From positions 1 through 64,000 of the forward strand of contig NZ_CP009919.1 of assembly GCF_000832985.1 (NCBI RefSeq): 64,000 bases of DNA. Direction: 5' to 3'. Position numbers and translations under genes: made by a program. Shown here in pieces: positions 1 through 64,000 of the stretch. Origin of the DNA: Priestia megaterium NBRC 15308 = ATCC 14581. Lineage in GTDB: Bacteria; Bacillota; Bacilli; Bacillales; Bacillaceae_H. Below the pieces are notes generated by a model. It was not told the origin of the DNA. It saw only the letters and a list, made by a program, of their open reading frames with translations, and ran no database searches. Numbering within the stretch: the stretch's first letter is position 1; every line of letters begins with the position of its first letter.

Positions 1-711
1 ACTTCTTTCTTCTTCTACCTTCATCATTGCTTCAAATGCAGGTGTTTCCTCTAGCCGATTTCGAAAATAAAAACCAATTAACCCTAAAGGAGCAGCAATA
101 AAGAAAGGAATTCTCCAACCCCATTCGAGCATAGTTTTATCTCCAAGGAGGAAGGTAAATAATGTGACTAATCCGGCACCTGCGCTAAAACCAACGAGTG
201 TTCCAACTTCTAAACCACTTGCCATAAATCCACGTTTTTTATCTGACGTGGATTCTGCGATAAATGTCATGGCCCCTGCATATTCTCCTCCAGTTGAAAA
301 TCCTTGTACTAGCCTAGCAATAAGTAATAATATCGGAGCAGCAATACCAATAGCATCATAGCTGGGAATGAGCCCAATGCTTAAAGTCGCGATCGCCATC
401 ATAATTAATGTAATGGCAAGCACTTTCTTACGACCAAGACGATCACCCATCATACCGAAAAATAAGCCACCGATTGGTCTTGCTATAAAAGCAACAGCAA
501 AAGTCGCGAAAGCATAGATCAATCGAAAAGAGGGATCGATTTCAGGAAAAAACACTTGCCCCATTGTAACAGCTAAATAGGAATAAATTCCAAAGTCGAA
601 CCACTCCATCGCGTTACCAAGGGAGGTTCCCATCATAGACTGCTTAGCAATTTTAGTATCAACAATAGTAATATCTTCTCTTTTTAATTTTTCATTTTTT
701 TTATGGCCCAC
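1..711 (-). CDS. MFS permease of the metabolite:H+ symporter type (ProP/ShiA-like), C-terminal part outside window
   Basis: The reading frame is open from a GTG at 711 to the window edge, giving the first 237 residues. The start is set by GAGGAGG about 7 bases upstream. A short basic N-terminus (GHKKNEKLKRE) is followed by membrane helices and the MFS loop signature GMMGDRLGRKK, then GGEYAGAMTF, which is typical of the MHS subfamily (ProP, ShiA, KgtP). Such proteins take up zwitterions or carboxylates with protons at the cytoplasmic membrane. It is downstream of, and in the same direction as, a likely ectoine-catabolic operon, so an ectoine/hydroxyectoine uptake role is plausible but only inferred from context. 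The rest of the gene lies to the left of base 1. Confidence 0.85.
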   Translation of the reverse strand, partial: MGHKKNEKLKREDITIVDTKIAKQSMMGTSLGNAMEWFDFGIYSYLAVTMGQVFFPEIDPSFRLIYAFATFAVAFIARPIGGLFFGMMGDRLGRKKVLAITLIMMAIATLSIGLIPSYDAIGIAAPILLLIARLVQGFSTGGEYAGAMTFIAESTSDKKRGFMASGLEVGTLVGFSAGAGLVTLFTFLLGDKTMLEWGWRIPFFIAAPLGLIGFYFRNRLEETPAFEAMMKVEEERS

Positions 712-867
712 AATGTGCCTCCTCATCAAATAATTGATTCATTGCTTCAGTGTCCTCTTTATATTCATATCTGTTACAGATTCCGTATTATCATTTTCAA
801 TACATCCGAATGTTGCTTGAGTCAATTATATAAGTGAAAATAAATCATTTACATTCCAATATACAGT

Positions 868-914
868 CTAGCTATTCAAATGTTGATCTTCATGATTAGC
901 ATTTGAATAGCTAG
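868..914. repeat. 15-bp perfect inverted repeat between permease and dehydrogenase genes
   Basis: Arms CTAGCTATTCAAATG (868-882) and CATTTGAATAGCTAG (900-914) are perfect, with a 17-base loop. It lies about 160 bp upstream of the permease start and could be an operator, or an RNA hairpin in the permease leader. The rest of 712-1110 shows only the terminator listed separately. Confidence 0.6.
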
Positions 915-1040
915 GCATAAAAGAAAAGGGACCTAAATGAGCACGTAAGTTATAAAAGATTAACCAATAAACTAAATAGGAATAAAATTAATTTTCATTA
1001 GTCAGAAAATTACAGATTGAATTTTCCGATTATTTTAAAA

Positions 1041-1077
1041 GAAAGGGAATTTTGCTTTTTATAGCATATTCCCTTTC
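1041..1077 (-). terminator. Intrinsic terminator after the aldehyde dehydrogenase gene
   Basis: Stem GAAAGGGAAT (1041-1050) pairs with ATTCCCTTTC (1068-1077). Read on the minus strand it is followed by a short T-rich tract. It ends the operon that runs from 8332 down to 1111 and so probably separates it from the permease. Confidence 0.65.
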
Positions 1078-1110
1078 TTCGATATTTGAATAATTCTTTA
1101 GTGTATTTTT

Positions 1111-2559
1111 TTAATAATTAGATAATTTAAAACAAACGACTTTTGGCACGGTCATTTCATGAATCGCAAATTTAATTCCTTCTCGTCCTAATCCTGATTT
1201 TTTCATACCACCAAACGGCATAGCATCAATCCGGTAGTCACTGCTATCATTAACCATAATACCACCCACATCCATCTTAGCAATGGCTTTTTGAGCTTTA
1301 TCGATATTCTTTGTAAAAATACCTGCCTGTAAGCCATAATTAACATCGTTTGATTTTTCAATTGCTGTGTCAATGTCCAAAACTGAATACAAGAGAACAA
1401 CCGGTCCAAAAATTTCTTCTTTAGCAATCGTACAATCTTCTGGTATGTTGGTCAGAACAGTAGGGGAATAGAAAGCTTTGTTACGTTTGCCACCTGTTAA
1501 TAACATGGCGCCTTTTTCAATCGCTTCATTCACCATCTTCTCTACACGTATGGCTTCCTTCTCTGTAATAAGTGGACCCATGTCGGTTAGTTCTGACTGT
1601 TTATCCCCCATGTTGTATTGGCTCGTACGCTCCACAAACGCAGTTTTAAATTGATCAATCACACTTTCTTGAATATATATTCGCTGGACTCCTAGACAGT
1701 TTTGCCCAGCTGCCCAAAAAGCGCCGGAAACTGTCGATTCTACAGCGTCTTCTAAGTCAGCATCCTCTAAAACGATGACCGGTGAATTTGAACCTAACTC
1801 CATGCTAATTTTTTTCAGTCCTGCTTTCCGGGCAATTTCTTCTCCTGCTTCAAGTCCGCCTGTAAAAGAAATCATACGAACTGCAGGGTGTTTCACAAGA
1901 ACATCCCCAATCTCACTTCCATAACCTGTTATCACAGATAACACTTTTGAAGGAAGTCCAGCTTCAGCGAACGCTTCTGCAAGTAAAAGTGCACTTAATG
2001 GTGTGACAGTTGCTGGTTTTACAATAATGGCATTACCTGATGCAATAGCTGGACCCACTTTGTGTGCAACAAGATTTAATGGATCATTGAAAGGTGTAAT
2101 GGCACCGATGACACCAATTGGGACTTGCTGATAGTATCCAACTCGGTTCTCACTTCCTGGCATTTGGTCAAACGGAATGGTCTCACCATGAATTCTTCTT
2201 GCCTCTTCGGCACTAATTCGAAGTGTCTGAATGCATCTTGCTACTTCTTTTGTTGCTTCGCGGATCGTTTTGCTACCTTCACGTGCTATGGTAGATGCAT
2301 ATTTTTCTTTGTTTGCCTCGATATAATCGGCTGCTTTATAAATTACTGCCATTCGCTCATGAACCGCCATAGTAGCCGCGATTTTTGCTCCATCTTTTGC
2401 TTCTTCTATACATTGAAGCATATCTTCGGCTGAAGCAGCAGGGACTGTATCAATTATGCTATTATCTTGTGGATCTCGTACTTCAATGGTCTGATCCCTA
2501 CCAGTCCATTTACCCGCAAAATACATCTTTCGACCAGCAACTTGAATTTTCATCACCAT
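1111..2559 (-). CDS. NAD(P)+-dependent aldehyde dehydrogenase, probably acting on aspartate semialdehyde
   Basis: At 482 residues this is a full-length aldehyde dehydrogenase. The glutamate motif MELGSNSPVIV, the catalytic cysteine in GQNCLGVQRIYI and the C-terminal FGGMKKSGLGREG are all present. The gene is last in the minus-strand operon after a homoserine dehydrogenase, with 16 bp between them. In known ectoine degradation the DoeC/Ssd aldehyde dehydrogenase oxidises L-aspartate-4-semialdehyde to aspartate, and this is the best contextual guess here. Sequence alone would also allow succinate-semialdehyde or lactaldehyde-type activity. ATG at 2559 and ATG at 2553 are both possible starts; the AAAGGCAGGA box fits either. 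Confidence 0.85.
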   Translation of the reverse strand: MVMKIQVAGRKMYFAGKWTGRDQTIEVRDPQDNSIIDTVPAASAEDMLQCIEEAKDGAKIAATMAVHERMAVIYKAADYIEANKEKYASTIAREGSKTIREATKEVARCIQTLRISAEEARRIHGETIPFDQMPGSENRVGYYQQVPIGVIGAITPFNDPLNLVAHKVGPAIASGNAIIVKPATVTPLSALLLAEAFAEAGLPSKVLSVITGYGSEIGDVLVKHPAVRMISFTGGLEAGEEIARKAGLKKISMELGSNSPVIVLEDADLEDAVESTVSGAFWAAGQNCLGVQRIYIQESVIDQFKTAFVERTSQYNMGDKQSELTDMGPLITEKEAIRVEKMVNEAIEKGAMLLTGGKRNKAFYSPTVLTNIPEDCTIAKEEIFGPVVLLYSVLDIDTAIEKSNDVNYGLQAGIFTKNIDKAQKAIAKMDVGGIMVNDSSDYRIDAMPFGGMKKSGLGREGIKFAIHEMTVPKVVCFKLSNY

Positions 2560-2575
2560 TCCTGCCTTTCTATAA

Positions 2576-3631
2576 TTAAATATTTACTAGCTTTCGTTCA
2601 CGATCAATATTAATTAAATCAATTAAAAGAGAGAAACCTGTTTCGACTTTTCCGGCTCCAGCGCCACTTAACGTTACAGTTCCTAAAAGATCGCATTCAT
2701 AGGTAATGGCGTTCACAGCACCACTAATTGATGCAAGTGGATCTGATATCTCCACTTTTTCTGGAGCGATGGAGGCTTTCACGGCGCCATTTTCCTTATG
2801 GGCTTTCGCTAACAGTTTCCAGCGTTTTCCTTCTTTTCTTGCTTCTTCAATCTCTTTTAGCGTAATATTCGTTATACCAGCGCATGTTACATCCTCTACT
2901 TTTAAGGGTTCGTTCATTACATAGTTTGCTAAAATGGAAATTTTATATCTTGCATCGTACCCTTCTACATCACTTGTAGGATCTGCTTCAGCATAGCCCA
3001 GTTCCTGTGCTTCTTTTAAGGCTTCTTCATAAGAGATACCTTCATTTTCCATTTTCGTTAGAATATAATTGGTTGTGCCATTTAAAATACCACGTATTTC
3101 AGTAATATCATTTCCTGCAAGTGTTGCCACTGGCATTCTTAAGGCAGGCGTTCCACTCATTACCGTTCCTTCGAATCCCCAGGATACGTTCTTTTGGCTA
3201 GCGAGTTCGGAAAGTTCTTTATATGCTAATGCAACCGGTCCTTTGTTGGTCATCACTACATTTTTCCCACTCTCAAATGCCAATTTGCAATGGTCGATAG
3301 CCGGCTGTCCTGTCTTTACATCGGTGTAAGATACCTCGACGATTGTATCCGCATTTGTTTCGCGAATGGTTTTAAAGCTATCCCAGCCGGTGATAAGTCC
3401 CGGTGTTTGAGGGTAGTTTTCAAGATTGCCTGTTTCGTTTAACACACGCAGGACGGTATCGATGTCCAGTCCATTTGGATGATAGATTGAACCTTTTATA
3501 AAATCGGAAATGGCTACAATTTCACCTTCGAAGCCTTCTTCTGTTTTTAACATCTCTTTTTTATCGCGTAAAATTTCGGCTAACCCTTGTCCCACTACGC
3601 CAAATCCGATTAATGCTAATTTATGTGCCAT
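2576..3631 (-). CDS. Homoserine dehydrogenase, short form without ACT domain
   Basis: The N-terminal Rossmann motif is LALIGFGVVGQG, and the family signature GYAEADPTSDVEGYDA with catalytic lysines downstream is clear. The protein is 351 aa from the ATG at 3631, chosen because GGAGG lies about 9 bases upstream; the open frame extends further to 3676 without a good RBS. There is no C-terminal ACT regulatory domain, unlike the ~430-aa biosynthetic Hom of Bacillus. It overlaps the end of the M20 gene by about 11 bp, so the two are probably translationally coupled. In this cluster it would interconvert aspartate semialdehyde and homoserine, giving a second outlet besides the aldehyde dehydrogenase; that role is inferred. 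Confidence 0.85.
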   Translation of the reverse strand: MAHKLALIGFGVVGQGLAEILRDKKEMLKTEEGFEGEIVAISDFIKGSIYHPNGLDIDTVLRVLNETGNLENYPQTPGLITGWDSFKTIRETNADTIVEVSYTDVKTGQPAIDHCKLAFESGKNVVMTNKGPVALAYKELSELASQKNVSWGFEGTVMSGTPALRMPVATLAGNDITEIRGILNGTTNYILTKMENEGISYEEALKEAQELGYAEADPTSDVEGYDARYKISILANYVMNEPLKVEDVTCAGITNITLKEIEEARKEGKRWKLLAKAHKENGAVKASIAPEKVEISDPLASISGAVNAITYECDLLGTVTLSGAGAGKVETGFSLLIDLINIDRERKLVNI

Positions 3632-4868
3632 ATGTTTGTACCTCCAACTGCTCATTGATTGGTAAAGTAACCTCACCCTTCAAAAACTTTATAGCCGTTT
3701 GTGCAAGAACTGCTACCCCGATTGGTAAACAAGTTTCATCAATATCAAAAATAGGGGTATGTAAATCTCTTTGAACCTCATCTTTTAGCGCACAGCCAAG
3801 AAAAATCATCGAACCCGGAAGTTTTTGCGTCACGTAGCCAAAATCTTCCCCGCCCATCCCAAACGGACGTCTTGTAATGCCTAATTGAGGGTACATTTCC
3901 TCAATAGCTTCTATGATCCAGTCGTTAATAGCAGCACTATTATTTAATGCTGGTTCTCCTCTTTCGACTTTGAACGAATACTTTCCATCTAGCGATCCTA
4001 CTATCGAAAACGCTTTCTCTAATTCTAATGCCAATAAATCCCGAACTTCGGGTGTATAGCTGCGAAGCGTACCTGTAATAGAAACTTCCGTAGGAATAAT
4101 GTTGCTTGCTGTTCCTGCATGTACTTGGCCTATACTTACAACACCTGCATCTAATGCAGACACTTTACGGGATATAATACCATGTAAGGCCTGCATCACA
4201 GGACCAAGCATCCAAATGGGATCTGTACCGAGTTCTGGGTAGGCACCGTGCCCGCCTGTTCCATAAATCTTCCCTTCAAATACATCAACATTTGCCATAC
4301 TATACCCATTGTTTATTTGTATCTCTCCTACGGGTAGCCATGGACACATATGAAGGGCAATGGCTGCATCAACGTCGTCATACACACCTGCTTGAACCAT
4401 ATAAGGGGACCCCGAGAGTCCGTTTTCATCTGTACTTTCCTCCGCAGGCTGAAAGACAAATTTTACGGTTCCTTTTAGTTTTCCCTTTTTAAAAGCAGAG
4501 GCCAGCACACGAGCGATTCCAAGTAAAATGGCCGTATGTGCGTCATGCCCGCACGCATGCATTACACCCCTTTTTAGGGAGCAATAATCTGTTGTATTTT
4601 CTTCTTGAATTGGTAATGCGTCCATATCAGCTCTAATTGCAATAGTTGGACCGGCGCCAGAAGTTAAGGTGCCTACAACGCTTGTTTCCACTCCAATTCC
4701 TGTTTCTACATCTATTCCATCCATGCTTCGTAGCGTTTCAGCAACAAATTTAGAAGTCCCGAATTCCTGAAAACTGAGTTCGGGATGTTGATGAAACCTG
4801 CGTCGCCATTCAATTAATTGGGTATATAATCTATTTACTTGCTCGACCATAGAATGAGCATTGGTCAT
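3621..4868 (-). CDS. M20-family metallo-amidohydrolase, candidate N-acetyl-diaminobutyrate deacetylase (DoeB2-like)
   Basis: A 415-aa M20D (hippurate hydrolase/IAA-amino acid hydrolase type) protein. Metal-site motifs are visible: ADMDALP, MHACGHDAHTA, the PAEE pair near residue 145 and a late GGEDFGYV. These enzymes remove acyl groups from amino acids in the cytoplasm. Between ectoine-pathway genes the natural substrate would be N-acetyl-2,4-diaminobutyrate, the product of ectoine hydrolase. Classical DoeB/EutE belongs to the AstE/AspA family, but an M20-type alternative named DoeB2 exists in some ectoine clusters (from memory). No AstE-type gene is present in the window, which supports this substitution. 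Confidence 0.75.
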   Translation of the reverse strand: MTNAHSMVEQVNRLYTQLIEWRRRFHQHPELSFQEFGTSKFVAETLRSMDGIDVETGIGVETSVVGTLTSGAGPTIAIRADMDALPIQEENTTDYCSLKRGVMHACGHDAHTAILLGIARVLASAFKKGKLKGTVKFVFQPAEESTDENGLSGSPYMVQAGVYDDVDAAIALHMCPWLPVGEIQINNGYSMANVDVFEGKIYGTGGHGAYPELGTDPIWMLGPVMQALHGIISRKVSALDAGVVSIGQVHAGTASNIIPTEVSITGTLRSYTPEVRDLLALELEKAFSIVGSLDGKYSFKVERGEPALNNSAAINDWIIEAIEEMYPQLGITRRPFGMGGEDFGYVTQKLPGSMIFLGCALKDEVQRDLHTPIFDIDETCLPIGVAVLAQTAIKFLKGEVTLPINEQLEVQTYGT

Positions 4869-4899
4869 GCAGTTTCCACTTCCTTTTACAAGACTTTCA

Positions 4900-6099
4900 T
4901 TAAACTTTTAGGGCGCTTTCTACATGATTGAATGCTTGCTCAAAATCAGCAATAATGTCCTCAATCTCTTCAATACCGCAAGAGATACGGATAAGCCCTT
5001 CTGGAATTCCCATTGCCGCACGCTCTTCTGGTGTACATTCCACATGGCTTGTGGTACGAGCAGGTCCAACCGTTGTTTCAACAGCTCCAAGGTTAGCCGC
5101 ACGGTTGGCGAATTGTAATTTTGGCAGAAGGTCTCTTACGGTGTCAACACCGCCTTTAACTGCAAAACTAAGCATGCCTCCAAATTGTTTCATTTGTTTT
5201 TTCGCAATATCATGATTTGGATGCGTTTCAAGACCTGGATAGTAAACACCTTCTACAATTTCTTTTGTTTGTAAATATTTCGCAAGAGCCATTGCATTTT
5301 CACTTTGCTGACGAACACGTAAATGTAGCGTTTTCATTCCTCGTAACATTAGATAAGCAGCCATTGGATCCATTGTTGCCCCATTAATTTCACGGAAGTG
5401 ATAGATTTTTTCAACAAGTTCTTTTGAACCGCACACCACTCCTCCTAATGCGTCTGCATGCCCCCCTAAAAATTTAGTGGCACTATGGATAACTAAGTCT
5501 GCTCCTAATGCAAGTGGATTCTGATTAATCGGTGTTCCAAATGTATTATCTACAATAACTAGCGCACCTGCATCGCGGCCCACTTTAGCCATACGCTCAA
5601 TGTCCGTAATTTTCACTGTAGGATTCGTTGGCGTTTCTAAGTATAAAATTGTGCAACCTTTTGCCACTTCTGCTTCGATTTGCTCATGGTTGCCTGTTTC
5701 ACAAAGAGTTACCTTTATTTGCTGACGGGGAAGAAACTCTGTAAAGATTTTATTGGTACCGCCATATGTGTCTTTTATAGATACAATACGATCACCTGGT
5801 ACTAAAAAGGTAGACAATGTGTTGCTGATAGCAGCCATTCCTGTTGAAAAGCTTGTAGCAGCCTCCCCACCCTCTAAAATTTTCACTTTATCTTCAAATG
5901 CTTGGACCGTTGGATTTGTATTACGTCCGTAAATATGTCCCTTTTTCTTTCCGATTGCTACATCATACCATTCATCCATATCATCGTAACCATAAGCCAC
6001 ACTAAGAACGACTGGCACTTGTGTAGCCCCGTGCACCAAATACTCTTTTTCTCCTGCCCATACTGCTTTTGTACCTACCTTGATCTTTTCATTTGTCAT
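4900..6099 (-). CDS. Cystathionine gamma-synthase/gamma-lyase family PLP enzyme
   Basis: A full-length Cys/Met-metabolism PLP enzyme of 399 aa. YGRNTNPTV, the phosphate-binding FSTGMAAIS region, VIVDNTFGTP and the PLP lysine in HSATKFLGGHAD are all seen. The ATG at 6099 is preferred over 6114 because AGGAG lies 7 bases before it. The gene follows eutC with almost no gap. Family members do gamma-elimination or gamma-replacement on homoserine esters, cystathionine or methionine. Here, with no obvious diaminobutyrate transaminase in the cluster, it may act on diaminobutyrate or a homoserine derivative; this is speculation from context. Confidence 0.8.
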   Translation of the reverse strand: MTNEKIKVGTKAVWAGEKEYLVHGATQVPVVLSVAYGYDDMDEWYDVAIGKKKGHIYGRNTNPTVQAFEDKVKILEGGEAATSFSTGMAAISNTLSTFLVPGDRIVSIKDTYGGTNKIFTEFLPRQQIKVTLCETGNHEQIEAEVAKGCTILYLETPTNPTVKITDIERMAKVGRDAGALVIVDNTFGTPINQNPLALGADLVIHSATKFLGGHADALGGVVCGSKELVEKIYHFREINGATMDPMAAYLMLRGMKTLHLRVRQQSENAMALAKYLQTKEIVEGVYYPGLETHPNHDIAKKQMKQFGGMLSFAVKGGVDTVRDLLPKLQFANRAANLGAVETTVGPARTTSHVECTPEERAAMGIPEGLIRISCGIEEIEDIIADFEQAFNHVESALKV

Positions 6100-6113
6100 A
6101 TGATCACTCCTCA

Positions 6114-7118
6114 TTAGTTTTTTAACGATAATGTTTTGTTTTCAACGTTCCATCCTGCATTTCGTTTCACCATTTCGTTGTAAGCAAACAGTGCGATTGC
6201 TGTATCTTGAACCCCTGTCCCTGTTAAATCACAAACTGTGATTTGCTCATCATTTTCTCTCCCTCGTACTTCTTTTGAAGTCAGTTGACCCAGTTCGATA
6301 ATGGGGGAATTATCCGTTACTATACGTTGATTAAGGGCGTGATGAAGTTCTCCTAAACGAGCGCATTGTTCCTTTTTATCACATACAAGCTTATCAGCCC
6401 GTGCTAGCACTTTGGCCTCCAACTCCTGTTTATGTTCAGCATCTGATCCCATCGCTGTAATATGAAGACCAGGATGCAGCCATTCTGCTTTAATAATAGG
6501 TTCTGTTGCTGGAGTTGTTGTAATGACTGTATCACTGTTTCTAACTACTACTTCGGCACTGTCTACGACTTTAACTTCAACTCCAAGCTCTAATGACATG
6601 TCTTGTGCATACTTTTTAGCTCGATTAGTTGAACGGGCATATACTAGTACTTTACTAAAGTCGCGTACTAATTTTAGTGCTCTGACTTGGAATCTCGCCT
6701 GACTTCCTGCTCCAATCACTCCAACTGTCGTCACATGTTTTTTAGAAAGGTATTTGGAAGCGATGGCTCCAGCAGCAGCTGTACGAACTTCTGTTAAATA
6801 TCCATTGTCTAAAAGAATGGCTTGAGGTACACCAGTTTGAGTGCTCATTAATATCATCATGCCATTTCCACTTGGAAGTCCCAGCTGATAGTTATTAAAA
6901 AATCCTGAAGAAATTTTAATAGCAAACATGTCTTTTTCTTTGACATACGCTGTCTTAACATCCACTTCCCCATTTTGATCATGAAGATCAATGCGCATGA
7001 TCGGAGGCATTTCAACCTGATTATTAGCTAATTTTGTAAACCCTTCTTCTACAATATTGATAGCTTCCAGATTCAATTGAATATACTGTTTTAGTTCTGG
7101 TTCCGTAAAAATATACAT
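6114..7118 (-). CDS. eutC: EutC-type ornithine cyclodeaminase/mu-crystallin family protein
   Basis: A 334-aa protein of the OCD/Mu-crystallin family, with the NAD(P)-binding motif GVIGAGSQARFQ near residue 137 and the family stretch DNGYLTEVRTAAAGA. In Proteobacteria, EutC sits beside EutB, and the pair is proposed to convert hydroxy-diaminobutyrate from hydroxyectoine to diaminobutyrate. Here it lies between doeA and the PLP enzyme, about 30 bp from each upstream neighbour and touching the next gene. A GGAGG precedes the ATG at a slightly long distance. Alanine dehydrogenase or ornithine cyclodeaminase activity remains possible, but the context argues for EutC. Confidence 0.75.
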   Translation of the reverse strand: MYIFTEPELKQYIQLNLEAINIVEEGFTKLANNQVEMPPIMRIDLHDQNGEVDVKTAYVKEKDMFAIKISSGFFNNYQLGLPSGNGMMILMSTQTGVPQAILLDNGYLTEVRTAAAGAIASKYLSKKHVTTVGVIGAGSQARFQVRALKLVRDFSKVLVYARSTNRAKKYAQDMSLELGVEVKVVDSAEVVVRNSDTVITTTPATEPIIKAEWLHPGLHITAMGSDAEHKQELEAKVLARADKLVCDKKEQCARLGELHHALNQRIVTDNSPIIELGQLTSKEVRGRENDEQITVCDLTGTGVQDTAIALFAYNEMVKRNAGWNVENKTLSLKN

Positions 7119-7147
7119 AGATGTACTTCACCTCCGCGAATAAATTA

Positions 7148-8332
7148 TTAGTTAGTCAATGCACCATCTTTTATAAATAATGACCTTGGAAGAGAAGCGA
7201 ATGTTTCACATCCCGTTTCGGTTACACGGAGTGATTCACTTGCTTCAAATCCGTAACTGTCTAGCCAAATGCCCGGAATAAGATGGAACGTCATATTTGG
7301 CTGGAGAACCGTTTTGTCTCCTTTACGAATGCTTGCTGTGTGCTCGCCCCAATCAGGAGGATAGTTAAGACCCATTGCATAACCAATACGTGAATCTTTT
7401 ATAATCCCACTTTTTTCAATTGTTCTTCTCCAGGTCTCTTCAATTTCTTCGCATGCTATGCCAGGCTTAATCATGTCAAGGCAAGCATTTAATCCTTCTA
7501 CTACAACATTTGAAAGTAGTTGTACTTTATCTGAAGGCTTACCAATATTTACTGTTCGAGCAAGTGGTGAATGATAGCGTCTGTAACAGCCTGCCAGTTC
7601 TAAAATAACTGTATCTCCTTGTTTATAACGCTCGTCCGTCCAAGTTAAATGCGGCGTAGATGTTTTCTCACCTGATGGAAGAAGAGGCACGATGGCTGGA
7701 TAATCCCCTCCAAACTCTTTTGTTCCAGTTATTTGTGTATGGAATATTTTCGCTGCTACATCACATTCACGCACACCTACATCAATTGATGCAATTCCCT
7801 CCTGCATCGCGTTTTCAACAATAATGGCAGCACGCTTCATATATTCAATTTCTGCGCTCGATTTAATAAGGCGAACCCAGTTTACTAAAAGAGTTGCATC
7901 TTTAAATGCGGCATTTGGTAAACCTTTTTGCAATTGTTGATAACATTTAGCTGTAAAATAATAGTTCTCCATTTCAACACCAATTGAACGATTGTCCTGT
8001 CCGATTTGTTTTAAAATATCGGCTACAAAATCCATTGGATGTTTTGTGTCTGATTGTACATAATCATCTGGATATGGAATAATATTTTCATGATAAAGCC
8101 ATGTTGTTACTTTTGCTCCGTTTGCATCTTGACCTCTTCCGATCCAAATAGGCTGATCTTCATCATTAATGATGACAAGCATTTGATGTACGTAAAAAGA
8201 CCATCCGTCATAGCCTGACAAATAATTCATATTAGCTGGATCTGTAATAAGCAATACTTCAATTCCTTGAGCAGTCATTTTTTCTTTTGTTTTTTGAATT
8301 CTCTCTCTGTATTCTGTTGTGCCAAATGACAT
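7148..8332 (-). CDS. doeA: Ectoine hydrolase DoeA/EutD (M24-fold, creatinase-like)
   Basis: A 394-aa protein with the creatinase/prolidase fold. The N-terminal stretch YLSGYDGWSFYVHQ is highly characteristic of ectoine hydrolases as I know them. In M24 metallopeptidases two aspartates bind metal in a D-x-G...SDxTR context; here the matching stretch reads ELAGCYRRYHSPLARTV, so those aspartates are missing. This agrees with a metal-independent hydrolase of the creatinase/EutD kind rather than an aminopeptidase. The enzyme opens the ectoine ring to N-acetyl-diaminobutyrate. It is the first gene of its operon, with AGGAGG upstream of the ATG and a palindromic operator-like site about 50 bp further up. 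Confidence 0.82.
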   Translation of the reverse strand: MSFGTTEYRERIQKTKEKMTAQGIEVLLITDPANMNYLSGYDGWSFYVHQMLVIINDEDQPIWIGRGQDANGAKVTTWLYHENIIPYPDDYVQSDTKHPMDFVADILKQIGQDNRSIGVEMENYYFTAKCYQQLQKGLPNAAFKDATLLVNWVRLIKSSAEIEYMKRAAIIVENAMQEGIASIDVGVRECDVAAKIFHTQITGTKEFGGDYPAIVPLLPSGEKTSTPHLTWTDERYKQGDTVILELAGCYRRYHSPLARTVNIGKPSDKVQLLSNVVVEGLNACLDMIKPGIACEEIEETWRRTIEKSGIIKDSRIGYAMGLNYPPDWGEHTASIRKGDKTVLQPNMTFHLIPGIWLDSYGFEASESLRVTETGCETFASLPRSLFIKDGALTN

Positions 8333-8379
8333 AAAATAGATTCCTCCTGCTTTCTAAACTTAATATTATGAATATTTTA

Positions 8380-8410
8380 TCTCTTAATTAAATTATATTT
8401 AAATAAGAGA
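8380..8410. promoter_or_regulatory. Operator-like palindrome upstream of doeA
   Basis: Arms TCTCTTAATTAAA (8380-8392) and TTTAAATAAGAGA (8398-8410) pair at 12 of 13 positions, with a 5-base spacer. It lies about 50 bp upstream of the doeA start in an AT-rich stretch that includes TATAAT on the minus strand. It is a candidate binding site for the PucR-type regulator encoded at 10877-12586. The function is inferred. Confidence 0.5.
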
Positions 8411-8580
8411 ATAATTAACATTCGCAAAAATGCATGAAATTTTTAAGACTTTTTTAGTCAAACTATCAAAAAATCGTACAAAATAGCCTTTAATTTCTTA
8501 ACATTTGTAAGGCTTCTTTACATAACAAAGGTACAGAAAATTATATGATTAATTTCTTTATCTATAAATAATAAATAAAA

Positions 8581-8622
8581 TAAGGTGATGAAAAGGATAA
8601 TATTATCCTTTTCATCACCTTA
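8581..8622. terminator. 42-nt perfect palindrome, terminator after pdxS
   Basis: TAAGGTGATGAAAAGGATAA at 8581-8600 is mirrored exactly at 8603-8622, so the whole 42 nt is a perfect palindrome. On the minus strand it is followed by TATTTTATTTATT. It would end the eutB-pdxS transcript and separate it from the doeA operon. The remainder of 8333-8657 holds the doeA promoter region and no gene. Confidence 0.75.
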
Positions 8623-8657
8623 TTGGAGGTACTTTTTTGAATAATGTAGATTTATCA

Positions 8658-9542
8658 TTACCAGCCGCGTTCTTGCATACGATTTTCTGGTAATAATGAT
8701 GAAATTTCAATTCCTTTCATGGCATTTCCTAATCCTTTTGACAAGTTTGCAATGAGTTCATAGTCTTGATAATGCGTTGTTGCTTCTACAATGGAACGTG
8801 CAAATTTTTCAGGGTTGTCTGATTTAAAGATCCCTGAACCAACGAATACACCATCTGCGCCAAGCTGCATCATTAGCGCTGCATCAGCTGGTGTTGCTAC
8901 ACCGCCTGCTGCGAAGTTCACCACTGATAAACGGCCCTCACGTTTAATTTGAATTAATAATTCATAAGGTGCACCTAGTAATTTTGCTTCTGTCATTAAC
9001 TCATCTTCGTCCATACCCACTACTTTACGTACTTGAGCATTTACTTGGCGCATATGGCGTACTGCTTCGACGATATTTCCCGTCCCTGGTTCTCCTTTTG
9101 TACGAAGCATTGCAGCACCCTCACCAATACGTCTTGCTGCTTCACCAAGATCCCGGCAACCACACACAAATGGAACCGTAAACGTACTTTTATTTAAATG
9201 AAATTCCTCATCAGCTGGAGTCAGAACTTCACTTTCATCAATATAGTCTACGCCCATTGCTTCTAGCACCCGTGCTTCAACAATATGACCAATACGAGCT
9301 TTAGCCATAACTGGAATGGACACAGCATTCATCACTTCTTCAACAATTGTTGGATCTGCCATACGAGACACGCCGCCGGCTGCACGGATATCGGCTGGAA
9401 CACGCTCTAATGCCATAACCGCAACAGCTCCTGCTGCTTCTGCAATTTTTGCTTGCTCCGCGTTAATAACGTCCATGATAACGCCACCTTTTTGCATTTC
9501 TGCCATTCCACGTTTCACACGATCTGTTCCTATGTTCTTCAT
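8658..9542 (-). CDS. pdxS: Pyridoxal 5'-phosphate synthase lyase subunit PdxS (stand-alone paralogue)
   Basis: From the ATG at 9542, backed by GGAGGAG 8 bases upstream, the protein is 294 aa, which is the normal PdxS length. Both catalytic lysines are in place ([10 protein letters not shown] and [11 protein letters not shown]), as is the phosphate-binding [25 protein letters not shown]. PdxS builds PLP from ribose 5-phosphate, glyceraldehyde 3-phosphate and ammonia normally provided by the glutaminase PdxT. No pdxT is nearby, so the subunit must borrow a PdxT encoded elsewhere or use free ammonia. It follows eutB by about 60 bp, and the cluster has two PLP enzymes (EutB and the CGS-family enzyme), which suggests local cofactor supply. 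Confidence 0.93.
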
Positions 9543-9600
9543 TATTTTCTCCTCCAAAAATCTTTATTCGTTTTATACTTTTCCTGAAAATATACCTGAC

Positions 9601-10599
9601 TCAACTATAATTTTGAATTAATTGACGAAGTACAGAAAGGTCAACATTTTGTCCACTTATAATAATAGCTAGCGCTCCTTCTTGATGGGCCACTTTATTA
9701 CCTAAAACTGCTGCAACTCCCGTAGCTGCGGCTCCTTCCATAATCATACGATGCTTATCCATCATAAAAGCCATACTATAGGAAATTTCTTCCTCTTTAA
9801 TGAGCAAGACATCATCCATATATTTCTGAACCATCTGGAATGTATATTTATTATCCAATCCGATCCCACCCAATAAACTATCAGCAAGAGTGTTCTTTTC
9901 TACTAATTTTATTGGCTTTCCTACTTTTAAACTTTCATACATGACAGCCGAATGCTCCATTGAGACTCCCGTTATTCTTATGGACGGATCATTAGATTTT
10001 AAGGCTAATCCAATTCCTGACAGCAATCCTCCTCCTGAAAGTGGAATAATCACATCTTTTAAGTCAGGTACTTCCTCTAGTATTTCTAACCCGATTGTTC
10101 CCTGCCCTGCGATAATATGCGGATCATCAAATGGTTCTATAACTGTTAACCCTTTCTCTTTTTCTAACTCATAACAGCGCTCCCCTGCTTCGTCTTGACT
10201 GTCTCCGTAAATTTCAATTTTTGCGCCCAGTCTTTTCAGCGAATCAACTTTTGCATTCGGAACGCGTTGTGAAATACATACTACGGCCTCAATACCAAGC
10301 TTTTTCGCTACATACGCTACGGCCATTCCATGGTTTCCTGTTGAGAATGTTGCAATTCCTCTCTTTTTCTCCTCTTCATTTAAACTCAATATTTTATTAG
10401 CTGCTCCTCTTACTTTAAATGCTCCAATCTCATGAACATTCTCAAGCTTTAAATAAACGGGACGTCCTACTTTTTCAGACAGAATATAAGATTGAATTAA
10501 TGGAGTCCTATTTATAATGGAAGCAATTCTTCTTTTTGCTTCCCAAATATTAAGAATGGTTAATTCATTTTCTTTTCTTACAGACTTGAGATGATTCAA
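9601..10599 (-). CDS. eutB: EutB-type threonine dehydratase-like PLP enzyme (hydroxyectoine utilisation)
   Basis: A 332-aa fold-type II PLP enzyme. The PLP lysine lies in the motif EIGAFKVRGAANK, the phosphate loop is PLSGGGLLSGIG, and the substrate loop is STGNHGMA. The family includes serine/threonine dehydratases; EutB is the version found in hydroxyectoine clusters, where it eliminates water from 3-hydroxy-diaminobutyrate. The start is a TTG at 10599, chosen because AAGGAGGGAG lies 7 bases upstream. It heads a two-gene transcript with pdxS, separate from the doeA operon. A generic threonine dehydratase is the main alternative. Confidence 0.75.
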   Translation of the reverse strand: MNHLKSVRKENELTILNIWEAKRRIASIINRTPLIQSYILSEKVGRPVYLKLENVHEIGAFKVRGAANKILSLNEEEKKRGIATFSTGNHGMAVAYVAKKLGIEAVVCISQRVPNAKVDSLKRLGAKIEIYGDSQDEAGERCYELEKEKGLTVIEPFDDPHIIAGQGTIGLEILEEVPDLKDVIIPLSGGGLLSGIGLALKSNDPSIRITGVSMEHSAVMYESLKVGKPIKLVEKNTLADSLLGGIGLDNKYTFQMVQKYMDDVLLIKEEEISYSMAFMMDKHRMIMEGAAATGVAAVLGNKVAHQEGALAIIISGQNVDLSVLRQLIQNYS

Positions 10600-10782
10600 G
10601 CTTCTCCCTCCTTGATATTAAGTTTCTCATTATTAAAACAAGTACGTATATCTTCCTTTTGATTATAACGTTTGAATTTTCAGTAATCTATTGATGAAAG
10701 TGGCTAATGAAAAGATAATTTCTTCATACAATTTTAAATAATGCATCTCCAACGCAAAAACTTTCAAGATCCAACATAAAAT

Positions 10783-10812
10783 GATGACAATACTAATAAA
10801 ATTCTTGTCATC
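10783..10812 (-). terminator. Terminator after the PucR-type regulator gene
   Basis: GATGACAA (10783-10790) pairs with TTGTCATC (10805-10812). On the minus strand ATTTTATG follows. It separates the regulator gene from eutB. On the minus strand a TATAAT lies about 70 bp upstream of the eutB start, a possible -10 box without a convincing -35 element. Confidence 0.5.
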
Positions 10813-10876
10813 ACCATTTAAACTTCCAGCTCTTATTAACTTATCAATTCTACTATATAGTTTTTTATTTAAGTAC

Positions 10877-12586
10877 TTAAACTAAATTAAGCGCTTTGTT
10901 TGACATTCCTGAATTCCAAATTTTAACGCTTAGATCTAATAAAAATAAATCGTCAGGATCAATGAGCGAAAGTCCAGTCAAGGATTCAATTTTTCTTAGT
11001 CTATACATCAGAGATTGCCTATGAAGATTTAATGCCCTCGCCGTTTGACTCACATTTCCATGATAATGATTGTATGTAGTAAATGTACCTATTAAGTCCA
11101 TGTTGCGCTGTTCATCATACTTCACTAACGGACCAATAGTAGATAAGATGACTTCTTTCATCTCCTCGTTTTCAGCAAGATTTAGGAGTACACGATCAAT
11201 GCGCGTATTCTCATATAGCATACGCTCTCCTAACCCTTTTTTATTTCTACCAATAGTTAAAGCTACTTTTGCATTTTCATAGCTTTCCTTAAGCCCAACA
11301 ATACCTTCATGATAATTTCCGGTTCCCCATGATATGATTACCTCAGGAAGCAAATTTCGTAAGCGTCTCTCTACCAAGTTCAAAAAATTGTTAGCGCTAT
11401 CATTGTTATTTTTTATGTTATCCTCTAGAAAAATAATCAATTCTTCCCCATGATAACTCATCATCACCCTCTTGTTTAGTGACTTTGCTGCATATGAAAT
11501 TTCTTCTTCAATATAGTGAATCATACTGTCAAGCCAATGTTCGAACAAGTCATGATCTTTTTTTTGTGTGCGAAAAATCTTTTTTAAATTTTCTGGAAAA
11601 CCTAAAACACAGATATAGGGCAATTTCAAGTTATATCCAAACACTTTGGCTCTTGAATGAGCCTGCTCCAAAGAGTTAAATTCTCCCTTGGCGAGTTCAT
11701 GAACAAAATCACTGCGCAAACGCATTTTTGTATCTTCAATGGCATTTTTTTTAGAAAACCAAAGAGCTATAGTCGTCACAGCATGTTCCAATACATTGAC
11801 GCGGTACTGTGTTAAAAATAAATCTATACATAGCCCTGCGCGTAAAATAACAAATAAATAACCTTGTATTTCACCTGAAACGGTAAGAATGGGGAGTTGT
11901 AAAATTGTATGGTCCTCTACTGCAATACTTTTAAATTTTTGAAACATAGGATCACGTGTTAACGTCGTTCTCTCTGTTGACGGAATAAGATTTTTTTCAA
12001 TATACAGAGGCCATTTTTCTATAATCTTTCGGCTATGGCTGCTTGTTCCTTCAATTGTTCCATTCCGATCGGTGATGAGGACTGTTCCTCCTATTTCTGT
12101 CTGAACGAATTTAGAAATATAATCAAGATCCTCACCTTGCAAAATTAATTTTAAGAGTTCCTGTTGAGTTCTTTCTGATTTTTTAAATTCCTTATAATTA
12201 AGGTCATTTAATTCTTTCATCACATTCTCAATTATACTAGCAAACCGAACTTCCCAGGGAATCTCAATGATAATTAATTGTTTTTCCTCTGCTAATTGAA
12301 TAACTTCCTTAGGGATATCAAATATGTAACGACCTACAGCAATAATAAGAGCCGTAGCCTCTGATTCTATAATATCTTGCACAAAACCTTTGAATAATTC
12401 CAAATCATGCCCGCAACCAATTGCTGTAGTTAATACCACTTCATTTTTTCTCACAAAATTTTCTACAGGCATTTCAATAGCAGAAATCCACTGAACATAC
12501 TTTTGATTTATAATGTCTTTTCCTGCCTTTACCGTTGCAGTATTCATGATATCAAAGTTTAAAATATGTTCGATTGTTAAACGCAT
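10877..12586 (-). CDS. PucR/CdaR-family transcriptional regulator
   Basis: A 569-aa regulator. The N-terminus (about residues 5-120) matches the PucR N-terminal domain (TIEHILNFD... VVLTTAIGCGHD), a central GAF-like/GGDEF-like part follows, and the C-terminus carries the PucR helix-turn-helix (NVSQTARALNLHRQSLMYRLRKIE). PucR-family proteins commonly activate amino acid or purine catabolic genes on binding a pathway intermediate. AAGGAGG precedes the ATG by 5 bases. Its place at the upstream end of the cluster, in the same direction, makes it the likely ectoine-responsive regulator, which differs from the EnuR/MocR-type regulator of proteobacterial ectoine clusters. Confidence 0.88.
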   Translation of the reverse strand: MRLTIEHILNFDIMNTATVKAGKDIINQKYVQWISAIEMPVENFVRKNEVVLTTAIGCGHDLELFKGFVQDIIESEATALIIAVGRYIFDIPKEVIQLAEEKQLIIIEIPWEVRFASIIENVMKELNDLNYKEFKKSERTQQELLKLILQGEDLDYISKFVQTEIGGTVLITDRNGTIEGTSSHSRKIIEKWPLYIEKNLIPSTERTTLTRDPMFQKFKSIAVEDHTILQLPILTVSGEIQGYLFVILRAGLCIDLFLTQYRVNVLEHAVTTIALWFSKKNAIEDTKMRLRSDFVHELAKGEFNSLEQAHSRAKVFGYNLKLPYICVLGFPENLKKIFRTQKKDHDLFEHWLDSMIHYIEEEISYAAKSLNKRVMMSYHGEELIIFLEDNIKNNNDSANNFLNLVERRLRNLLPEVIISWGTGNYHEGIVGLKESYENAKVALTIGRNKKGLGERMLYENTRIDRVLLNLAENEEMKEVILSTIGPLVKYDEQRNMDLIGTFTTYNHYHGNVSQTARALNLHRQSLMYRLRKIESLTGLSLIDPDDLFLLDLSVKIWNSGMSNKALNLV

Positions 12587-12607
12587 AAAATCCTCCTTAA
12601 AGAAATA

Positions 12608-12640
12608 AATTTAAAGAATGTATTAAATATTCTTTAAATT
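12608..12640. promoter_or_regulatory. Inverted repeat just upstream of the pucR-type gene
   Basis: AATTTAAAGAAT (12608-12619) and ATTCTTTAAATT (12629-12640) form a perfect 12-bp dyad with a 9-base gap, 22 bp upstream of the regulator start. It is a candidate autoregulatory site. Confidence 0.5.
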
Positions 12641-13050
12641 CAGCAAACCATATTAAATAGCAGTTGTCTACTTATATTTTAATTTCCCACTATAATTTCG
12701 TATTAATTTAAATAGGATAAAAATCACGAAATGCTGCTTGAGTATTAATTGTTTTTTAATTGCAACCTCTAAAAACAGTCCTCCTTTATGTGTTTCTCTT
12801 TCTACTATTCCATTAAAAACGTTCGTAAAAATATAAGAATTTAAGAAGACGTTCGTAATTTATTTTTAAACTTAAACGGACGATGGAAACGATGGATTTT
12901 CTATTTAAAAGAAAAGTCCGTAAACGTATGGTTTTACGGATAAGAGATTTAATTCTGTTGCAAAGTGTTAAAAGATAGGGTTAATGATTTCTAATTTGCT
13001 TGAATATTTTAATTGTCAAAACTAAAAAAAGGTATTAAAGGAAGTAAATA

Positions 13051-13095
13051 AACCACAAATTCGTTATTAATTAATGAATTTGTGGTTTTTCTTTT
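13051..13095 (+). terminator. Orphan plus-strand intrinsic terminator
   Basis: AACCACAAATTC (13051-13062) pairs with GAATTTGTGGTT (13076-13087), followed by TTTCTTTTT. It reads as a plus-strand terminator although no plus-strand gene lies upstream in the window. The stretch 12641-13050 shows no open frame; it may encode a small RNA or be a remnant. Confidence 0.65.
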
Positions 13096-13210
13096 TACAA
13101 TTATCTATTATTTTAAATGTAGAAAAGGTCCAAAAGGCGACAACATCGTATAAATTAATTTATACTTATAATATTCCATTCACACTTATTACAAAGGAGT
13201 GAAACAGTCT

Positions 13211-14035
13211 ATGTGTACAAGTGAACAAGTAAATAATAATAATATCGAACGCTTTACGGGTTTTGCTAACCTTTACGATCGAAATCGACCTAGTCCTCCT
13301 CGGGAAGTGATAAAAATTTTACATACTTACTTAGGGGAAAAGCCGAGAAATGTTGTAGATATAGGGTGTGGAACTGGCCTTTCTTCGTTCTTATGGATGA
13401 ATGACTCTGTAAACATTATTGGAGTAGAGCCCAATGATGATATGCGTAAAGTAGCTATTACTAACTGGGAAAGAATAAATAAACCATCTAATATTCATTT
13501 TACCAAAGGTTTGTCTCATCAATTAGAACTAGTATCAGAATCTATAGACATTATAACCTGCTCTCAATCTTTTCACTGGATGGAACCCCAGAGTACTCTT
13601 CATGAGTGTGCACGTGTACTACGTTCGGGAGGCATATTCGCTGCTTATGATTGTGATTGGCCGCCTACTTTTAACTGGATAGTTGAGGAACAATATAAGA
13701 AGTTAATTAATCTTGCTGAGACACGGGCAAGACAATTAGCAGACGTAGAAAAACATCCCCACAAGTGGAATAAAGAAAAACATCTTCAGCAAATTGAAGA
13801 GTCAGGCTTATTTCGATTTTCAAAGGAGATCGTCTTTCATAACTGGGAACTATGCAATGCAGATCGATATGCAAATATTGCATTAAGTCAAGGTGGGCTA
13901 CAAACAGCTTTAAAAAAAGGAGCACATGAACTTTATAAAGAAGTTGAACATTTCAAAAACAATGTAACAGAAGCATTTACTGGAAAAGCTCAAAATGTGT
14001 TATTTAGTTACCGAATGCGCCTAGGTATAAAATAA
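13211..14035 (+). CDS. Class I SAM-dependent methyltransferase
   Basis: A 274-aa methyltransferase with motif I VVDIGCGTGLSSF and the post-motif CSQSFHWMEP typical of the Methyltransf_11/25 group. The ATG at 13211 is chosen because AAAGGAG sits 12 bases upstream, whereas the in-frame GTG at 13199 abuts the box. The substrate cannot be told from sequence. It stands alone: a terminator precedes it and a long bidirectional terminator follows it, facing the convergent ABC exporter gene. Confidence 0.85.
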   Translation: MCTSEQVNNNNIERFTGFANLYDRNRPSPPREVIKILHTYLGEKPRNVVDIGCGTGLSSFLWMNDSVNIIGVEPNDDMRKVAITNWERINKPSNIHFTKGLSHQLELVSESIDIITCSQSFHWMEPQSTLHECARVLRSGGIFAAYDCDWPPTFNWIVEEQYKKLINLAETRARQLADVEKHPHKWNKEKHLQQIEESGLFRFSKEIVFHNWELCNADRYANIALSQGGLQTALKKGAHELYKEVEHFKNNVTEAFTGKAQNVLFSYRMRLGIK

Positions 14036-14088
14036 TAATGAACAGCTTATACCAAAGTGAACGATTCTCACACATAAGCCTAAAGATA

Positions 14089-14130
14089 CTAAAAAACCTT
14101 TAAGAAGGGATTATCTTAAAGGTTTTTTAG
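14089..14130. terminator. Bidirectional terminator between convergent genes
   Basis: CTAAAAAACCTTTAAGA (14089-14105) pairs perfectly with TCTTAAAGGTTTTTTAG (14114-14130) around an 8-base loop. The A/T-rich outer stem gives U-tracts in both directions, serving the methyltransferase gene and the exporter gene. Confidence 0.85.
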
Positions 14131-14209
14131 TAAGCAATCGAATAAATTCAATGGTCTTCTTGCACAAATTTAAGTTTTTTATCAGTAGTTTCAACATATA
14201 ACTTGTAAG

Positions 14210-15925
14210 TTATATGCTGAATTGAGCTTGATGTAATTTGCTATAAGCTCCTTCAGTGGCTAAAAGGTCCTCATGTTTCCCTTGTTCAATGATTGATTTA
14301 TTTGCCACTACAATAATCCGATCTGCATTTTTAATCGTTGCCAAACGATGTGCAATAATCAAAGTAGTACGACCTACTGACAGTTTTGATAATGCTTCTT
14401 GTATAGCATTCTCTGTTTCTGTATCTAGAGCAGAGGTAGCTTCATCTAAGATTAAAATAGAAGGATTTTTCAAAAACATTCTAGCAATAGATAACCTTTG
14501 CTTCTGTCCCCCGGAAAGTTTCACACCTCTTTCACCAATTAATGTATCAAGGCCTTGAGGAAGTTTTAATACAAAATCCTCCAGCTGGGCTTGACGTAAT
14601 GCCTCTAAAATATCTTCATCTTTTGCATCTAACTTACCATATTGAATATTTTCTCGAATCGACCCATCAAATAAGAATACATCTTGTTGTACAATTCCAA
14701 TATGTGAACGTAAGGAATTCAACTTTATTTCACTAATATTTATTCCATCTATTAAGATCTCGCCTTGGTCAACATCATAAAACCTTGGTAATAGATTGCA
14801 TAAGGTGGTTTTGCCTGCCCCAGATGGACCAACTAAAGCAACAGTTTCTCCTGGCTGAATAGACAAATTAATATTCTCTAAGATTTGATCATTTTTATCA
14901 TATCCAAAAGTTATGTTATCGAAGATAATCTTTCCTTTCAATTCTTCAATATCCTTAGCATTGGGTTTATCTGATATATCTGCTTTCGTTTCAAGAAGGT
15001 CTAAGAACCTTCTAAAACCTGCAATCCCCTTAGGGTATATTTCAATTACTGCGTTTATTTGTTTAATCGGAGTTAAGAACACATTCGATAACATGACAAA
15101 AGCGATAAATTCACCATAGGTCATATTTTTTTGGATAACAAACCATGAACCACATACAAGAACAAATAAAGAGATAATCTTCATTAACACATAACTAATA
15201 GAAGCATTCCATGCCATTATTTTATATGTTAATAACTTTGTTTTACGGAACTTACCATTGCTTTCGGCAAATTTCTCTATTTCATATTCTTCATTAGCAA
15301 ATGCTTTGACTACTCTAATACCACTTACATTATTCTCTACACGAGCATTATAATTGGCAATATCACTAAACATCCCTTTAAAAGCTTTAGACATTTTTTT
15401 ACTAAAATAGATGGATAAACAACTAACTAACGGAACAATAATAAATGTTAGGATAGCGAGTTGTGGATTGATACTAAACATTATTCCAAAAGCACCTATT
15501 AAGGTCATAATAGCTATAAATAAATCTTCAGGACCGTGATGAGCAATTTCACCGATATCCATTAAATCGTTCGTCATTCTAGAAACAAGATGCCCTGTCT
15601 TATTATTGTCAAAAAAACGAAAAGATTGCTTTTGCACATGATTGAATAATTGTTTACGCATATCGGTTTCAATATTGATTCCTAATTTATGTCCCCAATA
15701 AGTAACCACAAAGTTCATACCTGCACTAATTACGTAAATCATTAGTAATCCAATACAACCCCATAAAATCCAAGACCAGTTACCACTTGGCAATAAATCG
15801 TCAACTACTCTGTTTACAGCCAATGGAAACACTAATTCCAACAATGCAGCTAGAATTGCACAACAAAAATCTAATAAAAATAAGTATTTATATGGTCTAT
15901 AGTAAGAAAAAAACCGCCGTAACAT
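14210..15925 (-). CDS. ABC exporter, fused permease-ATPase (MsbA/BmrA/YfiBC-type)
   Basis: From the ATG at 15925 (GGGGG 6 bases upstream; MLRRFFSYYRPYK) the protein is 571 aa, the usual size of a half-transporter with a six-helix membrane domain and C-terminal ATPase. Walker A GPSGAGKTTL, the ABC signature KLSGGQKQRLS, Walker B ILILDEATSALD and the H-loop IIAHR are all intact. It should act as a homodimer or with a partner to export lipid-like or drug-like compounds. No second half-transporter lies nearby. The convergent methyltransferase is separated by a terminator, so co-function is not implied. Confidence 0.9.
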   Translation of the reverse strand: MLRRFFSYYRPYKYLFLLDFCCAILAALLELVFPLAVNRVVDDLLPSGNWSWILWGCIGLLMIYVISAGMNFVVTYWGHKLGINIETDMRKQLFNHVQKQSFRFFDNNKTGHLVSRMTNDLMDIGEIAHHGPEDLFIAIMTLIGAFGIMFSINPQLAILTFIIVPLVSCLSIYFSKKMSKAFKGMFSDIANYNARVENNVSGIRVVKAFANEEYEIEKFAESNGKFRKTKLLTYKIMAWNASISYVLMKIISLFVLVCGSWFVIQKNMTYGEFIAFVMLSNVFLTPIKQINAVIEIYPKGIAGFRRFLDLLETKADISDKPNAKDIEELKGKIIFDNITFGYDKNDQILENINLSIQPGETVALVGPSGAGKTTLCNLLPRFYDVDQGEILIDGINISEIKLNSLRSHIGIVQQDVFLFDGSIRENIQYGKLDAKDEDILEALRQAQLEDFVLKLPQGLDTLIGERGVKLSGGQKQRLSIARMFLKNPSILILDEATSALDTETENAIQEALSKLSVGRTTLIIAHRLATIKNADRIIVVANKSIIEQGKHEDLLATEGAYSKLHQAQFSI

Positions 15926-15974
15926 CAACATCCCCCTATTCAAAAATTTATATCTTCCAACACAATGTAAAAAG

Positions 15975-16015
15975 AAAAATAACCACTACTTTTTAGAAAA
16001 GCGCTGGTTATTTTT
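15975..16015. terminator. Hairpin between siderophore-binding protein and exporter genes
   Basis: AAAAATAACCA (15975-15985) pairs with TGGTTATTTTT (16005-16015). It lies downstream of the binding-protein gene and upstream of the exporter on the minus strand and probably terminates the former. Confidence 0.6.
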
Positions 16016-16134
16016 CGTTTTAATTCACTCGTATCTTATATGAATGTAAATGATCTAAATCTGATTTATAGTTATTTAACTAATAATTGGTTTATTTTCA
16101 AAGTGTCAAATGAAGAAGAAAACAAGATGTTTCA

Positions 16135-17073
16135 TTATTTAATAGTTTTTAGAACATCATCAATAATTTGATCATTTGCAATAACCCCTGTATACAGCCA
16201 ACTAGAGGATCTAGGAAATTCAGCTACATGATTATTCTTTACGGCAGGAATGTTTTTCCAAATAGAATTACTTAATGTACTTGCCCCATTTTTATCACTA
16301 TTTACTAAGAAGATATAATCTGCATCTAAATCAGCTAACTTTTCTAAAGAAATTGGATTCCAATTGTTTTCTGTGTTCTTGGATATTTCTTCTACTACCT
16401 TCGGTACTTTTAATCCTAAATCGTTATAAAGGACGTCCCCACTTGATAAGTCCTTCGAAGAGATAAATAATTTATTATTTACTAGCCAAACTGCTGCTGC
16501 AGAAGGAACTTCTTTATTTTCAGCTAATTTTGCTTTTGCATCTTTTACTTTTTTATCATAATCGTCAAGAAGTTTTTGTGCATCATCTTTTTTATTCAAT
16601 ACTTTTCCTACTTCTTGTAATTCTTTACGCCAGTCATTATTTTTATCTTTACCCACTACATATGTAGGTGCGATTTTACTGTATTGGTCGTATTTTCCGC
16701 CCTCTACCATACTAGACGAGTCCATAAGTATTAGATCTGGTTTAGTCTTTTGAACAGCTTCAAATGGTAAATCATAAGAGATTTTAGGCACATTCTTTAA
16801 ATCATCTTTTAAATAATCTTGAACACCGTTACTAACAGACCATTGTGCTACAGGTGTAACACCTAAAGCTACCAGTGGATCTTCTAGATAAGATCCTAAT
16901 ACACGTTTTGGGTTCGTTGGAACTTCTATTTTATGTCCAACTGCATCAGTTACCGCACGATTTTCTGAGTGTTTTTCAGAAGATTGATTATCTTGGCATG
17001 CAACCAGACCAACAGACAATAATCCCACGCTGCAAATTTGTAGAACTCTTTTTATTTTTACACCATACTTCAT
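16135..17073 (-). CDS. Iron-siderophore ABC transporter substrate-binding lipoprotein (FhuD/YfiY type)
   Basis: A 312-aa FecB/FhuD-like protein with a lipoprotein signal (LLSVGLVAC, modified cysteine near residue 26). The mature part opens with TDAVGHKIEVPTNPKRVLG, the usual start of this clan, followed by two lobes joined by a long helix. It captures ferric siderophore outside the membrane. It is divergent from two permease genes and an ATPase gene, with a perfect Fur box in between. Overall resemblance is to YfiY/YxeB-type proteins for hydroxamate siderophores such as schizokinen, the siderophore known from B. megaterium, so that is the favoured ligand. Confidence 0.88.
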   Translation of the reverse strand: MKYGVKIKRVLQICSVGLLSVGLVACQDNQSSEKHSENRAVTDAVGHKIEVPTNPKRVLGSYLEDPLVALGVTPVAQWSVSNGVQDYLKDDLKNVPKISYDLPFEAVQKTKPDLILMDSSSMVEGGKYDQYSKIAPTYVVGKDKNNDWRKELQEVGKVLNKKDDAQKLLDDYDKKVKDAKAKLAENKEVPSAAAVWLVNNKLFISSKDLSSGDVLYNDLGLKVPKVVEEISKNTENNWNPISLEKLADLDADYIFLVNSDKNGASTLSNSIWKNIPAVKNNHVAEFPRSSSWLYTGVIANDQIIDDVLKTIK

Positions 17074-17119
17074 TTTAATCCCCCTATAACTATGTTAAAA
17101 TATTATCTGTCTGATTCAT

Positions 17120-17134
17120 TGATAATAATTATCA
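17120..17134. promoter_or_regulatory. Fur box (perfect 7-1-7)
   Basis: TGATAAT-A-ATTATCA at 17120-17134 matches the Bacillus Fur 7-1-7 consensus exactly. It lies between the divergent binding-protein gene (start 17073) and the first permease gene (start 17262), so iron-loaded Fur would repress both transcripts. Confidence 0.9.
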
Positions 17135-17261
17135 CTATTAATTAAAGCGAATTCATCCTATAATGTCAATGGCTATTACATTTATTCTAAAGTACTTTGC
17201 AAAATTAATTAATATCCATTATCTAGTACATTTAGTTTCGCGTGCAGGAGGAAAAATTTAT

Positions 17262-18305
17262 ATGGATAAAACAAATAAAGTGGCTGATGAACTACAGGAT
17301 GAAGCTAGTTACAAAAAAAAGATAGGGATTACTATCATTTTATTTGGTTGGATTGCTGTATTACTATCAGTTATTTTTTCTATTCATTTTGGTGCATCTC
17401 ATGTTACCTATCGTACGGTTTGGGAGAGTTTATTTTCTTATAATGATAATAATTCAGCACATGTCATTATTCATGATTTAAGATTACCTCGAGCATTAGC
17501 AGCTGTTTTTGTGGGTGCTGCTTTGGCTGTTTCGGGTAGTCTTATGCAAGGCATGACAAGAAATCCTCTTGCCTCGCCTTCTATTTTAGGTGTAACAGCA
17601 GGAGCTTCTTTTTGCATAGCTCTTGCCTTTGCTTTCTTCCCTGACATTACCTATGGTAAATTGATTTTATTTTCATTTGTTGGAGCTGGTTTTGCCACAG
17701 CCTTAGTATTTGGAATTGTTGCTATATCAAAAGGCGGAAATACATCAGTAAAGCTGGCCCTTGCTGGTACAGCAATTAGTGCGTTATTTACTTCATTATC
17801 TACTTCAATTGGTCTTAAATTCAATGTAGCAAAGGAAATGAACTTCTGGTATGCCGGAGGCGTTTCAGGTATTCAAATGAATCAATTAAAATACGCTATA
17901 CCTGTCATAATAATAGGAATTGTTATTTCTATTTTTCTTTCACGCTCTATTACGATTCTCAGTCTTGGGGATGAAGTTTCAACTGGGCTTGGACAAAACA
18001 CTCGAATTGTACGTATTTTAGGCATGGTTGCTGTACTATTATTAACCGGTGCAGCTGTATCAATTGCTGGAATGATTGGCTTTATTGGATTAGTTGTTCC
18101 ACATATAACACGCTTTATAGTTGGCATCGACTATAGATATATTATCCCTTGTTCAGCTATAATAGGAGCTGTTTTATTGTTAGCTGCAGATATTCTTGGA
18201 AGAATGATTAATCCACCATTTGAAACTCCCGTTGGAGCTGTAACTGCTCTTATTGGTGTTCCTTTCTTCTTATATCTAGCTCGTAAAGAAGGGACGAACT
18301 TATAA
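17262..18305 (+). CDS. Siderophore ABC transporter permease (FecCD family), first subunit
   Basis: The ATG at 17262 is preceded by AGGAGG; the open frame upstream to 17163 has no RBS. The 347-aa product has about nine to ten membrane helices with FecCD landmarks: LRLPRALAAVFVGAALAVSG, GMTRNPLASP, LGVTAGAS and a late GFIGLVVPHITR that contacts the ATPase. It forms a heterodimer with the next gene product. Its stop and the next start overlap as TAATG, so the two are translationally coupled. It is the YfiZ/FhuB-like half by position. Confidence 0.93.
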   Translation: MDKTNKVADELQDEASYKKKIGITIILFGWIAVLLSVIFSIHFGASHVTYRTVWESLFSYNDNNSAHVIIHDLRLPRALAAVFVGAALAVSGSLMQGMTRNPLASPSILGVTAGASFCIALAFAFFPDITYGKLILFSFVGAGFATALVFGIVAISKGGNTSVKLALAGTAISALFTSLSTSIGLKFNVAKEMNFWYAGGVSGIQMNQLKYAIPVIIIGIVISIFLSRSITILSLGDEVSTGLGQNTRIVRILGMVAVLLLTGAAVSIAGMIGFIGLVVPHITRFIVGIDYRYIIPCSAIIGAVLLLAADILGRMINPPFETPVGAVTALIGVPFFLYLARKEGTNL

Positions 18306-19330
18306 TGATTCAATTATTAAATAAAAGTAAGCACGGATATAAGCTATTATGCGTAACCTTACTACTATTACTGTTTCTAATTTTAATTGTTAGTATTAAC
18401 GCGGGATTTATTAAGATTCCTCTATCACAAGTTTGGTCTGCTTTTTTCGGGAATGATATAGGGAATCAAAGATTAATACTGTTTAATTTTCGCCTTCCTC
18501 GAATTGTACTAGCTATTTTAATTGGAGCAGGTATCGCTGTATCTGGAGCTATTATGCAGAGTATTTCTCGAAATGAGTTAGCAGATCCAGGTATTCTAGG
18601 AATCAATGCAGGTGCAAGTTTTTCCGTTGTACTATATATGTTTATTTTTCATGGCTCTAGTTTTTTAACAGGCATTATGTCAATCTTTTTGATGCCCTTT
18701 ACAGCTTTACTAGGCGCATTTATAGCTGCGGCTTTAATTTATGGATTTTCTCGGAAACGGGGTAAAGTAACCCCTATTCGACTAATTCTGGTAGGTATTG
18801 GAATCAACGCTGCTTTTGCTTCAAGTACAATGGCCTTACAAATGAAAATGGAACCTCAAGATTTTATGAAAACTTTAACTTGGATATCAGGTAGTATATG
18901 GGGTACAAATTGGTCATTTGTTATATCCACTTTGTTATGGCTAATTCTTTTAATACCAATCGCTGTATATAAATCACGTTTCCTTGATATTTTAAGCTTT
19001 GGGGATGAAGTTTCTATTGGATTAGGAGTATCCATTGAAAAAGAAAGATTAAAATTATTGCTTATTGGTGTTGCTTTGGCAGGGGCTTGTGTTTCTGTTG
19101 GAGGAGGAATTACATTTCTAGGTTTAATTGCACCGCATATCTCTCGAGCATTAATAGGACCCAATCACAAAAAAGTTTTACCATTATCTGCTCTTTTAGG
19201 TTCATTAATATTATTAGGAGCCGATACAGTAGGACGTATCGTGATGTCTCCTACAGAAATGCCCGTAGGGATTTTAGTTTCTATTTTAGGAGCTCCGTAT
19301 TTTATCTACCTATTGATGAGAACTAAATAA
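18305..19330 (+). CDS. Siderophore ABC transporter permease (FecCD family), second subunit
   Basis: A 341-aa FecCD permease with LPRIVLAILIGAGIAVSGAI, SISRNELADPGILGINAGAS and the ATPase-coupling GLIAPHISRALIGP. It begins within the stop of the preceding permease gene. Together with that subunit it forms the membrane channel for ferric siderophore. It is the YfhA/FhuG-like partner by position. Confidence 0.93.
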   Translation: MIQLLNKSKHGYKLLCVTLLLLLFLILIVSINAGFIKIPLSQVWSAFFGNDIGNQRLILFNFRLPRIVLAILIGAGIAVSGAIMQSISRNELADPGILGINAGASFSVVLYMFIFHGSSFLTGIMSIFLMPFTALLGAFIAAALIYGFSRKRGKVTPIRLILVGIGINAAFASSTMALQMKMEPQDFMKTLTWISGSIWGTNWSFVISTLLWLILLIPIAVYKSRFLDILSFGDEVSIGLGVSIEKERLKLLLIGVALAGACVSVGGGITFLGLIAPHISRALIGPNHKKVLPLSALLGSLILLGADTVGRIVMSPTEMPVGILVSILGAPYFIYLLMRTK

Positions 19331-19410
19331 ATTAAAAGATACTTCATTATTAAACTTTGTATATAAAGAAATGAAATTAAAGCTATACTAATCAATCATA
19401 AAAAGGAGCA

Positions 19411-20217
19411 ATGAAATTGGCTATCCTGGCTACTGAAAATTTAGATTTATCTTATGACGATATACAAATTGTGAAAAAGCTTAATTTACAAATACCTACA
19501 AGTAAGATAACTGCTATTATTGGTTCAAATGGGTGCGGAAAATCTACTACTTTGAAAGCTCTTGCACGTATTTTAGCGCCTAAAAATGGAACTGTTTACC
19601 TTGATGGAAAAGCTATTAGCAAACAATCAACAAAAGAAGTTGCTAAAAAAATGGCTATTCTCCCTCAGCGACCAGAGGCACCTTCTGGAATCACTGTTTT
19701 TGAACTTATTACGTATGGAAGATTTCCTCACCAAAAAGGATTTGGAAAACTGTCTGATCAAGATAGAAAAGTTATTGAATGGGCTTTAAATATTACTGAA
19801 ATGACTTCATTTAAAAATAGACCTATTGACGCTCTATCCGGTGGACAAAGACAACGTGCATGGATTGCAATGGCACTTGCACAACAAACTGATTTAATTT
19901 TATTGGATGAGCCCACTACCTATTTAGACTTAGCTCATCAGTTAGAAATACTTAAACTTCTTGAAAACCTAAATAAGCAAGAAGGAAGAACCATTGTAAT
20001 GGTATTACATGATTTAAACCTTGCAGCAAGATTTGCTGATTATATAGTGGCTATGCGTGATGGAGTAATTGTCAGCGAAGGAAAACCTGAAACAGTTATT
20101 ACTTCACAGGTATTGAAGGAAGTTTTTCAAATTGACGCTGAGATTGTAAAAGATCCGAGAAATGATACACCTGTCTGCCTTACCTATGACTTATTAAAAA
20201 GTCTGCCCTCTAAATAA
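19411..20217 (+). CDS. Siderophore ABC transporter ATP-binding protein (FecE/YusV type)
   Basis: A 268-aa ABC ATPase with Walker A GSNGCGKSTTLK, signature ALSGGQRQRAW, Walker B LILLDEPTTYLD and the H-loop MVLHD. It powers the two permeases upstream. The ATG at 19411 is only 2 bases from GGAG, so the in-frame TTG at 19417 may be the true start. It lies 80 bp after the permease pair and before a hairpin terminator, which completes a full uptake system; in B. subtilis the matching ATPase YusV is encoded elsewhere. Confidence 0.93.
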   Translation: MKLAILATENLDLSYDDIQIVKKLNLQIPTSKITAIIGSNGCGKSTTLKALARILAPKNGTVYLDGKAISKQSTKEVAKKMAILPQRPEAPSGITVFELITYGRFPHQKGFGKLSDQDRKVIEWALNITEMTSFKNRPIDALSGGQRQRAWIAMALAQQTDLILLDEPTTYLDLAHQLEILKLLENLNKQEGRTIVMVLHDLNLAARFADYIVAMRDGVIVSEGKPETVITSQVLKEVFQIDAEIVKDPRNDTPVCLTYDLLKSLPSK

Positions 20218-20225
20218 AGAAAATT

Positions 20226-20288
20226 ATAGGTACATGAGAATGAATAGTACCTTTGTGAAGGATATTCTATTCACATGTACCTATTTCA
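20226..20288 (+). terminator. Terminator of the siderophore uptake operon
   Basis: ATAGGTACATG (20226-20236) pairs with CATGTACCTAT (20274-20284), with further pairing inside and a short T-run after. The following 330 bp up to 20617 are AT-rich and show no gene. Confidence 0.65.
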
Positions 20289-20617
20289 AATACTATAACA
20301 AATAAGCACTAACCTTTTTCTACAATGTATGTAATGGCTAACACTATTTTAAATAAAGTGTTTTATTGTTTACTCTTATGAATAATATAACAATAAATAT
20401 TATCTATATCTAAAAGTAAAAAGTATTAACGATTTGTTTAACGAGTTATTTTAAAATTATCTAACGTTTATTATTTTTATTTTGTGTTGGTTTTGATAGG
20501 AATGTGTGTCTTAAAACACACAAGTAGAATTTATCTTTAATTCTTTTACTCAATAATTCCTTAGTGATTTAATTTTCTAAATATTTAAAATAAGTTTACT
20601 AAATATGCTTTATAATC

Positions 20618-20656
20618 AGCCCTCTCTAGAGATAGACTTCTAAAGGGGGCTATTTT
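20618..20656 (+). terminator. Plus-strand terminator-like hairpin
   Basis: AGCCCTCT at 20618-20625 pairs (one G-U) with AGGGGGCT at 20644-20651, then ATTTTTC. No plus-strand gene directly precedes it. Confidence 0.5.
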
Positions 20657-20697
20657 TCATGTTGACAAATTTCTAAATACCTATACACAAATATTAC

Positions 20698-20844
20698 CTA
20701 ATCAAGGTTTCTATTTTCTTGTGTCGTCTTAGAATTCGAGGTCGGCTCTTTGCTAAGTCCAGGTTTCCAATTACCTAACTTATTTTTTAAGTAATCCTTT
20801 AAAAAATCACGTTTCTTTTTTCGTCTTTTATCCCTGTTTTTCAT
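20698..20844 (-). CDS. Small basic hypothetical protein
   Basis: A 48-aa frame starts at ATG 20844 with AAAGGTGGTGA upstream. The N-terminus is very rich in lysine and arginine (KNRDKRRKKKRDFLKDYL), the C-terminus is polar. No family is recognised. The ribosome binding site and codon use make it plausible as a real small gene. Confidence 0.5.
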   Translation of the reverse strand: MKNRDKRRKKKRDFLKDYLKNKLGNWKPGLSKEPTSNSKTTQENRNLD

Positions 20845-20997
20845 AAGTACTCACCACCTTTAGGTTACTTAATAGGTGCAATTTCTCCTTATTATTATAA
20901 TTATGTTGAAAAATCCACTCCTTATGCTAGATCTATAAGTGATAAGTAGTTCATCTTACTACTAAAAGGTATATATAAAGGAAAGAAGCAAAAATTC

Positions 20998-21159
20998 ATG
21001 TTAAAGCATGATGGGGTAAGGCATGCCATGGATCTTCATGAAACTACTAATAAGCCTGTAAAGGAAATTTGTAAAATCACAAATATAAGTGAAGCTACTT
21101 TTTATCGCCGGTGAAAAGAATATCAGAATATAAAAAATGCGGTGACTCCGGAAGAATAA
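20998..21159 (+). pseudogene. HTH protein remnant (resolvase/transposase-type helix-turn-helix) with in-frame stop
   Basis: From ATG 20998 (AGGAAAG upstream) the frame reads MDLHETTNKPVKEICKITN... ATFYRR, then a TGA at 21112, then KEYQNIKNAVTPEE to a stop at 21157. The pattern VKEICKITNISEATFYRR is a helix-turn-helix as found at the end of serine recombinases or in small HTH proteins. The stop falls in the recognition helix, so the product is probably inactive unless the stop is read through. Confidence 0.55.
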
Positions 21160-21325
21160 TAGAAAGAATTTTATTTTTTACTACATAAACAGCTATCTAT
21201 AGTCGATTAAAGTAAAGAGGATTAACTATTTAGTTGTAATATAGTGGGTGGTCACTATAAAATAGGGTTTTAAGCTTAAAACAAACGGTAAATGATAAAA
21301 AGGACTTATGTAAGGAGGTACTATT

Positions 21326-21469
21326 ATGAAAAAGTCTATAGCAGTTCTGCCAGAAGAGTGGATGAAGCTAGTTAAAGATGCAATGAATTCAAATGTGAGT
21401 AAAGAAGAATTTAAACAGTTTCTAGAAGCAAAATCTCAAGATAACACGATAGCAAAAAACATTAGATAG
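21326..21469 (+). CDS. SinI-family antirepressor, small protein A
   Basis: A 47-aa frame with AAGGAGGT 6 bases before the ATG. The core PEEWMKLVKDAMNSNVSKEE followed by FKQFLEAK matches the SinI dimerisation/antirepressor domain (helix, glycine/asparagine turn, helix). SinI-type proteins bind a SinR-like repressor and relieve repression of biofilm and related genes. No SinR is encoded in the window, so the target would be elsewhere. The stop codon lies inside the terminator stem. It converges on a second SinI-like gene 30 bp away. Confidence 0.8.
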   Translation: MKKSIAVLPEEWMKLVKDAMNSNVSKEEFKQFLEAKSQDNTIAKNIR

Positions 21470-21493
21470 CGTGTCTATCTAATGTTTTTTGTT
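21458..21493 (+). terminator. Terminator after SinI-like gene A
   Basis: AACATTAGATAG (21458-21469) pairs perfectly with CTATCTAATGTT (21475-21486), followed by a T-run. The 5' stem overlaps the end of the coding sequence. Confidence 0.85.
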
Positions 21494-21497
21494 ATCG

Positions 21498-21632
21498 CTA
21501 GGTTTGTGTATTATCTAAAAATGCTTTTACTTCTTTAACCGATAACCCTACTTCCTTAGCCTCTTGGATAAGTCTAATCCATTCTTGGTCTAAATGTGAC
21601 GTTATTACTTCTTTTTTACTGTCCATAAACAT
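21498..21632 (-). CDS. SinI-family antirepressor, small protein B, behind a c-di-GMP riboswitch
   Basis: A 44-aa frame on the minus strand with GGAGG 5 bases upstream of ATG 21632. The core LDQEWIRLIQEAKEVGLSVK followed by EVKAFLDN is a very good match to the SinI domain (classical SinI: LDQEWVELMVEAKEANISPEE). It should sequester a SinR-family repressor. Its leader carries a cyclic-di-GMP-I aptamer (21648-21733), and its Shine-Dalgarno can be trapped by an upstream CCTCC, so expression is likely set by the second messenger. The neighbouring convergent SinI-like gene A lacks such a leader. Confidence 0.85.
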   Translation of the reverse strand: MFMDSKKEVITSHLDQEWIRLIQEAKEVGLSVKEVKAFLDNTQT

Positions 21633-21647
21633 AAATTCCTCCAGATT

Positions 21648-21733
21648 TTCAGGAGGCTCAGCTGTCATAGTCAATTGACTTTAGACCTGTAGCTTTGCGT
21701 CCTAGCTTTTCAACTAGTTTGCCTTTATCTGAA
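21648..21733 (-). ncRNA. Cyclic-di-GMP-I (GEMM-I) riboswitch
   Basis: Read on the minus strand, the leader contains the GEMM-I core in order: GGCAAAC (21723-21717), a P2 stem closed by a GAAA tetraloop (CTAGTT-GAAA-AGCTAG, 21717-21702), GACGCAAAGC (21701-21692), then ACAGGTCTAAAG and TATGACAGCTGAG, the second helix with its tetraloop-receptor side. A P1 of TTCAG (21733-21729) with CTGAA (21652-21648) closes it. Just after, CCTCC (21656-21652) can pair with the GGAGG ribosome site (21642-21638). P1 and this anti-Shine-Dalgarno hairpin overlap, which would give a translational ON switch; that direction is inferred. Confidence 0.85.
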
Positions 21734-21742
21734 TGTGTAAAT

Positions 21743-22021
21743 TTATATAAATATTACTACATAATGGATGTTGAAGTATGTCGAAATAAGTATTCTTATA
21801 ATTATTTTCTGAATTAAAAAAATACTTCCAACTTCAAAAGTAATGCTGATAGTTATCAGCTGGGAAGAGATGTAAACCAAGCGTACAATAAGGCCGAGTA
21901 TTTTTAATACGTCTGGATTGTTTTCAAGATTAAATAGACGCTTTATCGTTTGTTTTTTTCCGTCTAAAAAGGTGTACCTTTTTGGATTATTGTATTGTCG
22001 ACAAATAGATATGTTCTTCAT
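21743..22021 (-). CDS. Doubtful hypothetical ORF upstream of the riboswitch
   Basis: An open frame of 92 codons. The C-terminal half is hydrophobic (two possible membrane segments), the N-terminal part is basic. There is no ribosome binding site and it starts directly behind a strong minus-strand terminator, so translation is unlikely. The riboswitch promoter probably lies within its 3' end. Listed for completeness only. Confidence 0.2.
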   Translation of the reverse strand: MKNISICRQYNNPKRYTFLDGKKQTIKRLFNLENNPDVLKILGLIVRLVYISSQLITISITFEVGSIFLIQKIIIRILISTYFNIHYVVIFI

Positions 22022-22032
22022 TATATAGTCAT

Positions 22033-22072
22033 AAAAAAACGGACCTCTAGAGTTGCTTCTAAGGCCCGTTTC
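22033..22072 (-). terminator. Terminator of the ABC-2 exporter operon
   Basis: On the minus strand AACGGGCCTTAGA and TCTAGAGGTCCGTT form an imperfect stem around AGCAAC, then seven T residues. It lies about 100 bp after the permease stop. Confidence 0.75.
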
Positions 22073-22170
22073 TTTCTTGAGGATACATTTAGAATTTAGA
22101 TATCCCTAAAATCTTTAATTTTTTACAAACGATCACTTTTTCAGTGGTTTCGTTAAAACCCGTTTCTTTT

Positions 22171-23781
22171 TTACTCACTTACTAAATCCCGTTTTTTATA
22201 GCCGATGAAACCAATAACGATTATGAAGAGAGCCAATAATTTGATGAAGATGATGGCTCCCCATTTCCATTCTTCAATTGGAATTTTTGGAATATAGCTA
22301 AATACATCTAGGTTGGTTACGAATTTTGGAATCTCCATCATTTGCCCAAAATAACTGATAAAGAAAGCAAATATTAGATAAGCCCAAATAATCATCGTAA
22401 AGCGCGGCAACCAACCAATTAGGACAGACAAAATGCCGATAAAGAAGAAAATCGCAGGTATCCACACAATCCCAGCCTTAGTAATTTCCCAGAAACTTAA
22501 CGGTGTTTCCATGACACTTCGTTGGGCCAAATAGAGCCCTAATATTGCAGAAAATTGTCCAACCACTCCTAGTATGGAAGCTATTATCATATGGTACCAG
22601 TAAAATTTGGTGCGACTTAATTTAGTGGCATAAAGCTGATCCCAGCGCCCTTTCTTTTCTTCGTTTACGAGCCTCATGAGACTTCCTACAATAAAAATCG
22701 TAGTCAATAGAGATAAAATCACGAAGAGAACGCTCATAAATTGTTCTTGTATGGTGTAATCTGAATTATGAAGGAACATTTGCTTCATGATCTCATTTTC
22801 ACTTGCAAAATCATCCATATCTCCAAAAATGGATCCATACATAGCTCCACATATAAAGAGGGCAAAGAGCCAGCCAATAATAAATATTTTTTGCAGTCGT
22901 AATACAAGGCCAGGAAGACTCAACATATGTTCTTTTGCATGTGCATGACCAGCGCGTTCTGGTAAATATCCAGCTCCCATATCTCGAACTTGTTCCAAAA
23001 GATAAGAAACTGCAATGAAAACGATACTGGCAACAAAAGCAATGACGATTGGAAGCCAGCTATCACTAATGTAAACATTTACTAGATAACTCCACCCTAA
23101 CGGGTTGAACCAAGAACCATCTGGTGCTTTCATATCTGTTACCATTCGAAGAATGTAAAAAAAGCCGAGAGTAAAGAAGCTCAGTCCCCTTGCACTTCCA
23201 GCTCCAGCAGCTAATTGGGCAAATATGAGTGCAATCATCGCCCATAAGAACCCTTGCATACCTAATGAAGAGGAATATAATAAGTTACTATGAAAATCCA
23301 TTCCAGGTACACCTTGGACTTGTAGCAAGCCTGTAGAAAGAACGCTTATGACCAAATGTAGAAGGAACATTTCGATAACGACTGCTGTCGTGTTGGCCAG
23401 TCGACCAACTTGAAAAGAACGAATAAGCTCTGTTGTTCCATCATCCTCTTCTTTTCTTGTTCGACTTATTACATGCATAATCGATACAATGGCAAATACG
23501 AGTGACGTAAAGAGGATCATTTCATGTGCGTACATTGCTCCCACTGTATACGTTTCGGCAGCAGCTGATGTTGGTCCAAGCATGGCAATCATTGCTGGAT
23601 TCTTTAAGGTTTCATACATAGCCATCAATCCAGCAGGGTCTTTTCCATAGATTTCATACATTGCACTCGCAAAGCCGCCTGTGAAAAGACTTAAGGCCAC
23701 TGCCCAAATGAGAAGCTTTAACCAATCTCTACGTAATGTATGAAGAAAGAGCATTCCAGTCATATTAAAGCGATTTTTCAT
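22171..23781 (-). CDS. ABC-2 type exporter permease (antibiotic/polyketide exporter family)
   Basis: A 536-aa membrane protein with about twelve predicted helices in two similar halves (a first block ending near residue 270, a second starting with LVLRLQKIFIIGWLFALF). This duplicated layout fits the COG3559-type exporters paired with a single ATPase. The ATG at 23781 (MKNRFNM) follows AGGTGAG by 4 bases, and the ATPase stop lies inside this ribosome site, so the genes are coupled. The substrate is unknown; drug or lipid efflux is usual for the family. Confidence 0.88.
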   Translation of the reverse strand: MKNRFNMTGMLFLHTLRRDWLKLLIWAVALSLFTGGFASAMYEIYGKDPAGLMAMYETLKNPAMIAMLGPTSAAAETYTVGAMYAHEMILFTSLVFAIVSIMHVISRTRKEEDDGTTELIRSFQVGRLANTTAVVIEMFLLHLVISVLSTGLLQVQGVPGMDFHSNLLYSSSLGMQGFLWAMIALIFAQLAAGAGSARGLSFFTLGFFYILRMVTDMKAPDGSWFNPLGWSYLVNVYISDSWLPIVIAFVASIVFIAVSYLLEQVRDMGAGYLPERAGHAHAKEHMLSLPGLVLRLQKIFIIGWLFALFICGAMYGSIFGDMDDFASENEIMKQMFLHNSDYTIQEQFMSVLFVILSLLTTIFIVGSLMRLVNEEKKGRWDQLYATKLSRTKFYWYHMIIASILGVVGQFSAILGLYLAQRSVMETPLSFWEITKAGIVWIPAIFFFIGILSVLIGWLPRFTMIIWAYLIFAFFISYFGQMMEIPKFVTNLDVFSYIPKIPIEEWKWGAIIFIKLLALFIIVIGFIGYKKRDLVSE

Positions 23782-23790
23782 TTTTCTCAC

Positions 23791-24672
23791 CTACTTTCCA
23801 GTGTAATGGCGCATAAACAACGCTTCAAGAGTCGGCGGTACACTCTCGAGCTTTGTTACATGGTAAGGAATGATTGCTTCTAGAATGGACTCAATTTGAT
23901 CACTATCAGCTTGGAAAACAGCTTCTTTACCATTGATCACTAGGTCATGCACACCCCTCACCTGTTTTAATCCAATCGGTACGTCACGGGTCGTAACCTT
24001 GTATTGATATTGGGTTAAATGTCTTAATTCATCTAATGTTCCGGTTTCAATTACTTCTCCTTGACGAATAATCGCTACGCGGTCACATAAGCGCTCTACC
24101 TCGCTTAAGATGTGGCTGGAAAGAAGGATGGACTTTCCTTGATTCTTTAAATTTTCTACTTGCTCTTGAAAGACAGCTTCCATTAGAGGGTCAAGACCAC
24201 TAGTTGGTTCATCAAAAATATAAAGTTCTGCATCACTAGCAAACGCGGCAATAAGGGCAACTTTTTGGCGATTTCCTTTTGAATAAGTCCGTGCTTTTTT
24301 CTTAGGATCCAGTTGGAATTTTTGAATTAATTCATCGCGTCGTGCATCGTTTTTCGTTCCCTGCAGTCGCATAAAAACATCAATAATTTCTCCACCTGTT
24401 AAATTTGGCCAAAGATTTACATCACCAGGAACGTAGGCAAGTCGTTTATGGATTTCAATCGAATCTTTCCAGACATCCTTCCCGAAGATTTTGGCTGTTC
24501 CTCCACTAGACTTTATAATACCTAGAAGGATGCGGATGGTCGTCGATTTTCCGGCTCCATTTGGTCCTATAAAACCTAATACTTCACCTCTTTTTAATTC
24601 CATCGTTACATTTTTTAAGGCGGGGGTTGATTTATATTTTTTTTGTAGCCCCTTAATTTCTGCTATAACCAT
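23791..24672 (-). CDS. ABC exporter ATP-binding protein
   Basis: A 293-aa ABC ATPase of the DrrA/CcmA group: Walker A GPNGAGKSTTIR, a TYSKGNRQKVALIAA signature variant (SKGNRQK rather than LSGGQ), Walker B LYIFDEPTSGLDPL and H-loop SSH. The C-terminal extension after residue 220 is typical of drug-export ATPases. ATG 24672 is chosen for its distance from GGGG; 24681 is an alternative. It is cotranscribed with the permease and divergent from a TetR gene. Confidence 0.9.
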   Translation of the reverse strand: MVIAEIKGLQKKYKSTPALKNVTMELKRGEVLGFIGPNGAGKSTTIRILLGIIKSSGGTAKIFGKDVWKDSIEIHKRLAYVPGDVNLWPNLTGGEIIDVFMRLQGTKNDARRDELIQKFQLDPKKKARTYSKGNRQKVALIAAFASDAELYIFDEPTSGLDPLMEAVFQEQVENLKNQGKSILLSSHILSEVERLCDRVAIIRQGEVIETGTLDELRHLTQYQYKVTTRDVPIGLKQVRGVHDLVINGKEAVFQADSDQIESILEAIIPYHVTKLESVPPTLEALFMRHYTGK

Positions 24673-24747
24673 TCGTCTCATCCCCTATTCTACGAATTTT
24701 TTACTAAAAACACATTTATAGTTCATAATATACGCTCATATCTATAT

Positions 24748-24783
24748 TAATTCAAACTATTTTTAACTAAAATGTTTGAATTA
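24748..24783. promoter_or_regulatory. Likely TetR operator between exporter and repressor genes
   Basis: TAATTCAAAC (24748-24757) and GTTTGAATTA (24774-24783) form a perfect 10-bp dyad in the divergent promoter region, with a further half-like TTAGTTCAAA just after. Position and symmetry fit a TetR-family operator controlling both directions. Confidence 0.65.
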
Positions 24784-24850
24784 GTTCAAAAAATGAAATA
24801 CTATATATATGTAGAAAGTAATTAAAAAACGGAAAAAATGTGGTGAGAAG

Positions 24851-25435
24851 ATGACGAAAAAAAATGGCTTTGATCTAAGGCGTGAAAAGAAAATGAAAAT
24901 TATTGAAGAAGCTACGCTTGAATTGCTGAATCAAAAGGACATTTCAAATATAACCATGGACGAGATTGCAAAAAGGGCGGGTGTGAGTAAAGTAACCTTA
25001 TTTAATTATTACAATACAAAAGATAATTTAATAAATACTGCGTTACAGAATTCATTTGCCTCTATTCATGAAGAATACGAACGATTGATTGAAAGTGATT
25101 TATCTTTTGAACAAACGTATATGGAACTCACGCAATATAAAATGAAAGAAATCCAAAGTACGACATCAATATTTTTTCATAATGTGATGCAGCAATTTGC
25201 AAGTGAACAGACTTTTTTTGATAAGGATGCACAAGAAACAAGTGATCGATTAGTTTTAAGACTGTTTCAAAAAGGGCGTAAAGAAGGGAAAATTAATCCC
25301 GCATATTCTGATGAGGTTTTATTGATGTTTATGCATATTTTCACGGAGGGACTGAAGAGTCAAGCGATCAATAGTGATAACTTGATAAAATATAGCCCTC
25401 AATTCACTCAAATGATTATGAATGGGTTGCGTTAA
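24851..25435 (+). CDS. TetR-family transcriptional repressor
   Basis: A 194-aa TetR regulator. The N-terminal helix-turn-helix reads ITMDEIAKRAGVSKVTLFNY, followed by YNTKDNLI, the usual third-helix region. The C-terminal ligand domain is generic. It is divergent from the ABC-2 exporter operon, with a dyad between them, so it most likely represses the exporter and itself until a substrate binds. GTGAGAAG precedes the ATG. Confidence 0.9.
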   Translation: MTKKNGFDLRREKKMKIIEEATLELLNQKDISNITMDEIAKRAGVSKVTLFNYYNTKDNLINTALQNSFASIHEEYERLIESDLSFEQTYMELTQYKMKEIQSTTSIFFHNVMQQFASEQTFFDKDAQETSDRLVLRLFQKGRKEGKINPAYSDEVLLMFMHIFTEGLKSQAINSDNLIKYSPQFTQMIMNGLR

Positions 25436-25574
25436 AGTAAACTCGACAAATCGAACAAATTATTCGATATATGTGTTAAAGATTTAGGACAAATATAATA
25501 ACTATTGCTGCTTGTTTAGCTAAAGGTTGCTTTAGTTCAATAATACATATAGATGAGATTTTCCACAGTCGGGT

Positions 25575-25606
25575 GCGATTGCTGAACAATGAGCAGTCGC
25601 TTTTTT
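25575..25606 (+). terminator. Terminator downstream of the tetR gene
   Basis: GCGATTGCT (25575-25583) pairs with AGCAGTCGC (25592-25600), one G-U pair, followed by six T residues. Confidence 0.75.
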
Positions 25607-25673
25607 ACTGGTTGGATCCGAATAGTTTTATAAATAATTGGATGTGCAAAATAAATATAAAAGGATGGAAAAG

Positions 25674-25763
25674 ATGTTATTATCACTTATGAAACCTATA
25701 AAGATGATGTGGTTTCTATTTATTTGGAGTGTGATAATACTTGTTTTTAATTCATTTATGTGA
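25674..25763 (+). CDS. Putative 29-aa membrane peptide
   Basis: ATG 25674 follows AAAGGATGG by a suitable distance. The peptide has a basic start (MKPIK) and a single hydrophobic stretch (MMWFLFIWSVIILVF). It may be a small membrane peptide or the surviving front of a broken gene, since a zinc-ribbon-coding frame follows directly in another phase. Confidence 0.3.
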   Translation: MLLSLMKPIKMMWFLFIWSVIILVFNSFM

Positions 25764-25878
25764 ACCTTGTAATTTTGAGGCAATAACAACTCAACTAGAT
25801 CCAAAATATAAATGTCCTAAGTGTGGGCTATTGACTGAAGATAGATGGATTGATGAAGAAAAGGAATATGAATCGTGA
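25741..25878 (+). pseudogene. Zinc-ribbon protein fragment
   Basis: The frame ending at 25878 encodes CEPCNFEAITTQLDPKYKCP, then KCGLLTEDRW, a compact four-cysteine zinc ribbon. It lacks a start codon with an RBS and overlaps the 29-aa peptide in another frame, so it looks like the end of a frameshifted gene. Confidence 0.4.
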
Positions 25879-25933
25879 GTTTTAAGGGAGAGTATTAATG
25901 CTCTCCTATTTTAAAACATAGAAGAGATTTATA

Positions 25934-26083
25934 GTGATTACACCACCTTGTCCTTATTGTGAGAGTATTGTTAATCTCCCAATTATAAAGGATGATTTAA
26001 CCCATTGTGAGTTCTGTAATGATTATATGCATTGCTCGCAAGCTGGAAAGAGAAAAAAGTCTTTATACTATTCGATTGATTGA
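25934..26083 (+). CDS. Small zinc-finger protein (49 aa)
   Basis: A frame from GTG 25934 with two CxxC pairs (PPCPYCES and HCEFCNDYMH) and a basic tail (AGKRKKSLYY). The ribosome site is weak (AGAAGAG). Plausible small zinc-binding protein of unknown role; could also be a remnant. Confidence 0.4.
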   Translation: MITPPCPYCESIVNLPIIKDDLTHCEFCNDYMHCSQAGKRKKSLYYSID

Positions 26084-26225
26084 TTATGAATTTATAAATA
26101 TAGATCCTCTATAACTAAAATAACTTCGCCTTATTTTGCTTGCTACTTCTTCCCCCCTTCTACCATCGTAGTATGGAAAAAGAGGACTTTTCATTCCTTC
26201 TCTTGCTCTCAAACTTTTGCTTTTT

Positions 26226-26336
26226 TTAACGTTCCATTTCCTGTGTTGTACTCCGTTTTTTTAGAATGTGCTCCACTATTCCGTGCAAAAAATTTTGTGA
26301 ATCTATTTTATGATTTCTCTTTTCTTTCTTTGTCAT
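26226..26336 (-). CDS. Small basic hypothetical protein, plasmid control module
   Basis: A 36-aa minus-strand frame (MTKKEKRNHKIDSQNFLHGI...) whose ATG lies inside the end of the ribbon-helix-helix gene, behind AAAGGATT. No family recognised. The overlap suggests translational coupling with the upstream DNA-binding protein. Confidence 0.45.
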   Translation of the reverse strand: MTKKEKRNHKIDSQNFLHGIVEHILKKRSTTQEMER

Positions 26337-26475
26337 AATCCTTTCTCTCTCTCAGTACCTCCTTCCTTTCTAAACTGACTTTTAAAAAAGTCCTTGCAAG
26401 AAATCTTTTTTTCTTTTCAATTTCATCTATTTTTTTAACCACAATTGGATCAATATTTTTTAAGAACAAATCCAT
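26308..26475 (-). CDS. Small ribbon-helix-helix DNA-binding protein
   Basis: A 55-aa frame with AAAGGA 9 bases before the ATG. The start MDLFLKNIDPIVVKKIDEIE has the beta-strand then helix pattern of plasmid RHH proteins (compare the partner at 27416, MEIKVRNVCPVAVSKVDRLA). The second helix is followed by a basic coiled tail. RHH proteins on plasmids act as relaxosome accessory factors, copy-number repressors or centromere binders. It is transcribed away from a 0.8-kb region of iterons and inverted repeats, which is the likely binding target. Confidence 0.65.
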   Translation of the reverse strand: MDLFLKNIDPIVVKKIDEIEKKKRFLARTFLKVSLERKEVLRERKDYDKERKEKS

Positions 26476-26524
26476 AATATTTATTCCTTTCCTGTAGATT
26501 GTGGTTCCCTACTACAAAAGAGAG

Positions 26525-26545
26525 AAGAGCATAAGGGGTTTTTGC
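26525..26545 (+). repeat. Left arm of 21-bp inverted repeat framing the iteron region
   Basis: Bases 26525-26545 (AAGAGCATAAGGGG...) are exactly repeated in inverse at 27336-27356. Just inside this arm is CTAGGC-AGA-GCCTAG followed by CAAAACC, and the right side carries TTAGGC-AGA-GCCTAA in inverse with the same flank. A palindrome CGTGATATCACG lies at 26586-26597. Confidence 0.85.
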
Positions 26546-26610
26546 TATCACACGGGATGATAGGCTAGGCAGAGCCTAGCAAAACCGTGATATCACGACA
26601 ACCTCTAAAG

Positions 26611-26726
26611 TGTGAACCTACTGTTGACCTAAATTCCTCTATGTGAACCTACTGTGAACATGAAAAATTAATGATGTGAACCTACTGTGAACCTCAAAAA
26701 AACACATGTTGACCTACTGTTAACAT
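26611..26726 (+). repeat. Iteron family I: four 20-bp direct repeats with ~32-bp period
   Basis: Copies at 26611 (TGTGAACCTACTGTTGACCT), 26642 (TGTGAACCTACTGTGAACAT), 26675 (TGTGAACCTACTGTGAACCT) and 26707 (TGTTGACCTACTGTTAACAT). The spacing of 31, 33 and 32 bp equals three helical turns, so protein would bind all copies on one DNA face. The fourth copy forms the loop of a 14-bp hairpin. Consistent with a replication origin, centromere or operator array. Confidence 0.85.
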
Positions 26727-26735
26727 GTGTTTTTT
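26697..26735. terminator. Bidirectional hairpin around the last family-I iteron
   Basis: AAAAAACACATGTT (26697-26710) pairs perfectly with AACATGTGTTTTTT (26722-26735). The 11-base loop is the iteron core GACCTACTGTT. It has U-tracts in both directions, so it could insulate the left module from the right. Confidence 0.75.
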
Positions 26736-27140
26736 CACTTCATGGCTAAATCTTGTTGCTTTTCACTTAATTTTTGGATCTTTTCTTATAGACTTTTTTG
26801 GTCACCTTCATAGAACTGAATGCTTTCATCATTAGATTGAATCGCATCTTTTTTTATCACAATTTTCATTCTGTCTTGGCTTTTCATTTTCCTTTTTATA
26901 AAATGTTTTTCTAACTCATGTAAACATGAAAAAAATAAATACCGACATCTTGTGAACGTGTATTTTTTTAGAACGGTAATCGTTTATAGAATAAAAATTG
27001 ATTCATAGATGGTAAAAAAGCACGCGTAAATCACTTGCATTGTAAGCAAAAACAGATGGCCGTTTTGACCATGAACGTGCGAAAGAAATAAAAAAGATCG
27101 TTTGCTTCTGTCTTATTTTTTTCAAAAAACACCTCGAAAT

Positions 27141-27267
27141 GAAGTGACCCTTGAGGGGACATTTATCAACTATGAAGGGTCGGTGAAGGGGTTTCTAGCA
27201 CAAATGTTGTGATCACTGAAGGTGCGGTGAAGGGACTGTCCTTCAATTTGAGGGTGCGCTGAGGGGG
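27141..27267 (+). repeat. Iteron family II: three to four 18-bp direct repeats
   Basis: Copies at 27174 (GAAGGGTCGGTGAAGGGG), 27218 (GAAGGTGCGGTGAAGGGA) and 27250 (GAGGGTGCGCTGAGGGGG), with a weaker one at 27141 (GAAGTGACCCTTGAGGGG). Starts are 33, 44 and 32 bp apart, again close to whole helical turns. The sequence is unrelated to family I, so a different protein should bind. The stretch 26736-27140 between the families has no gene. Confidence 0.8.
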
Positions 27268-27335
27268 TTCTTGCAAACATTTCCTTGTACCCAAGGTTTT
27301 GTTAGGCTCTGCCTAACCCCACACAGCCTGTGGGG

Positions 27336-27356
27336 GCAAAAACCCCTTATGCTCTT
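27336..27356 (-). repeat. Right arm of 21-bp inverted repeat framing the iteron region
   Basis: Exact inverse of 26525-26545. Inside it lie a hairpin CCCCACA...TGTGGGG (about 27317-27335) and the TTAGGC/GCCTAA hairpin at about 27302-27317. The pair-wise base change relative to the left arm hairpin keeps base pairing. Confidence 0.85.
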
Positions 27357-27415
27357 CAAGATGTTTTTACGTTTTTTATGTTGATGCAATAAAAACACAG
27401 GAAAGGAGAACAAAC

Positions 27416-27673
27416 ATGGAGATTAAAGTGAGAAATGTATGTCCGGTTGCTGTGAGTAAAGTAGATCGTTTAGCCAAAGAAAAGGGTCTTTCTCGATAAG
27501 CTTTTTTGAAAGAACAAATTGAAACATTATCTATTATGGAAGAAGTAGAAAAGCAAGAACAAGCTATTGATGATTTGTATGATCGAACCATAGAGACAAT
27601 GCAAAGATGCTCAGATGCGATGGCAAATATGGATCGTACATTCAATAAACTCTTCTGGGAGGATGACGAATAA
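27416..27673 (+). pseudogene. Ribbon-helix-helix gene with premature stop
   Basis: From ATG 27416 (GGAAAGGAG upstream) the frame reads an RHH-like N-terminus (MEIKVRNVCPVAVSKVDRLA, KEKGLSR), then TAA at 27497, then continues open (AFLKEQIETLSIMEEVEKQE...) to 27671. The continuation is the expected second half of a plasmid RHH protein of about 85 aa, so a single codon change to TAA has truncated it. It is the divergent counterpart of the gene at 26308-26475. The short 27-aa product may retain the DNA-binding beta strand but not the dimer core. Confidence 0.7.
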
Positions 27674-28154
27674 TGACCGCAAGCAAACACAGAAGAATGA
27701 TTTCTTTAAGTGAAGAGGCTGATGAATATCTTCATAAACATATGAAAGAAAGAGGCTATCGTTTTCCAGGCGATGCCATTGCAGATATCATTCGAAAATA
27801 TGAACGATTGAGCCCGATGAAACATTTTTAGACGCTGCTACAATTGACGCAATAGGTCAGGCTTACCTGAAAAGAGCAAGTGGATTTTACCAGTACTTAG
27901 ACGATGAGTTAAGTGAGATAAAAGAAACGACAAAGAACACACAAATAGACGCTCGGGTATTAATGGAACTCGTTAATAATTTATACGACCATTTAAATAT
28001 TCAAAAGTTTAAGTCCACACAGTTCGGTGAAACAGAAGCTACTAAGAAGGCCAAAAGAGTTGCGCTACACAAGATTCAAGAAGAAAAAATACAGTTCAGG
28101 GAAAAAAGAAAACGGGAAGCAGCAGAAGAACTGGATCATTTATTTGAAGATTAA
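27673..28154 (+). pseudogene. Plasmid control protein gene broken by a one-base deletion
   Basis: ATG 27673 overlaps the stop of the preceding RHH frame. The first 52 codons (MTASKHRRMISLSEEADEYL..., an Arc/MetJ-like start) end at TAG 27829. The next frame then continues without a start (PDETFLDAATIDAIGQAYLK...) to 28154. Shifting frame near 27812-27816 joins the two into one protein of about 160 aa with a coiled C-terminus rich in K/R/E, so a one-base deletion is the simplest reading. A 63-aa frame from internal ATG 27963 could still be translated. No family name recognised for the C-terminal part. Confidence 0.65.
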
Positions 28155-28166
28155 TCTTAGCGTTTA

Positions 28167-28192
28167 TAAAGGCAGGCTAAGGCCTGCCTTTA
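28167..28192 (+). terminator. Terminator after the broken plasmid control genes
   Basis: TAAAGGCAGGC (28167-28177) pairs perfectly with GCCTGCCTTTA (28182-28192) around TAAG. A closely related palindrome sits at 36867-36890. Confidence 0.7.
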
Positions 28193-28510
28193 TGCTTCTA
28201 TAGTATAGTGAAATCAAGATTTGTAGTAGCTAAGTTCAAAAGGCCATTAATGAGTAGAAGTAGCTTTCATACCTATGTTTTGATAGATACATTACGTTTG
28301 TTTCATCGATAGCAAACTATACAGTTCATTGCTGACACTTTTAACAGCCATTGTGAGCTTCTAAGGATAAAGAAAGCGTAAAACTATTCAGAAGACATTA
28401 AAGAAGCATATACAAAGCATAAGAGCTTCCTATACGATCTTTGAAGCCAAAAATATCCCTCTGCCTTTATAGTTAAAAGTTACCCATATCATATTATAAG
28501 CATATTGAAT

Positions 28511-28693
28511 AGGGTGATTTTTTCTCACCCCATCTACCAAAAAAGGATTAGAAAAAATCACCCTACCCAGAATAGCTATTTACCCTTATCATTAAAAGTG
28601 TACGAATTACTAAGCCTTTAACGTTATAGAAATGCAGCATTATAACACATTTCTAACTATTTAGGGAGGGGTAAAAAAATACCCCTCCCCTAA
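28511..28693. repeat. Two strong hairpins upstream of the rep promoter
   Basis: AGGGTGATTTTTTCT (28511-28525) pairs perfectly with AGAAAAAATCACCCT (28550-28564). Then TTAGGGAGGGGTA (28661-28673) pairs with TACCCCTCCCCTAA (28680-28693, one bulged C) around a run of A. No open frame lies in 28193-28789. Such folded tracts next to rep genes may be single-strand origins, terminators or targets of antisense control; the role here is not established. Confidence 0.6.
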
Positions 28694-28789
28694 TTCCACA
28701 AATTCAGCTATGATGAAGTCGACTCCTAAAGAAATAACAAACGGATCGTAGCTAAAAATACTTGTTTTGATATATTTTGCTAATTTTTA

Positions 28790-28819
28790 TTGAATTATGA
28801 GACTAGTTAACGCTATAAT
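28790..28819 (+). promoter_or_regulatory. Sigma-A promoter of the rep leader
   Basis: TTGAAT (28790-28795), 18-bp spacer, TATAAT (28814-28819). Transcription would start near 28826 and produce a leader of about 270 nt before the rep start codon. Confidence 0.65.
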
Positions 28820-28849
28820 AAAACTAACAAAAACGTGCGGATAGAAAAA

Positions 28850-28931
28850 AGACTTCAACTGTTTAAGTAGTGTACCACCACTCTTAAACCGTTCCCCCTA
28901 GTTACGGTAGGGAAAACACTTGTCGAAGTCT
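28850..28931 (+). ncRNA. Structured rep leader RNA
   Basis: An outer stem AGACTTC (28850-28856) with GAAGTCT (28925-28931) encloses GTTTAAG-TAGTG / CACT-CTTAAAC and CCCCCT...AGGG sub-stems, a multi-branch fold. It lies between the rep promoter and an attenuator-like terminator, which resembles the layout of plasmids whose Rep synthesis is limited by antisense RNA and transcription attenuation. No antisense promoter is clear. Confidence 0.45.
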
Positions 28932-29030
28932 CTTGTTAATAGAGTTAGTTTTTCTATAAAATAAAACTTATGGTTTTATTTTATATGAAATTGACATCTA
29001 TTTCAAGGGCTTAGTTCATCAAAATCACGG

Positions 29031-29069
29031 CATTGTTTTCCTTTCTTAAGGGAAACAGTGTCTTTTTTG
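29031..29069 (+). terminator. Attenuator-like terminator just upstream of rep
   Basis: CATTGTTTTCC (29031-29041) pairs with GGGAAACAGTG (29050-29060) using two G-U pairs, followed by a T-run at 29061-29069. It lies 27 bp before the rep start, in the leader, so transcription must read through it to make Rep. Confidence 0.6.
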
Positions 29070-29095
29070 TGTTCCTTAAAGGAGAAGATGAACAA

Positions 29096-30379
29096 ATGAC
29101 AAAGATATTGACTTGCTATTTACCCGATGTAAATACCTTCAACGGACGATTTAAATGGTTATGGAAAGAAAAACCGACCCTTCGTAAAAAGAAAGAAGCG
29201 TTTTTAGAAACACTTCGTACATACTTTAAACAACAACAAGAAGCCCTACATAAAGTATTCCCTAAAAAACGGATGGAAATGTTAGATTACGTGATTTATA
29301 ACCTTGTTGCCACAGGCATTCAAGCGATTCACTCCAAAACACTTATGGAAAAATTTGATGTATCCCAAAGTACCGTTTCTCGCTTTGTGAAATCGTTAAA
29401 GGCAACACCTTTTATGATCGTGGCCCGTTATATCAAAGAAGATACGACAGGTGCTCATCCTGATAGCTATGTGTTTATCCTTAAAAGCCATAGGAATTTT
29501 GATCAAATTTGCGAGGAAATCTTTTTTGCCCATGACACAACAGGTATTCAAACGCTTCAACAAGAAGAAATGACAACTCCTGTGACAACTCCTGTGACAA
29601 GTCCAGAACGTGCTAAAAACGTTGATACACCAAGCTTTGAGGGCGGAAAAACGTCGTCCCCCTTTATTAACCTTGATTTACCTAAAAATCATTTAAATAA
29701 TCATTTAATATCTGCTTCACAGTCATTTGCTTATATCAAAGGTGTTCCTAAGAAAGTAAATAACGTGTATGCAGGGAAATATGGTCATCAACTAAAAGAC
29801 TTTTATGCTCGTATTCGAAATGCAGCAAAAGCAGTAAAACGAGATACAGAGATTGAGATTATGAAAGAGCAAGTACATGAAGTTGCTTATACAGCCATTG
29901 TAGGCTTAGATAAATATGTCCATGAGGCGAATCATAAGGGCATTCCCCTATCACTGGATGAAATGTGCCGTCTTGTTTATCAAATTGCATTCAATCAATT
30001 TAAAAATCTACTAAAAGGAAATACAGAAGAACAAACATCTGAGTCAGACATACATACTGAAGCTAAAGCAGCTCTATTTACGCCTAAACATATCATCCGT
30101 AAGGAATTGGTTCCTGCTTGGTTACAAGCTGAACAGGAGCAAAATGAGTGTACACAAGAAGAAACTATTTCTTTGGATCAACAGCTTGAAATGATTCAGT
30201 TAAAGCAAGATTTAGGGCAAGAACTAACACCAGAAGAAGAAACTTTGCTCCAAGAGCACAGTACTACGTACAGTTCGTTAGAAATGGCGCAGCTAAAACA
30301 GGATCTAGGACAAGCCTTAACACCACAGGAACAAGCTTTATTGCACCAACAGGACCAGTTAAAAGGTTCAGTTTCTTAA
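29096..30379 (+). CDS. Plasmid replication initiator, RepM-like theta-type Rep with winged HTH
   Basis: From ATG 29096 the protein is 427 aa. An HTH region (KTLMEKFDVSQSTVSRFVKS, about residues 80-100) fits DNA binding. The middle carries a proline/threonine linker encoded by tandem 12-bp DNA repeats (29573-29604), and the C-terminus holds two copies of a ~22-residue unit (EMIQLKQDLGQELTPEEETL and EMAQLKQDLGQALTPQEQAL). Size and internal 12-bp repeats match what I recall of the RepM replicons of B. megaterium plasmids. GGAG lies 11 bases upstream, and a tiny ATG-AAC-AAA-TGA frame overlaps the start, perhaps damping translation. A parB-like gene follows in the same direction. Confidence 0.75.
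   Translation: MTKILTCYLPDVNTFNGRFKWLWKEKPTLRKKKEAFLETLRTYFKQQQEALHKVFPKKRMEMLDYVIYNLVATGIQAIHSKTLMEKFDVSQSTVSRFVKSLKATPFMIVARYIKEDTTGAHPDSYVFILKSHRNFDQICEEIFFAHDTTGIQTLQQEEMTTPVTTPVTSPERAKNVDTPSFEGGKTSSPFINLDLPKNHLNNHLISASQSFAYIKGVPKKVNNVYAGKYGHQLKDFYARIRNAAKAVKRDTEIEIMKEQVHEVAYTAIVGLDKYVHEANHKGIPLSLDEMCRLVYQIAFNQFKNLLKGNTEEQTSESDIHTEAKAALFTPKHIIRKELVPAWLQAEQEQNECTQEETISLDQQLEMIQLKQDLGQELTPEEETLLQEHSTTYSSLEMAQLKQDLGQALTPQEQALLHQQDQLKGSVS
29573..29604 (+). repeat. Tandem 12-bp repeats inside rep, possible origin iterons
   Basis: ACAACTCCTGTG occurs twice in tandem (29573-29584, 29585-29596), followed by a partial copy ACAAGTCC. RepM-type plasmids of B. megaterium are reported to have their origin repeats inside the rep gene (from memory), so these may be the replication iterons. 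Confidence 0.6.
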
Positions 30380-30486
30380 TCATAAAGTGAAGAAATCCCT
30401 TAGAAGCTGATGTTTACTAAGAGTGTTATTATTTAGAACATACTTCTAAATAATCAATATATAAAACTATGTAGGAGGAGATCACC

Positions 30487-31242
30487 ATGCCACATAAAAT
30501 GACCCTAACAGGATCTGCGACAGGACCACTACGAGAATATGATCGCTACGTTGCCTTTGATATGCGTGAAAAAGGTTCACCTTCTGCGCCTAAAGGTCTG
30601 AAAAAGAGCACCTTTATTTCGTATACGGTGTTTGTTGCCAAGAAAGCCTTTAATAAAACCGGGCTGACAAAAAAGAGTATTATGCATGAAAAGATCTTAG
30701 TTCAAGGGGAACCAACGTTAGATATTCCCATTGACGAGTGCCCTGGAGAAATTGGTATCATCTGCTTCCAGATTACCGTTCTCCCGAATAAAAACGATAA
30801 AGAAGCCAATGATTCAAAAGATAAAAAAGAAGCGAAACAAGAGGTTTCTAAGGCACAACAAGAGGTTTCAGCTACTAAGCAGGAAGAAAAACAAGAGCCT
30901 GTAGCAAAAGAAGCGAAAACTGTACAGCCAGAAGTGAACGAAACACCTGTTCAAGAGAAAAAGGCTGCACAATCAAAGAAGCAGCAACCTATTCAGCCAA
31001 AAGGGACAAAGGATGTCGTGAGTTTTGAGGACATTATCGTTCCTGAAGCCTTCTTAAAGACACGTCCAAACCCTGTGAAAACAGAGGAAGTCATTGAATT
31101 TGTGAAGCGTACAGGACACCTTGACAAGCCGTTAACGATTGAGAAAGGATCGAAGGTCTTAAAAGATGGCTATCGTCGTTATATTGTGGCCAAAACCATG
31201 AAAATGGACAACGTTCCAGTTGTCTATGACTATCAAAAATGA
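30487..31242 (+). CDS. ParB-like plasmid stability protein
   Basis: A 251-aa protein with strong AGGAGGAG before the ATG. An N-terminal domain of about 100 residues (MPHKMTLTGSATGPLREYDR...) is followed by a lysine/glutamate/glutamine-rich linker and a C-terminal ParB/sulfiredoxin-like domain (EDIIVPEAFLKTRPNPVKTE ... DGYRRYIVAKTM). The invariant DG-x-RR box of ParB/Srx folds is present. There is no ParA partner and no ParB HTH. It lies 107 bp behind rep and probably helps maintenance of the plasmid. The N-terminal domain is not recognised. Confidence 0.7.
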   Translation: MPHKMTLTGSATGPLREYDRYVAFDMREKGSPSAPKGLKKSTFISYTVFVAKKAFNKTGLTKKSIMHEKILVQGEPTLDIPIDECPGEIGIICFQITVLPNKNDKEANDSKDKKEAKQEVSKAQQEVSATKQEEKQEPVAKEAKTVQPEVNETPVQEKKAAQSKKQQPIQPKGTKDVVSFEDIIVPEAFLKTRPNPVKTEEVIEFVKRTGHLDKPLTIEKGSKVLKDGYRRYIVAKTMKMDNVPVVYDYQK

Positions 31243-31279
31243 AGCATTTTTAGCTAAGAATTGCTAGTTATTCGTAATG

Positions 31280-31326
31280 GACAGCAAACAACTATAAGGT
31301 GTCCCCTTTCATAGTTGTTTACTGTC
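31280..31326 (+). terminator. Terminator after the parB-like gene
   Basis: GACAGCAAACAACTAT (31280-31295) pairs with ATAGTTGTTTACTGTC (31311-31326), one mismatch. Confidence 0.7.
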
Positions 31327-31550
31327 TATTTATCTTGAAAGCCACTTTCTACATATAGCTCATCTACTATATGATTTCATTTTCCATTTTTGATTATATT
31401 ATTATAAGTCCTTAAATTAAAAAGAATGCTTTAGCTTTCCTTTTGGCTCTGTTAAACTTAATCATTTTATCTTTGATATATCATTAGTTGAATGAAGCTA
31501 TTTTAGAGCTATTACCCCATTTGCGTATTCTGATATCCTAACTTTAGTTT

Positions 31551-31650
31551 AACTTAAGATGAACTTAAAAAAGAATCCGTGTTTGTGAATAAAAAAGGAA
31601 TTTATTTTTTAGTTAAAATGCATTTTTTGTTGAACTTAGGATTAACTTAA
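31551..31650 (+). repeat. Pair of 18-bp direct repeats upstream of a MerR-type gene
   Basis: AACTTAAGATGAACTTAA (31551-31568) and AACTTAGGATTAACTTAA (31633-31650), 82 bp apart, each itself a double AACTTA motif. The surrounding 31327-31944 is AT-rich and has no gene. Confidence 0.55.
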
Positions 31651-31699
31651 ATGTATTTGAACAATAATTAAATCAATAATAAGTTTTTTCCGTTTCATT

Positions 31700-31727
31700 T
31701 TAATCAATAATGATAGTTATTGATTAA
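31700..31727. promoter_or_regulatory. Palindrome with ATCAATAAT motifs, possible operator or centromere
   Basis: TTAATCAATAA (31700-31710) and TTATTGATTAA (31717-31727) form a perfect 11-bp dyad. ATCAATAAT also recurs at 31672, 31703 and 31817. The next gene encodes a MerR-type coiled-coil protein whose likely target this is. Confidence 0.5.
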
Positions 31728-31944
31728 AAGATAAAACAATAATCTTATTCAGGAATTAGTTATTACATTATTATTGCTTTAAGATTTACATAGAAGAAGT
31801 TAGCAGTTAATATAGAATCAATAATGAGATAAGAACAATTTTATTAGAATCTACGTTAATAATCCCAGGGTACGTTTCACTTCAAAATTAATTGCATGAT
31901 TCTTGTATTATATTAATTATTAATTAACATATGGAGGTGTAGTT

Positions 31945-32679
31945 ATGTCTGGAAAATTGTACTTACCAAAAGAAGTGGTAAATATACTGGGTATCTCTGG
32001 AGATTTGCTTCGTAAATGGTGTGAAGAATTCAATATTATTACAGAGTGGACAGGCACTGATTATGGAAAAGGTCATAGAAGGTTTACAAAAGAGAATCTA
32101 GAGACACTTAACAGTATAAAGAAGAAAATTCATGAGCAAGGTTGGTCCTGGGATCAAGTGAAACAGTGGCGTAATGGTGAAGAAATGACTATTAATGACC
32201 ACGTAGAACGGTCTATTTTAGAAAAGAAGATAGATCACCTAATTGAAGGTCAGAACCAACAAATAGAATTTAACAGGATTCTTTCAGAAAAATTGGAGCT
32301 TCTAACAAAGGAACTTATTTCTACTCAAAAAGAGTTAGCTATTGCAAATAAAGAAATTGCAGCAACAAAGCAGCAAATGATTGAAGTAAAAACAGAAAAT
32401 AAAGACTTAGAAGCATACATAGAAAACAGCCTAAAAAAACGTGATAAAGTTCTTCTTGAAAACATTAGAAAAACTCAAGAAACGCTAAAAGATAATTCAG
32501 CTGAACAGGAGCTAAATCAAAACAAACAGAATTTTGAAGAACTGATAAATACTAATCTAAAAGAGTTATTAAAACAAAGAGATGAAGACCTTTTAAATGC
32601 ATTTACTCATACTCAAAAAGAGTTGATTAAAGAACAAAATCAAAAGAAGACATTATGGCAAAAGCTATTCTCAAACTAG
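31945..32679 (+). CDS. MerR-type HTH protein with long coiled coil (DUF3967-like), paralogue 1
   Basis: A 244-aa protein. Residues 1-75 form a winged MerR-type HTH (YLPKEVVNILGISGDLLRKW ... GHRRFTKENLETL). Residues 95-230 are a long coiled coil with repeated EL/TQKEL units, and the end (KKTLWQKLFSN) is a short amphipathic tail. This architecture is common on Bacillus plasmids and resembles RacA, the DNA-anchoring protein, so a segregation or DNA-organising role is plausible. GGAGGTG precedes the ATG. A second, shorter paralogue lies at 33465. Confidence 0.7.
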   Translation: MSGKLYLPKEVVNILGISGDLLRKWCEEFNIITEWTGTDYGKGHRRFTKENLETLNSIKKKIHEQGWSWDQVKQWRNGEEMTINDHVERSILEKKIDHLIEGQNQQIEFNRILSEKLELLTKELISTQKELAIANKEIAATKQQMIEVKTENKDLEAYIENSLKKRDKVLLENIRKTQETLKDNSAEQELNQNKQNFEELINTNLKELLKQRDEDLLNAFTHTQKELIKEQNQKKTLWQKLFSN

Positions 32680-32703
32680 GAAAAATCATTCCTAGTTTTT
32701 TAT
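32673..32703 (+). terminator. Terminator after paralogue 1
   Basis: AAACTAGGAA (32673-32682) pairs with TTCCTAGTTT (32689-32698), then more T residues. It overlaps the stop codon. Confidence 0.75.
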
Positions 32704-32950
32704 TTTGTCAACTAATAAATAATAGAAAACAATAATGTCTTTATTTAATTATTTATCAATTTCATAAAAATATCTAAATCGGAATTTACTTATGATTGCT
32801 TTAATTATCATTTTAAGATTAATTTTATAGCTTAATTATAATGAAAATACTGTAAAATTATTGAAAACATCAACGTGCAAAAAATCAATAATTTAAAAGA
32901 TAATTCATTTATTCTTTTACAAACACAACTCTAAACTGTTTTAAATTTAA

Positions 32951-32992
32951 TAAAAACGGAAATGAATCATTATTGTTTTATTTCCGTTTTTA
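32951..32992. terminator. Bidirectional hairpin in a gene-free stretch
   Basis: TAAAAACGGAAAT (32951-32963) pairs perfectly with ATTTCCGTTTTTA (32980-32992). The surrounding 32704-33464 is strongly AT-rich; the only frame noted is a 23-codon one at about 33248 without an RBS. No gene is called there. Confidence 0.6.
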
Positions 32993-33464
32993 TAGATTTG
33001 TAATTCCCTAAATAAAACAGGAATTAAAAAATAGATTTTTATTTAACAAAAGATTTAATCCTCTAAAAATAAAACTCTAACATTTATCAATGCCGCAATT
33101 AGCTCATTTGGCACCATGACAACTTTGTTATATCTAAATTATTGACTCAAATCCAATAGATATTACACTTTAAAATTAAGATAGCACTATTTAATGATTT
33201 ATTAGATTAATCTCTTTAGATAGTTTATGTTTATATAGCTAAATGCATGGCTGAATCAGGAAAAACCATCACGCTGAGGGGAGAGGGCAAATATTTAATC
33301 TATGATGTTAGTAAATAGCTAAACATGATAATATCCACTCAATTGAGAATACCGATTACTATAGTAACAATAGCATTACAAGGTATAATATCTCGTTCTC
33401 TTATTAATTGAAGGTTTTAACGTATATACCTAGAATAGTTCTCTTGATAAGAGGAGGTGATCAT

Positions 33465-33938
33465 ATGTTGAGAGTCATAACCGCAGAAGCAGCATATACC
33501 ACCGAAGAATTAGCTGATATACTTGGTTTGCCCATAGCAACTATACGAAAATACAACTTCCATTTTGCCAAAATTGGTGTGCAATTCACTAAAAAAAACG
33601 GTAGATTAGCTTATACGAACGACGACGTTACCATCTTTCATGAACTAAAAAGAATTTATGCTCATCCCGAGATGACCTTAGAAAAAGCCGTTATAACCGT
33701 TGCAAAAAAATTCAACCTAGTACCAGACACTCCACCAAACATTTCAACTGAAAAGCAAACCCTTAGCTTAGAATCACGTGAGGTACAAATGAAAGAGATA
33801 CAAAGCTATATCGATGCCAAGTTTGAGGAACGCGAACGTCAATTAATCTCAATGGCTCGTGAAATTCGAGTGTTAAAAAAAGCACAACAACAAAAGAAGA
33901 GTTTTTATAAGTGGTTAAAAACCTTTTTTGAAAAATGA
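33465..33938 (+). CDS. MerR-type HTH protein with coiled coil (DUF3967-like), paralogue 2
   Basis: The ATG at 33465 has AGGAGGTGATC upstream; the frame extends to 33408 without support. The 157-aa product has a winged HTH (YTTEELADILGLPIATIRKY ... AYTNDDVTIF), a coiled coil near residues 100-145 and a tail KSFYKWLKTFFEK that matches the tail of paralogue 1 in pattern. The shared tail suggests a common partner, such as the membrane or a plasmid protein. It is probably involved in plasmid segregation or regulation. Confidence 0.7.
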   Translation: MLRVITAEAAYTTEELADILGLPIATIRKYNFHFAKIGVQFTKKNGRLAYTNDDVTIFHELKRIYAHPEMTLEKAVITVAKKFNLVPDTPPNISTEKQTLSLESREVQMKEIQSYIDAKFEERERQLISMAREIRVLKKAQQQKKSFYKWLKTFFEK

Positions 33939-33971
33939 TTTGCTAGAATGGTGGTATCTCGTTATCTAATA

Positions 33972-34019
33972 TTCACACAAAAAAACCTTTTCCCTCTAGG
34001 TAAAGGTTTTTTGTGTGAA
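33972..34019 (+). terminator. Terminator after paralogue 2
   Basis: TTCACACAAAAAAACCTTT (33972-33990) pairs with AAAGGTTTTTTGTGTGAA (34002-34019), one bulge. Confidence 0.8.
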
Positions 34020-34046
34020 GTCTAATTTCAAAGAATACCGGTAACA

Positions 34047-34084
34047 AAGACCGCCCAATATGTATCAGTCTATAAGGCGGTCTT
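34047..34084. terminator. Second hairpin downstream of paralogue 2
   Basis: AAGACCGCC (34047-34055) pairs with GGCGGTCTT (34076-34084). It may be a second terminator or the trace of a small RNA between 34020 and 34090. No frame lies here. Confidence 0.5.
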
Positions 34085-34275
34085 AACTGTATTCATGCTA
34101 TATGATTATGACCAAAATATCGACATTATTCCAACTCTGCATAAGCAATATTTATATACTGTTTATTTTATAGTTTATTATATGTTGTAAATTAAGATTT
34201 TTGCCTGTTTTTTTATACAAAAATGTATAGTTTTTTTAGAATGCGTCCATCCTTTATAAAAAGGAGTGTGTTAGT

Positions 34276-34497
34276 ATGCCTAAAATCACTAAAAAAAGTA
34301 AGTTAGGAAAATACCTAATGGGCAAGGGCTATACTCAAACCAAATTAGTTAAAGCAACTAATTTAAATAGACATACAGTTAGTAAAATTTATAATGACTC
34401 AGATTATATTCCATCTGGCTCAACCATAAAAAAAGTGATGAATATCTTAAAAAAACTTGACTCGAAGGCGAAAGTAGAGGACTTTTTTAACTTATAA
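34276..34497 (+). CDS. Small XRE/Cro-type HTH protein
   Basis: A 73-aa protein that is almost entirely an HTH_3 domain: KGYTQTKLVKATNLNRHTVS, then KIYND and the helix-4 region IKKVMNILKKLD. AAAAAGGAG lies upstream of the ATG. It could be a repressor or the antitoxin half of a toxin-antitoxin pair, but the only neighbour is the convergent 517-aa orphan gene, so no partner is proven. Its stop lies inside a terminator. Confidence 0.75.
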   Translation: MPKITKKSKLGKYLMGKGYTQTKLVKATNLNRHTVSKIYNDSDYIPSGSTIKKVMNILKKLDSKAKVEDFFNL

Positions 34498-34524
34498 GCC
34501 CTATCATAGGCAAATAGGGCTTAT
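34494..34524. terminator. Terminator between XRE gene and the 517-aa orphan
   Basis: ATAAGCCCTAT (34494-34504) pairs perfectly with ATAGGGCTTAT (34514-34524). It suits both convergent genes. Confidence 0.75.
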
Positions 34525-34594
34525 TTATTGCATTAAGGATAAAAAACTTTATAAAAGTTTACTAGCAATCTATATACAGAAGAAAATGAGCATA

Positions 34595-36148
34595 CTACTC
34601 CAAGTCTTGATAAAAACGGTAAATTGGAAATTCCATCAGCTCTTTTTTGTCCTCATCGTGAAGAGTATCAAATAATTTCCTTGCTTCTGCCTTATTTTTT
34701 AACAATACTTCGCATGCAAAACATATTGTTTGCTCATTATTCATTTCTGCTCTTACTTGTATGTTATAAAGATCATTTTGTTCATCTTCTGATAATTCAT
34801 GGTCTTGCTTGAGTTTAATGAGATAAACATTAACTTTTGCAATTTCATCTTTTGGATACTTAGCTAAGTATCGTTGGTTTAGATTAAGAGCAAGCTCTAA
34901 ATAATTTCCATCGAGGATTTTATCATAAAAGTCTATATACTCTAAAGAACTAGTAATTGTTAAGTCAGCTTGTATATCATGATGTTCATCGGCAAAAGAT
35001 AATTTTACTATGTCAAAATCAAAGTTTGTATCTTTCACCATTTCTTCAATTTTTCGAGAAGCGAAAATGCTTACTTTTTGGTCATAATTTTCCCGATTAT
35101 CAGATAACATAACAGGTTCAACAGTATCCTGCCCGTGATTACTAGCTACATCTGTTATAGACGAATATCTACCCGTTATTTTTAACGCTTCTTCACTATA
35201 AAGGTTAAGGAAACATCCATCTGCATATACTAATGCTAGTTTCACATATTTGGAAAGTTCAATATTGATTATCTCCGTTTTTTCTAGTTTTTCTTGATGA
35301 ATATTTAGTAAGCTATATTGTTTATTTTTAAAGATATTGATTATAGCATTGAATAGGGAAGGGAAATCTTCCTTATCATCAAATATATAATTTTCACTTA
35401 TTCCAATTTGAGTACAAATATCTATCAGTTCTTTGTAGGATTCAATCTCTTCCTCAATTTGTTGGAGATGTCCCTTTAAATTTAATGTCCCACCAGATAA
35501 CTGTAGAGATTGAAAAGGAAACTTATTGCGCTGTATGTAATAGTTTATTAATCGTAAACATTTCATATAGGAACCAAGGCTTTTTACTCTTTCTAGATGG
35601 AATAGACCAGATTTCTTTCTCCTGTCAAAATCCAACGTTAAAGTATCTTCTATAACGACCTTGAATCCCTTCTCTGTTTCAATGATTTGGTAAGTAACAA
35701 GGGTGGATTCATTGTTCATATAAACGACTTCGTTTTTTCCAATTTTCAACTCATCTATTTTAACTTCCTCCACTGGTAACTTAATACCGTCGTCTGGGAT
35801 ACCATATATGTGAATTATCCCTTCATATAAATTAAAAGCTTTCTTTTGCATGTTAACAAAATCTACTTTGTAAGGCGTAGATTCTTTGTTTTCAGATGTT
35901 TCAGTAGAGCCTGTTTGCTGTTTGTCTACCTCTTCTATAAATGTGTAACGTAAAGGATCTAAATCCCCATTTTTCATTTTTTTAAAATCAAAGGAAATAG
36001 ATTTCTTTTCACTTGAACTAAGATGAGATAAGAGTGATCTAACTTTTAGTGGGGCTAATATTCGATAATACGCTAGCTGTTCAACAGTTGTTGTATCAGT
36101 TTCTAGATCTTTTACTGCAACCTTTTTTTGGGTTTTTGTTGTAACCAT
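34595..36148 (-). CDS. Hypothetical protein, 517 aa, no recognised family
   Basis: A long, well-formed gene with GGAGAG 7 bases before the ATG. No domain is recognised. What can be seen: an N-terminal region with charged helices (LLSHLSSSEKKSISFDF), a central mixed part with IGKNEVVYMNNESTLVTYQI, a leucine-rich helical part around residues 250-330, and a helical C-terminus (YLELALNLNQRYLAKYPKDE, LYNIQVRAEMNNEQTICFAC) that has a TPR-like feel. There is no signal peptide or membrane segment, so it should be cytosolic. It stands alone between the plasmid core and an IS3 element; its size and isolation would fit an anti-phage or stress protein, but nothing proves this. Confidence 0.75.
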   Translation of the reverse strand: MVTTKTQKKVAVKDLETDTTTVEQLAYYRILAPLKVRSLLSHLSSSEKKSISFDFKKMKNGDLDPLRYTFIEEVDKQQTGSTETSENKESTPYKVDFVNMQKKAFNLYEGIIHIYGIPDDGIKLPVEEVKIDELKIGKNEVVYMNNESTLVTYQIIETEKGFKVVIEDTLTLDFDRRKKSGLFHLERVKSLGSYMKCLRLINYYIQRNKFPFQSLQLSGGTLNLKGHLQQIEEEIESYKELIDICTQIGISENYIFDDKEDFPSLFNAIINIFKNKQYSLLNIHQEKLEKTEIINIELSKYVKLALVYADGCFLNLYSEEALKITGRYSSITDVASNHGQDTVEPVMLSDNRENYDQKVSIFASRKIEEMVKDTNFDFDIVKLSFADEHHDIQADLTITSSLEYIDFYDKILDGNYLELALNLNQRYLAKYPKDEIAKVNVYLIKLKQDHELSEDEQNDLYNIQVRAEMNNEQTICFACEVLLKNKAEARKLFDTLHDEDKKELMEFPIYRFYQDLE

Positions 36149-36377
36149 TCAATTCTCTCCTTCTTCATGATGAATATTTAAGTCGTTAAAAACTCATCGA
36201 ATCCTAGTATAGCAACAACGAAACAGCATTCGTTAGATAAATTAAATCCAACGAGTGTATTTCTCAGCTATTTCTTATTCAATGAAATGGGTTTACTATC
36301 AAACAAAAAAATCCTGTTATATACAAGATTCTTGATTAAACATTATTATAAACAATCCAAGTCCAAACAAAATAAAA

Positions 36378-36438
36378 TGAAAAAGGGCACTTCCCCGGCT
36401 AGGAAAGCACCCCCATGTCAAAACTTAGTACGTAACGG
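36378..36438 (-). ncRNA. Candidate small RNA with own promoter and terminator
   Basis: On the minus strand a TATAAT (36450-36445) would start a transcript near 36438. About 60 nt later GGGTGCTTTCC and GGGGAAGTGCCC fold around TAGC (about 36411-36385), followed by TTTTTC. There is no open frame in it. Such short, promoter- and terminator-bounded RNAs on plasmids are often antisense regulators or type I antitoxins. No matching hydrophobic toxin frame was found on the opposite strand, so the target is unknown. Confidence 0.4.
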
Positions 36439-36486
36439 ACTTTTATTATAACATAGGTTGCCCTCAAAAAGTAGAAGGGCCTTGTC

Positions 36487-36842
36487 ATGGATAAAAGCGA
36501 AAAACTATTGAAAAACTATTAATGGGTATTGACAATATCTTGAGTGTAGCGTCTGATTTAGTTGGTGAAGTTGCTGGGCTAAAGAGTGCAGAAAAAGAAT
36601 GTAAAACCCTGGAATAGAAAGTATTTATGAATCAAATAACTCAAGCAGAACAAGAAGTCTTTGCTTTTGATGGTCATTCTATTTCAGCAACACAAGACAT
36701 TTTCCATAAAGAAGAGTGCACGATTAAGAATCAAAAAAGAAGTATCTTAGAGAAGTGGAATACATCATGTATGACAGAAGCTGTTCAACAGTTTCTGAAT
36801 TTGTATCAAGAATCCTCACAAGAACTAATACGTACTTCTTAA
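36487..36842 (+). pseudogene. Small plasmid gene broken by a frameshift and a stop
   Basis: ATG 36487 opens MDKSEKLLKNY and stops; one base over, the frame from 36522 reads MGIDNILSVASDLVGEVAGL... to TAG 36615 and then, in the same phase, KVFMNQITQAEQEVFAFDGH... to 36840. Joined, these give one helical protein of about 115 aa. The second part (71 aa from ATG 36627) may still be made. No family is recognised. Confidence 0.5.
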
Positions 36843-36866
36843 CTATAAAATAGCCTCTAAGGCTAC

Positions 36867-36891
36867 AAAAGCAGGCTTAAGCCTGCTTTTT
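36867..36891 (+). terminator. 24-nt palindromic terminator
   Basis: AAAAGCAGGCTTAAGCCTGC plus TTTT is a perfect palindrome, followed by TCTT. It resembles the terminator at 28167-28192, which also follows a decayed plasmid gene. Confidence 0.75.
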
Positions 36892-37075
36892 CTTATACAG
36901 AGAAAAGAGCATTCCTCTCAAATGAGAAATGCTCTTTCCTATAAGCATGATTTGGGTTATCAAACGTGAACCCACCGTTAGGCTGACCACTTATATCTTA
37001 CTATCTATGATGATCAATGTCATCACTTAATATTTTGAAAATATAAATATTTGTGTAATTTTCGAACCAACAAAA

Positions 37076-37115
37076 AAAGGACTACCTTATCCCCAAAGGT
37101 AATCCTTTCTTTTTT
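37076..37115. terminator. Terminator-like hairpin in a gene-poor stretch
   Basis: AAAGGACTACCTT and AAGGTAATCCTTT pair with one mismatch, followed by CTTTTTT. The region 36892-37471 holds no gene that I can support. Confidence 0.6.
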
Positions 37116-37471
37116 ATGTAGATTCTACACAACTTCATTTTACATAATTAGAATAAAAAAACCATCATTCTGTTATATTTCCTGACTTAAATTATCAAAT
37201 GTTATTTTTACCTTTTTCATGAAAATAAAAAAGGACATTTCTTTTATGCCCTGTTCCCTCGTATCAGCCCCGCCTACGCTAAATACTATGACAGCCACTC
37301 ATGCCATCCAACCTACCCTTATTATAAATGAAAGCGATTACAAAGTAAACTAATTAATTAAAATATTCTGTCTATTTTTTGTTGTGTCTAGTAGATTGAA
37401 TAATTTCACATGTTATGAACAAACTACTCAAGAAGCTGTAAAGTTTCTATCCTTTAATCAAATAAATGTAG

Positions 37472-37509
37472 CAGAAAAAACAACTGGGTCCGTTCAGTTG
37501 TTTTTTCTG
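37472..37509. terminator. 15-bp terminator hairpin before the IS3 element
   Basis: CAGAAAAAACAACTG (37472-37486) pairs perfectly with CAGTTGTTTTTTCTG (37495-37509), then TTTTTG. No intact gene precedes it; it may mark a deleted plus-strand gene. Confidence 0.7.
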
Positions 37510-37874
37510 TTTTTGGGCTATATATGATGGACAGAGCTCCTTCTTTAAATTGAGTAATATCAATGGGGCTTTTTTATTTCAAGACACCAAGTAGCTAGTT
37601 TACATATATGCAGCTTTTTATACATCTCTGATATGACTACGTTTACTCGACACCTAAGTGGGAGTAAGATGTATAAAAAGTGTACGTTACATATATTTGT
37701 CCAAGGTCAACATATATTGATTTATTTCTTGATTTATTATAAAATTATTCAGACTTTTTATAAATTAGTTTATGAATTCCCTCAAAAGCTACCTGTCCTG
37801 CATGGTATGCTCCCCTTATAGTAGACAAGTAAAAGAAAGCAACCTATTCTGTCTACTATGGAGGGGATTTTTTT

Positions 37875-38171
37875 ATGGGGAAAAAGAAGAGAACATTTGA
37901 CATTGGTTTTAAGAAAAAAGTAGTCGATTTGTATCTTGAGGGGCGACTCGGCTGTAAAGCAGTTGGGAAAGAATTTGGGATTAATCATACAACGGTTTTA
38001 CGTTGGGTTCGACATTATGAAGCCGAAGGCCTGAAAGGCCTTGAGGAAAAGCGAGGAAAGTCGAAAGAGCCTAATAAAGAGAAATCTGTCTCTCATTTGG
38101 AAAGTTCAGAGACTAAAATCAAGCGATTGGAAGCTGAGAATGAAATGCTAAAAAAGCTCTTACAGATGTAA
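37875..38171 (+). CDS. IS3-family transposase OrfA (HTH)
   Basis: A 98-aa OrfA. The helix-turn-helix GCKAVGKEFGINHTTVLRWV is followed by a leucine zipper (SSETKIKRLEAENEMLKKLL). Near the end, AAAAAAG at about 38149 is the classical slippery site; a -1 shift there joins OrfA to the OrfB phase (ALTDVKGGMGAVSTYKKF), giving the OrfAB transposase. GGAGGGG precedes the ATG. Confidence 0.92.
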   Translation: MGKKKRTFDIGFKKKVVDLYLEGRLGCKAVGKEFGINHTTVLRWVRHYEAEGLKGLEEKRGKSKEPNKEKSVSHLESSETKIKRLEAENEMLKKLLQM

Positions 38172-38179
38172 AAGGGGGA

Positions 38180-39067
38180 ATGGGGGCAGTATCAACCTAT
38201 AAAAAATTTAAAGTCATTAACGAAATGGTAAAGGCAGGGAAAAAATTTGCGATTTGTCTATTATGTGAGATCGCAGAAGTATCAAGAAGTGGCTATTATA
38301 AGTGGTTAAAGCGACAGATCTCTCCTTCTGAAAAACAACGTGAAGATGAAGAACTTAAACAAAAAATAAAGAGATGTCATCAGAAATTCAGAGGGATTTA
38401 TGGATATAGAAGAATACAAATATGGTTAAAGGCAGTGTATGACTTACATGTAAACCACAAGCGTATACAACGTTTGATGAGAGAGATGAAGATTCAAGCA
38501 GTGATCAGGAAGAAGCGTCGCTATTACGGAAGAAAAGAAGCCTTTGTTATGTCAGATAACCATCTCAATAGAGAGTTTCAGGCTTCACAGCCTAATGAAA
38601 AATGGGTCACAGACATTACTTATTTACTTTTCAATGGACAGACTTTATATTTATCTGCCATTAAAGATTTATACAACAATGAAATTGTTGCGTATGAAAT
38701 AAGTCGAAGAAATGATCTTAAATTGGTCATAGATACGCTAGAGAAAGCAATAAAACACCGAAATGTAAAAGGCATCCTCTTACATAGTGATCAAGGAATC
38801 CAATATACATCCCGTACTTATCATCAATTACTAGAGAAATACCAAATAAAAGTGAGTATGTCTAGGAAAGGGAACTGTTGGGATAATGCTTGTATAGAGA
38901 GTTTCTTTAGCCATTTTAAATCAGAGTGTTTTCACCTTCATACTTTCCAAACAGCCAGTGAAGTGAAGGATGCAGTCCACCAATACATACATTTTTATAA
39001 TCACGAACGCTTCCAAAAAAAATTAAATAACCTGAGTCCTTATCAGTATAGAACTCAGGCTGCATAG
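38180..39067 (+). CDS. IS3-family transposase OrfB (DDE integrase)
   Basis: A 295-aa OrfB with the HTH_21-like start (ALLCEI...SRSGYYKWLKR) and a complete rve core: first D in NEKWVTDITYLL, second D in LLHSDQGIQYTS, and E in SRKGNCWDNACIESFFSHFK. It appears intact and would be made mainly as the OrfAB frameshift product. Confidence 0.95.
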   Translation: MGAVSTYKKFKVINEMVKAGKKFAICLLCEIAEVSRSGYYKWLKRQISPSEKQREDEELKQKIKRCHQKFRGIYGYRRIQIWLKAVYDLHVNHKRIQRLMREMKIQAVIRKKRRYYGRKEAFVMSDNHLNREFQASQPNEKWVTDITYLLFNGQTLYLSAIKDLYNNEIVAYEISRRNDLKLVIDTLEKAIKHRNVKGILLHSDQGIQYTSRTYHQLLEKYQIKVSMSRKGNCWDNACIESFFSHFKSECFHLHTFQTASEVKDAVHQYIHFYNHERFQKKLNNLSPYQYRTQAA

Positions 39068-39160
39068 GTAGCTTTCTTAAGCCTGTCTATTTGACAGGGG
39101 TCACTCCAGCAACGATGGGGTAGCTTTCTTTTTTATTAGAAAACATAGTTTCTTAGTCTC

Positions 39161-39856
39161 CTATGTTAAGTTAATTTTGATTCCATTTGACGATGATACT
39201 ACTTTTGGTCTTTCTTCCCTTTGTTTTTTATGAGAACTTTTATATTTCACCATCAATTCATGAATACTTGCTACCTGTATAATGCGGATGTGGTCAGAAT
39301 TAACAGCATAACGAACAGGTGTAATCAAAATGACAGAAGGGAAGATAGGTGCCCGTTCTTCTGGTTGCCAGTGCAAGGATTTCCATTCATCTGAAAAGAA
39401 AAATTCTTCATAGAGGTTAACCTTCGCTTGCATTTTCTGTTCTGAATACTGATTTCGTTGTATTTCAATCCAAAAAGGAGATCCTTTAAAAATACAAAAG
39501 AGATCTGGTTCAATTCCTCCTTTTCGTCCGGTGGGCTTATCTTCGACAATGACCTGTTTAGGTGTGCTATACGTACACATTTGTTTATAGACATCCAAAA
39601 TAGAAAGGAAATGTAATATCTTTTGAGAGTTCTTTTTCATTTTGGCATCTACAGGTAAGTAGACCGTAGGAGAATACTGCTGTGTACGTTCAATTAGTTT
39701 TAATCGATATAAACGTACCATCACACTATTGCATGCATTTATAGGCGATTTAAGCTGTTTAAAGAAGAGGTCAACTAAAGAGTCTCGATCCACGGCTCTA
39801 AATTGATTAATAAACGCTATGATGTCTCTATCACGCTGAGATAACCGGAAACTCAT
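39161..39856 (-). CDS. Replication-relaxation family protein
   Basis: A 231-aa protein. The N-terminal winged helix (LSQRDRDIIAFINQFRAVDR, SLVDLFF) and the central GGIEPDLFCIFKG...FWIEIQRNQY fit the replication-relaxation family (PF13814), found in mobilisation or plasmid-replication modules of Gram-positive plasmids. The D-x(n)-E-x-Q set in its second half looks like a nuclease-type core. It overlaps the FtsK-like gene by ATGA, so the two are coupled. GGAGGAG precedes the start. Confidence 0.8.
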   Translation of the reverse strand: MSFRLSQRDRDIIAFINQFRAVDRDSLVDLFFKQLKSPINACNSVMVRLYRLKLIERTQQYSPTVYLPVDAKMKKNSQKILHFLSILDVYKQMCTYSTPKQVIVEDKPTGRKGGIEPDLFCIFKGSPFWIEIQRNQYSEQKMQAKVNLYEEFFFSDEWKSLHWQPEERAPIFPSVILITPVRYAVNSDHIRIIQVASIHELMVKYKSSHKKQREERPKVVSSSNGIKINLT

Positions 39857-40986
39857 CGCTGCTCCTCCTTCTCTAATAACCCAAAGATGGACTGTGATAC
39901 CACTTCTAGTTCTGGTTCAGGATCTTTCACGAGCGTTTTATAAGGCGTAAGTATTTCCTTACAAGCTCCTTCATCTAAGAAGTAGGCTTGAAATTCTTTC
40001 ACTCCATCAATTTTAATTTTCATACGCCCCCTGGCTGCGGCATCGATTTCTTCTGCGCCGATGACTCCGGCTACTTTTGCATTTATCGCATCTGCCTGCC
40101 TTCCAGAGATCCGAACCCGTAAGTTTGCTTTTAGTGCTGAATTCAATAAATCAGCATCAGGACGCTGCATGGCAATAATCGTATGAACACCTAACGCACG
40201 ACCTTGACTCGCAAACTGTTGGATCATCTCTACAAGATCCGTTTCTCTTTTCACTATGGACATTTCATCAATTACCACAACAATACGAGGCAACTTAAAA
40301 GGTAGCCTGCTGATATGAGTGACCCCATGCTCCAACAATAAATCGCCTCTTCGATACATTTCAGCTCGTAATAAGGCAAACGGTTTTCTCATATCCTTTG
40401 CCTCAAAACAAAGCGCATCCACATGCTCAATCCCATGAAACAGCCCCAAATCTGCTCGTTTAAGATCCACCAACACTAAGCGCAAGTCTTGAGGAGAGGC
40501 ATATTTTACCCATGTTGTGAGGATCACACGCATGAGACTGCTTTTTCCTGCTCCAATTTCACCCGATATTAGCAAAGTTTCGAGATCCGCAAAGTCCCAC
40601 GAAATGAAGTTTCCATAGATTTCTTGACCAATACAGACAGGCAGCTCCATCTTCTCAATGTGAGGATGGATTGTTTCATAATCATATTTAAGCATGGTAG
40701 GTAAGTCTTTGTGATGAACGGTAATACTAAAGTTTTTTAAGCTGCCATTCACTTCAATATTGCTGCCTAATACTTGTCGTAAGGCCCATCTTTTTTTATT
40801 TAAAAGTTCAGGATCAATGCCATTCAGTAATGAAAAAGCATACCGAGTATAGGTGTGCTGATGATCGATCCGATGGATTTTCGGAAATTGATAGGAGGTA
40901 CGATCACCACACTTTATAACCCGATAAATCTCTGCGGTACGAAATGCTTTAATAAGCTTTCCACGCAATTTTAATTTCTCAAACAT
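39853..40986 (-). CDS. FtsK/SpoIIIE-like DNA translocase (plasmid mobilisation type)
   Basis: A 377-aa single-domain FtsK-like ATPase with Walker A LISGEIGAGKSSLMR near residue 145 and Walker B RIVVVIDEMS. It lacks the membrane domain and gamma domain of chromosomal FtsK, which fits plasmid-borne TcpA-like translocases that couple DNA to a transfer pore or process plasmid DNA. It lies between a small membrane protein gene and the replication-relaxation gene. AAGGAGG precedes the ATG. Confidence 0.85.
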   Translation of the reverse strand: MFEKLKLRGKLIKAFRTAEIYRVIKCGDRTSYQFPKIHRIDHQHTYTRYAFSLLNGIDPELLNKKRWALRQVLGSNIEVNGSLKNFSITVHHKDLPTMLKYDYETIHPHIEKMELPVCIGQEIYGNFISWDFADLETLLISGEIGAGKSSLMRVILTTWVKYASPQDLRLVLVDLKRADLGLFHGIEHVDALCFEAKDMRKPFALLRAEMYRRGDLLLEHGVTHISRLPFKLPRIVVVIDEMSIVKRETDLVEMIQQFASQGRALGVHTIIAMQRPDADLLNSALKANLRVRISGRQADAINAKVAGVIGAEEIDAAARGRMKIKIDGVKEFQAYFLDEGACKEILTPYKTLVKDPEPELEVVSQSIFGLLEKEEQR

Positions 40987-40998
40987 CTAGAATCCTCC

Positions 40999-41298
40999 TT
41001 AAAACATAAATGTCGCAAAGAAGTAAAATAAGGCCCCATAAAAGGTGACAGGCAAGATAAAGCGCATTATCTTTGAAAACTGATCGACCAGATCAATCAC
41101 ACCCCACCGTTCTAATATTCGTTCGATGATAGCAATTCCTAAGACAATACCTCCTATGGTCAAAATAGTGGGGTCAAGCATGGCGAGTGGACTAAAAGGT
41201 ACAAAGGAATAAGCCTTGAAGGGACGAGGTCTCTTGAGAGGTGGTTTTGGGGATGGAGAAAAGATTTTTCGAAAAGGAAACCTTTGTGTTTTTCTCAT
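40999..41298 (-). CDS. Small membrane protein of the FtsK-like operon
   Basis: From ATG 41298 (AAGG 7 bases upstream) the product is 99 aa. A basic, proline-rich N-terminus (FSPSPKPPLKRPRPFKAY) precedes two hydrophobic segments (LTIGGIVLGIAIIERIL; FILPVTFYGALFYFFATFMF). It may anchor the translocase at the membrane. No family is recognised. Confidence 0.65.
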   Translation of the reverse strand: MRKTQRFPFRKIFSPSPKPPLKRPRPFKAYSFVPFSPLAMLDPTILTIGGIVLGIAIIERILERWGVIDLVDQFSKIMRFILPVTFYGALFYFFATFMF

Positions 41299-41434
41299 GT
41301 TGATACCTTCTTTCATTCTTTTAATTTTTTTGCTTTTTACGTACCTGTTTTTTTTTTGCTCTCCGCATCCGGTCGCCCCCTTCGCCTCTTCGGCTCAGCT
41401 CCCTTACAGGTTCCACAAAGGTCTTCACTACGCG

Positions 41435-41648
41435 TATACAGCTTGTATTAACGCGGTAGCGATAGTGAACTAGATACTGATTAGGCAACGAAGTCGTGAT
41501 TCTATAGATACTATGTAGCTACTGCAGTAAGCTTGCCTGTCCAATCGAAAAATAAAAAAGAACCCTTACCGCAGTAAGTAAGGGGTAGGTGGTGATGCAA
41601 CATGTGCTTGGCTTTTATATGCTGAGGGTTGGACTAGTGGCTTTTGTT
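41435..41648 (+). repeat. Dispersed repeat, full copy A (~215 bp)
   Basis: This is the only full-length copy of a repeat also seen at 43510-43650 (first half), 46600-46682 and 61138-61222 (second half). Shared words include GTAGCTACTGCAGTAA (cf. GTAGCTACTTCAGTAA in D), GTAGGT-GTGAT and GGACTAGT. A stem CTGCAGTAAG / CTTACCGCAG spans about 41522-41575. It fills most of the gap between the mobilisation operon and the DUF817 gene; the rest (41317-41434) is a GC-richer leader with no gene. Confidence 0.7.
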
Positions 41649-41653
41649 TTCAG

Positions 41654-42445
41654 TTATAAAGATTGACTAGTCTCTATCCTAGTAGAATTTCTCTCCTTAA
41701 CCTGCTTTAACGTCGCTACTATAAGAAAGCTAACAATCACTAATAAGAGCCATGAACTTACCTTCCCTAAATGAACGAGACTCCATGCATCAGTTTGGTT
41801 TGGATATTCCCAAGCCCCAAAGAACGTTGCAATATTTTCAGCTAGCCATATAAAAAATCCAATGAGAACAAAAGAAAGTGCGATTGGCATACGGTAGCGA
41901 GTTCCATTAACCTCGTATGTGACCCACGATTGCCAAAAGACGATAATTACAAGTCCAGATAACCACCAACGAACGTCAATCCAGTAATGGTGGATGAAAA
42001 AATTCAAATAAATCGCAGCTGCAAGAGGTACAACTACCAAAAACGGTGGCCACTTAACCAACTCAACCTTAAACCTCCTCCATGCCTGACAAAGATAACT
42101 CGCTACACTTGCGTACATGAAACCACTATACAAAGGCACTCCTGAAATTTTGAAATATCCTTCCTCCGGATAAGACCAAGAGCCCATATGTACTTTGAAA
42201 AGTTCAAGAGCAAGTCCAATAAGATGGAAGACTGTGATAACCTTTAGTTCATCCCGGGTTTCAAGACCAGAACGCACCATCCACCACTGCATCAGAAGGC
42301 AGATAATGAGCAGCCAGTCATACCTTGGTAGGAAGGGAAGTGGAATAGCTTGCGTAAGAGCCAGAGAGGCAAAAATAACGACAGGAAACAAACATGATAG
42401 GGCCTGCTCCCAACCAAAACGAACCAGTTGTTTTAGTGCTCTCAT
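41654..42445 (-). CDS. DUF817 family integral membrane protein
   Basis: A 263-aa protein from ATG 42445 (GGAGG 8 bases upstream). It has about eight membrane helices and conserved aromatic motifs (FKVHMGSWSYPEEGYFKISG, LFIHHYWIDVRWW-like FFIHHYWIDVRWW, NIATFFGAWEYPNQ) that identify DUF817. The biochemical role is unknown. It stands alone with a dispersed repeat downstream. Confidence 0.85.
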   Translation of the reverse strand: MRALKQLVRFGWEQALSCLFPVVIFASLALTQAIPLPFLPRYDWLLIICLLMQWWMVRSGLETRDELKVITVFHLIGLALELFKVHMGSWSYPEEGYFKISGVPLYSGFMYASVASYLCQAWRRFKVELVKWPPFLVVVPLAAAIYLNFFIHHYWIDVRWWLSGLVIIVFWQSWVTYEVNGTRYRMPIALSFVLIGFFIWLAENIATFFGAWEYPNQTDAWSLVHLGKVSSWLLLVIVSFLIVATLKQVKERNSTRIETSQSL

Positions 42446-42583
42446 GACTTGTTCCTCCAAAGGTTCTTTCTGTATATATGTAAGTGCTGCTTGGTATAGT
42501 AGCTAAATAGATTTTGGATTGTATACATAAGTTCATCACCGAATAACTTTCTTTTCCTTTCCATATTAAATATTCCTACTTTA

Positions 42584-42805
42584 TTAATCTTGGGTGTCTT
42601 TATCACTTCGGTATTCTAAAATATCCCCAGGTTGGCACTCTAAGGCTTTACAAATTGCTTCTAAAGTTGAAAACCGAATTGCCTTTGCCTTTCCATTTTT
42701 CAAAATAGAAAGGTTGGCCATTGTTATTCCAACCCTTTCCGAAAGTTCTGTAACACTCATTTTCCTTTTAGCCAACATCACATCAATATTAATTATTATT
42801 GCCAT
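42584..42805 (-). CDS. XRE-family HTH regulator (YozG-like)
   Basis: A 73-aa protein, essentially one HTH_26/Cro domain (RKMSVTELSERVGITMANLS, ILKNGKAKAIRFSTLEAICK). ATG 42805 is preferred (AGG 8 bases upstream) over GTG 42814. It follows a DUF2975 gene by about 10 bp, the same gene order as yoaS-yozG in B. subtilis. Confidence 0.88.
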   Translation of the reverse strand: MAIIINIDVMLAKRKMSVTELSERVGITMANLSILKNGKAKAIRFSTLEAICKALECQPGDILEYRSDKDTQD

Positions 42806-42815
42806 GTTAATCACC

Positions 42816-43292
42816 TCAGACCGTTAAGTCATTTTCTGATTTTATATCAATCGCTTGTTGTAAAAGTCTTTTAAGAACCGCAGCAAAGACTGCAATTACC
42901 AATGAAGCAAAGATCGGGACCATTCCAACTATTACGAGACCTGGAGCATCATCTTTCTCTGCCGCAAGAAAAACAAATGGCATCATTACCACATACAGGC
43001 CACTAATTGACATTGCACAGTATTTTATTTTCCTTAAAGCTATTACGGAGATGTTAGAAAACGCTTTGTTCTTGTCAATATAGATTAAAAGTCGGAACGC
43101 CTGATACAACGTGAAAAAATACGGGATAGCTGAAAGATACATAATGCTTACAGCAGGATATAGTATGTAGGAATAATCTGGATTTGCTATATTATTAGCT
43201 AAATAAAATAGGCCAAATATGCCTAAAGTAAGAACTGGAGCTCCCATAAGAAAAAGAGCTATTTTCAAAAATATTGTTGAACTTCGTTTCAA
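42816..43292 (-). CDS. DUF2975 membrane protein (YoaS-like)
   Basis: From TTG 43292 (GAGGTG 7 bases upstream) the product is 158 aa and starts KRSSTIFLKIALFLMG, as expected for the family. Four membrane helices are seen. DUF2975 proteins pair with a small XRE regulator, presumably as a sensor or modulator of it; the mechanism is not known. Confidence 0.85.
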   Translation of the reverse strand: MKRSSTIFLKIALFLMGAPVLTLGIFGLFYLANNIANPDYSYILYPAVSIMYLSAIPYFFTLYQAFRLLIYIDKNKAFSNISVIALRKIKYCAMSISGLYVVMMPFVFLAAEKDDAPGLVIVGMVPIFASLVIAVFAAVLKRLLQQAIDIKSENDLTV

Positions 43293-43426
43293 AATAAAGC
43301 ACCTCACTTATTAATTTCAAATATGAATTTAACATACAATTTATCGTTTTACAATAAATTTTTTCTGTTTAATATTATATTATTATTGTTATGAGAATAT
43401 ACTTTTCGTTTCTTACAAATATAAAA

Positions 43427-43452
43427 AGCATTTCTCATGACAAAGAAATGCT
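43427..43452. terminator. Small hairpin upstream of the YoaS-like gene
   Basis: AGCATTTCT (43427-43435) pairs with AGAAATGCT (43444-43452). Apart from this and repeat copy D, the stretch 43308-43736 holds no gene. Confidence 0.4.
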
Positions 43453-43509
43453 CTATAAATGTAAATATTTAATTTATACCTTTATCAACTAACCTGCACC
43501 GATAATTGA

Positions 43510-43650
43510 TGAAGATCGACGTTGTATGAATACAGTAACACTAACGAAATAGATACTAATTAATAAATGTAGTGATTATTTCTTAGATACATGTAGCTAC
43601 TTCAGTAAACTTGCTGTCCATTCAAAAAATAAATAAGAAACTTACTGAAC
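43510..43650 (+). repeat. Dispersed repeat, partial copy D (first half)
   Basis: Aligns with the first part of copy A: ATAGATACTAATTAAT..., TAGATACATGTAGCTAC, TTCAGTAAACTTGC-TGTCCAT and AAACTTACTGAACAG. The stem is TTCAGTAA / TTACTGAA; relative to copy A a G-C pair is replaced by T-A and one mismatch is repaired. Confidence 0.65.
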
Positions 43651-43736
43651 AGCCAAGGATATAAACATTCTCTCGCTTTTTAAAGGAACTATCTTAATAT
43701 CATTATTTTGCATTTTATGAAAAATATTACTTAATT

Positions 43737-44711
43737 TTAACTAGTTAAAAGTATTTTGCCCTTAATTTTAGTAGTAAGAGCTTTTTTTACATCTGGAAGA
43801 TGATATTGAGCTTGGGGTTTTGTGAATGTTAACTGTTTCTTATGAATAAATTGTATAAGCTGATAAAATGTTTCGTGCCATTTACGTGTAGAGACTTTTT
43901 GGTTCCAATGACGTAAATGAAATATATTTGTTTTTATTTTATTATTATTCATAATTTCTGCCCAATTGACAGGTATTCCTGATAGAAGACCTATAGTCAA
44001 AAATATTCCATTTGGACTGACACAATAGGCTAAGTTTGTACCAGAAGGTCCACCAATAGAGTCAATTGCTGCTTTGGCTCCACGACCATTCGTCAATTCC
44101 ATAACCGTATCGTAGAGTGGGGTCGTCCCTGTATTAATTACATATGAAGCACCAAGTTGAGTTAATTCCTCTGTGTAGATATTATTTCGAGTTACTGCAA
44201 TCAAACGAAACCCCAAAATACGGGATAATTGAGCAAAAACACGACCAATAGAAGAGCCGCAGGCATTTACAATTAGGTCATCTCCTGGTTTTAACGCTAA
44301 TACTTCCGTACAAATCACCCATGCTGTGATAGGGTTGATATAAAGCTGTGCAGCTATGTAATCCTCTAGATAATCTGGAACTATAATGGCTAGTTCAGCT
44401 GATGTTTTTACAAACTCCTGCCATGTACCTTCACCCCGTAAGGGTAATACTCGTTTGCCAAGAAACCATTTAGAAACAGATGGACCTACTTCTTCTACGG
44501 TACCAACTCCTTCATATCCCGGAATGGCAGGTAAAGAAATCCGATTTGAATAGGCCCCTCTAATAGGAATTAAATCCGATGGATTGATTGGTCGAGTTTT
44601 CATTCGTACTAGCACTTCGCCAACTCCAGGATCTTTCACTTGTTTATTTTCTATTTGTAAAACTTGTTGAGGTTCTCCGAATTCATAAAATTTAATGCTT
44701 GTTGCTTTCAA
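43737..44711 (-). CDS. Zinc-binding-dehydrogenase-type (MDR) oxidoreductase
   Basis: A 324-aa medium-chain dehydrogenase/reductase. The N-terminal GroES-like domain carries PAIPGYEGVGTVEEVG, the C-terminal Rossmann fold IVNACGSSIGRVFAQLSRIL, and the middle has INPSDLIPIRG. The zinc-ligand cysteines of alcohol dehydrogenases are absent, so a quinone reductase or enoyl-reductase (2-enoyl-thioester reductase-like, NADPH) function is more likely. The gene is monocistronic. The following 44712-45036 is gene-free. Confidence 0.85.
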   Translation of the reverse strand: MKATSIKFYEFGEPQQVLQIENKQVKDPGVGEVLVRMKTRPINPSDLIPIRGAYSNRISLPAIPGYEGVGTVEEVGPSVSKWFLGKRVLPLRGEGTWQEFVKTSAELAIIVPDYLEDYIAAQLYINPITAWVICTEVLALKPGDDLIVNACGSSIGRVFAQLSRILGFRLIAVTRNNIYTEELTQLGASYVINTGTTPLYDTVMELTNGRGAKAAIDSIGGPSGTNLAYCVSPNGIFLTIGLLSGIPVNWAEIMNNNKIKTNIFHLRHWNQKVSTRKWHETFYQLIQFIHKKQLTFTKPQAQYHLPDVKKALTTKIKGKILLTS

Positions 44712-45036
44712 GATAGGTATCCTCCTTTAGTTTGTTCATTTATATAGTTATAGTGTACAACCTCTTCATTTCTAGTTCTTATAACAACTATTACAGATAG
44801 CATGAAAGGAATTTCAGTTGGGGTTTTAATTCATATGATTTGGGTGCATATCTCGAATTTTATTAAACTATAAACAAAAATATATAATCCATACCGCGCA
44901 AAAATAATATTTAAGTAACAAGCTGATTTATTTCGGATCAAAGCCAATACTAATGTCTAGCACCAAAAACAATGACTGCATTTAATAAAGAAATTTAGAT
45001 ATCTGAGGAAGCGTATATATATACCTTTAACTCTAT

Positions 45037-45300
45037 TTATTTTTCAACCAGACCCATGACAAACGGAGTAAGGTCACTCAATTTTTCTTTATCGCTAAGG
45101 ATCTTCAAAAAAACATTGGAGACATGTTCAGGTATAGGTGTTTGACTATCTACAGTTGCTGTCAAAAAATAATATAAAAAATCAAAATGATTTTCTCTTC
45201 TCATTGCATCAATTAAATAGTAAGCATAAAGATTATTATTCAATAGCTTCCTTCTTAAAATTATTCCAAAATCATACAACTCATTAACAGTTGTATTCAC
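45037..45300 (-). CDS. Hypothetical protein, 87 aa
   Basis: The start is GTG 45300 with AGAAGGAGG 7-9 bases upstream. The sequence is helical and rich in aromatic residues (FGIILRRKLLNNNLYAYYLI, FDFLYYFLTATVD). It has no signal peptide or clear membrane helix. No family is recognised. It heads a run of small minus-strand genes. Confidence 0.65.
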   Translation of the reverse strand: MNTTVNELYDFGIILRRKLLNNNLYAYYLIDAMRRENHFDFLYYFLTATVDSQTPIPEHVSNVFLKILSDKEKLSDLTPFVMGLVEK

Positions 45301-45424
45301 AATCTCTGCCTCCTTCTAAGCTTTATACGGGTAAAAACTGAATTTCACATAAGCTTGCTTGGATAAGATCATAAACATAATTGATGCATCTACTATATAT
45401 ATTGAAAGAGGTTTTTAACAGCAA

Positions 45425-45466
45425 TAGACGACCTATTCATTCGGATTAGAAACGTGAGGTCGCCTA
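45425..45466 (-). terminator. Terminator after the 45-aa gene
   Basis: TAGACGACCT (45425-45434) pairs with AGGTCGCCTA (45457-45466), one mismatch. Confidence 0.6.
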
Positions 45467-45518
45467 CATTATTTTCATATTCATTTTTTTATCCTTTCAG
45501 CTTACTTTATCAATAGCT

Positions 45519-45656
45519 TTATTCCTCTATATTTTCATCTTCTAACTGCCTTGGACTCTCATCATGACATTGATTAAATAAATAAGTAAGGTACGAATGC
45601 AGTTCAAATCGGTCCTTTTGAATAAAGGCAGACCATATTTGTTTGTCTTCGCCCAT
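45519..45656 (-). CDS. Small acidic hypothetical protein, 45 aa
   Basis: ATG 45656 follows GGAGGAGAAAG, a very strong ribosome site. The peptide (MGEDKQIWSAFIQKDRFELH ... CHDESPRQLEDENIEE) is acidic at the C-terminus. No family is recognised, but the RBS and stop-terminator arrangement argue for a real gene. Confidence 0.6.
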   Translation of the reverse strand: MGEDKQIWSAFIQKDRFELHSYLTYLFNQCHDESPRQLEDENIEE

Positions 45657-45775
45657 TCTTTCTCCTCCTTTTTTATTTCATTTCTTTATCTTTACGGTTT
45701 TCTAGCTAGTAATCTTTTGCACGTACAGAGTGACCATTTGTAAAAAAATGTAGAACACTTTCTACTAAATTGAAA

Positions 45776-45958
45776 TCAATAAATATCTTCAATGCCAGAT
45801 AAATTAATAAAAAGAATATTTTGTTTTTCATCTTTTAAAGACAGGGTCTGTTCATGAAGATTAAGATTATAAACACGACCTTTACACGTTTGTAGTGACC
45901 CATTTTCATAATAATGAACCGTAACTGCCCCATTTTTGATTAGCTTTTTCAAAAACAT
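45776..45958 (-). CDS. YolD-like small protein
   Basis: A 60-aa frame with AAAGGAGGG upstream of the ATG. The pattern VHYYENGSLQTCKGRVYNLN, then QTLSLKDEKQNI and INLSGIEDI, follows the C-terminal half of the YolD-like family (VTIxYYxNGFxxxxxGxIxxID...). YolD-like proteins often lie next to Y-family DNA polymerases; none is here. It may be a free-standing short form. Confidence 0.6.
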   Translation of the reverse strand: MFLKKLIKNGAVTVHYYENGSLQTCKGRVYNLNLHEQTLSLKDEKQNILFINLSGIEDIY

Positions 45959-46002
45959 AGATTAACCCTCCTTTTAACAAATGAATTGCAATTAGCAAAA
46001 AT

Positions 46003-46176
46003 CTAAAAAGATAGATCTTGGATTGCCGGATTAACTATTTGATACTCTGTTTCTAACTCATGTAAGGTTAATTCATAAAGCTGTTTGTTTCCTTTTTTAT
46101 AGATTCCTAAATGGATTAAAGAATCTGTAATCGAGTTTTTTCTACGTTGTATATCAGGGTAGATTTGTTCACTCAT
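46003..46176 (-). CDS. Fur-regulated basic protein A-like (FbpA family)
   Basis: A 57-aa frame with GGCGGTGGAA before ATG 46176. The core RRKNSITDSLIHLGIYKKGN followed by KQLYELTLHELETEYQ fits the FbpA family, small proteins that act with the FsrA RNA in iron sparing in B. subtilis. No clear Fur box is visible in its promoter, so iron control here is not shown. Confidence 0.65.
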   Translation of the reverse strand: MSEQIYPDIQRRKNSITDSLIHLGIYKKGNKQLYELTLHELETEYQIVNPAIQDLSF

Positions 46177-46599
46177 TATTCCACCGCCTAATTTCAGAAT
46201 GGTCTTTGGTATGATTGTCGAACTATTTTAATTCATTATACAGCTCGCTAGTTACAAGAAAATGAAAATAAAGTAAAACTGATGTAATAAATAAGTAAAT
46301 TCGATTAGATAAGTGTGTATATGTGTCCTATCTATTTACTTTAAAGTCAATGTTTATCGCCTCAACCCATAGTAAAAAAATGTCCCTATGAGTTTCACTT
46401 TTAAGAAGTTCCTTTCCACAATTCTTGGATTTTTCTCTCAAGCGATTCTAAAACACAAAAGACTGTATTCATTATTCACTGTAATAACTCCCCATAAAAA
46501 CTAGTATTAGGTATATTATGGTATCCTTTTTTGATTAATGAAATACTTTCTACAAAACTTCCTTTAAACTTACATAAAATCACAAAGTAAGACTAAATA

Positions 46600-46682
46600 C
46601 TCTCGCAGTAGGTGATGAGTAGATGATTATGGAGTATGTACTCTTTTTTATATCTTGGGTATTGGACTAGTCACTTATATTT
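46600..46682 (+). repeat. Dispersed repeat, partial copy B (second half)
   Basis: Aligns with 41570-41648: CTCGCAGTAGGTGATGAGTAG ... TATGTACT ... TTGGGTATTGGACTAGTCAC in place of GCAGTAAGTAAGGGGTAGGT ... GGGTTGGACTAGTGGC. It lies in a 1.1-kb stretch (46177-47337) otherwise lacking intact genes. Confidence 0.6.
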
Positions 46683-47078
46683 TTCACGGAACGGAATGGA
46701 AGAGAGGGGAAGAGAAATCTTATCCACCCAACATAACAATTTAGAGTAACCCACCATTGCTATGTTAGATACTAACGTGATGTTTCTCCTTTACAACGAA
46801 GGGTATTTAAGAAAAAACATCTTATAAATCATTTAACTAAATATAAAATTGAAAGACCTGATTAGCTTGACTAAATTGTTTTCTGCTCGCATCGGTCATT
46901 TATATTTCCTGCGATCATTCTTTTAATAACTTTTTTATTTATCTTCTTTCTATGAGAAAAAGAAATAGATATAAACGAAGTAGAGTAAAAAGAGACATTA
47001 AGAATTATCTATAAATAAACCCTATCGTCAGTATTAATGACAGGGGAAATAAGGGTTCCAGACGGATAGGTTCACTGA

Positions 47079-47255
47079 GTCGCCCTCAACCTTTTCAAAG
47101 CTGAGACGAAATTAGCAGTGCATAAAGCGTGGAACCTTCCAGATCCGAAGATAAATGTTTATGCGTATATTCTAAAGTTTTTAGTAAACGGCTCAGTCCT
47201 TAAACCCGAGATTTCAAATTTGCTATTAGATCATGATTTAACATATAAAAAGTAA
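47079..47255 (+). pseudogene. Coding-like remnant of unknown gene
   Basis: The plus-strand frame 47079-47255 encodes LFKAETKLAVHKAWNLPDPK then INVYAYILKFLVNGSVLKPE without a proper start; a GTG at 47118 lacks an RBS. The composition looks like real protein. Probably the 3' remnant of a lost gene; no family recognised. Confidence 0.3.
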
Positions 47256-47267
47256 TTTCTAATATAA

Positions 47268-47314
47268 ACACCCAAAGAAATCTTACATATTGTATAAGGT
47301 TTCTTTGGGCGTTT
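47268..47314. terminator. Terminator between remnant and coiled-coil gene
   Basis: CACCCAAAGAAATCTTA and TAAGGTTTCTTTGGGCG pair with small mismatches around CATATTGTA; both flanks are T/A-rich. Confidence 0.65.
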
Positions 47315-47337
47315 ATTCAAATTGTTTCTATACATTC

Positions 47338-47565
47338 TTATAATTGAGCAAGTTCTTCAGATAACTTTTTTGATTTAGCCTTTAGTTGTTCTTTTTGACC
47401 TTCCAAATCCGCAACTGCAGTCAAAGCTTCTGGATTCTGAGGTTCTTCTTTAAGTTGCTTTAGCATAGCTATAAGAGACTCTGAGACTTTTATCAAATTT
47501 TTGTTCACTTCATCTTGCTTTTTTAAATTAATAATTTCACATTTTTTCTTTTCGATATTATTCAT
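47338..47565 (-). CDS. Small coiled-coil hypothetical protein, 75 aa
   Basis: A highly charged, all-helical protein (KKCEIINLKKQDEVNKNLIK ... EGQKEQLKAKSKKLSEELAQ) with heptad spacing. GGAAAGAAAG precedes the ATG. No family recognised. Likely cytosolic and oligomeric. Confidence 0.6.
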   Translation of the reverse strand: MNNIEKKKCEIINLKKQDEVNKNLIKVSESLIAMLKQLKEEPQNPEALTAVADLEGQKEQLKAKSKKLSEELAQL

Positions 47566-47719
47566 TAGCCTACTTCCTTTCTTTCAATATGGAACTGAAA
47601 ATTAACTCCTTAATCTTTTAAAAGCTGATAACAAATGTGACAAATAAACCGATTTAACGATGTAATATGTGCAAACGATGGTCATAATCTAATCTTACTA
47701 AAGGGAATGTAATCAAAGG

Positions 47720-47760
47720 TTAATGAAAGAGAACCTACTTAGTAGGTCCTCTTTCATTAA
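47720..47760 (-). terminator. Terminator of the YflT-like stress gene
   Basis: TTAATGAAAGAGAACCTACT (47720-47739) pairs with AGTAGGTCCTCTTTCATTAA (47741-47760), one mismatch. It overlaps the stop codon. Confidence 0.8.
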
Positions 47761-48083
47761 CCTGCTTTTGTTGCAATTACTAGTACACGTCCCTGATCTA
47801 ATTCCCTTTCATATTGCTGAGCTTCTACATCTGATAATCCTAAAGAGTGGATTTTAGAACGTAATTCATCTCCACGGGATCGGAAAACGTTGGCCATTAA
47901 ATCGAATGCTCCTTGTTCTGAAACACCGACATCATTTGTCTCCAATGCTTCCGTTAAATCTTTAGAACGATTTTTATCATGAGCTAATAAATATACTTCG
48001 TCTCTTGTATATCCTCGATTTAGAAATTGTTCAATTACTTCTTTTGCTTGAACTCCGTTTTCTACTACTCTTACATTTTTCAT
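47757..48083 (-). CDS. YflT/GSP17M-type general stress protein
   Basis: From ATG 48083, with GGAGG 7 bases upstream, the product is 108 aa. VRVVENGVQAKEVIEQFLNR, GYTRDEVYLLAHD and VLVIATKAG are typical of the general stress protein 17M-like domain (PF11181). B. subtilis YflT is controlled by sigma-B. A GGGTAC resembling a sigma-B -10 lies upstream here, but no clear -35 was found. The longer frame to 48191 is unsupported. Confidence 0.85.
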   Translation of the reverse strand: MKNVRVVENGVQAKEVIEQFLNRGYTRDEVYLLAHDKNRSKDLTEALETNDVGVSEQGAFDLMANVFRSRGDELRSKIHSLGLSDVEAQQYERELDQGRVLVIATKAG

Positions 48084-48517
48084 AAAACAACCTCCTTTTA
48101 TAGTTAAATAATATGTACCCATTTCTAAGAAATAAAAATCATTTTTATACTCAATAATAAATTTTAAAAATCTTGCTGCAAGTTCTTCCATTCTATGTTT
48201 CAGGTCATCTATTAAATTACTTCCCTCTCTTTAAAATCTAAAGCTGTAGGGATTAAAACTTGGGATTACGTTTTGGAAGATGATGCACGGGAATGAAATG
48301 AAATAGGACAGCTATTAAATAAAGGAATGCTTCACTGTTTATATAAAGGATGAAGGTGTAGAAGAGTATCTGTTAAAGGCTGTATACAATATGGGGGCTG
48401 ATGAAGTTTGGAAGAATTAGTAGTAAGTTAACCTAAAACGTTGCCTGTAATGAAGGGCTATTTACCTGATTAGTAAAAGGAATTTATAAGGATACTCATT
48501 ACGTGAAATTTCATGTG

Positions 48518-48556
48518 AAAAGGTCTGTATCAAAATAGATACAGACCTTTTTTACA
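48518..48556 (+). terminator. Strong plus-strand terminator after a decayed gene
   Basis: AAAAGGTCTGTATC (48518-48531) pairs perfectly with GATACAGACCTTTT (48538-48551), then TT. The stretch before it (48240-48420) has coding-like pieces (KDEGVEEYLLKAVYNMGADE) in broken frames, evidently a lost plus-strand gene. Confidence 0.75.
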
Positions 48557-48662
48557 ATATTTATGGAAGTCTTTCTTAAAGGAGTCTAATAAATAAGCAA
48601 TAAGCTTTTATTTTTATAATTCATGAGATAATAAAATATATACTATTGAGGTGAAAATTGAT

Positions 48663-48824
48663 ATGTATAACAAGATTTAAGTAGCATTTGATGGCTCTAA
48701 ACCTTCTATTCATGCTCTTCAACAAGACAAAAGAAATGATACTGAATTAGGCAATGAATTTCAAGTTGGAAACACGAATTCACAGAGCCAGAAAAAGAGT
48801 GGACGTCAAATAAATAAAGAGTAA
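48663..48824 (+). pseudogene. Universal stress protein (UspA) remnant
   Basis: From ATG 48663 (GAGGTG upstream) the frame reads MYNKI, a TAA, then VAFDGSKPSIHALQQD, the unmistakable N-terminus of a UspA protein (MYxKILVAxDGSxxSxxAL), and soon passes into unrelated sequence ending at 48822. Both a stop at codon 6 and the loss of the main body show that it is inactive. Confidence 0.7.
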
Positions 48825-48845
48825 ATCCCATTCTTCAAAGATAAT

Positions 48846-48888
48846 AAGAAGCCTTAGTTTAAATTTATAATCTGAACTAAGGCTTCTT
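48846..48888 (-). terminator. Terminator of the kinase-ThDP enzyme operon
   Basis: AAGAAGCCTTAGTT (48846-48859) pairs perfectly with AACTAAGGCTTCTT (48875-48888); on the minus strand ATTATT follows. Confidence 0.8.
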
Positions 48889-48889
48889 A

Positions 48890-50551
48890 TTATACTCTGT
48901 TTAAGATAGGTGGTATTTCATTGGGATCAACTATCACTTCTATAACTGAAGGGATAGTTTTATATTCCAACGTTTGTCTAATAGCATCCTCTATTTCACT
49001 TTTATTTCTACACCTATAAGCAATAGCTCCTAATGATTCTGCAAACTTCTTAATATTAGTTTTTTCTTTATACTTCGCTCCAACCGAGCGATTTAACCAT
49101 TGTTTCATTCCTTTATCAACCATATCTAAGCCACCATTATTAAATACAATAAATATTACTGCAATGCCTTCATTTACAGCTGTTGCAATTTCGGTACCGT
49201 GCATGAGGGTACATCCATCACCAGTGAGGCATACAATAGGTTTATGCGGTGAAGCTATTTTAGCACCTATTGCATAACCGATAGCATGTCCCATAGTCCC
49301 AAACACATCATCAAAAAAGAAAGTGCCAGGCTCGTAGATATCGTAGTGCTTAATAGCAAAAAAAGTATGACTTCCATCGTCCCCAAATAATATTGTGTCA
49401 TTTGGTAAATGTCTACGAAGCTCTTTAATTGCACTAGCTGCTGATATATAATGTGAACTTTCACTTAGCTCTTCAGTTTGATTTTTTTCATTCCCTTGTT
49501 CTTGGGCAAGTAAATTAATTGGTGCTAAGGAAGCTGAATCCATGTCATTCACTTTCTTTTTGAGTTCTTCTAAGTTTCTTTTTGCATCTCCTTGGATAAC
49601 TAGGGTTGGAACTGAAATTGATTTCCCTGAAAAGGTGATGTCTATATCAAATTGAATAATTTTCTTAGGCTTATAACTCTCTTTGAATCCTGCTAAAGAC
49701 ATATCGCTTAATTTACTTCCAATTACAATCATGAGATCTATATGAGATTGCAAATACTTCGTCGCTCTTTCTGTACCACCTAAGCCAAATGCACCTAAAG
49801 ATAAAGAATGATTAGCAGAAAAAGTACCTTTTCCACCAGGAGTTGTAATAACCGGAATCCCCCATTTTTCAGCAAGCCATTTTACTTCCTCATAAGCTTT
49901 AGAAATCTGTACACCTTTTCCTAAAAATAATATTGGATTTTCTGCTTGATTTAATTGATGGATTACGTTCTCCAATTGTGTTGATACCACAGGAACTTCT
50001 CTCGGTAATTCAAATTTGAAAGGATTAATTTCTTCTACTAACACTTCAAAGGGAATAGAAAGATGGACCGGACCTTTAACCCCCACACATGCTTTTTCAA
50101 TAGCATGTTTAAAATATAATTCAAACTGTTCTTTACGCTCAACTCGTGCACTAAATAACGTTACGGGCTCAAACATTTTCACTAAATCTGTACCAAACAT
50201 TGAGGAATCTTGCCCTAAAGCTTTTCCTGTATTTTTTATGGACGGATGGCCTGTAATAAACAAAACAGGAAGATGATAAGCTTTAGCCTGCCCAGCAGAT
50301 GTCAAAAGATTTGTTCCTCCAGGACCAGAGGTTCCTATTGCAACTCCAATAGTATCTTTTATCAATGAATAGCCTGATGCTGCAAAACCTGCTCCATTTT
50401 CATGTCTAGTAACTATAAATTCTAGTTCGTTATCCTCTATTTCAGTTAATATAGGAACGATAGGTTTACCTGGAATCCCAAAGATGTGAGTAACTCCCCA
50501 TTCTTTAAAATGATCAATTAATAAAGAAACTACTGTTTTCATGTTAGTCAT
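48890..50551 (-). CDS. Thiamine-diphosphate-dependent enzyme (acetolactate synthase/decarboxylase-like)
   Basis: A 553-aa three-domain ThDP enzyme. The N-terminal PYR domain has the catalytic glutamate in IVTRHENGAGFAASGY, a central FAD/NAD-like domain follows (PILFLGKGVQ), and the C-terminal PP domain holds the GDG...NN motif LTGDGCTLMHGTEIAT, VIFIVFNNGG. This places it in the IlvB/POX/decarboxylase superfamily; substrate is undetermined. Its ATG overlaps the stop of the sensor kinase gene (ATGA), so the two are coupled, which is unusual for a catabolic ThDP enzyme. Confidence 0.85.
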   Translation of the reverse strand: MTNMKTVVSLLIDHFKEWGVTHIFGIPGKPIVPILTEIEDNELEFIVTRHENGAGFAASGYSLIKDTIGVAIGTSGPGGTNLLTSAGQAKAYHLPVLFITGHPSIKNTGKALGQDSSMFGTDLVKMFEPVTLFSARVERKEQFELYFKHAIEKACVGVKGPVHLSIPFEVLVEEINPFKFELPREVPVVSTQLENVIHQLNQAENPILFLGKGVQISKAYEEVKWLAEKWGIPVITTPGGKGTFSANHSLSLGAFGLGGTERATKYLQSHIDLMIVIGSKLSDMSLAGFKESYKPKKIIQFDIDITFSGKSISVPTLVIQGDAKRNLEELKKKVNDMDSASLAPINLLAQEQGNEKNQTEELSESSHYISAASAIKELRRHLPNDTILFGDDGSHTFFAIKHYDIYEPGTFFFDDVFGTMGHAIGYAIGAKIASPHKPIVCLTGDGCTLMHGTEIATAVNEGIAVIFIVFNNGGLDMVDKGMKQWLNRSVGAKYKEKTNIKKFAESLGAIAYRCRNKSEIEDAIRQTLEYKTIPSVIEVIVDPNEIPPILNRV

Positions 50552-52176
50552 ATACCTTCCTGTTGAGAGTAAGCTGGCAAATAAAGCGTAAAAGTTGAAC
50601 CCTTATCTTTTATAGAGTTAACCCGAATTTTTCCTCCATGGGATTCAATAATTTGATAAGAAATATGTAAGCCAAGCCCTATTCCTCTTTCTTTTGTAGA
50701 AAAGAAGGGCTTAGATATGCTTTCTAACTCTTTTGCGGTCATTCCAACCCCATTATCTTGAACCACAATTTTTATTTGTTCTGTTTCTTCGTTAAAATCT
50801 AGAGATACTGTTATTTCTCCACCCTCTTGCATTGCATCGATAGCATTTTGAAGTAGATTAATCAGCACTTGTTTAATTTGTGATTCATCCACTTCAGTTT
50901 TTAACGAATTTTTCTTATTTTCATATTTAATTTCAATATTATGTAATAAAGCATGACTTTTTACAAGGGAAACTGTATTTTTTATTAATACATCAATATC
51001 ACATGATTTTCGTTTAAATAACGTAGGCTTCCCTAGTGAAGCAAATTGATTAGTTAAATCTTTTATTCTTTCCAATTCTTTAGATATAATGTTCAAATAT
51101 TTTTCTTGAGTATTGAGGTCTATATCTGGATTTTGTAAAAGTTGAATTAATCCAATAATAGCGGTTAGAGGATTTTTAATTTCATGTGCAAAGCCAGTTC
51201 CCAGTATCCCTAGGGTAGATAGCTTTTCCGATGCAATAACTTGCTCCTGTAGTTTATAAAATTCACTCATATCTCTAAATTGTAGAAAAGCCCCATTTAA
51301 CTTTTGATAACTATCAAATAAAGGTAAGACATCTACCAGGCACCTTATTAAGTTTTCTTTATGTTCATTATCTATTTCAATTTCGATATTTTTAAGAGGT
51401 TTTTTAGTTTGGAGAACAGAGTCAATATATTTCTCAACTATCTCCACTTGTTTGTTTTCAAAATAACCTGTGAAATTCTCTTGGGCCTCAAATAAATTCT
51501 TTGCAGCCTCATTAAAATTTCTTATTTTCCCTTTTGTATCTGTAATCAAAATACCATCTTGAGTTGAATGCATAAGTATTTGATTCAATAAATCTAACTT
51601 GTAATTTTGTTCTTGGAGCTTTAATTCGCGTTCAATTGAATCAATAGCTGAAGATAAAAGCCCTAAATGTAAAGAGCTAGCATAATCAATAGTCGTCATT
51701 AATGAGATAGTACCACTTAATACTTGAGAAGGAGAAAAATAAAAAGGTGCAGAAAAACATGCTGCGCTATGTAGTACTTCTTGAAAATGGTTTTTACCAA
51801 TAATCTCAACAGGTTTTTTTAACTGAAGGGCTAATGAAATAGAATTAGTTCCAACATCTCTCTCATCAAATCGTACCCCAGGTGTTATTCCTAGGCTATC
51901 AACCATTTGTTGAATAGTTTTATCTCCATACATGTCTAGGATAAATCCATTTTCATTAGAAACTACCACTAATGTAGGGATTCCTTTTGAATATTCTAAA
52001 ATTTTCTCCATGAAATACCTTGTTACTTGGAGAATACTTTCATATTTAGAATTTTGTCGTTGTAATTCTTTTCTTATTAAACACACTTTGGGAATTGGTA
52101 TATCTTTAGGGTTTAAATGATATAATGTTTCACATCTTTCATGTGATTGTATTATATACTTTTCTGTAGTTTCCAA
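50548..52176 (-). CDS. Sensor histidine kinase with AcoR-like GAF and PAS domains
   Basis: The start is TTG 52176 with GGGAGG 9 bases upstream. The 542-aa protein has an N-terminal GAF domain of the AcoR/DhaR type (FDERDVGTNSISLALQLKKP ... SAACFSAPF), a PAS domain (DGILITDTKGKIRNFNEAAK), HisKA with the phospho-accepting histidine in GTGFAHEIKNPLTAIIG, and HATPase boxes (QVLINLLQNAIDAM; VQDNGVGM; KERGIGLGLHIS). There is no membrane segment, so it senses a cytosolic signal. No response regulator is adjacent. Coupling to a ThDP enzyme suggests that it senses or controls metabolism of that enzyme's substrate. Confidence 0.88.
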   Translation of the reverse strand: METTEKYIIQSHERCETLYHLNPKDIPIPKVCLIRKELQRQNSKYESILQVTRYFMEKILEYSKGIPTLVVVSNENGFILDMYGDKTIQQMVDSLGITPGVRFDERDVGTNSISLALQLKKPVEIIGKNHFQEVLHSAACFSAPFYFSPSQVLSGTISLMTTIDYASSLHLGLLSSAIDSIERELKLQEQNYKLDLLNQILMHSTQDGILITDTKGKIRNFNEAAKNLFEAQENFTGYFENKQVEIVEKYIDSVLQTKKPLKNIEIEIDNEHKENLIRCLVDVLPLFDSYQKLNGAFLQFRDMSEFYKLQEQVIASEKLSTLGILGTGFAHEIKNPLTAIIGLIQLLQNPDIDLNTQEKYLNIISKELERIKDLTNQFASLGKPTLFKRKSCDIDVLIKNTVSLVKSHALLHNIEIKYENKKNSLKTEVDESQIKQVLINLLQNAIDAMQEGGEITVSLDFNEETEQIKIVVQDNGVGMTAKELESISKPFFSTKERGIGLGLHISYQIIESHGGKIRVNSIKDKGSTFTLYLPAYSQQEGI

Positions 52177-52299
52177 AGCTGATGCCTCCCAAATTTATAT
52201 ATCCGAATACACTTCTTATAAAGTACAGTTTTAAACATTAATCGACTCTCTCACGAGATATTATATTACTTTATGACTAGTTTGATATCTAGCTATATA

Positions 52300-52464
52300 T
52301 TAGTCAATGGAATTTATCATTTTTTGATAAATGAAAATTTTCTTATCGAGTTCTTGACTTATTTTAAGGATGTCTCCATCACAATATTCGTGATTGTCCT
52401 TTGCTAAGCTATAGATGATTTTTTGTAAAGTTTTAATCTCCTTTTCCAGCTGAGATAGGTTCAT
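52300..52464 (-). CDS. Spo0E-family aspartyl-phosphate phosphatase
   Basis: A 54-aa helical protein with the diagnostic SQELD motif (GDILKISQELDKKIFIYQ). Spo0E-type proteins dephosphorylate Spo0A~P and delay sporulation. GGAGG lies rather far (13 bases) from ATG 52464. An 18-bp palindrome TTTTATATTAATATAAAA at 52541-52558 sits about 80 bp upstream and may be part of its control region. The sporulating-Bacillus background of the window is supported by this gene. Confidence 0.8.
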   Translation of the reverse strand: MNLSQLEKEIKTLQKIIYSLAKDNHEYCDGDILKISQELDKKIFIYQKMINSID

Positions 52465-52540
52465 TGAGGTTCGTCATCCTCCAAGACAGTTTATTTTAAC
52501 TACCTTATAATACCATTTATTAGAGAATTAATAATTAATT

Positions 52541-52558
52541 TTTTATATTAATATAAAA
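52541..52558. promoter_or_regulatory. 18-bp perfect AT palindrome upstream of the Spo0E-like gene
   Basis: TTTTATATTAATATAAAA, with partly matching AATAATTA/TAATTATT further out. Could be an operator or only an AT-rich coincidence. The rest of 52465-52709 holds no gene. Confidence 0.35.
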
Positions 52559-52729
52559 CTAATTATTATTAAGAAACACTCTTCTTCAACCTTCTAATTA
52601 GCTAATAATTAAGAATAATTATCCTCAGCTTCTTCTGTAATCATTTAGCTTGCTTTGAATATTCATTACACTTAAATTTCACACATTTATTTGAAGAACC
52701 TGCTTCTTTTGTGACCGTCAAGACTTCGT

Positions 52730-54412
52730 GGCTCTTTCTCACTTTTGGTGAAGGTAAACGTCGCTATATGTCAAAGACATGCATTATTTTTTCAGAAAAA
52801 CAACTCTACCTATAATAATGGTATGAGCACTCGTTTTTTCAACAGCTCATCACTTGCCCGACCATACATCATACGTTTTAACATCTTCACACGATGTATA
52901 TGTCCTTCAGATAGCCCATTACTTAAAGGATCAACACAAGCAGCCATTACCCCTTGTAAATCTTTTTCTATATAGGTTATAAAGGTATCGAGAGCTGGAA
53001 ACGAATACATTTTACATGTTTCAATCCAACCAGGTATGCCTTGATTACTACGTTTACTCACGATGTTTCTAAATTTACGTGTCACTTCAAATAATTGTGG
53101 TATTAATGGAAACTCTTTTAAACATGCCGAAGGTAATGAATCTAACCAGTTTCTATTCTTTTCACTCCATATTTTCCACAGTAGGGAAGCTCTAGACAAA
53201 GAATGCGTTGTGGCACTGGCTCTATATTCATGACGAATTCTCGAAACGGCTTCATTTAAAGTAGAGCGACATCCTGTATAGCCTATCTTTTTAAGTTCTG
53301 CCTCCATACGACTCGTCGTCCACCCAGATAGGTTCCATTGACGTAATTGATTTAGGAATGGATCTAATAGTCTTACACGACTAATAGGCTCTTTTTTCTT
53401 GCGTCTTAAATCTTTATAGACCGTATTACGTGAAATATGCATTTGACGCGAAATCCAAGCAATGGATTTCCCTTTTTCTTTCCACTCTTTCACTTCTAAG
53501 GCGCGTTGCCAAACTTGCTCAGCATACTGATGGCGTTGAACATCTGTCTTGCGGATAATAAGTGGTTCTGTTGTAGGATTTTTATATTCTGTTTTTCTCC
53601 ATATAGATGGAAAAGATTGTTGTAAGGTCTCTCGAATTGCTGTAAATAAACCTTTCAGAATATGCCAACGGTCCGTAATCTGATAAGCATGAGGCAGCGC
53701 TTGAGAGATAGCCTTAGCGTATGTGAAAGAACCATCACGAGTCACCGTTTGAATCGTTGGATGCTGTTCGAGCCATTTTACGACTGTTTCTTTATCTCTC
53801 CCATTTAAAATAGCGATGGGTCTTCGGGTTTCTTGATTGATAATAATCGTACCGTAACGACAACGCTTCTTAAATGCAAAGTCATCAATCCCAATATGAA
53901 CCGGCGGTTCATAAGAAGGCAGCTTCAATTTATGAAGCAGGCGTAAAAGCGTATGATGACTGGTTACAATACCTAGATGCTTAGACAGCCGAGATGCTAC
54001 TTTGCAGCTCGTAGATAGTGCGATTGACTTTAACATCTCTTGTAAACGTTTGGTTTTGCGTTGATAGGTCCCTAACCACGTAAATCTTTCTGTAAAAATA
54101 GCTTGTGGGCAACTACAGTCATCGCAAAAAAACTTACGTGTTTGTATCTTTATATATGTTGTTTTACCATACGCCGGTACATCCTGAAGGGATCGAACAT
54201 ATTGGCTATGAATACGGTGAGATAGAGTATGACAAGACGGACATATACAAGAGGAATGTTTAGATTTTACTAGATACATATAAGATTGATCTTCTTGTAT
54301 AACTCGTAAGCATTCTATATTAGTGAAAGAAGAAAAAGGCATGTTGAGATTCGCTCCTTTTTATTTCACTATATCATCTATAAAGCACCTTCACCAAAAG
54401 TGAGAAAGAGCC
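52730..54412 (-). mobile_element. ISL3-family insertion sequence, copy 1
   Basis: The element is 1683 bp, bounded by inverted repeats GGCTCTTTCTCACTTTTGGT (52730) and its complement ending at 54412. It is flanked by the 8-bp duplication GACTTCGT (52722-52729, 54413-54420), the standard size for ISL3. It has inserted inside the left terminal repeat of the IS21 element. It looks identical to copy 2. Confidence 0.95.
52810..54342 (-). CDS. ISL3-family transposase, copy 1
   Basis: A 510-aa ISL3 (IS204/IS1001/IS1165) transposase. The N-terminal zinc finger (CICPSCHTLSHRIHSQYVRS; FFCDDCSCPQ) precedes an HTH region and the DDE core: D in HIGIDDFAFKK, D in VTRDGSFTYAKAI, and E in SNGLSEGHIHRVKMLKR. 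It looks intact and the same as the protein of copy 2. Confidence 0.95.
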   Translation of the reverse strand: MPFSSFTNIECLRVIQEDQSYMYLVKSKHSSCICPSCHTLSHRIHSQYVRSLQDVPAYGKTTYIKIQTRKFFCDDCSCPQAIFTERFTWLGTYQRKTKRLQEMLKSIALSTSCKVASRLSKHLGIVTSHHTLLRLLHKLKLPSYEPPVHIGIDDFAFKKRCRYGTIIINQETRRPIAILNGRDKETVVKWLEQHPTIQTVTRDGSFTYAKAISQALPHAYQITDRWHILKGLFTAIRETLQQSFPSIWRKTEYKNPTTEPLIIRKTDVQRHQYAEQVWQRALEVKEWKEKGKSIAWISRQMHISRNTVYKDLRRKKKEPISRVRLLDPFLNQLRQWNLSGWTTSRMEAELKKIGYTGCRSTLNEAVSRIRHEYRASATTHSLSRASLLWKIWSEKNRNWLDSLPSACLKEFPLIPQLFEVTRKFRNIVSKRSNQGIPGWIETCKMYSFPALDTFITYIEKDLQGVMAACVDPLSNGLSEGHIHRVKMLKRMMYGRASDELLKKRVLIPLL

Positions 54413-54436
54413 GACTTCGTGAACACTCCGTGCTAA

Positions 54437-55204
54437 TTATTCATGAACACTTATTGATCCAAAGATAGTAGAACGATTTTTCATGCGATAACTGTCTCCA
54501 TTTAAATGAATGACTTCTACTCGGTGGATAATCCTATCCAATATAGCTGTTGTAATACCCGGATCGCCAATCAGTTCTCCCCATTCCTCTGGTCCTTTAT
54601 TGGATGTAAACACAATAGAGGTTCGGTCATACAGTTGATTAATAAAATGAAAAAAGAGATTCGCTTCTTGTTGATCCATCGCCATATACATGATGTCATC
54701 AATGATGACTAAGTCTGCGTTTAAAAGACGTTTTACTATTGTTTGTGATTTTCTCGTAATATCCTGTGTATTTAGCGCTCGTACGAGCGCACCCATTGCT
54801 AAAAACATCACTTTATATCCTCGGTAAATAGCTTCTATTCCTAATCCGATTGCCAGGTGAGTTTTCCCAACACCTGGCGGACCTAAAAGGATAAGATTAT
54901 ATGCTTGTTCTAGCCAAGTAAGCTCTCGCAGCTGATTTAATTGCTTGGTACTTAATGACTGTTGTTCCTCTATTCGAAAGTCTTCTAATGTCTTCTGATA
55001 GGGAAAAGAGGCTAGTTTTAAACGTTTTAGTACTTTGTTATCCTCTCGGCGCTTAGTTTCAAAAGATAAAATACGATATAAAAAAGCTTGATATGAATCT
55101 TGTTCTTTTTCAGACGTATGAATAAATTCCGAAAGAGAAACTGAGACCTCTTTAAACTGTAACTCTGCTAGTTTTTGCTGCACCATCTCATTTGTTATAC
55201 GCAT
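54437..55204 (-). CDS. istB: IS21-family helper ATPase IstB
   Basis: A 255-aa AAA+ protein with Walker A LLGPPGVGKTHLAIGLG and Walker B LVIIDDIMYMAMD, plus the sensor-like IVFTSNKGPEEWGEL. IstB assembles and regulates the IstA transposase on target DNA. It appears intact, but its partner istA upstream is destroyed, so the element cannot move by itself. Confidence 0.93.
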   Translation of the reverse strand: MRITNEMVQQKLAELQFKEVSVSLSEFIHTSEKEQDSYQAFLYRILSFETKRREDNKVLKRLKLASFPYQKTLEDFRIEEQQSLSTKQLNQLRELTWLEQAYNLILLGPPGVGKTHLAIGLGIEAIYRGYKVMFLAMGALVRALNTQDITRKSQTIVKRLLNADLVIIDDIMYMAMDQQEANLFFHFINQLYDRTSIVFTSNKGPEEWGELIGDPGITTAILDRIIHRVEVIHLNGDSYRMKNRSTIFGSISVHE

Positions 55205-55265
55205 GACGATTCGTCGTCTCCTTTCAATATGGATACATACATGTCCAGAGGTCTTGTGTCTGCTT

Positions 55266-56780
55266 TTATAGATGAATGGACTTGTGTTTCAATCGATGGT
55301 GGTGTGTAAAAGTATCTTTAGATGGTAATTGTTGAGGGTTTCTCTGGGTGAGTACCTGAATCACATCACGAAAGTCATTTGCACTATAAAGCTTTTACGC
55401 ATACAAAGATCTAATGCTTGTGTAAGGATAGTTGTAGGATAATTTGTACGGATATTTTCTATAATTTGAAGCTGATCCCGGATGTATCTCGGATAGTTCT
55501 GACGAACATTCTCTAGATATTCATAGGCTTGAGTGGAATCTTCAAATTGTTGGCTCATCTTATCAATCCATTCGGGTATGCCTTTACTCCAATCTCTCCT
55601 ATGGTTTCGGTGTTGAATAAGCTTCCCTTTGTCTAGTGAAAGTGGGTGCCTGGCAAGAATGATATCACTTGAGCTCTGTTTTTGTATAATCAACTCTTGT
55701 TCTGCTGTGACCGTAAGGTATACAGTGGTTTCTTCTGTAGGTTTGTATGTTCCAATCGGAACTGAATAACGATTTGAACGAAATCGAATGGTATTGTCCT
55801 TACGTACAATCCTTGTTATACTAAGATTGTTCTGAATGAAAGAGATCGATTGAAGGTGTTCCTTTTCGAGTTGGTGTACCTCAATAGGTCTCTTTTTGTT
55901 GTATTATGAATGTTTCGATTGGCTGTACGCTCTAACCATCCCAGGCTTTTTCGTTCCATTTTTCTAAGTTATAAAAAGGGCGGTGTTTGGCAAAGTTCTT
56001 TTTAATATATCCAACGACGTTCTCAATTTTCCCTTTGCTTTCAGGATCTGCTTTTCTACATAGATGGACCTTGAATTTCCGATAGGTGACATATCCTTGA
56101 AACGCTTCTGTTAGCTGAATATCTCCCCCATTTTCATTCACCGAGATTAAGATATCTTGGTCGTACACAATTTCCTTCGGCATTCCTCCAAAATATTCAA
56201 AGGCTCGTTCATGTGCGTTAATGACATCCTTTGTTGTGAAGGGCCTGTCTAACCATTCCACATATTTAAAACGAGAGTGTGACAATACGAATGTGATGAA
56301 CCATAAACGTATCTCTGTTGTTTTTTCTCCTTTTCGTACTTTACATGTTCCAAAATCAACTTGTGCTTGCTGTCCCATCGGGGGATCTGGAATGGCTTCA
56401 TATTGTCGCGTAGGCACGGTTCGGGAAATACCGTATTCATCCCGAAGGGATGCGACATACATTCGCACTGTGCTATCACCAACTTTGACGTCGGGATACT
56501 GTTCTTTTAACCAGTCTTGAATTTGTGCAGCTGTTAAGTCTGAATGCTTTTCCAGCCAACCTAAAATAACCTCTTTATATCTATCTAACTTTCTACTTTT
56601 TTTATGAGAACTAGCCATCCATAAGGCCATTTCCTCAGGATCTTTTTTCATGTATTTATACACGGTATTCCTCGAAATGCCTAATTTTCTAGCTACCTGA
56701 GTAATTGTGAATCCTTGTTTTCTTAAGCGTTTAATATTCATGTACACGTTCCATTTATCCACCTTTCCATCCTCCATCAC
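55266..56780 (-). pseudogene. istA: IS21-family transposase istA, three frameshifts
   Basis: The 5' part (282 aa, 56780-55932) has the HTH FTITQVARKLGISRNTVYKY and the first DDE residues (QVDFGTC, EIVYDQD). After AWDG a shift near 55935 leads to WLERTANRNIHNT, a second in an A-run near 55900 to KKRPIEVHQLEKEHLQSISF, and a third near 55390 separates the frame 55693-55361 from the true C-terminus LYSANDFRDVIQVLTQRNPQ, ending at 55266. Rebuilt, it has the normal length of about 505 aa. Confidence 0.88.
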
Positions 56781-56887
56781 GTAAATATCGTATCTTTATC
56801 TTACGTGATAGATTATTGTTTAAGGAAGTGTTCACGAATTTCAGCATTTTTGTTCACGCTATTCGAGCGTGTAGTGTTAATGCTATT

Positions 56888-58570
56888 GGCTCTTTCTCAC
56901 TTTTGGTGAAGGTAAACGTCGCTATATGTCAAAGACATGCATTATTTTTTCAGAAAAACAACTCTACCTATAATAATGGTATGAGCACTCGTTTTTTCAA
57001 CAGCTCATCACTTGCCCGACCATACATCATACGTTTTAACATCTTCACACGATGTATATGTCCTTCAGATAGCCCATTACTTAAAGGATCAACACAAGCA
57101 GCCATTACCCCTTGTAAATCTTTTTCTATATAGGTTATAAAGGTATCGAGAGCTGGAAACGAATACATTTTACATGTTTCAATCCAACCAGGTATGCCTT
57201 GATTACTACGTTTACTCACGATGTTTCTAAATTTACGTGTCACTTCAAATAATTGTGGTATTAATGGAAACTCTTTTAAACATGCCGAAGGTAATGAATC
57301 TAACCAGTTTCTATTCTTTTCACTCCATATTTTCCACAGTAGGGAAGCTCTAGACAAAGAATGCGTTGTGGCACTGGCTCTATATTCATGACGAATTCTC
57401 GAAACGGCTTCATTTAAAGTAGAGCGACATCCTGTATAGCCTATCTTTTTAAGTTCTGCCTCCATACGACTCGTCGTCCACCCAGATAGGTTCCATTGAC
57501 GTAATTGATTTAGGAATGGATCTAATAGTCTTACACGACTAATAGGCTCTTTTTTCTTGCGTCTTAAATCTTTATAGACCGTATTACGTGAAATATGCAT
57601 TTGACGCGAAATCCAAGCAATGGATTTCCCTTTTTCTTTCCACTCTTTCACTTCTAAGGCGCGTTGCCAAACTTGCTCAGCATACTGATGGCGTTGAACA
57701 TCTGTCTTGCGGATAATAAGTGGTTCTGTTGTAGGATTTTTATATTCTGTTTTTCTCCATATAGATGGAAAAGATTGTTGTAAGGTCTCTCGAATTGCTG
57801 TAAATAAACCTTTCAGAATATGCCAACGGTCCGTAATCTGATAAGCATGAGGCAGCGCTTGAGAGATAGCCTTAGCGTATGTGAAAGAACCATCACGAGT
57901 CACCGTTTGAATCGTTGGATGCTGTTCGAGCCATTTTACGACTGTTTCTTTATCTCTCCCATTTAAAATAGCGATGGGTCTTCGGGTTTCTTGATTGATA
58001 ATAATCGTACCGTAACGACAACGCTTCTTAAATGCAAAGTCATCAATCCCAATATGAACCGGCGGTTCATAAGAAGGCAGCTTCAATTTATGAAGCAGGC
58101 GTAAAAGCGTATGATGACTGGTTACAATACCTAGATGCTTAGACAGCCGAGATGCTACTTTGCAGCTCGTAGATAGTGCGATTGACTTTAACATCTCTTG
58201 TAAACGTTTGGTTTTGCGTTGATAGGTCCCTAACCACGTAAATCTTTCTGTAAAAATAGCTTGTGGGCAACTACAGTCATCGCAAAAAAACTTACGTGTT
58301 TGTATCTTTATATATGTTGTTTTACCATACGCCGGTACATCCTGAAGGGATCGAACATATTGGCTATGAATACGGTGAGATAGAGTATGACAAGACGGAC
58401 ATATACAAGAGGAATGTTTAGATTTTACTAGATACATATAAGATTGATCTTCTTGTATAACTCGTAAGCATTCTATATTAGTGAAAGAAGAAAAAGGCAT
58501 GTTGAGATTCGCTCCTTTTTATTTCACTATATCATCTATAAAGCACCTTCACCAAAAGTGAGAAAGAGCC
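56888..58570 (-). mobile_element. ISL3-family insertion sequence, copy 2
   Basis: The same 1683-bp element as copy 1 in the same direction, flanked by an 8-bp duplication ATGCTATT (56880-56887, 58571-58578). It sits inside the right terminal repeat of the IS21 element. With copy 1 it forms a potential composite transposon around istB and the broken istA. Confidence 0.95.
56968..58500 (-). CDS. ISL3-family transposase, copy 2
   Basis: 510 aa, residue for residue the same as the transposase of copy 1 as far as can be read, with an intact zinc finger and DDE core. The absence of differences suggests that the second insertion is recent or homogenised by recombination. Confidence 0.95.
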   Translation of the reverse strand: MPFSSFTNIECLRVIQEDQSYMYLVKSKHSSCICPSCHTLSHRIHSQYVRSLQDVPAYGKTTYIKIQTRKFFCDDCSCPQAIFTERFTWLGTYQRKTKRLQEMLKSIALSTSCKVASRLSKHLGIVTSHHTLLRLLHKLKLPSYEPPVHIGIDDFAFKKRCRYGTIIINQETRRPIAILNGRDKETVVKWLEQHPTIQTVTRDGSFTYAKAISQALPHAYQITDRWHILKGLFTAIRETLQQSFPSIWRKTEYKNPTTEPLIIRKTDVQRHQYAEQVWQRALEVKEWKEKGKSIAWISRQMHISRNTVYKDLRRKKKEPISRVRLLDPFLNQLRQWNLSGWTTSRMEAELKKIGYTGCRSTLNEAVSRIRHEYRASATTHSLSRASLLWKIWSEKNRNWLDSLPSACLKEFPLIPQLFEVTRKFRNIVSKRSNQGIPGWIETCKMYSFPALDTFITYIEKDLQGVMAACVDPLSNGLSEGHIHRVKMLKRMMYGRASDELLKKRVLIPLL

Positions 58571-58859
58571 ATGCTATTTTAGCAGTCACATTCTTTCTTA
58601 TTGTCTGTTAAAAGAAATATAATTCTGGGGAGAGTGTATTTTTTTATTTATATCGGTATAAACATAAAGTGCATATAGTTATTTGATTTATGTAAATTCA
58701 ACTACCTTTATAGCTTTAGTAACCCTTAAGCTGTTTCAATTAAGGTGCTGAATGCTTTTTTTTAAAAAATCATCTTCATGATGAATGAAACACATTCTGA
58801 AGAAGAAAAAGTACAACTCATGTTATACTAAGAGAAAAGAACAACTGATGGAGGATATA

Positions 58860-59747
58860 ATGACAAAACGATTAGACCTACGTGTCGATTTTGCCTTTAA
58901 ATCTCTTTTTGGAACGCATGGAAATGAATCTATTTTAACTGCATTTTTAAATGCAGCTCTACGTTTACCAGAAGAAAAGAAAATTAAGACGGTTTATCTA
59001 TTAGACCCGCATTTTAATAAAGAAAATCAGGAAGATAAACGCTCTATTCTTGATGTTCACGCTCGATTAGAAGATGGAACTCGTATAAACATTGAAATTC
59101 AACTTAATAATAAACATGATATGGAAAAAAGAACACTTTACTATTGGTCTAAGATGTATAGTAGTCAAATGAAGGAAGGCATGGACTATGGGGAGCTGTG
59201 TCAAACTATTACCATTAACATTGTCAACTTCCGTTATTTATCTCATATCAATCATTATCATTCAGTGTTTCAATTGTATGAGCGCGAAGAAAAGTTGTTA
59301 CTAACGGATATGTTAGAAATTCATTTTATGGAACTTCCTAAATTACTTATTAAATGGCGTAAAAAAGAAGTTGATCCAAGGGAAGATCAATTAGTACGTT
59401 GGTTATTGTTACTTGAAGCATCGGAAGATGAAGAAATCACTCAAGTACTGGAGGAGATTGCGATGCAAGAAGATCAAGTATTGAAAAAAGCAATAGATGA
59501 ATGGGAACGTGTCAGTCAAGATCCTGAAGTCTTACTCGCTTATGAAGCAAGAAGAAAGGCTTTATTAGATGAAAAATCTGCTTTAAGAAGAGCTGAGAAC
59601 CTTGGAGAGAAAAGAGGAAGAGAAGAAGGCAGAAAAGAAACCATTAAAACAATGGCTCTTGGCATGATTCAAAAAGGGATAGACAATAAAACGATAAGTG
59701 ACCTTACAGGGCTATCACAAGAAGAAATTAATAACCTTCGACATTAA
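58860..59747 (+). CDS. Rpn-family recombination-promoting nuclease (PD-(D/E)XK)
   Basis: From ATG 58860 (GGAGG 5 bases upstream) the product is 295 aa. The N-terminus RLDLRVDFAFKSLFGTHGNE and the active-site part SILDVHARLEDGTRINIEIQ (D...E-x-Q, with D and E as PD-(D/E)XK residues) identify the Rpn/transposase_31 family. These DNA endonucleases promote RecA-independent recombination. A charged GEKRGREEGRKETIK segment near the end is typical. A strong terminator follows. 58591-58859 upstream holds no gene. Confidence 0.88.
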   Translation: MTKRLDLRVDFAFKSLFGTHGNESILTAFLNAALRLPEEKKIKTVYLLDPHFNKENQEDKRSILDVHARLEDGTRINIEIQLNNKHDMEKRTLYYWSKMYSSQMKEGMDYGELCQTITINIVNFRYLSHINHYHSVFQLYEREEKLLLTDMLEIHFMELPKLLIKWRKKEVDPREDQLVRWLLLLEASEDEEITQVLEEIAMQEDQVLKKAIDEWERVSQDPEVLLAYEARRKALLDEKSALRRAENLGEKRGREEGRKETIKTMALGMIQKGIDNKTISDLTGLSQEEINNLRH

Positions 59748-59758
59748 TAAAATGAAGA

Positions 59759-59797
59759 AAAAAAGATTACCTTATCATCTAATAGGTAATCTTTTTT
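59759..59797 (+). terminator. Terminator of the rpn gene
   Basis: AAAAAAGATTACCT (59759-59772) pairs perfectly with AGGTAATCTTTTTT (59784-59797). Confidence 0.9.
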
Positions 59798-60058
59798 CTA
59801 TCTTCATATTTTACAACATATGATTTTCTTATCTTTAAATGTGAACAGAATCTTTAATATGAGGTAGGGGCTATATATATTCCTCATCAAGATTAGTCAT
59901 GTGTCATCCAGCGTATCAAAATGCAGTAGCAGATGGATATGTGATGGCTTCATTTGCTGTCATTAGCATTAAAACAAAGATATATTAACCAGATAGGTTA
60001 TGCTATAATAGTGATGGGAATAATACGTGAATCATCTAATGCATTCAACGTAGCAAAG

Positions 60059-60088
60059 AGCCACTTGTAGTATACAAGTGGCTTTTAC
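60059..60088 (+). terminator. Terminator of a possible small RNA upstream of spx
   Basis: AGCCACTTGTA (60059-60069) pairs with TACAAGTGGCT (60073-60083), then TTTT. TATAAT at 60004-60009 lies 50 bp upstream with no frame between, so a ~75-nt transcript is possible. The rest of 59798-60164 holds no gene. Confidence 0.5.
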
Positions 60089-60164
60089 TTATTAGAAATC
60101 TATATACTTTTATTTGCATTGATTAATAAAGATAGAAAAAATACATACAGATGAGGTGTGAAAA

Positions 60165-60566
60165 ATGATTCATCTATATACGACAACCAGCTGCGTTTCT
60201 TGCCGAAAAGCAAAGGCTTGGCTTGAGGAACATCAAATTGATTATATTGAGAGAAATCTATCGTATGAACCTATTACAGAAGATGAAATTAAAAATATTC
60301 TTAGTATGACAGAAAAGGGTACAGATGAAATTATTTCTACAAGGTCAAAGATCCCTCAAAATTTAAATATAGAGATAGATGCACTGTCGTTACAGGGTCT
60401 GTATGATTTGATAAAGAACCATCCTTTTATACTTAAACGACCTATTATTATACAAGATCGTAAAATAATGCAAATCGGATATAAGGAAGAAGAGATAAGA
60501 GCTTTTATTCCTCGGAAACTTCGTACTTTTACGATGACAGAACAGGAAGTAATAGGTAATCATTAG
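60165..60566 (+). CDS. spx: Spx-family regulator (Spx paralogue)
   Basis: A 133-aa ArsC/Spx-fold protein with the redox CxxC switch in [20 protein letters not shown], the conserved [12 protein letters not shown] patch and [20 protein letters not shown]. Spx binds the alpha subunit of RNA polymerase and turns on thiol-stress genes. Length and motifs equal those of B. subtilis Spx, with sequence differences that suggest a second, plasmid-borne copy. GAGGTG precedes the ATG. Confidence 0.88.
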
Positions 60567-60694
60567 AGGGTAATAGAAGAACGATCAACGGCTGCCTTGA
60601 CTTCTAAAGTAGATTGTAATAAAAGACATCAGCAGTGTAATAAGGTATATATTTCAGATTCTAAAAAATGAGTAAATACAACAACATTTACATA

Positions 60695-60726
60695 AAAAGG
60701 AGAAGAGTAAAAACCCTTCTCCTTTT
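60695..60726 (-). terminator. Terminator of the small zinc-ribbon gene
   Basis: AAAAGGAGAAG (60695-60705) pairs with CTTCTCCTTTT (60716-60726). Confidence 0.75.
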
Positions 60727-60745
60727 ACTATATAATCCTCTATAC

Positions 60746-60931
60746 TTAGATACTCTTCTTCATGCTGCATTCCCGACATTCGCGTAAAAAAACGCCACCT
60801 TTTACAGAACTTTTGAAGTAAGATGAATTGCAGTTGTCGCATCTGCCACTGACCTTATCCGGAAATTCAGCATAGTCATACACTTTATCAAGATCGATTT
60901 CTTGCTCTTTTATTTCTTCTAGGTTGATCAC
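60746..60931 (-). CDS. Small four-cysteine zinc-ribbon protein, 61 aa
   Basis: The frame starts at a GTG (60931) with only a weak AAAGA box. It is acidic at first (INLEEIKEQEIDLDKVYDYA) and ends in a zinc ribbon with two CxxC pairs (GRCDNCNSSYF, RECRECSMKK). No precise family is recognised. A proper terminator follows, which supports expression. Confidence 0.55.
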   Translation of the reverse strand: MINLEEIKEQEIDLDKVYDYAEFPDKVSGRCDNCNSSYFKSSVKGGVFLRECRECSMKKSI

Positions 60932-61137
60932 TCTTTTCTATTTATCTCTCTTTAGACTAATACAATTATATCCTTTCTCTAGATCAATAGAACAACTAAT
61001 CATGTATTTTGTTAGGAACCCTTTTTTTACTGGGTTGATAAAAGTGTTATATTAACAAGTAAACAAACAATAAATTTCATAATTTAACATTTTATAGAAA
61101 AAATAATTGATCTTTTTATAATAAATGTTGATATTAT

Positions 61138-61222
61138 CTACGCTTACTGCAGTAAGGGAGGAGTAGGTAGTGATTTAAGGTGTGCTTGGATTATAGATGC
61201 TATGGGTTGTCCTCGTCACTTA
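61138..61222 (+). repeat. Dispersed repeat, partial copy C (second half)
   Basis: Matches 41566-41648: TTACTGCAGTAAGGGAGGAG, TAGGTAGTGATTTAAGGTGT, GCTTGGATTATAGATGCTAT and GGGTTGTCCTCGTCAC correspond to the second half of copy A. It lies directly upstream of a decayed gene that may be a replication gene. Confidence 0.65.
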
Positions 61223-61290
61223 ATCTTTATCTTTCAATTATTTTACCTATAACTAAATAGGCAGATAGTTGGCAGTTTTAAAAATACATT

Positions 61291-61777
61291 ATGACAAAAC
61301 CTGTGTTAATTTTGCCAATTAAAGATATGACTGACAAGACTATCTCTAAAGAGTCCGAGAAGTGTCCAGCCATTAAAACAACTGCTAATTCTCTAAAACA
61401 AAAGATTAATAATAAACGTAATGATGTTCCTATTTCAGCAAATAAAGTTATTAAAACTTTTTCAAAAGCAAACTTCATTGCTCATTGGTACAGAAATATT
61501 TGCTGACTTAACAAGCTGCTATTATACAGAAGCTTAAACGATTCAAGAATTGTGGAAAGTTGTGAAGCAATGCAACCAAGTAGTAAACTATGCTACTTCT
61601 GAAAGAGCATTTACTCCACAACAAGAACTGAACATTGGTGTTAGAGCATTTAAAGAGCTTGTGATAAAGGTAAAAGATAACACAAAAATGCAAAACAAGT
61701 TTGGCTATTTTAACGGTATTGTAAATAACCTTATGGATGAGCCCTACTTTGACTATGAATTGTTAGACACCTTTTAA
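61291..61777 (+). pseudogene. Degraded gene, possibly a plasmid Rep/DnaD-like protein
   Basis: An N-terminal frame (61291-61506, MTKPVLILPIKDMTDKTISK...) passes by a frameshift near 61490 into a second frame (TEIFADLTSCYYTEA, a TAA, then IQELWKVVKQCNQVVNYATS) that ends at 61777 with KFGYFNGIVNNLMDEPYFDY. The end resembles C-terminal regions of HTH-type plasmid replication proteins, which end in short helical 'FxYFxxIVNN' blocks. With one shift and one stop it is not functional. The identification is tentative. Confidence 0.45.
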
Positions 61778-61837
61778 TAGTGATTTATTATTCATAGTAG
61801 ATATTTTTTGATATCCACACCTTTTTTAAATTCTTAC

Positions 61838-61866
61838 TTTACATAAAAGTCCTACCACAATATAAT
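61838..61866 (+). promoter_or_regulatory. Sigma-A promoter of the protease-toxin cassette
   Basis: TTTACA (61838-61843), a 17-bp spacer and a perfect TATAAT (61861-61866), about 90 bp upstream of the subtilase gene. Confidence 0.75.
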
Positions 61867-61954
61867 ACAATAGTATTGGTTAATGAAGGTATTTTTAGTT
61901 TTTTTATCCAAATGATAGTTTTTTTATCCTATGAAATAAGTAAGAGGTACTTGT

Positions 61955-62857
61955 ATGTTACAAAGGTTATTATTATCGTTTTTAATTCTATTTTTATTAG
62001 TAAGTTGTGACAACCAATCTATTGAAGTTTCATTCTCTCAAACTGATTGCAAAAAAAACTGGTCTTTATGTCCCCTATTTCCTAATAATACTAGAATCTC
62101 TATGCCTACTGAGCCCGTGAAAGTAGCCATATTAGATAGTGGCATTGACAATTCTCACCCTTTATTAAAAGAAAAAATAGTAAAGTCTTTTGATGCTAGA
62201 CGAGAGACTAATATCACTAAAGATAAGTTTGGTCATGGAACAGCTATAGCTGGAATAATTGGAGCTTCTTCTAATAAACAGACCATCCAAGGCATTTCTC
62301 CAAATGTTGAAATATACGATGTCAAAGTACTTAACGATAAAGGAGGTGGTGAAATTAAAGATGTTGTTAACGGTATTGAGTGGAGTATAAAACAGAATGT
62401 AGATATTCTTAACCTTAGTTTTGGATTTCAGAAAGATGATCCAACTCTGAAGCAGGCTATTGATTATGCAGTTGATAATAATATTATAGTAGTTGCTGCT
62501 GCAGGCAACACTTTAGGTTTTTCTGCCGACTATCCTGCTAAATATAATAATGTTATTTCTGTATCATCTGTTAACAAACAAATGGAGAGAGATAAATTTG
62601 CAGCGAAAGGAAAGATAGATTTTGTTGCTCCTGGGGTAGATATCCCTGTTTTAACTCCAACCAAAAAAATTATCACCGTTAGTGGAACCTCCTTTTCAGC
62701 TGCATATGTATCCGGAATTATAGCTAATATTCTAGCTAAAAAACCGAACGTTCAAAATTTTGATGCTGTATTAACAGAGTTAAAAACGTCTTCTAAGGAT
62801 TTAGGAGAAAAAGGACTAGATAACGAATATGGTAATGGTTTAGTACAGTTTAAATAA
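61955..62857 (+). CDS. Subtilisin-like (S8) serine protease lipoprotein
   Basis: A 300-aa protein with a lipoprotein signal (LILFLLVSC, lipidated Cys18). The S8 catalytic triad is complete: Asp61 in VAILDSGID, His94 in FGHGTAIAG, Ser246 in TVSGTSFSAAYVSG, and the oxyanion Asn185 in AAAGN. There is no propeptide of the subtilisin type and no C-terminal extension, so it is a compact, membrane-tethered protease on the outer face. It is followed 49 bp later by a secreted toxin-like gene under the same promoter, so it may mature or release that protein, or degrade incoming ones. AGAGGT precedes the ATG. Confidence 0.88.
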   Translation: MLQRLLLSFLILFLLVSCDNQSIEVSFSQTDCKKNWSLCPLFPNNTRISMPTEPVKVAILDSGIDNSHPLLKEKIVKSFDARRETNITKDKFGHGTAIAGIIGASSNKQTIQGISPNVEIYDVKVLNDKGGGEIKDVVNGIEWSIKQNVDILNLSFGFQKDDPTLKQAIDYAVDNNIIVVAAAGNTLGFSADYPAKYNNVISVSSVNKQMERDKFAAKGKIDFVAPGVDIPVLTPTKKIITVSGTSFSAAYVSGIIANILAKKPNVQNFDAVLTELKTSSKDLGEKGLDNEYGNGLVQFK

Positions 62858-62906
62858 AGCTAATACCAGAGTTATTTAGAATATACTAATAAGGGGAATA
62901 CTTTAA

Positions 62907-63785
62907 ATGAAATATGTATTAAGTCTTTTGGCTGCTGTTTTTATTTTTTCGAATGCAGGTCCATACTACGCCTCAGCTATCTCAGAGGTCAATAAATCAG
63001 AGGAAAAGAATGAAGAACTAACTCCAATTGACAACGAAGAGTTACAAACAGAAACTGAAGATATGTTTGGAGAAACTTTAGAGGATAGTAATGTTGAAAT
63101 AGAAAGTACAGTCGTTGATGAAACTGAAATTATTGAAACAACAATAGAAACAGATGATTTATCTGCACAAGGAGAACTAGAACTAGATTTAGAAAGCAAT
63201 GAGATGATGGTTTCTGCCGAGCTAGAAAATGAATCTGGTGAGCTAGTTCAGCAAAATTTTGAAGTTTTCCTAAGTGAAGTTAACGGAGAAGATTTTGTTG
63301 CTACTTTAAGAGATATTGAAACTGGTGAAGAATATAAGGTTGATACTACAGAGGTCCAAGCTTCTTGGTATCCTTTAATTTTAATCGCTATACAAGTGGC
63401 TAGATTTGGTATAAACTACGCTATAAAGAAACACGGTAAATCAATTGTAAGTAAAGCAGTATCTAAGTATGGTAAAAAAGCTACTACTAAAGATTTGAAA
63501 AAATTAAAATTCTCTAATAGTAGTTTATTAGATTCACATTATAAAGATCATAAAGCTGAATTTGGTAACATTTCTAAATCTCAGTATTTAACAAGAGCGC
63601 AATCTCTTGCTGGCGTTGATGCTAAACATGTATTGACAAAGAAGCGCTCTAATGGAGATATACTAAAGTATAATACTAATACCAATGAGCTATTAGTTCT
63701 TACAAAAAATGATGTAATAAAAACTTTCTTTAAACCTAAACACCCTAACAAGGCTAAAGGTAGAGAATATTTCAATAGACAATAA
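62907..63785 (+). CDS. Secreted putative toxin (SAR2788-like)
   Basis: A 292-aa secreted protein with a Sec signal (residues 1-24, ending YYASA). Next come a very acidic stretch (residues 30-115, rich in E/D/T), a short hydrophobic block (WYPLILIAIQVARFGINYAI) and a basic C-terminal domain (LLDSHYKDHKAEFGNISKSQ ... RSNGDILKYNTNTNELLVLT, FFKPKHP). The C-terminus has the layout of small nuclease toxins with an H, a basic cluster and an R/N-S-x-G strand. Proteins of this make-up are annotated as SAR2788-family putative toxins (from memory). The activity is unproven. GGGG precedes the ATG. Confidence 0.7.
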   Translation: MKYVLSLLAAVFIFSNAGPYYASAISEVNKSEEKNEELTPIDNEELQTETEDMFGETLEDSNVEIESTVVDETEIIETTIETDDLSAQGELELDLESNEMMVSAELENESGELVQQNFEVFLSEVNGEDFVATLRDIETGEEYKVDTTEVQASWYPLILIAIQVARFGINYAIKKHGKSIVSKAVSKYGKKATTKDLKKLKFSNSSLLDSHYKDHKAEFGNISKSQYLTRAQSLAGVDAKHVLTKKRSNGDILKYNTNTNELLVLTKNDVIKTFFKPKHPNKAKGREYFNRQ

Positions 63786-63802
63786 TATGGAGGCTGAGAG
63801 TA

Positions 63803-64000
63803 TTGAAATATGTTTGTCCAGTTTGTGGATATAAAAATCTAGAGGAAGCTGCTTATGATGAATCTGGTCTAGCATCGTTTGAAATTTGTATTTGCTGCGG
63901 TTTTCAATTTGGTGATGATGACGATGTAGAGATAGAAGAAGGAGTTTTCATGGATATCCCTGAAACCCATAGACTTCATAGAAAAAAATGGATTCAGAAA
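63803..64000 (+). CDS. Zinc-ribbon protein, probable immunity partner, 3' end outside window
   Basis: The frame opens at TTG 63803 with GGAGG 9 bases upstream and is open to the window edge (66 codons). It starts KYVCPVCGYKNLEEAAYDES and continues EICICCGFQFGDDDDVEIEE ... HRLHRKKWIQK. Two CxxC pairs form a zinc ribbon followed by a charged region. Small zinc-ribbon proteins of this type are frequent immunity partners right behind secreted or polymorphic toxin genes (from memory). Seventeen bases separate it from the toxin stop. The immunity role is inferred. Confidence 0.7.
   Translation, partial: MKYVCPVCGYKNLEEAAYDESGLASFEICICCGFQFGDDDDVEIEEGVFMDIPETHRLHRKKWIQK

Follow-up and report, generated by a model that had tools for sequence, protein, structure and literature searches.

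A c-di-GMP-I riboswitch aptamer before a plasmid SinI-type antirepressor gene of Priestia megaterium, and its recurrence beside sinR in many genera

In the Bacillus subtilis model, c-di-GMP and the SinI/SinR pair are treated as separate inputs. The locus considered here, in which a GEMM-I riboswitch stands before the gene of a small SinI-family protein (sinI1), raises the question of whether the second messenger might set the dose of an antirepressor directly, and whether such a connection belongs to one plasmid or to the Bacillales more widely. The window, by which is meant the whole stretch of 64,000 nucleotides that was analysed, is plasmid DNA of this soil bacterium, and lies on contig 5 (74,772 bases) of a 7-contig genome; plasmid unnamed2 of P. 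megaterium ATCC 14581 (NZ_CP035096.1, 74,777 bp) shows 100% identity to it over the 901 bases compared. A preliminary description of the locus had placed it on a mobile replicon, of which the plasmid part holds and the mobility does not, since the window's plasmid is typed non-mobilizable; a sister plasmid of 301 kb, which carries two more copies of the riboswitch, is typed mobilizable.

The aptamer, the sinI1 gene and its convergent partner

The assignment of the element to the c-di-GMP-I class, first proposed from its core motifs, is borne out by the covariance model: the GEMM-I core elements named in the preliminary description are present both in the sequence and in the alignment to RF01051, which extends over the full length of the model (1-87 of 87, E 3e-14), and no other family reaches its gathering level in an Rfam scan of the window. 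The aptamer also directly precedes a SinI-family gene, as had been described, with a gap of 16 nt (Table 1); the assignment to the minus strand and the second SinI-domain gene, convergent with the first, go beyond that description. Model positions 11 and 83 are occupied in the window aptamer by G and C, and we take these positions to correspond to the ligand-contacting G20 and C92 of Vc2. The same bases are found at position 11 in 91 and at position 83 in 90 of 94 sinI leaders, the exceptions at position 11 being two A and one C, and the window aptamer would be expected to bind c-di-GMP. c-di-GMP-I variants with A at ligand-contacting position 11 can prefer cGAMP, and A replaces G at this position in loci L120, L142 and L036. 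The sinI-linked aptamers of loci L058 and L059 are 152-153 nt in size, with a long insertion.

Table 1. Features of the riboswitch-sinI1 region, in coordinates of the window.
Feature	Position	Strand	Basis
Convergent gene, 47 aa, WP_080743158.1, SinR C-terminal-domain-like	21326..21469	plus	PF08671 47.3 bits
23-nt inverted repeat at the 3' ends of both convergent genes	21447..21497		arms 96% complementary, 5 nt apart
sinI1, SinI-type antirepressor, 44 aa	21498..21632	minus	Pfam SinI PF08671 47.6 bits, cutoff 31.4
Anti-SD hairpin, CCUCC (21656-21652) : GGAGG Shine-Dalgarno (21642-21638)	21638..21656	minus	MFE of free leader
P1 stem, UUCAG (21733-21729) : CUGAA (21652-21648)	21648..21733	minus	sequence, folding, covariation over 94 leaders
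c-di-GMP-I (GEMM-I) riboswitch aptamer	21649..21733	minus	RF01051, 80.6 bits, gathering 35
Proposed sigma-A promoter, TTCAAC (21775-21770), 16 nt, TATTTA (21753-21748)	21748..21775	minus	by eye
Spo0A-box-like tandem, TGTCGAA (21779-21785, perfect) and TGTTGAA (21769-21775, one mismatch)	21769..21785		sequence

The RefSeq start of sinI1, at 21626, gives a protein of 42 aa (WP_115648279.1) with the product name "anti-repressor SinI family protein". Its closest relatives among PDB structures are SinI (5tmx and chain B of 1b0n, E 3e-4), followed by SinR (chain A of 1b0n, E 3e-3). Because its score against the NCBIfam SinI equivalog NF046031, 30.0 bits, falls below the curated cutoff of 80 bits, the gene is classed as SinI type on its profile scores rather than as the B. 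subtilis SinI ortholog. The distinction between SinI proteins and SinR tails, both of which match PF08671, was drawn with two profiles, one made from 78 of 80 riboswitch-linked SinI proteins and the other from 40 of 48 SinR/XRE C-terminal domains, 8 that were SlrR-like or odd having been removed by hand. SinI1 scores 55.7 bits with the SinI profile and 26.7 with the SinR-tail profile, and all 7 of the plasmid sinI1 proteins tested favour the SinI profile, by 21-33 bits.

The gene that converges on sinI1 carries the same product name, scores 27.9 bits against NF046031 (cutoff 80), and has no match to any HTH family in the family scan, so that the N-terminal HTH of SinR is missing. It scores 47.8 bits with the SinR-tail profile and 23.6 with the SinI profile, and the convergent partners on plasmids behave alike, 9 of the 9 tested favouring the SinR-tail profile by 13-36 bits. 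Since the SinR-tail profile is preferred, the convergent gene, though annotated as SinI, is by these scores a free-standing SinR tail without the DNA-binding head, for which the term headless SinR is used below. The plasmid pair therefore mirrors the chromosomal riboswitch-sinI/sinR layout; in chromosomal relatives the position of the headless SinR is often held by a whole sinR. The inverted repeat shared by the two 3' ends is probably a two-way terminator. Further free-standing SinR-tail genes are found elsewhere in P. megaterium (G000:C6:3925152 and G000:C7:271658), as well as in two further genomes from the order (G021:C1:3117508 and G035:C3:484581).

The partner of SinI1 in the cell is most naturally sought in SinR. 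A different partner, for example an SlrR-like protein or another SinI-domain regulator of the host, is the strongest of the alternatives considered here and nonetheless an unlikely one: the host genome does have two full sinR-type genes among its 14 SinI-domain matches, and SinI1 reaches 33.8 bits with the end part of the SlrR model, slightly more than with the SinI equivalog, both values being far under cutoff, but the profile test places SinI1 clearly with SinI and many of its chromosomal relatives adjoin sinR.

Folding of the leader and the direction of the switch

The coupling of aptamer and gene is predicted to reside in a short strand at the 3' end of the aptamer. In the free leader this strand, CCUCC, pairs with the Shine-Dalgarno sequence, and P1 together with the base of P3 competes for it, such that the formation of P1 and that of the anti-SD hairpin are mutually exclusive in silico. 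The folding energy models contain no ligand. With the aptamer state imposed as a constraint, the unpaired probability of the Shine-Dalgarno sequence in the window leader rises from 0.09 when the leader is free to 0.86 when the aptamer and P1 are forced, at a cost of 4.8 kcal/mol. The fold z-score of the window leader is only -1.82. Shuffling of the linker makes the effect scarcely smaller (0.06 to 0.74), because CCUCC sits in the end of the aptamer, and the window leader by itself is therefore a poor test of whether the platform is designed.

A broader comparison was made with 94 leaders from many genera, comprising 79 of the first 80 loci of the pattern scan described in the next section (without L154, which starts inside the aptamer) and 15 of 24 earlier leaders, the other 9 being near-identical, long-insert or awkward; scan loci L164-L202 lie outside this set, and start codons and ribosome sites were picked by script. 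On forcing the aptamer, the mean unpaired probability of the Shine-Dalgarno sequence increases from 0.39 to 0.72, and the mean change of 0.32 compares with 0.155 when the linkers are shuffled (Wilcoxon p 2e-8, with relatedness ignored). Accessibility goes up by more than 0.1 in 68 of the 94, goes down in 8 and stays within 0.1 in 18, the 26 leaders of the latter two classes being without an ON change. A P1 of at least 3 bp, counted from position 5-84, is formed in 54 leaders, among which access rises in 49 and falls in 4, and P1 is shorter than this in the remaining 40. Both competing helices show covariation across the 94 leaders, in permutation tests that ignore relatedness: 3.29 of 5 pairs for P1 against 3.00 permuted (sd 0.06, maximum of 2000 permutations 3.20), with pair 3-86 being C-G in 46 leaders and U-A in 15, and 7.90 for the anti-SD stem against 6.98 permuted (sd 0.15, maximum of 200 permutations 7.38). 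Among plasmid copies, that of strain KF18 has P1 as UUAAG:CUUAA where the window has UUCAG:CUGAA, and P1 mismatches occur in L203, L207 and L209.

A transcriptional platform was set aside, a scan of 21200-21950 having found nothing terminator-like downstream of the aptamer, although the same scan did not flag the shared inverted repeat either. These folding results make it likely that the leader is a translational ON switch. The direct setting of the antirepressor dose by c-di-GMP that the preliminary description had put forward is thus well supported in silico, because the aptamer and the SinI-family gene are real and the predicted expression platform of the leader couples them.

The reverse polarity, in which c-di-GMP would lower the amount of SinI1, through decay of the transcript or through a downstream structure outside the model, and would thereby strengthen SinR, is improbable. 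The 8 leaders that become less accessible and the 18 that hardly change agree with it, and OFF c-di-GMP riboswitches do exist, mcpA carrying an "off" one according to passages of PMC7793685; against it stand the large increase in the window leader, the upward change in most of the others and, with the reservation just given, the terminator scan, while the ON sign agrees with the c-di-GMP and biofilm data in the same passages of PMC7793685.

A second input to the ON switch may lie upstream of the riboswitch, where two Spo0A-box-like sites 10 bp apart are found at the likely promoter; the consensus for Spo0A~P is given as TGNCGAA in the passages of PMC7643835 available. The proposed sigma-A promoter overlaps the inner of the two boxes and predicts that the RNA begins near 21741, immediately ahead of the aptamer; it is not among the 3 sites returned by a promoter scan for which 3.1 are expected. 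Perfect matches to the consensus, on either strand and within 150 nt upstream, occur in 29 of the 92 leaders (out of the 94) used for this count, against 3.7 in first-order Markov shuffles (sd 1.9, maximum 10 of 200), and 15 of the 92 have in addition a second box at a distance of 10 bp, with no more than 2 mismatches; the remaining 63 have no perfect box. The tandem box at the candidate promoter suggests an AND gate of Spo0A and c-di-GMP on SinI1: if the proposed promoter is right, SinI1 would therefore require Spo0A~P and c-di-GMP together.

Distribution on chromosomes and plasmids

The host genome contains five RF01051 matches, namely the one in the window, two on the 301-kb plasmid, each with a convergent gene of the SinR-tail type, and two on the chromosome. 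One chromosomal match stands in the order sinR - riboswitch - sinI, divergent from a row of acyltransferase, Wzz, AAA_31 (ATPase) and sugar-transferase genes resembling an exopolysaccharide operon. The canonical sinI-sinR pair of the host (C6:4346112-4346701) has no Rfam match within the surrounding 5 kb (L079). In the genus, RF01051 is present in all 10 genomes examined and directly precedes a SinI gene in 7 of them (G000-G004, G007 and G009), with no such arrangement in G005, G006 and G008; in the order it is present in at least 265 of 299 genomes, with 1-14 matches each among the matches listed.

The frequency of the pairing was estimated from a complete listing of PF08671 for an even sample of 49 genomes across the order, of which 31 have a match. 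Short frames of up to 96 aa number 49 outside the host genome, in 29 genomes, and all were run through Rfam: 26 of the 49, in 22 of the 29 genomes, have a riboswitch 42-74 nt ahead of the SinI domain and in the same orientation (20 RF01051 and 6 of the RF03167 subtype). An earlier count had found one upstream of 9 of 15 SinI genes among the matches listed. Since an RF01051 element is estimated to fall by chance in the 75 nt ahead of any one gene only about once in 10,000 cases, these counts indicate that the pairing is not due to chance. Sorting of the same 49 genes by profile gives 47 of the SinI type, 26 with and 21 without the riboswitch, and 2 of the SinR-tail type, neither of which has one.

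A scan of genome_contigs (84,980 species) for the riboswitch core followed by a SinI gene returned at least 119 loci, and at least 39 genus names appear in their titles among the matches listed; most are Bacillaceae, and Paenibacillus, Gorillibacterium, Alicyclobacillus and Sporosarcina lie outside this majority. The aptamer is confirmed in 119 of the 119 listed loci (cut by the locus end in L154) by our own covariance model, which was built from 20 aptamers, some of the same species, and Rfam was positive in 16 of 16 odd-looking or distant loci picked for re-checking, the remaining 103 being confirmed by our own model alone. An XRE/SinR-type neighbour is present in 72 of the 119 (46 of the first 80 and 26 of the other 39). 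In the first 80, the XRE-type gene is convergent in 22, downstream in the same direction in 19 and upstream divergent in 5 (4 of these also having a convergent one), with 2 loci in which it is further off, 25 without one and 7 without one at the locus edge; for the other 39, the corresponding numbers are 12 convergent, 12 downstream, 2 upstream divergent, 1 further off, 10 none and 2 none at the edge. Two of the 22 convergent genes, in L098 and L139, have no evident SinR tail, and the figure of 72 therefore counts XRE-type neighbours. Locus L102 (JAGGQZ010000017.1), titled Chryseobacterium sp. ISL-80, is a riboswitch-sinI-sinR locus of Bacillus type and is probably mislabelled. At L238 (G032:C16:29500-32700) two SinI genes stand in tandem, each with its own RF01051 (66.1 and 65.8 bits).

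The plasmid setting named in the preliminary description is thus real without being peculiar to plasmids, chromosomal copies being common across the order, and a plasmid-specific arrangement is refuted by the chromosomal loci of the pattern scan together with the count of short SinI genes. Among 72,556 plasmid records, the 251-base riboswitch-sinI stretch matches 23, all from Priestia, with 80% coverage or more in 18 of these, and two additional weak matches outside Priestia cover only part of the aptamer; relatives of the SinI1 protein are found in 32 plasmid records, again all from Priestia (E up to 0.01). A phage origin was also set aside: a search of 50,697 phage records at E 0.1 gave no match to SinI1, and no viral contig contained the riboswitch-sinI pattern.

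Of 15 plasmid regions compared, 10 (L203-L210, L212 and L213) have the place of the riboswitch, sinI1 and the convergent gene; in L211 the end of sinI1 differs and no convergent partner is annotated, and L214-L217 have a sinI without a riboswitch. Rfam scores the aptamer at 72-84 bits in L203, L205, L207 and L209-L212 and at 58.3 bits in L204, where it is degraded; those of L206 and L208 were found by our own covariance model only, and L213 yields no aptamer with that model, though sinI1 and the convergent gene are present. An aptamer of at least 70 bits is thus kept in 9 of the 11 divergent copies L203-L213 (7 by Rfam and 2 by our own model). Pooled pN/pS is 0.45 for sinI1 (11 copies) and 0.43 for the convergent gene (10 copies), in both cases from pairs that are not independent, and these ratios indicate purifying selection on both genes among the copies compared. 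A resolvase tail remnant lies beside the module at 20998-21114 (HTH_7 23.6 bits, just under the cutoff of 23.8), at a place that is occupied by a complete recombinase gene in the copies of the 301-kb plasmid. That the module is a decaying passenger, a chromosomal riboswitch-sinI captured by a mobile element and now without function, has little probability: the resolvase remnant, the lost and degraded aptamers of L213 and L204 and the altered gene end of L211 speak for it, and the pN/pS values, the retention of the aptamer in most divergent copies and the presence of two more copies on the sister plasmid speak against it.

The plasmid module also keeps the company of genes for life-style regulators, which is the ground for proposing that the plasmids may adjust the development of their host. 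A gene of the AbrB/MazE/SpoVT family adjoins it in L206, L207, L208, L210 and L211 and lies about 1 kb away in L203; Spo0E-type phosphatase genes are near it in L204 and L208, and Sda in L204. On the plasmid of the window a Spo0E-type gene lies at a great distance from the module (record 56664), SinR is not annotated, and the two small genes are the only SinI-domain matches. Sigma-70- and EAL-type genes are also found near the module in L203-L211.

Proposed mechanism and relation to known systems

Taken together, the reading that we consider probable is that of a translational ON switch which sets the dose of plasmid SinI1, so as to titrate chromosomal SinR, with transcription probably gated by Spo0A and with the headless SinR possibly setting a threshold. 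When c-di-GMP is absent, pairing of CCUCC with GGAGG would allow little SinI1 to be made. Binding of c-di-GMP would fold the aptamer, P1 and the base of P3 would take the CCUCC strand, and the ribosome site would be freed for translation of SinI1. Bound at its tail by this SinI1, chromosomal SinR would release the matrix genes that it represses, and if transcription depends on Spo0A as suggested above, both Spo0A~P and c-di-GMP would be needed for this to occur. The headless SinR could bind either SinI1 or SinR, and in this way would set the threshold.

The riboswitch class and the protein family are both known, and their pairing has already been mentioned once. In Bacillus methanolicus MGA3, as in the window, a c-di-GMP riboswitch is predicted in the 5'-UTR of sinI, reported as a row of Table 4, "(c-di-GMP)-sinI", and one sentence in PMC4342826; within the open PubMed Central literature, the scope of the comparison, this was the only c-di-GMP riboswitch on sinI found. 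The available passages of PMC4342826 concern one gene of one species and contain no platform, polarity, distribution, test or headless SinR partner, and the present work adds the spread of the arrangement, the way in which the switch is predicted to operate, its plasmid version and the headless SinR. Passages of PMC7793685 cite as unpublished a microarray in which sinI is up in B. thuringiensis at high c-di-GMP. In B. subtilis, according to the text seen of PMC7643835, SinI antagonises SinR and the promoter of the sinI-sinR operon is activated by Spo0A~P; for the window, antagonism of SinR by SinI1 and a Spo0A-linked promoter are both proposed. The RF01051 search has no match in any control genome, while B. 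subtilis does match SinI, and B. subtilis is therefore without a c-di-GMP-I input at the Sin point.

Two other systems approach the proposed arrangement from different sides. The Bc2 riboswitch upstream of cbpA/cap in the B. cereus group has the same aptamer class, the same ON sign and an output related to surface and biofilm, but it is described as switching on the transcription of an adhesin gene, whereas the window has a predicted translational design acting on an antirepressor (PMC7423583, in the portions available). In Clostridioides difficile, Sin regulators and c-di-GMP meet in the control of biofilm, as proposed here, but according to the excerpts seen of PMC6143707 and PMC7643835 the riboswitches of that organism are on surface and flagellar genes and not on sinI, and its "SinI" is a SinR-like protein.

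A more tentative and wider proposal, which we regard as possible without favouring it, is that the Sin system is normally wired through riboswitch control of SinI by c-di-GMP in much of the Bacillales, with B. subtilis as an exception through loss or original absence of this control, and that Priestia plasmids carry a portable tuner, gated by c-di-GMP and Spo0A and buffered by the headless SinR, which biases the choice of the host between matrix, motility and sporulation. If many relatives do feed c-di-GMP into the translation of SinI, the textbook circuit of B. subtilis would become a special case, and the route from c-di-GMP to matrix genes in Bacilli would become testable with reporters. 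The switch together with the headless SinR would then constitute a plasmid that tunes a life-style decision of its host by stoichiometry.

The remaining chromosomal aptamer of the host (G000:C6:3214145-3214229) precedes a family 2 glycosyltransferase gene (L037:7620-9122), which is adjoined by a heparinase-like gene and by genes for two GGDEF-EAL proteins. The leader of this glycosyltransferase gene can form CCUGA:UCAGG adjoining the ribosome site, in a layout similar to that of the sinI1 leader.
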